DNA of 36,084 bases, taken from the NCBI GenBank assembly GCA_003221985.1, contig QHUQ01000126.1, positions 1 through 36,084 on the forward strand. Reading direction: 5' to 3'. Position 1 is the first letter of the stretch, and each line of letters opens with the position of its first letter. The notes under the pieces are model-generated. The model made no database searches. It had not been told where the DNA came from and saw only the letters and a list, made by a program, of their open reading frames with translations. Positions 1 to 36,084 of the stretch are shown here, one piece after another. The DNA is from Gemmatimonadota bacterium. Lineage in GTDB: Bacteria; Gemmatimonadota; Gemmatimonadetes; Gemmatimonadales; GWC2-71-9. The translations under genes and the position numbers were made by a program.

Positions 1-741
1 TACCGCATGGAATTGATGGGAGCCAAGGTCGTCCCGGTGACGTCGGGCACGCGGACGCTGAAGGACGCAACCAATGAAGCGCTGCGCGATTGGGTCACCA
101 ACGTCACGACGACACACTACATCATCGGCTCAGTGGTCGGTCCCGATCCATTTCCCCGTTTGGTCCGGGACTTCCAGTCGGTGATCGGACGCGAGGCCCG
201 AGCGCAGCTGCTGGAGGAACACGGCCGGCTGCCGAGTACCGTGGTTGCCTGCGTGGGCGGTGGCTCGAATGCGATCGGCATCTTCACCGCCTTCCTGGAG
301 GACAAGAGCGTCCAGCTCGTCGGTGTCGAAGCGGCCGGCGAAGGGGTGGCGAGCCAGCGACATGCGGCCACGCTGGGAGCGGGCCGGCCGGGTGTTTTTC
401 ATGGAAGCCTGAGCTACCTCCTGCAGGACGCCGATGGTCAAGTGCAGCCGGCGCACAGCGTTTCCGCCGGTCTCGATTACCCCGGTGTTGGCCCTGAGCA
501 CGCTTACCTGAAGGACACGGCCCGAGTATTGTATGAAGCCGTAACGGACCGGGAGGCGCTGGAGGCATTCGCCAGCCTCTCGCGGCTGGAAGGGATCCTC
601 CCGGCTCTTGAAAGCGCCCACGCAGTCGCGTGGGTGATGAGAAAGAACTGGACCTCTGACGATCTCATCCTGATCAACCTGAGCGGCCGCGGTGACAAGG
701 ACGTCGCCATGGTCGCCGAGCTTACGGGAGCAGCGCTCTGA
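1..741 (+). CDS. trpB: Tryptophan synthase beta chain, 3' part (5' end outside window)
   Basis: TrpB condenses indole with L-serine on pyridoxal phosphate in the last step of tryptophan synthesis, as an alpha2beta2 complex with TrpA. The window opens inside the gene in frame 1, so the Met at base 7 is internal. About 246 residues remain of a family that is usually near 400, and the N-terminal half with the PLP lysine is missing. Diagnostic C-terminal parts are present: the phosphate-binding loop [10 protein letters not shown], the segment [12 protein letters not shown], the [13 protein letters not shown] motif, and the terminal SGRGDKD. The downstream gene probably starts at a CTG overlapping the TGA stop. 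The partner gene trpA lies 3.2 kb downstream rather than adjacent, with two signalling-type genes between them. The family call is secure. Confidence 0.96.
726..730 (+). promoter_or_regulatory. Shine-Dalgarno GGGAG supporting a CTG start at 738
   Basis: GGGAG sits 7 bases before a CTG at 738 that overlaps the trpB stop (CTGA). The first in-frame ATG (801) has GAGGAG only 3 bases upstream, which is too close. This favours the CTG start for the HEAT protein. It is an inference from spacing alone. Confidence 0.4.
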
Positions 742-2474
742 CGAATCCCGCGTCCTCTATCCCCGAGCTGGCTCTCCCGCCCTCACAGGTCGAGGAGCTG
801 ATGCAGGTCATCAGCAAGGGGATGAGAGCGACGCAGCTGTACCTGCCGAACAATCCCGTCTATCAGCGCGCCGTCGAGAACATTCGCACCGCCTTCCGGC
901 AGATCTGGCAGGCCACCGACGATCTCGTTTTCGACATCGGCGAGACGGAAATGCGCTGGGAAGATCACTCCATCTACAGTCAGGACCAGCGCAACGAGAG
1001 CATCGCCTGGACGCTCTACAAGGACGGCGTCCGTTCGCTCTCGTTCAAACCCGGCGTCGAGGACCTGGAGATCGTGCGCTTTCTGTCGGTGCTGCAACAA
1101 GCGAAGAACCTCCAGGCGGACGCGCCCGACGATCTGTTGACGCTGCTGTGGGCGGAAGATTTCCAGTTCATCACTTATACGTTCCGGGAGCTGGCGAGCG
1201 AAAACGCGGTCCCCATCGAGCGTACGGAGAAAGGGGCGCCATCGATCGGCGGCGGCGGTACGCCGGGCGGCGACGGCGGCACCGCCGACCCCGCCACGGT
1301 GCGCCGTCAGGTGGAGGAAGAGGCTCCCCCGAAGCGGGAAGGACTGGTGTCCGTCGACGATTTCGACACGACGCTGTACTTCCTCGACGACAAGGAAATC
1401 GAGTATCTCCACAAGGAAGTCGAGCGCGAATACGGACAGGACCTGCGCGGCAACGTCCTGGCGATGCTATTCGATCTCCTCGAGCTGCAGACGTACGGCA
1501 CGGTCCGCGCCGAGCTGATCTCCATCGTCGAGAACTTCATCCCCTATTTGCTGGGCGCCGGCGATTTCCGGTCGGTGGCGTTCATTCTGCGCGAGTGCAA
1601 GGTGATTCTGCAGCGGGCCCGTGAGCTGATTCCCGAACATCGGCAGACGTTGGAAGGGCTGCCCGCCCGGTTGTCCCAGGCCGACGCGCTGTCGCAGCTG
1701 CTGCAGTCGCTCGACGAAGCGACGAGCCATCCCACCGAGGACGAACTCAGCGAGCTGTTCGGTGAGTTGCGCGCCGACGCGCTCGGTACCCTCATGGGAT
1801 GGTTACCGAAGCTCCACAACGAGCGGGTGCGTGCGCTGGTGCAAAGCGCCGCCGAGCGGCTGGCGCAGTCACACGCCGCGGAGGTACTGAAGGCGCTCGC
1901 CAGCGCCGATCCAGCCGTGCAGCTCGAAATGGTCCGGCTGGCCGGCCGGCTCAAGCTGCCGGGAGCACCCGAGGGCATGGGACCGTTGCTGGAGCGCGGT
2001 GAGCGGGAATTGAAGCTGGCCGTCGTCGAGGCGTTGACCACCATCGGCAGCCCCAGCGCGACCCGCCTGCTGGAGAAGGCGATCGACGACAGCGAGCGCG
2101 ACGTGCGGATTACGGCCGTCAAGTTCCTCGGCCAGCGTGGTCATCGCAATGCGTTCGGACGCATCGAGGCGGCGGTGTTGGGCGCGAAGCTCAAGGACGC
2201 CGATCTCACCGAGAAGATGGCGTTCTTCGAGGCGTACGGCGCGCTGGCGGGCGTCGCCGGGATTCCCGCGCTCGAGAAGATACTCGTTCCCAAGGGCGGG
2301 CTGCTGGCGCGCAAAGAGGATCCCGAAACCCGCGCCTGCGCGGCGATGGCACTCGGCAAGATTCGCGTGCCGGCCGCGCGCGACGTGCTGCAGAAGGTGG
2401 CGCAGGACAAGGAGGCGCTGGTGCGGAACGCGGTGAGTCGCGCCCTGCGCGAAGTCGGGACGGCAGGCTCGTGA
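738..2474 (+). CDS. HEAT-repeat protein with N-terminal domain shared with the next gene
   Basis: Function is unknown. The C-terminal part (roughly residues 330-570) is built of helical-hairpin HEAT/PBS-lyase-like repeats, e.g. [20 protein letters not shown] and the following [14 protein letters not shown] and [11 protein letters not shown], a protein-binding scaffold. The N-terminal 130 residues resemble the N-terminal domain of the HD-GYP-like protein encoded next: both have a LYxxxN...VQ/YQxA motif, then a hydrophobic beta pair, then LY/LQxxGVxxL. A glycine-rich linker ([11 protein letters not shown]) follows near residue 175. I place the start at CTG 738 because codons 741-800 keep high GC in third positions, extend the shared domain and have a good ribosome site. 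ATG 801 is the conservative alternative (557 residues). It overlaps the next gene by 4 bases, so the two are probably co-translated partners. Confidence 0.75.
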
Positions 2475-3943
2475 CGGCGCCTGGGGGCAAACGGCCCTCC
2501 ATCATGGAGACCGTCCAGACGACGGACGGTTTCCTCCGCCACGCCGGCCGCGATTTCCTCATCGTGCTGTACACCGCCTTCCGCTCGCTCAAGCTCTATC
2601 CGATCGAGAACACGCAGGTGCAGAAGGCGCTGGACGATCTCGCGGCGACGACCAAGCAGCTGCTCGACGTGGAGCGCGAGCTGGAGATCCGGCTGCAGGG
2701 GGAGTTCATCTTCGTGAACTCGACCCGGCTGCGGCTCGATCTCGACAACTACGCCTCGTTCTCGCACATCCTGAACGTCCTCCAGCAGTGCGGCATCGGT
2801 GCGGTGCGGATCGACGAGGGCGTCGACCGCAGGCAGATGCAGGTCTTCGTGTCGCTGCTGCTCGCCTACGCCGCGAAGGAAGCGAACCCCAACAAGCTGT
2901 TCGAGGTGTCCCAGAAACTGACCGACGGCGGCGTCTCGCACGTCAGCGTCGAGCCGCCGCTCGAGGCCGAAGAGGACGTGGAGGAGGAAGAGCGGCTGAA
3001 GGAGGCGGCGAAGCGCACCTATGCGCGCTCCGTCGCCGTGACGAAAGAGGTGATCAACAGCATTCGCATGGGCCGCACCGCCAACGTGAAGAAAGTGAAG
3101 CGCGCGGTGCAGGCGATCGTGGACCAGGTGCTCAACAACGAATCGTCGCTGGTCGGTCTCACGACCCTGCGCGATTACGACGAGTACACGTTCACCCACT
3201 CGGTCAACGTGTGTATCTTCTCGGTCGCGCTGGGGCGCAAGCTCGGGCTCACCAAGCTGCAACTCTACGACCTCGGCATGGCGGCGTTGTTCCACGACGT
3301 GGGAAAGTCACGCGTGCCCCTGGAGGTCCTCAATAAGGAAGGGGGCCTCACCGAGGAGGAATGGCGCATCATGCAGGCCCATCCCTGGCTCGGCGTGCTG
3401 ACGCTGTTCGGGCTGCGCGGCTACGGGGAGATCCCCTACCGCGGCATGGTCGTCGCCTACGAGCACCACATGAAGGTCGACCTCACCGGCTATCCCAAGT
3501 CCATCCGGGGGCGGACGCTGTCGATCTACTCGAAAGTCATCGCGGTCGCGGACGGCTTCGATGCGGCGACGAGCCGCCGCGTCTATCAGACCGTCCCGAT
3601 TCAACCGGATCAGGTGCTCAAGGAGATGTGGGAGAACCCGCGTCGCGGCTACGATCCAGTCGTGGTCAAGGCGTTCATCAACCTGATCGGCATCTATCCG
3701 GTCGGCACGTGTGTCATCCTCGACACCTACGAGGTCGCGCTGGTGCATAGCGCGAACCCCGACGTGGCGCACGTCCATCGCCCGGTCGTCCGCCTGGTCA
3801 CGACGCCGGACGGCGCGCCGTTGCATCCCGGCACCGTGGTCGATCTCTCGCAGAAAGACGCCAACGGCAGTTTCCCACGCACGATCGTCAAGGTTACGGA
3901 CCCTGTTAAGTACGGGATCAACGTCAGCGACTACTTTGTCTGA
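2471..3943 (+). CDS. HD-GYP-like phosphohydrolase domain protein
   Basis: 490 residues starting at GTG in a GTGA overlap with the HEAT gene. The C-terminal half is an HD domain with HSVNVCIFS, FHDVGKS (near residue 275) and a GYP-type region, HHMKVDLTGYP (near 331). HD-GYP proteins hydrolyse cyclic di-GMP, but the consensus HHE..DG.GYP is altered here (Glu to Met, Gly to Leu), so activity on c-di-GMP is uncertain and it may be a sensor. An acidic linker (EAEEDVEEEERLKEAA) precedes the HD part. The N-terminal domain resembles that of the upstream HEAT protein, suggesting the two bind each other or a common ligand. No membrane segment is visible, so it is probably cytosolic. trpA overlaps its end by 8 bases. 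Confidence 0.85.
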   Translation: MTAPGGKRPSIMETVQTTDGFLRHAGRDFLIVLYTAFRSLKLYPIENTQVQKALDDLAATTKQLLDVERELEIRLQGEFIFVNSTRLRLDLDNYASFSHILNVLQQCGIGAVRIDEGVDRRQMQVFVSLLLAYAAKEANPNKLFEVSQKLTDGGVSHVSVEPPLEAEEDVEEEERLKEAAKRTYARSVAVTKEVINSIRMGRTANVKKVKRAVQAIVDQVLNNESSLVGLTTLRDYDEYTFTHSVNVCIFSVALGRKLGLTKLQLYDLGMAALFHDVGKSRVPLEVLNKEGGLTEEEWRIMQAHPWLGVLTLFGLRGYGEIPYRGMVVAYEHHMKVDLTGYPKSIRGRTLSIYSKVIAVADGFDAATSRRVYQTVPIQPDQVLKEMWENPRRGYDPVVVKAFINLIGIYPVGTCVILDTYEVALVHSANPDVAHVHRPVVRLVTTPDGAPLHPGTVVDLSQKDANGSFPRTIVKVTDPVKYGINVSDYFV

Positions 3944-4718
3944 CAGCGCCGCCCCCATCGCGCAGCGGTGGCGGGCGCTCGGCAAGTCTCGAGCGCTGAT
4001 TCCGTATCTCACGGCCGGTTTCCCCAGCACCGTCGTGTCGCTCGATGCGCTGCGGCGCGTGGCGGCGGCGGGCGCCGACTTTGTCGAGATCGGCGTGCCG
4101 TTTTCCGACCCGCTCGCCGACGGCCCGACGATTCAACGCACCACGCAAACGGCGCTCGAGCAGGGCATGACGCTGCCGCGCGTGTTGGATCTGGTGCGCG
4201 ACTCGGGTGTCGACATCCCGATCATCATCATGACGTATCTGAACCCGGTGATGACCTATGGTGTGGAGCGATTCGCGAGAGATGCGCGTGCCGCGGGCGC
4301 CGCGGGCGTGCTGTTGACCGACCTTCCGGCCGGCGCCGACCCAGCAATCGAGCAAGCCGTAACGAAGAGTGAGCTAGCGTTGATTCGGTTGGTGGCACCG
4401 ACAACCGACGACCGACGACTCGCATCCGCGCTGGAAGATGCCACCGGATTCGTGTATCTGATCTCGCGCCTCGGCGTCACCGGCGCGCGCGCCATGGTCC
4501 CGCCCGATCTCGCGGGGCACGTGCAGCGCATCCGGGCCGTGAGTCGCCTGCCCGTGGCCGTGGGCTTCGGCATCGGAACGCCCGCGCAGGCCGCTGCCGC
4601 GACCCGCGTGGCCGACGGCGTCGTCGTGGGAAGTGCGCTCATGGACGCGCTGGCGCAGGGTGGTGTCGCCGCGCTGGAGAAGCTTGCCGGGGAGCTGGCC
4701 GCCGCGGTGCACGCATGA
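3936..4718 (+). CDS. trpA: Tryptophan synthase alpha chain
   Basis: TrpA cleaves indole-3-glycerol phosphate to indole and glyceraldehyde 3-phosphate and passes indole to TrpB. It has 260 residues, normal for the family. The catalytic segment [17 protein letters not shown] carries the general-acid Glu and the Asp that contacts indole. [12 protein letters not shown], the SRLGVTGAR loop and the C-terminal GFGIGTPAQ phosphate-binding motif are all present. The start is TTG 3936, which gives a normal N-terminus ([17 protein letters not shown]) and overlaps the upstream stop by 8 bases. A low-complexity CGAC-rich tract (4397-4420) encodes the ordinary VAPTTDDRR segment. The ATGA overlap with the next gene suggests one transcript. 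Confidence 0.96.
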
Positions 4719-6790
4719 GTGTGTCCCGCTTCGTCACGCTCTACAGCCAGGCACTCGCCTGGGTCGGGTCGGCGCTGCTGATCGCCGTGTTGATCGCCGA
4801 TCCGCGCTGGCCGGGCCAGATCCCCGAGCTCGTGGTACTGTTCGGCTGCGCCGTCGCGCTCCGGGGCCTCACCGTGCCGTTGAGCAAGTACTCCTATCTG
4901 AACCAGACCGCGCTGGTCGGCGTCGCCGGCAGCCTGCTGGTCGGGATGCCGGCGACGACGCTCGCGATCGCGGGCGCGACGCTCGTGACCGATTCGTTGT
5001 GGCAGCGCAAACCGCTGCGCGTGGCGTGGATCAATCTGGGCCGCGAGACCATTACGCTCGTTGCGGCGTATGGCGTGTATGCCGCGTCGCTGACGTGGCT
5101 GGAGTACCCGGGCTTGAACATCGAGCTGCTGCCGGCGCTCGCCGGCTATGCGCTCGCCTACTTCGTCTTCGGCCGCGTGCTCTTCTACTTCAGCCTCATC
5201 ATCCGCGCGAAGCTGGAGCCGGCCGAGCGACTGATGATCGTGCGGTACGAGGTCATCGCCTACGCGGCGACGCTGCTCGCGGCAACGATCTTTGTCGGCG
5301 CAGTCGTCGCCTGGTCGTTCGGCGCCTGGATTCTCGTCGGACTCGTGCTGACGTTCCTCGGTCTGTTGCTGAAGCAAATGATCGAAGAAGCGATCTCGGC
5401 CGAAGAGCTCAACAAGATCCACGCGATGGAAGCGGTGATCACCGCCAACATCAGTCTGGAGGATTCGTTCGATCGCATCGAGCGGCTGGCCAACCGGCTG
5501 GTGGACTGGGGCGATTTCCGCATCTACCGGCTGCACGACGGCGTCATGTCGCTGGTGCATCGCAGTGAACGGGGGCGCGAGGGACGGGGCGAGCCGTCCG
5601 AGGACACGGTGGCGCTGCGCCAGGCGGTGGCCGCCAGCGGCGAGACGGTGGTGATCGACGACGTCACGCGCGACAAGCGCGTGGCCGATGCCCCGCTCGA
5701 GATCCAGAGTCTCGTGATCGTGCCGCTCAAGTTCGGCGATCAGATCATCGGGACGCTGGAGCTCGAGCACCACAAGAAGAACTGCTACCGCCGCCAGGAC
5801 ATCCTGACGATCACCACCTTCGCCAGCCAGCTCGCCACCGCCGTGCATATCACCGACCTGCGGCGGCCGCTTGTCGAGACGGTCGAGCGCATGACGCGCC
5901 AGCTCGCGACGATCGCCCAAACGGCGGAAGCGTTGAAACGGGCGGCGTCCGCCGTTGCCGCCTCGACGGGCGTGATCCGCGAGGGGGTGCGGCGCGAAGA
6001 GGGCGAGGTGTCGGGGGGTCTGGAGGCCACGGAGAGCCTGGCGCAGGTGTCGCGCCGCGTCTCGGACGACGGCGCGGGCGCGGCCCGCGCCTCGACCGCC
6101 GCGAGCGACGTCGCCAGCCGCAACCGCACCCAGATTCGCGAGGCGATCCAGCGGCTCGTCGCGCTGAAGTTGTTCGTGGGCGAAAGCTCGACCAAGGTGC
6201 AGCAGCTGGGGCAGATGAGCCGGCGCATCACCGGGTTCATCGCCTCGATCCGGGAGATCGCCGACATGACGAACCTGCTGGCGTTGAACGCGGCGATCGA
6301 GGCGGCGCGCGCCGGGAAACACGGCAAGGGTTTCGGCGTGGTGGCGGACGAAGTGCGACATCTCGCCGAACAGAGCGCCACCGCGGCGGCCGAGGCGGGC
6401 GATCTGGTGCAGGACATTCACACGCAGGTCGGCGAGGTCGTCGAGCAGATGCGGCGCGGGCAGGTGAACGTGGGAGATGTCGAGGAACTCTCCGCGGCCG
6501 CGCTCGAGGCGCTCGACGCGATCGTCGCCGCGACGGCCGAGGCGACCGCGCACGCCGGCCGGATCACCGCGGCGGCGGGAGAACAGAATCAGGCGTTCGC
6601 GCGCCTGCGCGAGCGCATCAACGCGGTGGCCAGCATCGCGGGACAGAACCGGGTCGAGGCCGATGACGTCGCCACGCGCGCGGTGCAGGCCGCCGAGGGG
6701 CTGACGGACCTCGAACGGGCGACCCGCGACCTCGAGCAGGTGGCGACCATGCTGCGCGATCTGACGCGCGGCTTCGCCAACGTGGCATAG
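4715..6790 (+). CDS. Membrane protein with GAF domain and chemoreceptor signalling hairpin
   Basis: 691 residues. The first 220 hold about seven hydrophobic membrane segments (e.g. [63 protein letters not shown]). A GAF-like sensor follows, about residues 235-395, ending [14 protein letters not shown]. The C-terminal 290 residues form the long coiled-coil of methyl-accepting chemotaxis proteins, with the highly conserved tip near residue 512 ([20 protein letters not shown], then [16 protein letters not shown]) that contacts CheA and CheW. The polytopic N-terminus replaces the usual periplasmic sensor. There are no che genes in the window, so the output partner is unknown. It overlaps trpA by 4 bases (ATGA). 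Confidence 0.88.
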
Positions 6791-6791
6791 C

Positions 6792-7208
6792 CTGACTACC
6801 GCACGCACGTACGTGGCTCTAGGATCGAACATGGGCGACCGCGCGGCGCATCTGGCGTACGCTCGGGCGCGCCTGGGCGCCCTCCCGGGCACGCGCCTGC
6901 TGGCCGCCTCGAGCGTCGACGAAACCGCGCCCATCGGCCCGGTTGCGCAGCCGGCGTATTTGAACCAAATGGTCCTGCTGGAAACGAGCCTGCGGCCGGC
7001 GGAGCTGCTCGCGCAGTGTCGGACCATCGAAGCCGAGCGCGGCAGGGAGCGGCGCGAGCGCTGGGGCCCGCGCACGCTCGATCTCGACATCGTGCGCTAC
7101 GGAACCCAAACCGTGCGGGAGCCGGACCTGACGATTCCCCATCCCGAGCTGCCGAACCGCGAGTTTTGGCGTCGCGAGATCGCCGAGCTGGAAGGCAAAC
7201 ATGACTAG
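6792..7208 (+). CDS. folK: 6-hydroxymethyl-7,8-dihydropterin pyrophosphokinase (HPPK)
   Basis: FolK transfers pyrophosphate from ATP to 6-hydroxymethyl-dihydropterin in folate synthesis. Family marks are the first strand TYVALGSNMGDR, the loop SSVDETAPIG, YLNQMV, and the signature RWGPRTLDLDIVRYG with its two metal-binding Asp residues, followed by LTIPHPEL. I chose CTG 6792 because it supplies the first beta strand and the N-terminus LTTARTYVALGSN lines up with the E. coli MTVAYIAIGSN. The nearest ordinary start is GTG 6813, which would cut that strand. At 138 residues it is shorter than E. coli FolK, lacking the usual C-terminal tail. It overlaps panB by 8 bases. Confidence 0.9.
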   Translation: MTTARTYVALGSNMGDRAAHLAYARARLGALPGTRLLAASSVDETAPIGPVAQPAYLNQMVLLETSLRPAELLAQCRTIEAERGRERRERWGPRTLDLDIVRYGTQTVREPDLTIPHPELPNREFWRREIAELEGKHD

Positions 7209-8004
7209 CATCACCACGCGGGCGCTGATCGAGATGAAGGAAAAAGGCGAGCGCATCGTCGCGCTCACCTGTTACGACGCCCTGTTCGCGCGGCTGCTCG
7301 ACGCGAGCGGCGTGGACATCCTGCTCGTCGGCGATTCGTTGAATCAGGTCCTGGCGGGGGCGCCGTCCACGTTGTCGGCGACGCTGGATCAGATGATCTA
7401 TCACACGAAGATGGTGCGACGCGGAACGGAGCGCGCCATGGTGGTCTGCGACATGCCGTTCCTGAGTTATCAGATCTCGCCGGAAGACGCCTTGCGCAAT
7501 TGCGGCCGGGCCATGAAGGAGACGGGCTGCAACGCGGTGAAGATCGAGGGCGGACAGCCGATGGCCGCGACGGTCCGCCGCCTGGTCGACATCGGCATCC
7601 CCGTCATGGGGCACCTCGGGCTCACGCCGCAGTCGGTGCACGCGCTCGGCGGCTACCGCGTGCAGGGCCGCGATGATGCGGCGGCGGGGCGGCTAAAGGC
7701 CGATGCGACCGCACTGCAGGACGCCGGCGCCTTTGCCGTGGTGCTGGAGCTCGTCCCCGCACCGCTGGCGTCGCAGATCACCAAGGCGCTGACGATTCCC
7801 ACGATCGGCATCGGCGCCGGCCCGGCGTGCGACGGCCAGGTGCTCGTCCTGCACGACATGCTCGGCCTCAACGACCAGTTCTCGGCCAAGTTCATCAAGA
7901 AGTACGCGGCGCTGGCGGAGGACGTGCGGGAGGCGGCGCGGGTATTCGCGGCGGAGGTGCGCGAGGGCCGCTACCCCGGACCGGAGCATTCTTTCGGCAA
8001 GTGA
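7201..8004 (+). CDS. panB: 3-methyl-2-oxobutanoate hydroxymethyltransferase
   Basis: PanB transfers a hydroxymethyl group from 5,10-methylene-tetrahydrofolate to 2-oxoisovalerate, giving ketopantoate, the first committed step of pantothenate and CoA synthesis. It has 267 residues, full length. It carries the TIM-barrel motifs TCYDALFARLLD, LLVGDSLNQVLAG (Mg ligand Asp), VVCDMPFLSYQ, NAVKIEGG, VMGHLGLTPQSVHALGGYRVQGR, VLELVP and IGIGAGPACDGQVLVLHDMLGL. The ATG lies inside the end of folK, so the genes are translationally coupled. Folate supplies the PanB cofactor, which makes the folK-panB pairing sensible. Confidence 0.97.
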   Translation: MTSITTRALIEMKEKGERIVALTCYDALFARLLDASGVDILLVGDSLNQVLAGAPSTLSATLDQMIYHTKMVRRGTERAMVVCDMPFLSYQISPEDALRNCGRAMKETGCNAVKIEGGQPMAATVRRLVDIGIPVMGHLGLTPQSVHALGGYRVQGRDDAAAGRLKADATALQDAGAFAVVLELVPAPLASQITKALTIPTIGIGAGPACDGQVLVLHDMLGLNDQFSAKFIKKYAALAEDVREAARVFAAEVREGRYPGPEHSFGK

Positions 8005-8041
8005 TATTAAATTGGGGTGACCTTTTGGGGGGATCGACGCA

Positions 8042-8218
8042 ATGGGGAAGACGGACGACGCAAAGCTCGCGAAGCTGATCAAGAAGAACATGGCGAAGGC
8101 CGCGAAGGCCAAACCCAAAGCCCGCCGCCGCTATGACACGACGCTGCCGCCCGAAACCACGGACGATGACATCGAGCGCCGCGACTTCTTTTCGGAGATG
8201 AAGAAGCGCGAGTTCTAG
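8042..8218 (+). CDS. Small charged protein of unknown function (58 residues)
   Basis: An ATG preceded by GGGGGG at suitable spacing opens a 58-codon frame that ends immediately before the TTG start of panC (TAG then TTG). The product is lysine- and alanine-rich at the N-terminus (KLAKLIKKNMAKAAKAK), has a basic patch, then an acidic stretch (ETTDDDIERRDFFSEMKKREF). There is no signal peptide or membrane segment. Its exact fit between panB and panC argues that it is real. I do not recognise a family. Its charge pattern would suit a nucleic-acid or protein binder, but that is a guess. Confidence 0.6.
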   Translation: MGKTDDAKLAKLIKKNMAKAAKAKPKARRRYDTTLPPETTDDDIERRDFFSEMKKREF

Positions 8219-9094
8219 TTGCGCGAGCTCTCCAACCTTTCCGAGATGCGCGCGTGGTCCCGCTCCGAGCGCTCTCGCCGCCACACCATCGGCTTCGTTC
8301 CCACCATGGGCTACCTGCACGAGGGCCATCTGCGCCTGGTGGACCGTGCCCGCGAGCTCGCCGAGCGCGTGGTCGTCAGCATCTTCGTCAATCCACTGCA
8401 GTTCGGCCCGCACGAGGACCTCGCCCGCTACCCGCGTGACTTGCCGCGGGACCGGAAGCTGGCGGAGGCGCGCGGCGTAGACTGCCTGTTCGTGCCGGAG
8501 ACGGCCGCGATGTACCGCGCCGAGCCGGTGGTCCGCGTCGTGCCGGCGCCGCCCGCGGTCGCGGACACGCTCGAAGGCGCCGTGCGGCCCGGCCACTTCA
8601 CCGGGGTGCTCACCGTCGTCGCCAAGCTGTTCCACATCGTGGAGCCGGACGTTGCGGTGTTCGGCCGCAAGGATTTTCAGCAGGCGATGCTCGTGAAGCG
8701 GCTGGTGCAGGACCTCGATTTCGCACTCACCATCGACGTGGCCCCGACGGTGCGTGAGCTGGACGGGCTGGCGCTGTCGTCGCGCAACTCCTACCTGAGT
8801 CCCGACGAGCGCCGCTCGGCGCTCGCACTGTCCCGGGCACTGCGCACCCTGGAGCAAACCTGGCGCGGCGGAGAAGCGGATCCCGTCAAGCTGCAGCGCG
8901 CCGGCCTCGAAGCGTTGCACGCGCCGGGCGTGATCCCCGAATACTGCGCGCTGGTGGACGAGGACGTGCAACCGGTGAGCCGTGTCACGGCTCGCACGGT
9001 GGCCGTCGTCGCCGCCCGCATCGGCAAGACGCGGCTGCTGGACAACGTCGTCCTCGGGGAAGGTATCGGCGCGGACCCACGGGTCAGCCCGTGA
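8219..9094 (+). CDS. panC: Pantothenate synthetase (pantoate--beta-alanine ligase)
   Basis: PanC condenses pantoate with beta-alanine through a pantoyl-adenylate, using ATP. It has 291 residues, normal length. It carries the nucleotidyltransferase HIGH-type motif in VPTMGYLHEGHLRLV, then SIFVNPLQFGPHEDLARYPRD, the GHFTGVLTVVAKLF segment, PDVAVFGRKDFQQ and the second adenylate motif SSRNSYL. It starts at TTG directly after the stop of the 58-residue gene. The next gene starts at GTG within the last codons. It forms a pantothenate unit with panB. Confidence 0.97.
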   Translation: MRELSNLSEMRAWSRSERSRRHTIGFVPTMGYLHEGHLRLVDRARELAERVVVSIFVNPLQFGPHEDLARYPRDLPRDRKLAEARGVDCLFVPETAAMYRAEPVVRVVPAPPAVADTLEGAVRPGHFTGVLTVVAKLFHIVEPDVAVFGRKDFQQAMLVKRLVQDLDFALTIDVAPTVRELDGLALSSRNSYLSPDERRSALALSRALRTLEQTWRGGEADPVKLQRAGLEALHAPGVIPEYCALVDEDVQPVSRVTARTVAVVAARIGKTRLLDNVVLGEGIGADPRVSP

Positions 9095-9591
9095 GCCTGC
9101 CGCCGTGGGCACAGGTTTCCCCCGAGCGTCGCGCGCATATCGAGCGCGTGGTGGCGTTGCTCGAGACCTGGGCGGATGCGATGCACGTGCCGGCGCAGGA
9201 GCGCGCCAGATGGGTCCGTGCCGGTTGGCTCCATGACGCGCTGCGCGACGCCCCGCTCGGTGATGCCACGGCGCACGGGCCCGCCGCGGCGGATCGCGCG
9301 GCTGCCGACGGCGAACGAGATCGCGGCGTGCTCGACGCCGTCCGCTACCACACCGTCGGCGGCCCCGACTGGGATGACGCAGGGCGCATGTTGTACCTCG
9401 CCGATTTCCTCGAACCGGGCCGTGACAAAACGGTGGCCGCGGATCGCGCCGAGCTGGCGGGGAGAGTGCCTGCGGAGCGGGACGAGGTCCTCCAGGAGGT
9501 GGCGCGCAGGCGCATCGAATGGATGCTGAGGTCGGGCTGGCCCCTGCCCGCGTCGACAGTGGCCTTCTGGAACGCGTTGGTGAAAAGGTGA
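9091..9591 (+). CDS. YqeK-like HD-domain hydrolase
   Basis: 166 residues of HD superfamily. An early His (RAHIERVVALLETWAD), the WLHDALRD metal-binding HD pair, an HGPAAA motif, AVRYHTVG and the closing signature LYLADFLEPGRDK match the YqeK family, whose members cut diadenosine tetraphosphate symmetrically into ADP. The start is GTG in a 4-base overlap with panC. In many bacteria yqeK sits beside nadD and rsfS. Here it follows panC and precedes a LytR_C lipoprotein. The substrate is inferred from family only. Confidence 0.8.
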   Translation: MSLPPWAQVSPERRAHIERVVALLETWADAMHVPAQERARWVRAGWLHDALRDAPLGDATAHGPAAADRAAADGERDRGVLDAVRYHTVGGPDWDDAGRMLYLADFLEPGRDKTVAADRAELAGRVPAERDEVLQEVARRRIEWMLRSGWPLPASTVAFWNALVKR

Positions 9592-9980
9592 TGAGGACGT
9601 TGATACTTGGCGTCGCCGCCCTGGTGGCCGGGTGCGGTGGCGATGGAGCGCCAGCGCATCCCATTCCCGGGGACCGCGGTACGGCGATCACCGTCGAGGT
9701 GCTGAACGCCAATGGGCGTGCCGGCGACGCACGCGTGGGGACGCGACTGCTGCGGGACGCGGGAATCGACGTCGTCTATTTCGGCAACGCGTCGGAGCAT
9801 GGGCTGGACTCGACGCGGATCATTGTGCGGCGCGGCGCCGCGAGGGTGGGTGAGCGCGTGCGCGAGGTGCTGGGGCAGGGACGCGTCCTGGTCGAGCTCG
9901 ACAGCTCCAGGCTACTCGATGTGAGCGTGCTCCTCGGCGCCGACTTTTCTCCTGGCGCGCGCTTCAACTTCCACCCGTAG
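9591..9980 (+). CDS. LytR_C-domain lipoprotein
   Basis: 129 residues. The start ATG shares a base with the previous stop (TGATG). A short lipoprotein signal (MRTLILGVAALVAGC) ends in a lipobox with Cys15. The rest is a LytR C-terminal-type domain: an opening ITVEVLNANGRAGDARVGTRLL, then the GIDVVYFGNAS strand and DSTRIIVRRGAA, ending in LLDVSVLLGADF. Such domains occur on cell-envelope proteins, but their ligand is not settled. The last 69 bases overlap the 3' end of rlmN on the opposite strand, so the two genes converge with no room for separate terminators. Confidence 0.8.
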   Translation: MRTLILGVAALVAGCGGDGAPAHPIPGDRGTAITVEVLNANGRAGDARVGTRLLRDAGIDVVYFGNASEHGLDSTRIIVRRGAARVGERVREVLGQGRVLVELDSSRLLDVSVLLGADFSPGARFNFHP

Positions 9981-10985
9981 CTGGCCGCACGCCGCGCTGA
10001 TGTCGAGGCCGCGGCTGCGCCGCAGGACCGCTTCCACACCATGCTGTTTCAAGCGACGCTCGAACGCGAGCATCTGCGCCCGCGAGCTGGGAGTGAGATC
10101 CGGCGCGCCCCCCGGGTGCAGCGGCAGCAGGTTGACCAGTGCCTCGAGCGGCTGCGCGAGCCTGGCGAGCTGATCCGCCGTGTCGAGCGAGTCATTCTTG
10201 CCGCCGATCAGGACGTACTCGAGCGTCACCCGGCGCCGAAACTGTTGCAACGCCGCCATCAGCTCGGGCAGCGTGTACTTCTTCTCGATCGGCATCAGCT
10301 CCTGGCGCAGCGACCCCGCCGGCGCATGGAGTGACACCGCCAGCCGGAACTGCTCGCTGCGCCGGGCGAACTTCGCGAGGGTCGGCAGAATCCCGACGGT
10401 GGAAACCGTGATGTGTCGGGCGCCGATGCCGAATCCTTCCGGCTGATTGAGGATCGTGAGCGTCGCGTCGACGGCCTCCCAGTTGAGCAGCGGCTCGCCC
10501 ATCCCCATGAACACGATGTTCGTAGGCTTCAATGCGGGATCGCGCACCACCAGCTCCCGCACCTGCGCCACGATCTCGCCCGCCGAGAGATTGCGCCGGA
10601 ATCCCATCCGCCCCGTGGCGCAGAACACGCAGCCGAGCGCGCATCCCGCCTGGGAAGAGATGCACAAGGTCCGTCGCTTCCCCTCCGGAATCAGCACCGA
10701 CTCGATCGCTTCGCCGTCGGCCAACCCCCACAGAAACTTCTCCGTCCCGTCGCTGGATACCTGATGGGTGCGGAGCGTGAGTCGCAGCAGGGGGAACGCG
10801 TCGTCGAGCGCGGCGCGCAGCGGCGCGGGGAGGTCCGTCACGTCAGCCCAGCGGGCTACAGGTCGTTGCCAGAGTCGCGGCAGCACCTGGCGCAGCCGAT
10901 AGGCCGGCTCGGCCCGTTGCGTGAGCCATTCCCCCAATGCGTTGCGCGCGACTTCGGGTGTGAGGCTGAGGAGATCCGCGCTCAC
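9912..10985 (-). CDS. rlmN: Dual-specificity 23S rRNA/tRNA adenine-C2 methyltransferase
   Basis: RlmN is a radical-SAM enzyme that methylates C2 of A2503 in 23S rRNA and A37 in some tRNAs. It has 357 residues from the GTG at 10985, giving MSADLLSLTPEVARNALGEW. The upstream frame is rejected as it runs into the neighbour. The [4Fe-4S] cysteines are C115, C119 and C122 in CALGCVFCATGRMGF. C108 and C333 (DISAACGQLR) correspond to the two catalytic cysteines of the E. coli enzyme. NIVFMGMGEPLLN and LAVSLHAP are also typical. The 25-residue tail after C333 is encoded in the convergent overlap with the LytR_C gene. Its GTG overlaps the stop of the preceding gene (GTGA). Confidence 0.97.
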   Translation of the reverse strand: MSADLLSLTPEVARNALGEWLTQRAEPAYRLRQVLPRLWQRPVARWADVTDLPAPLRAALDDAFPLLRLTLRTHQVSSDGTEKFLWGLADGEAIESVLIPEGKRRTLCISSQAGCALGCVFCATGRMGFRRNLSAGEIVAQVRELVVRDPALKPTNIVFMGMGEPLLNWEAVDATLTILNQPEGFGIGARHITVSTVGILPTLAKFARRSEQFRLAVSLHAPAGSLRQELMPIEKKYTLPELMAALQQFRRRVTLEYVLIGGKNDSLDTADQLARLAQPLEALVNLLPLHPGGAPDLTPSSRAQMLAFERRLKQHGVEAVLRRSRGLDISAACGQLRVEVEARARRKVGAEEHAHIE

Positions 10986-11887
10986 CGGAATCGGACGTCC
11001 ACGCCGACCCGGTACGTCGAGCCAAGATCGTTGACGCCGGCGTCGCGCGTCAGCGTGATGCGGTATTTGCCGACCGCGAGTCGCAGGCCGGCCACGGGCC
11101 GCCACCCCGCCCCGTTTCCGTAGCTCCCTTCACGAGCCAGCATGGCGTCGAACGCGAATGCTTTCGACAACTCGGCCCCGAGTCCAAACTGATGATCGGC
11201 AGTGAATCCGTGCCCAAACGAGATGCCGTAGCGCCCGCGAATCACCGTATTGTTGCTGGTGCCGGGGCTCTTCCACAGGCGCGCCTCGATCCCCGCGTAC
11301 ACGTCCTGGGATGGATCATTGGTCTTCAGCGATGAAAAGAAATGCGTCGCGGCGGCGATGCGCAGTCTATCGCCGGCGAATGAGCGGCCGGCACCGAGAT
11401 CCATCGTCCAGCGATTGGCGCGGGCAACGTCGAGCCGCGTTTCATGGTAGGCGAGCATGGCGCCGACGCTCGTACCGCCGATGACGCGCGACCAGGTGGT
11501 GCCGAGCGCAAACGTATAAATCGGAATCACCGCGCCGGTCGGATCGGGGCTGTCGACGGTCTGCGTGACATCGCTCAAGCCCACGCGGCCGTAGAGGAAT
11601 CCCACTTGGCCGATGCTGCCGGCGCGCGCGCGGACGGCGGCGATCAGCCCGGTGGCATCGACAGCTGCAGGCGTCTGGATGGCCTCCACGGCGAGCTGCA
11701 TGCGGGCACTGTCTTCGGTCTGTGCGGGGTTCCACAGGACCGCGGCGGGCCCGATCGCGAGGGCGGGCGGGGTCGCGAGCGTCGTCGCCGCCACGCGCCA
11801 GAGCGTGGTGCCGGTCGCCTGTTGCGACAGCGCGCGGGATGCGCCGAGCGCCAACAGTCCAACAAGCGCGAGGGCAATGCGTTGCAT
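10982..11887 (-). CDS. Predicted outer-membrane beta-barrel or secreted protein
   Basis: 301 residues with a clear Sec signal (MQRIALALVGLLALGASRALSQ, cleavage near residue 21). The mature part alternates polar and hydrophobic residues in strands typical of outer-membrane barrels (e.g. GQVGFLYGRVGLSDV, VGAMLAYHETRLDV, RITLTRDAG) and ends in R-F-R, close to the usual C-terminal aromatic signature. NPAQTE near residue 53 recalls the NPA motif of PorV/UPF0164-type barrels, but I cannot assign a family. It is first in a two-gene unit with rlmN, reading away from the ptsN-like gene. Confidence 0.7.
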   Translation of the reverse strand: MQRIALALVGLLALGASRALSQQATGTTLWRVAATTLATPPALAIGPAAVLWNPAQTEDSARMQLAVEAIQTPAAVDATGLIAAVRARAGSIGQVGFLYGRVGLSDVTQTVDSPDPTGAVIPIYTFALGTTWSRVIGGTSVGAMLAYHETRLDVARANRWTMDLGAGRSFAGDRLRIAAATHFFSSLKTNDPSQDVYAGIEARLWKSPGTSNNTVIRGRYGISFGHGFTADHQFGLGAELSKAFAFDAMLAREGSYGNGAGWRPVAGLRLAVGKYRITLTRDAGVNDLGSTYRVGVDVRFR

Positions 11888-11893
11888 GCCGAA

Positions 11894-11921
11894 CGTTTAC
11901 CGCGGCATGTGGCGCTGTCAA
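11894..11921 (-). promoter_or_regulatory. Candidate promoter for the outer-membrane protein / rlmN unit
   Basis: On the minus strand TTGACA (11921-11916) is followed after 16 bases by TAAACG (11899-11894). The expected transcript start falls almost at the ATG (11887), so the message may be nearly leaderless. The -10 is a weak match. Confidence 0.35.
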
Positions 11922-11933
11922 CTCAAGTCAACT
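11917..11933. repeat. Two direct GTCAACT heptamers, 10 bases apart, in a divergent promoter region
   Basis: GTCAACT occurs at 11917-11923 and 11927-11933, one helical turn apart, in the 81-base gap between two divergent genes. This overlaps the putative -35 of the minus-strand gene. It could be a regulator site on one face of the helix or simply a duplicated -35 element. Confidence 0.4.
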
Positions 11934-11968
11934 ATCTTCAATCGGTTACGGCACTTGGACATACTCCA

Positions 11969-12427
11969 TTGCGGCTCTCTGAACTGCTGACGCCCGATCG
12001 CATCAGGGTCCCCTTACGGGCCCACAGCAAGGAGGGCGTACTGCGTGAATTGGTGGACCTCCTGGTCGGGGGGAACGGAGCCGCGCCCGACGTGCTCCAA
12101 GCCGTTCTGGAACGGGAGCGGCAGTTCCCGACGGGTATCGGTTACGGCGTGGCGGTACCGCATGGCAAGACGCCGGCACTGACGAATCTGATCGCGGTCG
12201 CCGGGACGACGCCGGCCCCCGTGCCATATGAAACCGTGGATGGCGAGCCCGTGCGGCTCTTTTTCTTGCTCGCCGGACCCGAATCGCAGGCGGGTGTGCA
12301 CGTGAAGGCGTTGAGCCGGATCTCGCGGCTCGTGCGGCGCGAGCCGATTCGTGCACGCCTGCTGGCTGCCACCGACTCAGACGAGTTTTACAGCATCCTG
12401 TGTGAGGCAGAAAGGGGAGGCGCATAA
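11969..12427 (+). CDS. PTS EIIA type-2 domain protein (PtsN-like)
   Basis: 152 residues, the size of EIIA-Ntr. This family accepts phosphate from HPr-type proteins and regulates potassium, nitrogen and stress responses rather than importing sugar. It carries LLTPDRIRVPLRAHSKEGVL, LERERQFPTGIGYGVAVPHGK with the phospho-accepting His65, and LFFLLAGPESQAGVHVKALSRISRLVR. I chose TTG 11969 because it gives the usual MRLSELLTPDRI beginning. Upstream in-frame sequence lies in the promoter gap. aspS follows after 8 bases. Confidence 0.85.
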   Translation: MRLSELLTPDRIRVPLRAHSKEGVLRELVDLLVGGNGAAPDVLQAVLERERQFPTGIGYGVAVPHGKTPALTNLIAVAGTTPAPVPYETVDGEPVRLFFLLAGPESQAGVHVKALSRISRLVRREPIRARLLAATDSDEFYSILCEAERGGA

Positions 12428-12435
12428 ACGCAAGT

Positions 12436-14198
<1,763 letters not shown>

Positions 14199-14202
<4 letters not shown>

Positions 14203-15203
14203 GCGACGACGTCGTCCACCGTCTGTCCGTGGAAGGCGTGGATCCGCTGGCGTTGGCCGGCGTGAACGATGCCAATCTGCTCGAGCTGGCGCGCCGGCTG
14301 GGCGTGCGCGTCTCGCTGCGCGGCGACAGCCTGTCGCTCGCCGGTCCCCCGGCGGCGATCGAGCGCGCCGGCCCCGTGGCGCAGGCGCTGATCGATCTCG
14401 CGCGCATGGGCGAGACGCTCGAGGTGCACGACGTCGAGCGCCTCGTGTCCGACGAAGCCCACGGGGAGCTGGGGCGCCAGGGCGCGGCCCCCGATCCGGT
14501 GAAGATCATCCTCCCCGGGCTGCGGCGCGTCATCCAGCCGAAGACGGCCGGCCAGCGCGAATATCTGCGCTCGATCGCGGAACACGACATCGTCATCGGC
14601 ATCGGTCCCGCCGGAACCGGCAAGACGTATCTGGCGGTCGCGGCCGCGGTCGATGCGCTCGCGCGCAAGCGGGTGCGCCGCATCATCCTGGCGCGGCCCG
14701 CCGTCGAGGCCGGCGAGAATCTCGGCTTTCTGCCCGGCGACCTGCAGGAAAAAGTCGATCCGTATCTGCGGCCGTTGTACGATGCGCTCGAGGACATGAT
14801 GCCGCGGGAGCGCGTCCAGAAGGCGCTCGAGACGCGCACCATCGAAATCGCGCCGCTCGCCTACATGCGCGGCCGGACGCTGAGCGACGCGTTCGTGATC
14901 CTCGACGAGGCGCAGAACGCGACCGGCATGCAGATGAAGATGTTTCTGACGCGCCTGGGCGTGAACTCCCGCGCGGTGATCACCGGCGACAAGACGCAGA
15001 TCGACCTCCCCAATCGCGAGGATTCGGGGCTGCTCCAGGTCGAGCGCATCCTGCCCGGGATCGAAGGCATCGGGTTCTGCTACCTCGGCGATGCGGACGT
15101 CGTCCGTCATCGTTCCCCTCCAGCGCCGCTGACGTCGCGCCGCTGCTCGAGCCCGGCGCGCGTGCCGACAAGGAGATCATCGCACCGTTCAACTTCGTCG
15201 TGA
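14199..15203 (+). CDS. phoH: PhoH-family ATPase, C-terminus replaced by out-of-frame sequence
   Basis: PhoH/YbeZ is a P-loop ATPase thought to act with YbeY in RNA metabolism. It carries an N-terminal KH-like region, Walker A GIGPAGTGKTYLA (near residue 138), ARPAVEAGENLGFLPGDLQEKVDPYLRP, Walker B AFVILDEAQN (near 236) and TGDKTQIDLP. Recognisable homology stops at YLGDADVVRH (base 15110). The usual continuation (PLVQRII...) is missing and 31 unrelated residues (R S P P A P L ...) follow, read in the wrong frame of the neighbouring pgpH gene. An internal deletion that joins the two genes is the simplest reading. See the separate finding. Confidence 0.9.
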
Positions 15204-17224
15204 ACAAGTCGGAAGACGAGCTGCAGCGGGAGTCGGAGGAGCTGGCGGCCTCCGCCAAGCCGATCTACGAGTTCCGCCAGCACGCCTACGACAGCGCCGC
15301 CACCACAATGGCCGCCTTCTTCAGCGCCGTGGACGCGGTGTCGGACCAGGGTCCCCAGGCGATCATCCGCGCCGCCGGCGACTTTGGCGTGCCGCTCTCG
15401 CTGCAGGAGGCCGCGTACCTCGCCAAGGGCGGGAAGCGGCGCGCCCTGCAACAGGCGCTCGAGCGGCTGTTCGATCGCACGTTGGCGCAGGGAGTGACGG
15501 CAGCGGGCGTGCTGCAGGTGGAGCAGTCGCGCGAGCTGATCGTGCGACGCGGATCGACGGAGTCGTCGGTGCAACGCGATCGGGTGCTCACCTTCGCGCA
15601 GTACCTGAATCGGGCGAAGCAGCTGCACCCCGACGCCGGCTCGAGTGTCGGCGACGTGTTGTACCTGAAGCTGGTCCGCCAATTCTTCCGGCCCACGCTG
15701 ATTCCGAAGCAGCTCGAGACGGAGCGGCGGCGCAACGAGCTGCGCGGCAGCGTCGATCCCAGCAAATACATCGTCCGGGCCGGCGACCGCATCGTCGCCC
15801 CGCACGAGATCGTGACCAACGAAGCGCACGAGCGTCTCGTCGCGCTGCACCAGGAGCTGCTGCGCCGCGGCGCCGCGACGACGTACTCGATCCGCGGCGT
15901 GCTCGGACCGCTGCTCCGCGACGCGCTGATCATCTCGATTTTCTGGGTGCTGCTGGTCTTCTACCGGCGCGAGACCTATACCGACCTCAAGCAGGTCGTG
16001 CTGATCGGTGGGCTGTTCGCCGTGCTGCTCGGCCAGGCCGGGCTCGTGGCGCGCTTCTATCCGATGCATCCCGAAGTCGTCTTCATGCCGTTCCTCGCCA
16101 TGATGATGACGGTGTTGTTCAACGGCCGGGTGTCGATGATCGCCGCGATGATTCTGGCCGTCGTGATCGGGCTGCAACCGGTGTTTCACGACGTGCCCGC
16201 GACCTTCCTCTGCGTCGTCGGCGGTGTGACGGCCGCGCTGTCGGTCAAGACGCTGCGCAGCCGCAGCAACTTCTACGCGCCCGTGCTCATCATCGCCGCC
16301 GGGTACTTGAGCGGCGCGCTCGCACTGGGGCTCGCGAGCGGCTGGCCGATCGAGGAAATCGGCCTGCGCGGTCTCTGGGGCGCGTTGAACGGCCTCGTGT
16401 CGGCCGGGCTCACCTTCTTCCTGTTGCCGGTGGCCGAGTCGGTCACGCACATCACGACCGACCTGACGCTGCTCGAGCTGTCGGACCCCAGCCGCCCGCT
16501 GCTGCGCCGGCTGTCGCTGGAGGCTCCCGGCACCTACGCCCATAGCGTCGCGATGGCGAACCTGGTCGAAGCGGCCTGCAATCGCATCGGCGCCAACGGG
16601 CTGCTGGGCCGGGTCGGGTGCTATTACCACGACATCGGCAAGGTCAAGAACCCGCTGTATTTCGTCGAGAACCAGATCCCGGGCAACAACCCGCACGATC
16701 GGCTCAAGCCGCTGCAATCGGCGCAGATCATCAAGGCGCACGTCACCGATGGCCTGGCGCTCGCGGCGGAGGCGGTCCTCCCCGATTCCGTGGCCGCCTT
16801 CATTCCGGAGCACCACGGCACGACGGAGATCACCTACTTCCTCGACAAGGCAAAAAAGACCGACGGCGGTCAGGCCCGGAATCCGGAAGACTTCACCTAT
16901 CCGGGACCGAAGCCGCGGTCGATGGAAACCGCGATCGCGATGATCGCCGATTCCGTTGAGGCCGCGTTGCGCGTGCTCGAGGATCTGACGCCGCAAAAGA
17001 TCGAGGAAGCCATCGACCACATCGTCCGCACCAAGGTCAACGCGGGCCAGCTGGATGAAGCACCGTTGACGTTGCAGCAGATCGAACAAGTGAAGGCCGC
17101 CTTTCTCGTGGTGTTGAGCGGCATGTACCACAATCGCATTGATTACCCGGAGTCCAGTGGCGGCATTGGCGCGGCGTGGCAGCCTCCCCCCGGCCCCCCG
17201 GAAACCGCGCGCTCGTCGCGCTGA
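15107..17224 (+). pseudogene. PgpH-type cyclic-di-AMP phosphodiesterase (7TMR-HD family), 5' end missing
   Basis: About 705 residues of a membrane HD protein. They comprise an extracytoplasmic 7TMR-HDED domain (from FPSSAADVAPLLEPGARADKE to about 16,000), a block of seven hydrophobic segments, and a cytosolic HD domain with HSVAMANLVEAACNRIG, YYHDIGKVKNPLYF and EHHGT. Relatives hydrolyse cyclic di-AMP. The first 40-60 residues, including the start codon and first membrane helix, are absent. The frame emerges at about 15,107 straight out of the phoH coding sequence, with no suitable start codon nearby. The remainder is intact and shows normal codon use, so the damage is recent or a sequence artefact. 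The gene order phoH-pgpH-ybeY-corC is the conventional one. The family assignment is firm. The pseudogene status rests on the junction. Confidence 0.82.
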
Positions 17225-17229
17225 CCGGG

Positions 17230-17257
17230 TGGGGGGGGGGCCGGGCGGGGCGGGGGG
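17230..17257 (+). repeat. G-rich tract between the PgpH-like gene and ybeY
   Basis: A run of ten or more G, then GGG and GGGG blocks and a run of seven G, interrupted by single C residues. It lies in the spacer and may cover the true 5' end of ybeY. Such tracts are prone to sequencing and assembly error and could also form a G-quadruplex in the mRNA. Confidence 0.6.
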
Positions 17258-17261
17258 GCTG

Positions 17262-17636
17262 ATGCGGATCGCACAGCGAGTACTGGCGTGGGAACGCGCG
17301 CCGGCACGGTCGCACATCGATATCACGCTCCTGTCCCCGGGGGCGATGCGGCGGGCCAACCGCCGCGCGACGGGGGGGCGCCGCCGCGGTCTGACCGACG
17401 TGATCGCGTACAGCCTGCCGCAGCCGGACGGGCGACTGCTGGGTGACGTCTACATCTGCCCGGCGGCCGCGGCGCGCGCGGCACAAAACGGCGCGGGGTT
17501 ACACGAGGAGCTGATCCGGCTCGCGGTGCACGGTACGCTCCATGTGCTGGGATACGATCACCCCGCAGGCGTGGGTCGCACGCGATCGCGGATGTGGCGC
17601 CTGCAAGAACGCTACGTAAAACGACTCGTCGCCTAA
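17262..17636 (+). CDS. ybeY: Endoribonuclease YbeY
   Basis: YbeY is a zinc endoribonuclease involved in 16S rRNA 3'-end maturation and ribosome quality control. The diagnostic zinc motif HGTLHVLGYDH (three His in the H-x3-H-x5-H spacing) is present, with LTDVIAYSLPQ and GDVYICPAAA. It has 124 residues from ATG 17262, about 20-30 fewer than usual. The missing N-terminus would fall in the G-rich tract just upstream, so either the true start is GTG 17229 or sequence has been lost there. The next gene overlaps its stop (TAATG). Confidence 0.9.
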   Translation: MRIAQRVLAWERAPARSHIDITLLSPGAMRRANRRATGGRRRGLTDVIAYSLPQPDGRLLGDVYICPAAAARAAQNGAGLHEELIRLAVHGTLHVLGYDHPAGVGRTRSRMWRLQERYVKRLVA

Positions 17637-18811
17637 TGCTCACCGAAGCGGCCTTGCGCATCATTGGGCTCGTCGTCGCCATCAGCGCCGGTGTGTGGGC
17701 CGCGCTGCTCGCCCTGGGTGAGGAGGCAGCGGTGGGCGAAGCACTCCACACGCTGGGTGATGCGCCGCCGGTCGCGGCGGAGCGTCGCGTCCCGCTGCAT
17801 CGCGCCCTCCATATCGCGCGCCTGGCGCTGCTCGTCCTGGGCGCCGTCGCCACCGCCAACGCGGTGGCATGGTGGACCAGGCCCTGGGCGGAAGGATTGC
17901 TGACGCTGTTGCTGGGTACGCTGCTCCTGTTCATCGTCGGTGACGCGCTACCGCGCAGCATCGCGCGCATCGCGCCGGAGCTGTCCGAAGCCGCTTTGCC
18001 GCTCGCCCGCCGCACCCTGGCCCCGTTCGGCCCCTTGCTGTGGCTGCTCGCCTGGGCCGATCGGGGTTTGCACACGCTCGTGGAAACGCCGCGGCCGCTG
18101 CAACCCGATCTCGGCGTTGCGCAGCGCGACATGCTGCTCGGCGTCTTCACGCTGGCCGATACGACCGTGGACGAGGTGATGACGCCGCGCCTCGACATGA
18201 CGGGCGTCGATATTTCGGCATCGACCGAAGAGGTGTTGGACGTATTCCGGCAGAGCCAGCACACTCGGCTCCCGGTGCTCGACGGCTCGCCCGACAACGT
18301 CGCCGGCGTGGTATTCGGAAAGGACCTCGTGCCGATCGCGATGGGCCTCGCGGAGCCGGGCACCCGCTGGCAGACGCTGGTACGGCCGGCGGCGTTCGTC
18401 CCCGAAACCAAGACGCTCGACAACCAGTTGCGCGCCTTCCAGGGAACGCCCGCCCATATCGCCATCGTCGTCGACGAGTTCGGCGGCACGTCGGGACTGA
18501 TTACGCGCGAAGATATTCTCGAGGAAATCGTCGGCGAGATCCGCGACGAGCACGATACCGAGACGGCGCCCGCGATTCGCCAGGATGGCGCGCGGCTCTG
18601 GGTCGACGGCCGTGTGAGCCTCGACGAGCTGTCGGCGGCGCTGGGCACCACCATCGCGCACGCCGAAGTGTCGACGGTCGGGGGGCTCGTGTACTCCGTG
18701 CTGGGCCGCGTGCCGCACCCCGGTGACGAGCTGACGCTGGACGGCTATCGCGTCGTCGTGGAGCGCGTGGAACAGCGCCGCGTCACGCAGGTCTCGTTCG
18801 AGAAGCGATGA
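17636..18811 (+). CDS. CorC/HlyC family protein (CNNM-like, CBS pair), first copy
   Basis: 391 residues. An N-terminal DUF21-type membrane region with about three or four helices (LVVAISAGVWAALLALG, ALLVLGAVATANAVA, LLTLLLGTLLLFIVGD) is followed by a CBS pair (TVDEVMTPRLDMTGVDI to IAIVVDEFGGTSGLITREDILEEIVGEI). It ends in a CorC_HlyC domain (RVSLDELSAALGTT to YRVVVERVEQRRV). The family is tied to Mg/Co efflux or tolerance. Only the sequence type, not the ion, can be read here. The start is ATG, sharing a base with the ybeY stop. Confidence 0.88.
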   Translation: MLTEAALRIIGLVVAISAGVWAALLALGEEAAVGEALHTLGDAPPVAAERRVPLHRALHIARLALLVLGAVATANAVAWWTRPWAEGLLTLLLGTLLLFIVGDALPRSIARIAPELSEAALPLARRTLAPFGPLLWLLAWADRGLHTLVETPRPLQPDLGVAQRDMLLGVFTLADTTVDEVMTPRLDMTGVDISASTEEVLDVFRQSQHTRLPVLDGSPDNVAGVVFGKDLVPIAMGLAEPGTRWQTLVRPAAFVPETKTLDNQLRAFQGTPAHIAIVVDEFGGTSGLITREDILEEIVGEIRDEHDTETAPAIRQDGARLWVDGRVSLDELSAALGTTIAHAEVSTVGGLVYSVLGRVPHPGDELTLDGYRVVVERVEQRRVTQVSFEKR

Positions 18812-19986
18812 GCGTCGCCCTCGCGGTCTTGCTCGTCGGGCTGCTGCTGGCCGGCGTCGCGGCGGCGGTCGGGGTCGCGGCGGCGGCGGTCAGCCAGCAT
18901 GAATTGACGCGCTGGGTCTCGTACAAGCTGCGGGGCTCTCCGGCGACAGCGAGCGCGCTGCAAAACCCGGGGGGCACGCTGGCGACCGCTAACATGCTCA
19001 CCACGGTCGGTGTGCTGCTGGCGGCCGGCGCGATTCCCGCCTTGCTCGCGGCCACGACGCCGACGTTCCTCGGCATCTTCACGATCACGGTCGGGGTGCC
19101 GCTCTTCATCGGCGCCGCGTACCTCGTGCCGCGCGTGCTGGGCAGGCGATGGGCGGCGCCCCTCGTTGGACGCGCGCTGCCGGTGATGGAGCGGGTCGGG
19201 ACCGTGCTCTCGCCGTTCATACCTCGGCGTGAGGGGTCCACCCGCACTACCCTCGCGGCTCTGCTCACGAGCGCGGATACCGACGCCTTGGCCACGACCG
19301 ACGAAATGGCGGTCGTCTCCGGAGTACTGGCGTTCGCCGATCGTCCGGTGCGTGAGCTGATGACGCCGCGAACGGCGATCGTCGCGTTTCCAGAGGGCAT
19401 TCTCACGGCGGAGGCGGCGCACGTGCTCCAGCAGGCCGGATATAGTCGCTACCCCGTCCACCGTGGCTCGTTGGATGAGGTCGTCGGGGTCGCGCATACC
19501 CTGGATCTTCTGGGCCGCCAACCCGAGGACCCGATTCTGGTGCGGCCACCGCTGAGCGTGCCAGGGACGATGCGGGCCGCGGACTTGATGCTCGAGATGC
19601 AGCGCGGCGGGCGCCACCTGGCCGTCGTGCTGGACGAATTCGGCGGCACCGCGGGACTTGTCACCTTCGAGGACCTGCTCAACGATCTCGTCAGCGAGCT
19701 GTTCGAACCCACGACGTCGGCCGCCGCGGCGCCTCACGTCGTGGAAGTGGAAGGGAGCACGTCCGCCGCGGAGTTGGCCGACAAGCTCGGCGTGACCCTG
19801 GGCGGCGCACAAACGGTGGGCGGGCTGCTCATTCAGGCGCTGGGCCGCATTCCCCGCGCCGGCGAGCGATTCACCTTCAAGGGGCTCGAATTCGACGTGC
19901 TCGCGGCCAGTGCCACCCGCGTCGAGCGGGTGGCGGTACGGCCGGAGCCGGTACGAACCATTGCTCTCGGGGGAGGGTCACCGTGA
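18808..19986 (+). CDS. CorC/HlyC family protein (CNNM-like, CBS pair), second copy
   Basis: 392 residues with the same domain order as the gene before it: hydrophobic N-terminus (LAVLLVGLLLAGVAAAVGVAA, TIPALL region, LGIFTITVGVPLFIGAAYLVP), CBS pair (RPVRELMTPRTAIVAF to LAVVLDEFGGTAGLVTFEDLLNDLV), and C-terminal CorC_HlyC domain (TLGGAQTVGGLLIQALGRIPRAG). Sequence identity to the first copy is low outside the signatures, so the duplication is old. Such adjacent pairs may form heterodimers (inference). It overlaps its neighbours by 4 bases on both sides. Confidence 0.88.
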   Translation: MSVALAVLLVGLLLAGVAAAVGVAAAAVSQHELTRWVSYKLRGSPATASALQNPGGTLATANMLTTVGVLLAAGAIPALLAATTPTFLGIFTITVGVPLFIGAAYLVPRVLGRRWAAPLVGRALPVMERVGTVLSPFIPRREGSTRTTLAALLTSADTDALATTDEMAVVSGVLAFADRPVRELMTPRTAIVAFPEGILTAEAAHVLQQAGYSRYPVHRGSLDEVVGVAHTLDLLGRQPEDPILVRPPLSVPGTMRAADLMLEMQRGGRHLAVVLDEFGGTAGLVTFEDLLNDLVSELFEPTTSAAAAPHVVEVEGSTSAAELADKLGVTLGGAQTVGGLLIQALGRIPRAGERFTFKGLEFDVLAASATRVERVAVRPEPVRTIALGGGSP

Positions 19987-21374
19987 CCGTTCCCGAGGCA
20001 CCGGACCTCAGGCTCGATGAGTTGAAGGAGCTGGCCGAGCAAGACGATCTCCACCCCTTCCTGGCTCGAGCCCGCAAGGTCCATCCATCCGATCTCGCCG
20101 ATGTGCTCTCCGCCCTCGATGAGCCGATTCGCGTGCGCGTCATCTCCGAGCTGCCGATCGAGCTGGCCTCGAGCGCGCTAGCTGAGATGGAAGCGGCCGA
20201 GCATCCCGAAGAAATGTTGCTCGCGGTCGGGCCGGAATACGCAGCCGAGCTCGTCGATGAGATGCCGACGGACGACGCCGCCGACCTCGTCGCGGAGTTG
20301 CCGGCGCGCGCTCGCCAGGCGGTGCTGGAGGAAATCACCGATCGCGCCGACGTCGAGCGACTGCTCGAGTATCCGGAGGATTCGGCCGGCGGGTTGATGA
20401 CCGCGAACGTGGTCACGGTGCGCGACGACGCGACGATCGCGGAGGCCATCGAGGCGATTCGCCAACAGAGTGACGAAGACGAAAGCCAGCTGTACCAGGT
20501 GTACGCCGTGGACGCACAGGCACACCTGCGCGGTATCGTGCCCGTCGCGCGCCTGATCATCACGCCGCCGGCGCGACTGGTGCGCGACGTGATGGAGCAA
20601 CCGATCGTACAGGTCCAGCCAGAGCAGGACCAGGAGGAGGTTGCCCGGCTCATGGCGCGCTACAACGTCGCCGCCGTCCCGGTCGTCGACGCGAGCGGCC
20701 GCTTGCTGGGGCGCATCACGTTCGACGACGTGGTCGACGTGGTGGAAGCGGAGACCACCGAAGACCTCCTCAAATTCGGCGGCATGGAGGCGCTCGACGC
20801 GCCGTATCTGAGAGTCGCCTTCGGACGCATGGTCCGAAAGCGCGCCGGGTGGCTCGCCGCCCTGTTCCTCGGCGAAATGCTGACAGCCACCGCGATGGCG
20901 TTCTTCGAGCAGGAGATCGCGAAAGCCGTCATCCTCGCCCTCTTCGTGCCCCTCATCATCTCGAGCGGCGGAAACTCCGGATCGCAGGCCTCGACGCTGG
21001 TCATCCGCGCCATGGCGCTGGGCGAAGTGACGCTGCGCGACTGGTGGCGCGTCATTCGCCGCGAGCTGGCGGTCGGCCTCGTCTTGGGGCTGGTGCTCGG
21101 CGCCATTGGCTTTCTCCGCATCTCCCTGTGGCACGCGATCACCGGCATTTACGGCGAACACTATTTGCTCGTCGCCCTGACCGTGTTCGGAAGCCTGATC
21201 GGGGTCGTGACGTTCGGGACGATCACCGGCTCGCTGCTTCCCTTTATCCTTCGCCGGCTCGGGTTCGACCCCGCCAGCGCGTCGGCGCCGTTCGTCGCGA
21301 CGCTCGTCGACGTCACCGGTTTGGTCATTTACTTCTCCGTGGCGAGCGTGATCTTGCGCGGAACCCTCCTGTGA
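19983..21374 (+). CDS. mgtE: Magnesium transporter MgtE
   Basis: MgtE is a homodimeric Mg2+ channel whose cytosolic domains sense intracellular Mg2+. 463 residues with the full layout: the acidic superhelical N domain (about 1-125), two CBS domains (about 130-255, e.g. DSAGGLMTANVVTVRDDATI and AAVPVVDASGRLLGRITFDDVVDVV), the plug helix, and five membrane helices from about residue 285. PLIISSGGNSGSQASTLVIRA contains the pore signature. The start is GTG in a GTGA overlap. Three consecutive CBS-containing ion proteins form a divalent-cation module. Confidence 0.96.
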   Translation: MTVPEAPDLRLDELKELAEQDDLHPFLARARKVHPSDLADVLSALDEPIRVRVISELPIELASSALAEMEAAEHPEEMLLAVGPEYAAELVDEMPTDDAADLVAELPARARQAVLEEITDRADVERLLEYPEDSAGGLMTANVVTVRDDATIAEAIEAIRQQSDEDESQLYQVYAVDAQAHLRGIVPVARLIITPPARLVRDVMEQPIVQVQPEQDQEEVARLMARYNVAAVPVVDASGRLLGRITFDDVVDVVEAETTEDLLKFGGMEALDAPYLRVAFGRMVRKRAGWLAALFLGEMLTATAMAFFEQEIAKAVILALFVPLIISSGGNSGSQASTLVIRAMALGEVTLRDWWRVIRRELAVGLVLGLVLGAIGFLRISLWHAITGIYGEHYLLVALTVFGSLIGVVTFGTITGSLLPFILRRLGFDPASASAPFVATLVDVTGLVIYFSVASVILRGTLL

Positions 21375-21400
21375 CGCGCACGCCATCGTTATCCTTAGAC

Positions 21401-22444
21401 ATGCAACTCGATTCGGTGCTCGAAGGGCTGGCGCGCGGTGACACCACCGCTCTCGCCCGTGCCATCAGCCTGGTCGAGAACCAGCGCGAGGGCTTCGAGC
21501 GCGTGTTGTCGGAGCTCCATGCGAAGATCGGGAAGGGAAACACCCAACGCATCGGGATTACCGGGCCGCCCGGGGCGGGAAAGAGCACCCTCACCGAGCA
21601 GCTGGTCCGCGCTTATCGCGAGCGTGGCCTCAAAGTCGCAGTCATCGCGGTGGACCCCACCAGCCCGTTCACGGGTGGCGCGCTGCTCGGCGACCGGATC
21701 CGGATGGAGTCGGTGAGTCTCGATCCGGGCGTCTTCATCCGGTCGATGGCGACGCGCGGCGCCCAGGGTGGTCTCGCCACCACGACCGAAGAGGTCGCGG
21801 ACGTGCTCGAGGCCTTCGGGTTCGATCGCATTCTCATCGAAACGGTCGGAGTGGGCCAGACCGAATTGGACGTCGCCGCCACCGCCGAGACGACGGTGCT
21901 GGTGCTCGTTCCCGAGTCGGGCGACGGCATCCAGACGCTCAAGGCCGGGGTCATGGAGATCGCCGAGCTGTACGTGATCAACAAGAGCGATCGCCCGGGG
22001 GCGGATAAGTTGAAGCAGGAAGTGGAAGTGATGCTGGGGATCCGGCGGGGCAATGCGTTCGTCAATGTCAAACCGCATCACCGACCAATGGCGGCGAAGG
22101 GCGGCGCAGGGCGGCGAGGTGAGGCGGCGGCAACTGCCGACTCGTGGGAGCCTCCTGTCCTAACGACCGTGGCTTCGAAGGGTGAGGGGATCGGCGAGCT
22201 CATCGGTGCCCTTGATCGCCACTACGAACACTTGATGAAAAGCGGCAAACTCGAAGAACGCAGAAAACGACGTCTGGCCACCCGCACGCGGGCGGTCGTG
22301 AACCGCGCCATCCGCCAATGGGTATGGGACGCGACACAGGCGGAAGACCTGCTGGCACGGCGGCTCGATGATGTCGCCGCCGGGACACGCAGCCCGTATG
22401 ACGTCGCGGCGGAGGTCCTGGAGCAAGTGAGGAACGGCAAATGA
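21401..22444 (+). CDS. meaB: MeaB/ArgK-type GTPase, chaperone of a B12-dependent mutase
   Basis: G3E GTPase that loads and protects adenosylcobalamin mutases. Walker [17 protein letters not shown] near residue 54, [22 protein letters not shown], the switch [24 protein letters not shown] and VINKSD (base specificity) are all present. It has 347 residues from ATG 21401. GTG 21371, overlapping the mgtE stop, is an equally open in-frame alternative. Between HHRP and SWEPPV about 18 extra residues ([17 protein letters not shown], bases 22088-22144) form a low-complexity insert. It overlaps the mutase gene by 4 bases, which fits the chaperone role. Confidence 0.94.
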
Positions 22445-23882
22445 CCATCCAGAAAAAGCCCGTCTACACGCCGGCCGATCTCACGCGACCGACACGAACC
22501 GCCGCTACAAATTCCTGCTCGAGCATGGCCAGACCGGCCTCTCCGTCGCGTTCGACTTTCCCACCTTGATGGGCTACGACTCCGATCATCCCCGCTCCGA
22601 GGGGGAAGTCGGCAAGTGCGGCGTGGCGATCTCGTCGCTGGCCGACATGGAGACCCTGTTCGCCGGGATCCCGCTCGATCAGGTCTCGACGTCCATGACG
22701 ATCAATGGCCCGGCCGCCATTCTGTTCTGTTTCTACGTCGCCGCCGCGGAAAAGCAGGGCGTCCCGATCGCGAAGCTCCGCGGCACGGTGCAGAACGACA
22801 TTCTCAAGGAGTACATGGCCCAGCACGCGTGGGTGTATCCGGTCGAGCCGGCGCTCAAGGTCATCGTCGACATGTTCGAGTGGGGCGCGAAGCATACGCC
22901 CCTGTGGAATACGATCTCGATCTCGGGCTATCACATCCGCGAAGCGGGCGCCACGGCGGCCCAGGAGCTGGCGTTCACCCTCGCCAACGGCTTCACGTAC
23001 GTGGAGCGGGGCGTCGCGCGGGGGCTCGACATCGATTCGTTCGCGGCGCGCCTTTCCTTCTTCTGGGACATTCATAACGACTTCTTCGAAGAGATCGCGA
23101 AGCTGCGGGCGGCGCGGCGCATCTGGGCGCGTCACATGCGCGAGCGCTACAAGGCCAGACAGGCGCGGTCCTGGATGATGCGGTTCCACAGCCAGACGGC
23201 GGGCGTCACGCTCACCGCCCAGCAACCGCTCAACAACATCGTCCGCGTCGCCTATCAGGCTCTCGCCGCCGTGCTCGGCGGTACGCAGTCGCTGCACACG
23301 AATTCCCTGGACGAGACGCTCGCGCTGCCGACCGAGCAATCGGTGCAGGTCGCGCTGCGCACGCAGCAGATTCTGGCGCACGAAACCGGCATCGCCGAGG
23401 TCATCGATCCGCTGGGAGGCGCGTACTTCATCGAGGCGCTCACCGATCAGCTGGAGCGGGAGGCGGAGGCGCTGTTCGCCGAGATTGCCTCGATCGGCGG
23501 GGTCGTCCGGGGGATCGAGACGGGCTGGTTTCAGCGCCAGATTGCCCAGTCGGCCGCCGCCTTCCAGCGTCAGGTGGAGCTGGGGGAAAAGGTCATCGTG
23601 GGCGTCAACGAATTCCTGTCCGATGACGATCACCCGGTCGAGATTCTGAAGGTGTCGAACGATGCCGAGGAGCAGCAGCGACAGCGCCTGGCGCGCCTGC
23701 GCGCCGAGCGAGACACCGAATTGGTGGAGCGCCGCCTCGAGGTGTTGCGACAGGCGGCGGAGTCGGATCACAACGTCATCGGTCCCATGTTGGATTGTGC
23801 CCGCGCCTACGCCACGCTCTACGAGATCCGTCACGCGCTGGAGCGTGTGTGGGGAGCCTACCGCGAACCGGTGTTCTTCTAG
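22441..23882 (+). pseudogene. B12-dependent acyl-CoA mutase large subunit, internal out-of-frame deletion
   Basis: The enzyme rearranges acyl-CoA carbon skeletons with adenosylcobalamin. The gene opens at ATG 22441 with a normal N-terminus ([14 protein letters not shown], frame 1). After about 14 codons it switches to frame 3 at about 22,491, where the family sequence resumes at [23 protein letters not shown]. Some 60-75 residues that normally lie between are absent. The rest is complete: [58 protein letters not shown] and [18 protein letters not shown]. The residue matching Arg207 of methylmalonyl-CoA mutase is Gln (codon 22821), as in isobutyryl- and 2-hydroxyisobutyryl-CoA mutases. The B12 domain is a separate gene (25010). 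As written the gene cannot make a full enzyme. Confidence 0.85.
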
Positions 23883-23885
23883 CCC

Positions 23886-25010
23886 ATGAACGTACTGCCA
23901 GCCGCTATTACCGAGCAGGACGCCCACGCCGCGATTGCACGGCTCGTGGCCATACCACCCGGCAGCCACTGGGTGGTGACGTGCTACCTCAAGCTCGAGC
24001 CGCGCGACCGCAGCCGCGGCAAGTACCTGATCAAGATGAAAAACCGCGTGCGCGAAAGCGAAGCGGCGCTCGCGCGCCAGGCACTTACGCATCAGGATCG
24101 CGAGGTCATCTCCGCCGCGCTCCGTGAGGTCCTCGATTATCTGGAGGAGCCCAGCCACCTGCCGAGCGCCCGCGCGATCGCGATCTTCGCGTCACGGCAG
24201 CTCGGCTTGTTCGAGGCCATCCCGCTGCCGCACGTGCATCGCTCGCGGCTGGCGGTCCGGCACGAGCCGCTCGTGCGCGAGCTCCTGGTGCTCGAAGAGG
24301 AATTCGGCACCATCCTCGCCGTCGTCTACGATCGGACGGCCGCGCGCTTTTTCGAGGTGACGGCGTACGATTGCGTGGAGCTGGCGGGGCTCGCGGGGAT
24401 CGAGTCGTCGCGCGCGAGCAAATTCCACGGCGGCACGCAACGCCAGGTCATGGCACGCGGCGGAACGCCGTCCGGCAGCGCCGGCGAACACAACTATCAC
24501 ATGCGCATCCGCACCGAGAAGCAGCGGCTCTACGCGCAGATCGCGGACCGTGTCTTTCAGGTCAACCGCAGCAAGCCGCTCGCCGGCATCGTCCTGGGCA
24601 GCGTGGGTGTGGACGCCGGCGCGGTGATTCCGCACCTTCACAGCTATGTCCACGACCTCGTGCTCGGCGTGGTGAAGCTGAACCCCAAGAACGCGACGCC
24701 CGCCGAGGTGCAGGAGGCGACGCTGGTGCTCCGGGAAGAGCGGGAGCGCGCCTGGGAACGCGCCCACGCCGACGCGGTCAAGGACGGCGTGCCGCTGCGC
24801 TGGGCCGTCAACGGGCCCGACCTGACGCTGAAGGCGCTTACTCGGGGACAGGTGCGCACGCTGCTGGCCGACGGTCACGATGACGATCCTCGCATTGATG
24901 AGGCGATCGAAGAAGCGCTGAGTCAGCGCGCGCAGGTGGATGTCCTCTACGACGAAAAAGCACGTCGTGTCGTGGATGGCCTCGCGGCGCTGCTGCGCTT
25001 CCGCTCTTGA
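23886..25010 (+). CDS. Bacterial eRF1-like (baeRF/VLRF1-type) protein
   Basis: 374 residues. The layout resembles the bacterial relatives of archaeal/eukaryotic release factor eRF1. An alpha-helical N-terminal part contains [18 protein letters not shown] domain-2-like strand follows ([18 protein letters not shown]), then a long helical stretch with [42 protein letters not shown], and a C-terminal domain-3-like end ([24 protein letters not shown]). There is no GGQ-type peptide-release loop in the usual place that I can point to, though HGGTQRQ is suggestive. Members are proposed to act on stalled ribosomes. It sits between the large and small mutase subunit genes, 3 bases after one and overlapping the other. 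The family call is from pattern recognition only. Confidence 0.6.
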
Positions 25011-25426
25011 TGACTGCACGGCGCCGGCCGATCCGCATTCTGGTGGCGAAGCCCGGGCTCGACGGCCATGACCGCGGTGCGAAAGTCGTCGCGGCGGCGC
25101 TGCGCGATGCCGGCATGGAAGTGATCTACACCGGGCTGCATCAGACCCCGGAGATGATCGCCCAGGCGGCGATCCAGGAAGACGTGGACGTCGTGGGCCT
25201 GTCGATTCTGTCGGGGGCTCACCTGACGTTGTTCCCGCGCGTCCGCAAGCTGCTCGACGCCGCCGGTCGCCAGGACGTGCTCCTGACCGGCGGCGGCATC
25301 ATCCCCCCGGAAGACATGAGCGCGCTCGAATCGCAGGGCACCGGCAAGTTGTTCGGTCCGGGCACGCCGACGTCGGATCTGATCAAGTACATCCAGGAAT
25401 GGGCCGCCGATCATGTCGCTGCGTAG
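25010..25426 (+). CDS. Cobalamin-binding small subunit of acyl-CoA mutase
   Basis: 138 residues with the B12-binding signature: [20 protein letters not shown], where His20 of DGHDRG is the lower axial ligand to cobalt, then [13 protein letters not shown] and [15 protein letters not shown]. This is the C-terminal domain of fused mutases, here encoded separately as in isobutyryl-CoA mutase IcmB and archaeal methylmalonyl-CoA mutases. The start is ATG, sharing a base with the previous stop. It should pair with the large subunit at 22441 and be served by the MeaB GTPase at 21401. Confidence 0.93.
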
Positions 25427-25465
25427 TCACACGCACGACGCACCACGCACGACCCACGGCCGTTC
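25427..25465. repeat. Low-complexity spacer rich in CACGCACGAC units
   Basis: The 39-base gap before the carboxyltransferase is made of imperfect CACGCACGAC / ACGACC units. It shows no clear ribosome-binding site or hairpin. It resembles the CGAC-rich tract inside trpA and, more loosely, the tandem repeats at the right end of the window. Confidence 0.45.
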
Positions 25466-27037
25466 GTGAGTCGCCTCAAGACGCTCGGCGATGAATACCA
25501 GCAGCTGCGCGCCCGCCTGGAACAGGGCGGCGGCGCGGAGCGCATCAAGCGCCAGCACGATCAAGGCAAGCTCACCGCGCGCGAGCGCGCCGCCGCGCTG
25601 CTCGACCGGGACGGTCCGTGGGTCGAAATCGGTCTGCTCGTCGCCTGGGACCAGTACGATGGGCAGGCGCCGGCCGCCGGCGTCGTCACGGGCCTGGGCC
25701 GCGTGGGCGGCCGGCCGGTCGTCGTGGTGGCCAATGATGCGACGGTCAAAGCCGGGTCGTGGTGGCCCGAGACGATCAAGAAGATCCTGCGCGCCCAGGA
25801 GATCGCCATGCGGCAGCGCATTCCGATCGTCTACCTGGTCGATTCCGCGGGTGTGAACCTGCCTTATCAAGGCGGCGTATTTCCGGGGCAGTACGGCGCC
25901 GCCCGGATTTTCTACTACAACTCGATCATGCGCCGCTATCTCAAAGTCCCGCAGATCGCCGCGGTCATGGGCCCCTGCATCGCGGGGGGCGCGTATCTGC
26001 CGGCATTGTCCGACGTGATCTTCATGGTCGACGGCACGTCGTTCATGGGACTGGGCGGGCCGAATCTCGTCAAAGGCGCCACGGGACAAGTCGTAGATGC
26101 GGAAACGCTGGGCGGTGCGGCCACGCACACCTCCGTCAGCGCCGTCGCGCATTACCGCGCCAAGGACGACCAGGAATGCATCGCACGCATCCGCGAATAC
26201 ATCGGCCGCCTGCCGCATGCACCGCCGTCGCCGCGCACCTACCCGGCACCAAAGCGGGACGTGAAAGCGCTGTACGAGCTGCTTCCCGTCGATCACCGCA
26301 TGAGCTACGACGTCCGGGCGATGTTCGAATCCCTGCTCGATGCCGGCCGGCTCGATGAGTTCCAGCCGGATGTCGCACCCGAGATGATCTGCGGGCATGG
26401 TGCGGTCGAGGGTCGCCCGGTCGCGGTGATCGCGAACTCGCGCGGCGTGATCAGAGGCAAGAAGAAGGCCGAGGCGCCGAGGATCGGCGGCATCATCTAT
26501 ACGGAGAGCGCCGAGAAAGCGGCGTACTTCATCGACAACGCCGACCGCGAGCGCCTGCCGTTGCTGTTCCTTCAGGACGTTTCCGGATTCATGGTCGGGA
26601 CCGAGGCCGAGCATACGGGTATCATTCGAGCGGGTGCGCGCTTCGTCGAAGCGATGGCGACGGCTACCGTCCCGAAGCTGGTGCTCACGCTCAATCACGC
26701 GTCCGGAGCCGGTTACTACGCGATGGCGGGGCAGGGGTTCGACCCCGACTTCATCGTGTCCTGGCCCACCGGCCGCATGGGCGTGATGGAGGGAGAGTCC
26801 GCGATCCAGGCCGTGTACGGCGCCGACGCTTCAAAACCGGACAACGCGACCGCGGTGGATGCGATGCGCGCCGATTACGAGCACCAGCTCGACGCGAAGT
26901 TCGCCGGCGCCCGCGGCTTTGTCGATGCGATTCTTACGCCCGAGGAAACGCGCGACACGCTCGCGTTTCTGCTCGAGGTGTGCACTGAGTTCACCGGCCC
27001 CCACCTCGGGGCCTTTGCGCTGCCGAGTCTCACGTGA
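25466..27037 (+). CDS. Biotin-dependent acyl-CoA carboxylase, carboxyltransferase (beta) subunit
   Basis: Transfers CO2 from carboxybiotin to an acyl-CoA. 523 residues with two crotonase-like halves: N-terminal VVVANDATVKAGSWWPETIKK, PIVYLVDSAGVNLPYQGGVFPGQ, VMGPCIAGGAYLPALSD and LGGAATH; C-terminal GGIIYTESAEKAAYF, FLQDVSGFMVGTEAE and LNHASGAGYYAMAG. The pattern is closest to methylcrotonyl-/geranyl-CoA carboxylase beta chains (LiuB/AtuC) rather than propionyl-CoA carboxylase. The biotin-carrying alpha chain is not in the window. The start is GTG 25466. AtuA and a crotonase downstream fit leucine or acyclic-terpene acyl-CoA breakdown. The exact substrate is inference. Confidence 0.9.
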   Translation: MSRLKTLGDEYQQLRARLEQGGGAERIKRQHDQGKLTARERAAALLDRDGPWVEIGLLVAWDQYDGQAPAAGVVTGLGRVGGRPVVVVANDATVKAGSWWPETIKKILRAQEIAMRQRIPIVYLVDSAGVNLPYQGGVFPGQYGAARIFYYNSIMRRYLKVPQIAAVMGPCIAGGAYLPALSDVIFMVDGTSFMGLGGPNLVKGATGQVVDAETLGGAATHTSVSAVAHYRAKDDQECIARIREYIGRLPHAPPSPRTYPAPKRDVKALYELLPVDHRMSYDVRAMFESLLDAGRLDEFQPDVAPEMICGHGAVEGRPVAVIANSRGVIRGKKKAEAPRIGGIIYTESAEKAAYFIDNADRERLPLLFLQDVSGFMVGTEAEHTGIIRAGARFVEAMATATVPKLVLTLNHASGAGYYAMAGQGFDPDFIVSWPTGRMGVMEGESAIQAVYGADASKPDNATAVDAMRADYEHQLDAKFAGARGFVDAILTPEETRDTLAFLLEVCTEFTGPHLGAFALPSLT

Positions 27038-29889
27038 TGATGAAGACGCTTATGATTGCCGGCCTCGTATTGGGGACCGCCTGCGCCTCGACGAAGGCCG
27101 TCGGTCCGAAGGTCGCCCCCGCGACGAAGTCGGCAGCACCCTCGCTCCCGACGACGGTGGCCGCGGATGGAAGCCGGACGCCGGTCGTCGATCCCGCCGT
27201 CGCCTACATGCTCGGCCTGATGCCGGTGAAGAACACCGGCGTGGACGTCTTTCAAGCCATACATCCGACCTACGACGGCCGCGGCGTGCTCATCGCCATC
27301 CTCGACAGCGGCATCGATCCGAACGTGCCCGGCCTCATTGCGACGAGCACGGGCGCGCCCAAGATCATCGAGCTGCGGGACTTCTCCAGTGAAGGGCGCG
27401 TCGCGCTCGCCGCTTTTCCAGCTCCAACAGAGAATGAAATGAAGGGTGCCGCCCGGATCGGCCGGCTGACAACCGCGACGACGTGGTACCGCGGCGTGTT
27501 CCGTGAGCTGCCGCTGGGCCGGCCGCCCGCGAGCGACGTGAACGGCAACGGCCGCAACACGGACGAGTTTCCCGTCGTGGTCGTGAAGGCGTCGGATGGC
27601 TGGGTGGCGTTCCTCGACACCAATCTCGACGGCTCGTTCGAGGACGAGATGCCGTTGCATGACTATCGGCAGGGGCGTGAGACGATCGCGTTGGGGACGA
27701 AGCCGCTCACCATCGTCGCGAACTTCAGCGAAGCGGACAGCGCACCTGTGCTCGACCTCTTCTTCGATACGTCGGGGCACGGAACACACGTCGCCGGGAT
27801 CGCGGCGGGGCACAATCTCTACGATGTAACGGGATTCAACGGCGTGGCCCCCGGCGCGCAGCTCATCGGCCTCAAGATCGCCAACAACGCGCGCGGCGGC
27901 GTAACGGTACACGGCAGCATGATGCGCGCGATCGACTACGCGGCACGCTATGCCGCGCAGCGGAATCTGCCGCTGGTGCTGAACATGAGCTTCGGCGTCG
28001 GCAACGAGCACGAGGGTCGGGCGGTCATCGACTCGATCGTGGACGCGTTCCTGCTGGCGCATCCCGACGTGGTGTTCGCGATTGCCGCCGGCAACGACGG
28101 ACCGGGGCTTTCGACGCTGGGGTTCCCCGGATCGGCCGATCTCGCGCTCACCGTCGGTGCCACGTACCCCGGCGTCTTCGCCCGGCCGCCGCAGCCCGGC
28201 GTCCCACCAGCCCGTGATGCGCTCGGTTACTTCAGCTCGCGCGGCGGCGAGTTGGCAAAACCGGACATCGTGGCGCCGGGAATCGCATTCTCGACCGTGC
28301 CGCGCTGGGACACCGGCAATGAGGTCAAGGTGGGCACCAGCATGGCGACGCCGTACGCCGCGGGACTGGCCGGCTGTCTCGCATCGGCGCTGGTGCAGGA
28401 AGGCCGTCGAGCGAGCGCGGCCGACCTCGTCCAGGCACTCCGTGTGTCGGCGCGCCCATTCAATGGCGCGCGCCTGATCGATGAGGGAGCGGGCATGCCG
28501 GTCCTCGAAGCCGCCTACCAATGGCTCGAGGGCGGACACCAGGGCTCGAGCTATGAAGTGCGCGCCACGAACGGGGTGTCGGCCGCCTTTCGCCGCAACG
28601 GCTTCGCGGGCGGCCAGGACAGCGTCGAGACATTCACTGTTCGGCAGCGCGCGGGCCTGCGCGCCGCGCAGTTCGCGTTGCACGCCGATGTGCCGTGGCT
28701 CGGCGTGGACGACACCGTCGATGCGGCCCCGCGCGCTACCCAGATCTCCGTCACCTATCATCGCAGCTCGTTGACGGCACCCGGCGTCTACATCGGCACC
28801 GTGACGGCGGTGAATCCCCGCGACGCGGTCGCCGGTCCGTTATTCACCCTGGTGAACACGGTCATCATCCCGACGGACCTCGCGGCGAAAGTCCTGTTCG
28901 ATGAGCGCCGCATGATCGGGCCCGCCGGAGTGCAACGCTATTTCCTGCGCGTGCCGCAGCCCGACGCGACGCTGCGGGTGACGGTGACGCTGCCCGATTC
29001 GCAAGGCCAGCAAGCGACGGTACGGCTGTACGAGCCTGATGGCGCACCCGCACGCTCTGCCCCGCAGGATGTCGATATCGGGAAAGAGGACCTCGGTAGC
29101 GCGTCGATCACGGTCCGCGCCGAGGACATGGTCCCGGGCGTGTACGAGCTGGACGTCGCCGCGCCACCCCTGTCAGCGTCAACCGTGACGGTGCGTGCCG
29201 ATCTCGGTCCCGTGGCGCTCGCTCCCGCGCAGAATGGCGGCCTGGAGTTCTCCAGTGTGCTCAGTGGGCAAGGAGCCACGATGACCGGTGAGGTCCAGTA
29301 CCACCTCGTCGGCGCCGAGCGGACGTATGCGATCGCGGGCCGCGGCCAGCCCCCAGAGTCGCTGCAGGTGCGCGCGCCGCGTTGGGCGAAACGGATGGAG
29401 GTGGACCTCGAGCTTCCCCCCGATCTATGGGACGAGATGACGGACCTCTCCGTGACGGTGTACGACTCGAGCGGTCAACAGCCGCGCGGCGGCAATCAGG
29501 CGGCGAATTACGCGTTCGGCCGCATGGGCGTCGCGTTGTCCGATTCGGTCATCGGGGGCGGCGGGGGCGGCGGGGGGGGCGGGGGGGGCATTCCGTTGAC
29601 GGTGGAGCTGTATCCGGCATTCGCGAGGCTCCCGGGCCACGCCTGGAAGGGCACGGTCCGCATCCGGTTTCTGGGGCCTGACGAACCCGTCGGTGAGCGT
29701 GGTGCCTTGTCGGTCGTCGCCGGCGGGCGCCGCATCGTGCGGTTGCCGACTCCGCCACCGCTGGATCTGCCGGAGGGTTTCAGTGCGCTGATCGAGACCC
29801 GCGTGACGACGTCGACCGGCGCGATGGCGGCGCGGCGGACGACCGTGGGAACGGGGGGGGGCGCGCGCGGAGCCAGCGGACAGCGGTGA
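27037..29889 (+). CDS. Large exported subtilisin-like (S8) protease, tripeptidyl-peptidase II-like layout
   Basis: 950 residues. The N-terminus [18 protein letters not shown] looks like a lipoprotein signal (Cys17), though the lipobox is imperfect. The catalytic triad is Asp90 (AILDSGID), His248 ([13 protein letters not shown]) and Ser435 ([11 protein letters not shown]), with the oxyanion Asn in [10 protein letters not shown]. The roughly 158-residue gap between Asp and His is like tripeptidyl-peptidase II. The C-terminal half (about 500-950) is beta-rich and contains a run of 12 glycines (bases 29554-29589) and a short Gly-rich tail. The start is ATG sharing a base with the carboxylase stop. 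GTG 27034 is possible. A secreted protease in the middle of an acyl-CoA operon, coupled on both sides, is unexpected. Confidence 0.88.
29554..29589 (+). repeat. Poly-glycine tract inside the S8 protease
   Basis: Twelve consecutive GGG/GGC codons. This may be a flexible linker between beta domains, or an unstable G-rich tract where slippage could change the length. Another G run lies at about 29,850 near the end of the gene. Confidence 0.7.
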
Positions 29890-31268
29890 GCGCTCGTCCG
29901 GCGACGGTGCGGGTCGCGGGAGGGCAGGGATTCTGGGGTGACTGGCTGGAAGCGCCGTACCGCCAGGTCACCGGCGGTCCCGTCGACTATCTGATGATGG
30001 ACTACCTCGCCGAAGTCACGATGTCCATCCTGCAAAAACAAAAGTCGCGCGACGCGACACGGGGCTACGCCACCGACTTCGTCGACCAGATGGAGCGGAT
30101 TCTTCCCACCCTGGTGGAGCGGGGCATCAAAGTCACCGCCAATGCCGGCGGGGTGAACCCGCGCGCCTGCGCAATGGCGGTCGCCGATGTCGCCCGACGA
30201 CTCGGCCTGGCGAGAAAGCTCACGATCGGGGTGGTGAGCGGGGACGATCTGCTGGGCCGGCTCGACGGGTTGATCGCCCGTGGCCACGATCTCCAGAACC
30301 TCGACACGGGGCGGCCGCTGCACGACGTGCGCGATCGCGTGCTCTCCGCCAACGTCTACCTGGGCGCCGCGCCGGTCGTAGAGGCGCTGCAACGCGGGGC
30401 GCAGGTCGTCATCACCGGGCGCGTCACCGACACCGGTCTGACACTCGGCCCGTTGATGCACGCGTTCGGTTGGCCGCGTGATGCGTGGGATCGCATCGCC
30501 GCGGGCACCGTGGCGGGACACATCATCGAGTGCGGGGCCCAGGCGAGCGGCGGGAACTGCCTGAGCGACTGGAAGACGATCCCGAACCTCGCCGCTGTGG
30601 GCTACCCCATCGTTGAGGCACGCGCCGACGGCACGTTCGATCTGATCAAGCATCCCGGGACGGGCGGGCGCATCGACGTCGCCGGGGTCACCGAGCAGCT
30701 GGTCTACGAAATGGGCGATCCGAGGGGCTACATCACGCCGGACGGTGTGGCCGACTTTACGACGATTCAATTGAGTCAGGTGGGCAAGGACAGGGTTCGG
30801 GTGTCGGGGGTCAGGGGAAAGCCCGCCACCGACAAGCTCAAGGTATCGATCGCCTATTTTTACGGGTACAAAGCGATCGGGACGCTCGTGTATGCGTGGC
30901 CGGACGCGTTGGAGAAGGCCAGGGCGGCCGACCGTATTCTGCGCCAGCGGCTCGACGCCCTGGGTCTCAAGTTCGAGGCGATCCTCAGCGAATTCGTGGG
31001 TGCGAACGCCACGCACGGCCCGCTGGCGCTGCAGGACATCGACGCAGCGGCAATCCCCGAAGTACAGCTTCGGGTCGGCGTGCGCTCGCCCGACAAGGCG
31101 GCCGTCGATCGCTTCACACGCGAGATCGCGCCGCTCATTCTCAATGGCCCACCCAGCGTCACCGGCTTCGCCGGGGGACGGCCCAAGCCGGAGGAAGTCG
31201 TGGCGTATTGGCCGGCGTTGATCGACAAGAAGATGGTGGAGCCCTCGGTGGAGCTGATCGAGGCATGA
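29886..31268 (+). CDS. atuA: AtuA-family protein (acyclic terpene utilisation, DUF1446)
   Basis: 460 residues, the normal length. The family is required for growth of Pseudomonas on citronellol/geraniol, but its reaction is not established. Typical stretches are [117 protein letters not shown] and GANATHG. The start is GTG in a GTGA overlap. The small AtuA-associated gene follows with an ATGA overlap, the usual pairing. Together with the carboxylase and crotonase it points to branched or terpenoid acyl-CoA catabolism. Confidence 0.9.
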
Positions 31269-31582
31269 AGCGCCAACTGGTCGAGCTGGCCCATGCCCGC
31301 TCGGGGGACAAGGGCGACACCGCCAACGTCGGCCTGATCGCCAAGAAGGCGAAGGATTATCCGCTGCTCGTGAAGCAGGTGACGGCAGCGCGGGTGGCGC
31401 GGCATTTTAGAGGCATGATCACCGGTCCGGTGGAACGCTTCGAGCTGCCCAACCTGCACGCCCTCAATTTCCTGTTGCACGGTGCGCTCGATGGCGGTGG
31501 CACGATCTCCCTGAAGACGGACGCTCAGGGGAAAGTGTTCTCCACCGCGCTGCTGCGCATGGAGATCGAGGTGAAGCGGTGA
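31265..31582 (+). CDS. AtuA-associated small domain protein
   Basis: 105 residues. [23 protein letters not shown] is the hallmark of the domain that in other bacteria is fused to the C-terminus of AtuA. Here it is a separate, translationally coupled gene. A small alpha/beta fold is likely ([39 protein letters not shown]). It probably forms a complex with AtuA. It overlaps AtuA and the crotonase by 4 bases each. Confidence 0.85.
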
Positions 31583-32337
31583 GCGATCGGGTGCTGGTCC
31601 AGGTCGCGGGCGGGATCCTCACGGCGACGCTCAACCGCCCCGACAAGCGCAACGCGATCGACACGGCTATGATCGATGGGCTGATCGCGGCGGTCGACCG
31701 CGCCGATCTCGACGCGGCGGTACGGGTCGTCGCGCTGCGCGGCGCCGGCCGCGACTTCTGCGCGGGGATGGATCTCAACGAGCTGCTCGCGTCCGCGGGC
31801 CACACGCTCGACCAGAACCGCGGTGCGGCCCTGCATTTTGCCGAGGTCTTCACGCGCATGCGCCGCCTGCCCAAGCCGGTCGTGGCGCTGGTGCAGGGAC
31901 GCGCCCTCGCCGGCGGCTGCGGGCTGGCAACGGCCTGTGACGTGATTCTCGCCGCCCGGTCGGCGCAGTTCGGCTATCCGGAAGTGCAACGCGGCTTCGT
32001 GCCGGCGATCGTGATGACCATGCTGCGTCGCGCGGTGGGGGAAAAGATCGCGTTCGATCTGGCGGCCACCGGCCGGCTGCTGAACGGCACGGAGGCCGCG
32101 GCGGCCGGGCTCGTCTCCCGCGTCTACGACGAGGCGGACTTCGACGAGCAGGCCGGCGCCGTGCTGCGCGCGCTCGCCGAGGCGAGCCCGTCGGCGCTGG
32201 CGTTCACCAAGCAGCAGTTCTACCAGCTGGACGGGCTCAGCTTCGACGACGGGCTGCGGTTGGGTGCCGATGTGAACGCCGTCAGTCGCAGTACTCCCGA
32301 TTTTCGCGCCGCAATCAGCGCATTTCTCAAGAAATAG
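31579..32337 (+). CDS. Enoyl-CoA hydratase/isomerase family protein (LiuC/AtuE-like)
   Basis: 252 residues of crotonase fold: ATLNRPDKRNAID, oxyanion-hole segment GAGRDFCAGMDLNEL, KPVVALVQGRALAGGCGLATACDVILAA, and FGYPEVQRGFVPAIV. Of the two catalytic glutamates of classical hydratases, the second is kept (PEV). The first is Gly (codon 31921), as in several methylglutaconyl- and isohexenylglutaconyl-CoA hydratases. With the carboxylase and AtuA this supports hydration of a branched glutaconyl-CoA, but the substrate cannot be fixed from sequence alone. The start is GTG in a GTGA overlap. It is the last gene of the coupled operon. Confidence 0.9.
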   Translation: MSDRVLVQVAGGILTATLNRPDKRNAIDTAMIDGLIAAVDRADLDAAVRVVALRGAGRDFCAGMDLNELLASAGHTLDQNRGAALHFAEVFTRMRRLPKPVVALVQGRALAGGCGLATACDVILAARSAQFGYPEVQRGFVPAIVMTMLRRAVGEKIAFDLAATGRLLNGTEAAAAGLVSRVYDEADFDEQAGAVLRALAEASPSALAFTKQQFYQLDGLSFDDGLRLGADVNAVSRSTPDFRAAISAFLKK

Positions 32338-32351
32338 CAGCGAGGATAGAT

Positions 32352-32786
32352 ATGCGGAATCTCAACGTGCCGATGTACGATCCGGAGATGGTCCGCCCGA
32401 TGCGGGAGGAGCTGACCCGCCTGGGCTTCGAAGAGCTACGAACTGCGGCCGACGTAGACGCCGTGCTCTCGAGCGAGCGCGCGCCGACGCTGGTCGTCGT
32501 CAATTCGGTATGCGGCTGTGCCGCCCGCAACGCCAGACCGGCAGCGGCGCTCGCGATCCAGCATGACCGCCGGCCGCCACGTCTCGTGACAGTGTTCGCG
32601 GGACAGGACGCGGAAGCGACGGCCCGCGCGCGCAGCTACTTCACGGGCTACGCGCCGTCGTCGCCGCAGATCGCACTGTTCAAGGAGGGGCAGCTCGTGT
32701 TCATGCTCGAGCGGCGTAACATCGAGGGCCGGAATGCTCGAGACATCGCGGCGGATCTGATGACGGCGTTCGACGAACACTGCTAG
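32352..32786 (+). CDS. Bacilliredoxin (BrxA/BrxB, YphP/YqiW family)
   Basis: 144 residues. Thioredoxin-like protein that removes bacillithiol or other low-molecular thiols from oxidised cysteines. The active site is the unusual CGC (Cys54-Gly-Cys56 in NSVCGCAARNARPA). YDPEMVRPMREELTRLGF, FAGQDAEATARARSYF, PPSSPQIALF-like PSSPQIALFKEGQLVFMLER and the C-terminal Cys are family traits. It lies 14 bases after the hydratase gene, so it may share the transcript. It converges with the von Willebrand lipoprotein gene, separated by 16 bases with no hairpin. Confidence 0.92.
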   Translation: MRNLNVPMYDPEMVRPMREELTRLGFEELRTAADVDAVLSSERAPTLVVVNSVCGCAARNARPAAALAIQHDRRPPRLVTVFAGQDAEATARARSYFTGYAPSSPQIALFKEGQLVFMLERRNIEGRNARDIAADLMTAFDEHC

Positions 32787-32802
32787 GACCGTCGTTTTTG
32801 TC

Positions 32803-33555
32803 TTAGAGGATCTTCCCCCGCCGCACGCGGAAGTCGACGATCTGCTGCGTCCAGCTCCAGAGCGAGTCCTGGTTTGCCATCGCCACACCCTGCACCTCGT
32901 GGCGGTGCCAGCCGTCCATGACCTGTGAGTCCTGCGTCCAGATCTTTACGCGGTTGCGGGGCACGAGCTTTTCCCAGTTCTGCGCGATCGGCGGATCGGC
33001 GTAGAGCAGCCGGACCGTGACGTTGCGCGACAGGTACTCGATCGGACTCAGATCGACTTTCCCGTACAGGTCTTTCGGCTGCATGCGTCGCGCGCCCGGC
33101 ATGTCGGGAAGACCGTCCGAGAACATCACGATGTTGAGCGGCGCGAGGACGAGGTTCTGCCGCTTGATGTGGACCGCCACCCGCTGGAAGAAGGCGTTGA
33201 AATCGGTGAGCGCGTCGACATCGGGGAACCAGGAGCGCAGGTCGCGTTCGATCTCGGCTGGGGTCTTGCCGCTGAGGTCTTGAATCGGATGGAACGTCTT
33301 CGGCTGGCCGGGGACATCGCCGCCCAGCGACCCGACGAACACGTCGGTGGCCTGTTTCAGACCACCGAGTCCGTTCACATGGCCATAGATGTACAAGGCG
33401 GCATACCGTAACGCGTCGTCGAAACGGGGGTTGTTCCGAAACGAGCCGGACACGTCGAGTCCGACGACCAGCGTGGACCTGGGAGGCGGCGCGTTCGACG
33501 GCGGTCTGCAGCCGACCAGCGTGAGGGCTACCAGCCCGACTACGGCGCGCTTCAC
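32803..33555 (-). CDS. Lipoprotein with von Willebrand factor A (VWA) domain
   Basis: 250 residues from GTG 33555, in a GTGA overlap with the membrane protein gene. A lipoprotein signal (MKRAVVGLVALTLVGC, Cys16) precedes a VWA fold. The metal-ion-dependent adhesion site is complete: TLVVGLDVSGSF (DxSxS), a Thr in ALTDFNAFF and an Asp in MFSDGLPD. It would bind a divalent metal and a protein partner on the outer face of a membrane. The partner is unknown. Co-translation with the upstream polytopic protein suggests they work together. Confidence 0.82.
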   Translation of the reverse strand: MKRAVVGLVALTLVGCRPPSNAPPPRSTLVVGLDVSGSFRNNPRFDDALRYAALYIYGHVNGLGGLKQATDVFVGSLGGDVPGQPKTFHPIQDLSGKTPAEIERDLRSWFPDVDALTDFNAFFQRVAVHIKRQNLVLAPLNIVMFSDGLPDMPGARRMQPKDLYGKVDLSPIEYLSRNVTVRLLYADPPIAQNWEKLVPRNRVKIWTQDSQVMDGWHRHEVQGVAMANQDSLWSWTQQIVDFRVRRGKIL

Positions 33556-34778
33556 CGGGCCACCTCGCCGCTGACCCGCGCCGGGAAATGCGTCGCCGCC
33601 AGCACGTCGTCGATCGACTTGAACGGCAGCGTGAAGTGACCGCGGCCCGTGAAGACCACGAACAGGAAGTTGAGCCCGGCCGCGACCACCTGCAGCACCG
33701 GCAGCGACACGAGCTCGAACAGCTCGCGCGCTTCTTTGCGGAACCACTCGCGCTCGCCTTTGAGGGCGGCGATGGGACCCTTCCAATAATCGGCCATCAC
33801 CGGAGCGGCGCCGTGGCTGGCCATGCCCTCGACGACGAGCGGCTGGCGACCGAGCAAAGCAATCAACGCGGGTGCGCCGAAGCGGCCGAACAGGAACCAC
33901 GTCATGCCGCGCACGCCGACCCAGCCGAAGAACGCGAGTCCGATCGTGCCGAACACTCCCAGCTGGATCCCTTGCTGGGCCAGCCACGGCGTCATCGCGT
34001 CGACCAGCTCACGATACAGGAACAACACTTCGAACATGGCGACTGCGATCTCGACCAGGATCATGAAGACGATATTGCCGGTCTGCCTCTCCTTGATGGC
34101 CTCATTCAGCACCTGAATGCAGGCAAAGCTGCCGGCGATGATGATCGCCAGGAAAATCCACAGAATCAGAATCAGCGCGAAGCCGTTGACCTCGTATCCC
34201 GTGAGGTCGGCCAGCAGCTCGCTCATCGTGGGCCGCAGGGTAAACGTGAAGATCGTCGCCTCGACCGCCGACCACACGATCAACAGGACGAAGGCCGGCC
34301 ACGGGATGCCGGGACGACGCGAGGTCGCGTCGAGCATCGCGAGTGGTGAAGTGATCGCGCCCTTCAGGGTGCCCCAGACCAGTTGAACGCTCAACTTGAG
34401 CAGTCCCCACACCCAGCCGACGAGCACGATGAGAAACTTCACGAGGCCCGCCCAATAGAACCACACCATCCGCAACGCGTCCCACCAAGCCAACGCGACC
34501 GACTGCATGAGCGTCACCGAGCGTCCCAGGCGGAAGGGGATCGTGTAGAGGGAAACCATGGTGCCCCAGATCCCCGCGATGAACGCCGCGGCAGGCAGCA
34601 GCAGCAGGAGGGACATCCCGGCAAGATTCCAGAAGGTTTCGCCCTGGAGCACGAATCCAAAAATCTTCGCCTGGAAGGGCACGATCCACGCCACCCCAGC
34701 GATCACCCACTGCACGAGCTGCTGGAGCACGAAACTCCATTGCTGGGTTTGTACGGCGTTGGCGACAGTCTCTTGCAT
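33552..34778 (-). CDS. Polytopic membrane protein of unknown function
   Basis: 408 residues with about eight hydrophobic segments, e.g. LVQWVIAGVAWIVPF, MSLLLLLPAAAFIAGIWGT, FLIVLVGWVWGLLKL, AFVLLIVWSAVEATIF, ALILILWIFLAIIIAGSF, IVFMILVEIAVAMFEVLF and GTIGLAFFGWVGVRG, plus a C-terminal amphipathic region with VLQVVAAGLNFLFVVFTGRGHF. No family recognised. ATG 34778 has a strong ribosome site (GGGAGGG, 8 bases upstream). The longer open frame extending to 35306 runs through the divergent GroES-like gene and is rejected. It is first of a two-gene unit with the VWA lipoprotein. Confidence 0.78.
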   Translation of the reverse strand: MQETVANAVQTQQWSFVLQQLVQWVIAGVAWIVPFQAKIFGFVLQGETFWNLAGMSLLLLLPAAAFIAGIWGTMVSLYTIPFRLGRSVTLMQSVALAWWDALRMVWFYWAGLVKFLIVLVGWVWGLLKLSVQLVWGTLKGAITSPLAMLDATSRRPGIPWPAFVLLIVWSAVEATIFTFTLRPTMSELLADLTGYEVNGFALILILWIFLAIIIAGSFACIQVLNEAIKERQTGNIVFMILVEIAVAMFEVLFLYRELVDAMTPWLAQQGIQLGVFGTIGLAFFGWVGVRGMTWFLFGRFGAPALIALLGRQPLVVEGMASHGAAPVMADYWKGPIAALKGEREWFRKEARELFELVSLPVLQVVAAGLNFLFVVFTGRGHFTLPFKSIDDVLAATHFPARVSGEVAR

Positions 34779-34786
34779 CGGAAGAG

Positions 34787-34793
34787 CCCTCCC
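34787..34793 (-). promoter_or_regulatory. Strong ribosome-binding site GGGAGGG
   Basis: On the minus strand GGGAGGG lies 8 bases before ATG 34778. This fixes the start of the membrane protein and excludes the much longer upstream frame. Confidence 0.6.
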
Positions 34794-34829
34794 ACGGGAT
34801 AGGACGGCATGCGCTGCGAGGCGGACATT

Positions 34830-34859
34830 GTTATAAACGGGACCCGACAAGTCAAGCAA
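34830..34859 (-). promoter_or_regulatory. Candidate promoter of the membrane protein / VWA unit
   Basis: On the minus strand TTGCTT (34859-34854) and TATAAC (34835-34830) are 18 bases apart. TTGACT (34855-34850) overlaps the -35. This is the most AT-rich spot of the divergent gap, about 50 bases before the start codon. Confidence 0.5.
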
Positions 34860-34931
34860 AAGGTTCGTGATGAGCATCACCGGAGCCTTGCGACTTGCGC
34901 AAAATGCCCAGTCGAGGCTACTCATCTCGGT

Positions 34932-35303
34932 GTGCCGGATGACCCCAAACGCTTGATCGTCGTCGGCGACCGCGTACTGATCGCTCCCGAGGAGGGAGAG
35001 GAGCGGACCAACGTCGGCCTCTATTTGCCCCCTTCGGCCATCGAAGGGCGGCAGGTGCAAGGTGGGCGTATCGTCGCGACGGGCCCGGGGACTCCCATGG
35101 CCGAACCTGCCAGCATGGACGAGGAGCCCTGGAAGATCCACGGCGGCGGCGCCGAAGTGAAATACCTCCCCATGCAGGCCGAGACGGGGGACTACGCGCT
35201 GTTCTTCCGGAAAGCCGCCGTGGAAATCACATTCGAAGAGAAGACCTATCTCGTCGTGCCACAGGCTGCGATACTCGTACTCGTGCGAGGAAAGCATGGC
35301 TGA
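34932..35303 (+). CDS. GroES-like co-chaperonin fold protein
   Basis: 123 residues from GTG 34932. The opening RLIVVGDRVLIAPEEGEERTNVGLYLPP, the glycine-rich GGRIVATGPG and the closing YALFFRKAAVEITFEEKTYLVVPQAAILVLV follow the Cpn10 barrel. True GroES is about 95 residues with a mobile loop. Here about 25 extra residues (MAEPASMDEEPWKIHGGGAE) are inserted after the GTG-P turn. No groEL is adjacent, so it may be a paralogue with a different job. The start is uncertain, since the open frame continues upstream to 34809 but without family similarity. It overlaps the next gene by 8 bases. Confidence 0.8.
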   Translation: MPDDPKRLIVVGDRVLIAPEEGEERTNVGLYLPPSAIEGRQVQGGRIVATGPGTPMAEPASMDEEPWKIHGGGAEVKYLPMQAETGDYALFFRKAAVEITFEEKTYLVVPQAAILVLVRGKHG

Positions 35304-35613
35304 CATGGGGTGGGCCCGCAGTCGTGGAGATCGCGCCGAAGGGCAGGGACTGCGGCGCGGCGCCTGGTATCGCGTCGTCGAAAACCCGCAGAAGGATTAC
35401 GTCGTCGTCGACGTGCATCACGTCGAGATTCGGGTCCCCAAAGGGGACCTCGAAATCCGGGGACAGCGCCCCACTACTTGGAGCGTCGTCCGTCAGCCAC
35501 ACCTCGTTTGTCCTGGTTGTGCCTCTCGCGCGGTCATTCCCGAAGGAATGAAAGACGCCAAATGCAACGAGTGCGGCCGCGCCTACCCGATTGACTGGAA
35601 GGATGCCGGCTAA
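35296..35613 (+). CDS. Small zinc-ribbon protein
   Basis: 105 residues. A C-terminal zinc ribbon (CPGCASRAVIPEGMKDAKCNEC) with two CxxC pairs about 15 residues apart follows a beta-rich N-terminal part (WYRVVENPQKDYVVVDVHHVEIRVP). It is probably cytosolic and nucleic-acid or protein binding. No family name is certain. The ATG lies within the last codons of the GroES-like gene, so they are co-translated. It is the last gene before the tandem repeats. Confidence 0.78.
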   Translation: MADMGWARSRGDRAEGQGLRRGAWYRVVENPQKDYVVVDVHHVEIRVPKGDLEIRGQRPTTWSVVRQPHLVCPGCASRAVIPEGMKDAKCNECGRAYPIDWKDAG

Positions 35614-35617
35614 TGAG

Positions 35618-35692
35618 ACGACGGTAAGGGACGGTAAATAAAACGACGGTAAGGGACGGTAGGTAAAACGACGGTAAGGGACGGTAAGGGTT
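35618..35692. repeat. Three tandem 25-bp repeats (core acgacggtaagggacggta)
   Basis: Units start at 35618, 35643 and 35668. The first 19 bases of each are identical and the last 6 vary (aataaa, ggtaaa, agggtt-like). Within each unit ACGGTA recurs, giving a sub-period of about 10-12 bases. There are no unique spacers, so it is not a CRISPR array. The array fills the gap between the zinc-ribbon gene and the four-helix-bundle gene. On the minus strand it reads as a C-rich TACCGTCCCTTACCGTCGT series just after that gene's stop. Confidence 0.9.
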
Positions 35693-35708
35693 GGAACACC
35701 TCCTATCT
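35688..35708 (+). other. Sequence resembling the 3' end of 16S rRNA (anti-Shine-Dalgarno tail)
   Basis: The plus strand reads GGTTGGAACACCTCCTATCT. The 16S 3' terminus in bacteria reads GGYTGGATCACCTCCTTTCT. Only two positions differ (A for T in each case). The minus strand therefore carries a perfect AGGAGGTG Shine-Dalgarno right at the stop codon of the four-helix-bundle gene, but no start codon follows at usable distance. The similarity is seen directly. What it does is unknown. Confidence 0.55.
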
Positions 35709-36068
35709 CTTCACTGCTTTTGAAACGGCTCTATAAAGACGCCACGTCATGAGGCCGGCCCTACCACGCAGCGCGTCTAATCGATTCCAGTCCGCTTCTG
35801 ATAAGAGCTTGAGATCGCGAACCAATCGCAGAACGTAGGCGAGTTCTGCGAGCGATCCGATACTGATGTCGATGAATCGTCTGAACTCGGTCGAGCCTCG
35901 CTTGGCGGAGCCCTCGGCGAGGTTCACCGCCGCGGAAAATGCCGCCCGTCGGGCCTGCGACGTCAGACCGTAGAGTTCGTGCTTTGGGAAGGACGTAGTT
36001 GCGTCGTAAACGGCAAGGACCAGCTCATGACACAGCTTCCAAGCGTGCAGTCTTTCATGCGCGAGCAT
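35703..36068 (-). CDS. Four-helix-bundle protein (23S rRNA intervening-sequence / S23 family, Avd-like)
   Basis: 121 residues. ERLHAWKLCHELVLAVYDATTSFPKHELYGLTSQARRAA, SAAVNLAEGSAKRGSTEFRRFIDISIGSLAEL and the remaining helices are typical of the family first found as an ORF in 23S rRNA intervening sequences and related to the Avd accessory protein of diversity-generating retroelements. It probably forms a pentameric or similar helical bundle and binds nucleic acid. GC content is clearly below that of the neighbours, a sign of transfer. ATG 36068 has no clear ribosome site and the frame is open to the window edge, so the start could lie outside. Its stop lies inside the 16S-tail-like motif. 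Confidence 0.9.
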   Translation of the reverse strand: MLAHERLHAWKLCHELVLAVYDATTSFPKHELYGLTSQARRAAFSAAVNLAEGSAKRGSTEFRRFIDISIGSLAELAYVLRLVRDLKLLSEADWNRLDALRGRAGLMTWRLYRAVSKAVKR

Positions 36069-36084
36069 GAGGAAGTATTTCTGG

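What the first reader, a model, noticed from the sequence alone, without database searches (positions are those of the whole stretch)
35614..36084. Four-helix-bundle gene, tandem repeats and a 16S rRNA 3'-tail look-alike form one compact element
A low-GC S23/Avd-like gene, a copy of the 16S 3' tail and three 25-bp repeats lie end to end in a high-GC chromosome with no other mobile DNA. The protein family is historically linked to insertions in rRNA genes and to retroelement target mutagenesis. An rRNA-derived tail next to it suggests a small mobile or RNA-based element that recognises rRNA, or a non-coding RNA working with the protein. Seen: gene, repeats, motif, GC drop. Inference: that they are one unit.
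Basis: partly seen in the sequence, partly recalled or inferred. Interest (0 to 1): 0.78.

Follow-up and report, generated by a model that had tools for sequence, protein, structure and literature searches.

The report
Four-helix gene in repeat-hairpin element
A small bacterial gene of unknown role sits, in most of the relatives examined, between mirror-image arrays of very short repeats, and gene-less copies of such arrays turned up mostly in sampled genomes rich in the gene, which suggests a little-known kind of tiny mobile element.

Summary
The gene and the repeats are real and belong together; the 16S-tail motif is not part of the unit. The window holds one half of an element: an S23/IVP four-helix-bundle gene (35703-36068, minus) and its 3' repeat arm (35614-35687). 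The contig ends at the gene start, so the 5' arm is unseen; the ortholog L001 has it. In relatives the gene lies between two arrays of short (mostly 7-10-nt) tandem repeats, the 5' array being the reverse complement of the 3' array (score >=16 in 96 of 126 loci; 0 of 222 control positions). Units mostly differ between copies in a genome, usually drift together in both arms (36 of 44 same-site pairs) and track the protein (Mantel, 0 of 1000 permutations). Gene-less hairpin arrays are commoner in S23-rich than S23-free genomes of one order (17 hairpins against 1 in ~0.78 Mb each). The anatomy recurs in other phyla, on cyanobacterial plasmids and once inside a 23S rRNA gene. It resembles REP-RAYT organisation without a transposase. 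How it copies itself is inferred, not shown.

The parts
35703..36068 (-). S23/IVP four-helix-bundle gene, 121 aa, pI about 10.2
   Evidence: PF05635 and TIGR02436 matches; AlphaFold2 model, four helices, mean pLDDT 92; closest solved fold 2gsc, Foldseek E 1.8e-6; pI
35614..35687 (.). 3' arm of the element (relative to the gene): three 25-bp units with six GACGGTA cores; on the coding strand it reads CTTACCGTCCCTTACCGTC...
   Evidence: same unit in both arms of the orthologous element L001
35688..35702 (.). gene-to-arm spacer that contains nearly all of the 16S-tail look-alike (35689-35703); not conserved in relatives
   Evidence: 0 of 215 relatives
36069..36084 (-). first 16 bases upstream of the gene; the contig ends here, so the 5' arm is not in the window
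   Evidence: L001 carries four GACGGTAAGG units upstream; in relatives the 5' arm ends a median 78.5 nt (quartiles 45-96) before the start of the profile match
35296..35613 (+). host gene next to the 3' arm (105 aa, hypothetical), convergent with the S23 gene; marks the outer boundary
   Evidence: ORF; the same host gene borders the 3' arm in L001

Best explanation
The window carries one end of an 'S23 element': an S23 gene enclosed by two inverted arrays of short tandem repeats, so that the whole element can fold into a long hairpin with the gene in the loop. Shown in relatives: the inverted arms, their mostly copy-specific unit, their usual concerted drift, the correlation of unit with protein, filled and S23-free versions of host sites, both orientations at shared sites, and gene-less hairpins enriched in S23-rich genomes. 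Inferred: the very basic S23 protein (Avd-like fold) binds its cognate repeats as hairpin DNA or RNA and helps them anneal and be copied, by slippage and template switching on host replication or repair. That would lengthen the arrays, keep the two arms alike and seed copies at new sites without a transposase. The gene-less hairpins would be non-autonomous derivatives, as REPs are to RAYT genes.
For: Inverted arms: 96 of 126 loci at score >=16; cross-locus pairings 1.4% of 4000; control positions 0 of 222. Other samples: 25 of 28 (order of G001), 9 of 24 (phylum of G006, Bacteroidota), 18 of 25 (phylum of G012); controls 1 of 84, 0 of 72, 0 of 75; 11 of 16 plasmid loci, 15 of the 16 cyanobacterial. 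Mostly different units among the 11 copies of G001. Unit tracks protein at different sites: r 0.31, 0 of 500 permutations; within Gemmatimonadota r 0.28, 0 of 1000. Own arms more alike than orthologous arms in 36 of 44 same-site pairs. Filled against S23-free sites; 21 same-site pairs in opposite orientation. Gene-less hairpins of the window's own unit (L280, L281). Hairpin-paired arrays away from S23: 27 in 40 S23-rich stretches, 1 in 40 S23-free ones (17 hairpins against 1); genomes 6 of 10 against 1 of 12, Fisher p 0.02. Fold: 2gsc, then 2rld, then DGR Avd. pI about 10.
Against: No copying event was observed. S23 has no known catalytic domain, and binding to the repeats is untested. 24 of 126 loci score below 14; Bacteroidota arms are weak (9 of 24); no period could be assigned to 42 of 166 arm pairs. 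8 of 44 same-site pairs do not show concerted drift. 36 of 63 arrays away from S23 in 49 Gemmatimonadota loci are unpaired. The rich-versus-free contrast is not corrected for kinship; 14 of the 27 paired arrays come from one genome (G052), four of ten S23-rich genomes (G016, G038, G080, G089) show none, one S23-free genome (G058) shows one, and many contigs of the rich set were known from S23 listings. Of the 5 genomes with the window's unit, G001 and G053 carry a window-like S23 with matching arms, but the most window-like copies of G014 and G080 carry other units; G099 was not resolved.
Confidence: 0.55

Rival explanations
1. RNA-borne element: the two arms pair in the transcript, RNase III or another nuclease releases the S23 RNA, and a reverse transcriptase (own or borrowed), helped by S23 as Avd helps the DGR enzyme, copies it into new sites. 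rRNA intervening sequences are the cases that land in rRNA.
For: An S23 gene with inverted tandem arms inside 23S rRNA; published cutting of the Coxiella IVS by RNase III in vitro and its 28-bp terminal stem (PMC4990558, passages read); S23 fold resembles DGR Avd.
Against: A reverse transcriptase (PF00078) is found in only 8 of 101 genomes of the order of G001, while S23 is in 83 of 101 (completeness of the assemblies not given); G001, which holds the window's ortholog, shows none. Mismatches between arms show no significant excess of G-U-compatible changes (224 against 190, p 0.10).
Confidence: 0.2
2. Not mobile by itself: S23 is a resident gene whose message is framed by a stem that regulates or insulates it; slippage and quasipalindrome correction by ordinary replication make the tandem arms and keep them alike.
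For: Same host neighbour for the window and L001, as expected of vertical retention; tandem repeats and quasipalindromes are known to homogenise (recalled).
Against: S23-free versions of occupied sites, 3 to 13 PF05635 matches per genome in 12 genomes with mostly different units, both orientations at shared sites, gene-less arrays and hairpins of the same unit elsewhere.
Confidence: 0.2
3. One reading: a unit that recognises rRNA through an rRNA-derived tail next to the gene.
For: 3-mismatch match to a 20-base 16S 3' end, 0 expected by shuffling.
Against: Chosen after the fact; no counterpart in 215 relatives nor in the ortholog L001; no Rfam hit in the window.
Confidence: 0.02

Closest known systems
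rRNA intervening sequences (IVS) with S23 genes, e.g. Coxiella burnetii (PMC4990558, passages; PMC11270868, passages)
   Same: S23 gene in a loop closed by terminal inverted repeats; called a selfish element in the abstract of PMC4990558. A 23S-resident relative found here (L275, Azospirillum lipoferum 4B) has inverted tandem arms of the same kind as the intergenic copies.
   Different: The window copy is not in rRNA, and L275 was the only copy found in rRNA among the loci screened. Arms are arrays of short tandem units that vary from copy to copy; gene-less hairpins are dispersed. The IVS passages I read do not describe tandem arms.
REP-RAYT systems (PMC2817692, abstract and section 8 read)
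   Same: Gene flanked by two inverted cognate repeats; repeats co-vary with the protein; many gene-less copies.
   Different: RAYTs are tyrosine transposases of the IS200/IS605 type; S23 is a four-helix bundle with no transposase match. Repeats here are tandem arrays of mostly 7-10 nt forming arms, not single palindromes.
Orphan heptamer repeats: cyanobacterial STRRs (recalled; term searched, listing) and Xanthomonas GGGAATC arrays (PMC4692102, section 10 and passages read)
   Same: Intergenic tandem heptamers; in Xanthomonas 70 and 75 inverted pairs are reported. S23 genes on Nostoc-type plasmids are flanked by inverted heptamer arrays. The best PDB match to the window protein, Xcc0516, is from X. 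campestris, one of the two species of that study.
   Different: PMC4692102 does not mention S23, four helix or 23S rRNA in its main text. Whether Xanthomonas arrays flank its S23 gene was not tested here.
DGR accessory protein Avd (4dwl, 8ub7)
   Same: Same overall fold (Foldseek prob 1.00, TM about 0.73-0.80, though E 0.04-0.4).
   Different: About 10% identity; a reverse transcriptase, its partner in DGRs, was found in only 8 of 101 genomes of the order.

Membership tests
S23/IVP protein family (PF05635) | profile match above the curated cut-off | tested here: met
   95.5 bits against 33.8
S23/IVP protein family (PF05635) | four-helix fold of Xcc0516 type | tested here: met
   model pLDDT 92, four helices; 2gsc TM 0.88, E 1.8e-6
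rRNA intervening sequence (IVS) | located inside an rRNA gene | tested here: not met
   no rRNA match in the window; a relative, L275, does meet it
rRNA intervening sequence (IVS) | terminal inverted repeats around the S23 gene | tested here: inconclusive
   only the 3' arm is in the window; both arms present in the ortholog L001
rRNA intervening sequence (IVS) | excision from the transcript by RNase III | not testable with these tools
   needs RNA
REP-RAYT | tyrosine (IS200/IS605-type) transposase gene | tested here: not met
   the only Pfam match of the window protein at E <= 0.001 is PF05635
REP-RAYT | gene flanked by cognate repeats in inverted orientation | tested here: met
   in relatives, 96 of 126; in the window only one side is visible
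REP-RAYT | repeats co-vary with the protein | tested here: met
   in relatives: Mantel r 0.28, 0 of 1000 permutations, Gemmatimonadota
REP-RAYT | cognate repeats abundant where the gene is present | tested here: inconclusive
   for: hairpin-paired arrays 27 against 1, genomes 6 of 10 against 1 of 12, but any unit counted, kinship not corrected, half from one genome. Unit patterns concentrate in 5, 6 and 5 of 101 genomes; cognate S23 confirmed in some of these, not in all
Diversity-generating retroelement (Avd) | reverse transcriptase in the same system | tested here: not met
   no PF00078 match in G001, which carries the orthologous element; 8 of 101 genomes of its order have one; the window's other proteins were not scanned

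The most novel reading that the evidence does not exclude
S23 proteins are the non-enzymatic drivers of a transposase-free class of selfish elements. Each S23 lineage recognises its own short tandem repeat and makes hairpin arrays of it grow, stay matched and spread. Intergenic S23 genes, rRNA intervening sequences, cyanobacterial STRRs and orphan heptamer arrays such as the Xanthomonas ones would then be autonomous and non-autonomous forms of one element family.
Probability: 0.4. Interest if true: 0.92.

Novelty: new variant of a known kind. Interest (0 to 1): 0.8.

Why it matters
S23/four-helix-bundle genes are present in most genomes sampled here (a PF05635 match in 83 of 101 genomes of the order of G001, 30 of 41 of the phylum of G006, 25 of 39 of the phylum of G012), and their role outside rRNA is unknown to me. 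Short intergenic heptamer-type repeats are an unexplained feature of several bacterial groups. A cognate protein-repeat pairing would give both a common cause and make it directly testable: one protein, one repeat unit, one binding or amplification assay. It would also suggest that a small protein without a transposase can disperse sequence through a genome.

Tried and rejected
16S-tail component: rejected, 0 of 215 relatives. RNA-level selection on the arms by G-U asymmetry: not significant (141 against 117; 224 against 190, p 0.10). Reverse-transcriptase dependence: RT in 8 of 101 genomes, so it does not look obligatory in the sampled assemblies. Target-site duplication: none obvious in the compared pairs, but the flanks are only about 67-82% identical, so very short duplications cannot be excluded. 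More rRNA-resident copies: none found among the other loci by blastn with the L275 rRNA. Literature link between S23 genes and tandem arms: none found in the searches (open-licence library only; listings and the passages named). A first version of the arm statistics (87 of 123 at >=14) had faulty gene ends and its script stopped with an error; replaced. The rich-versus-free comparison was run on 20+20 stretches (15 against 0 paired arrays) and then enlarged to 40+40 (27 against 1).

Rows dropped: one search removed duplicates and 6 of 132 copies with short flanks. One search was given all 28 newly fetched loci of the order of G001, 27 Bacteroidota loci (3 short) and 26 loci of the phylum of G012 (1 short); L233, L234, L256, L257, L258 were not given to it. 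One search was given 12 of the 16 plasmid loci, leaving out L268 (close to L265) and the three low scorers L277-L279; with these four put back the count of arms at >=15 is 167 of 219 instead of 166 of 215. Of 30 plasmid records matched, 16 were fetched. Match lists were capped.

'Gemmatimonadales', 'Gemmatimonadota', 'Bacteroidota', 'Desulfobacterota', 'Chloroflexota' for these are my labels from the record titles of the loci behind the handles.

Full report
What is in the window. The last 790 bases hold a convergent pair: a 105-aa hypothetical gene on the plus strand (35296-35613) and a 121-aa gene on the minus strand (35703-36068). The latter is an S23/IVP protein (PF05635, E 2.6e-27; TIGR02436), very basic (pI 10.2). 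Its AlphaFold2 model is a confident four-helix bundle (pLDDT 92) whose nearest solved structures are Xcc0516 (2gsc), BT_0352 (2rld) and, with weak E-values but TM 0.73-0.80, DGR Avd (4dwl, 8ub7). Between the genes lie three 25-bp repeats, more than chance. The contig stops 16 bases before the start codon, so one flank cannot be seen. No genome is held for the window; the listed relatives with an organism name are Gemmatimonadota, as are the closest loci.

The hidden half. 63 related loci were fetched from named genome contigs. Downstream of the stop codon most show arrays of short tandem repeats with a unit that varies from locus to locus; upstream of the gene most show an array of the same unit in reverse complement. 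L001, an 86% identical protein next to the same host gene as in the window, has GACGGTAAGG-type repeats on both sides. So the window's repeats are most likely the 3' arm of an inverted pair.

Statistics. Over 126 distinct copies with both flanks, the 5' flank matched the reverse complement of its own 3' flank with score >=16 in 96; random cross-locus pairings did so in 1.4% of 4000, and gene-sized control positions in the same loci in 0 of 222. 24 of 126 scored below 14. A wider sample gave 25 of 28 (order of G001), 9 of 24 (Bacteroidota) and 18 of 25 (phylum of G012), with controls 1 of 84, 0 of 72 and 0 of 75. Among 16 plasmid-borne relatives, 15 of them cyanobacterial, 11 scored >=16, with heptamers such as CAGGAGT and GGGAGTA. 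Of 166 arm pairs the best period was 7 in 63, 8 in 25, 14 in 15, 10 in 12, 9 in 7, other in 2, and none in 42. The arms, read 5' to 3' towards the gene, are purine-rich in 143 of 166; because an inverted repeat reads the same on both strands, this is a polarity relative to the element's ends, not proof of an RNA.

The unit belongs to the element, not to the genome. In G001 the eleven copies have mostly different units; two copies in G011 share one. At different sites, similar proteins carry similar units in the same orientation (Mantel r 0.31, 0 of 500 permutations; within Gemmatimonadota r 0.28, 0 of 1000, and r -0.04 with GC similarity). At the same site in different genomes, the two arms of one element resemble each other more than they resemble the orthologous arms in 36 of 44 pairs, so the arms usually drift together.

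Mobility. S23 genes occur in 83 of 101 genomes of the order of G001, up to 14 matches per genome. Occupied and S23-free versions of one site can be compared: G001 C28 against L025, L011 (whose own arms are weak) against L021, G002 C76 against L013. No target-site duplication was obvious. At the coaX site 2 of 30 loci hold S23, in opposite orientations; 28 show none, two of which (L158, L159) are cut off by contig ends; three relatives with 84-85% identical CoaX are among the S23-free ones. Altogether 21 same-site pairs lie in opposite orientation, some with unrelated units and diverged proteins (independent insertions), others with similar ones (possible inversion). In cyanobacterial plasmids S23 genes sit between ribonucleotide reductase genes, cas6 and cas4, or cmr2 and cmr3.

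Gene-less copies. The window's unit, at up to one mismatch, occurs in 5 of 101 genomes. Some occurrences are hairpins with no S23 gene in the locus (L280, L281, L291, L293). Of the five genomes, G001 and G053 carry a window-like S23 with matching arms, while the most window-like copies of G014 and G080 have other units. In G011 and G012 the GCATAGRGCATAGRGCATAG pattern has 117 and 24 (partly overlapping) matches, against 0 for the reversed control; in G012, 14 of 16 arrays are far from the PF05635 genes, two of them around a short S23-like remnant. At the G002 C76 site, L029 has a solo hairpin array where G002 has a full element. In 49 Gemmatimonadota loci there were 121 tandem arrays (2 in shuffled sequence): 58 at S23, 27 hairpin-paired elsewhere, 36 unpaired. 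Finally, 40 stretches each from 10 S23-rich and 12 S23-free genomes of the same order held 27 and 1 hairpin-paired arrays away from S23 (17 hairpins and 1 when merged); 6 of 10 against 1 of 12 genomes (Fisher p 0.02), and arrays with a period not divisible by 3 differ too (46 against 5; p 0.0035 by genome). Against this: kinship was not corrected for, 14 of the 27 come from G052, and G016, G038, G080 and G089 are S23-rich without a hairpin in the sample.

Link to rRNA insertions. L275 (Azospirillum lipoferum 4B, plasmid AZO_p2) is 23S rRNA (RF02541) with an S23 gene and inverted tandem arms of the same kind. Published IVSs have S23 genes in stem-loops with terminal inverted repeats cut by RNase III (PMC4990558, passages), and 23S_rRNA_IVP genes are scattered over several rRNA sites in CPR bacteria (PMC11270868, passages). 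The rRNA cases are therefore probably members of the same element family that happen to sit in rRNA; this rests on one example here.

How it may work. The organisation resembles what was described for REP-RAYT (inverted flanking repeats, coevolution, abundance of cognate repeats; PMC2817692, abstract and section 8), but S23 has no transposase domain. RT is rare in the hosts (8 of 101), and G-U-compatible mismatches are not significantly enriched (224 against 190), so an RNA-and-RT route is possible but not favoured. The reading I prefer is that S23 binds its own repeats, single-stranded or hairpin, and promotes annealing and template switching, which would lengthen, match and seed arrays. That step is inference.

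The 16S-tail motif. It is a real 3-mismatch match to a 20-base 16S 3' end but is found in none of 215 relatives, so I treat it as chance.

What is new. I found no paper linking S23 genes to inverted tandem arrays in the open-licence library. The Xanthomonas and Nostoc heptamer paper reports inverted pairs of GGGAATC arrays and generally no association with mobile elements (PMC4692102, section 10 and passages); S23, four helix and 23S rRNA do not occur in its main text. Subscription journals and preprints were not searched.

Noticed in passing
L270, L271, L273 (cyanobacterial plasmids): S23 genes sit inside CRISPR operons (cmr2-cmr3, cas6-cas4); the 2013 report of IVP genes in cas loci (PMC3936711, passages) may reflect insertion rather than function.
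   Followed up: partly
L267: S23 element between two ribonucleotide reductase genes on a Nostoc edaphicum plasmid, with GGGAGTA heptamer arms.
   Followed up: no
L283, L284, L290, L293: A second palindromic repeat (GTAGGGGCGCAGCATGCTGCGCCCCTAC-like) lies beside solo arrays of the window's unit in three genomes (G080, G053, G099); possibly another REP-like family.
   Followed up: no
L326 (G012, around 2248248): Several arrays with different units lie within 800 bp around a small open frame, as if elements nest in each other.
   Followed up: no
window 34809-35303 (+): Co-chaperonin GroES-like (Cpn10) gene, two genes from the S23 gene; as called it has about 50 extra residues at the N terminus.
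   Followed up: no
window 22087-22117 and 25431-25458: Two short tandem arrays (period 10 and 7) elsewhere in the window, in regions covered by long ORFs.
   Followed up: no
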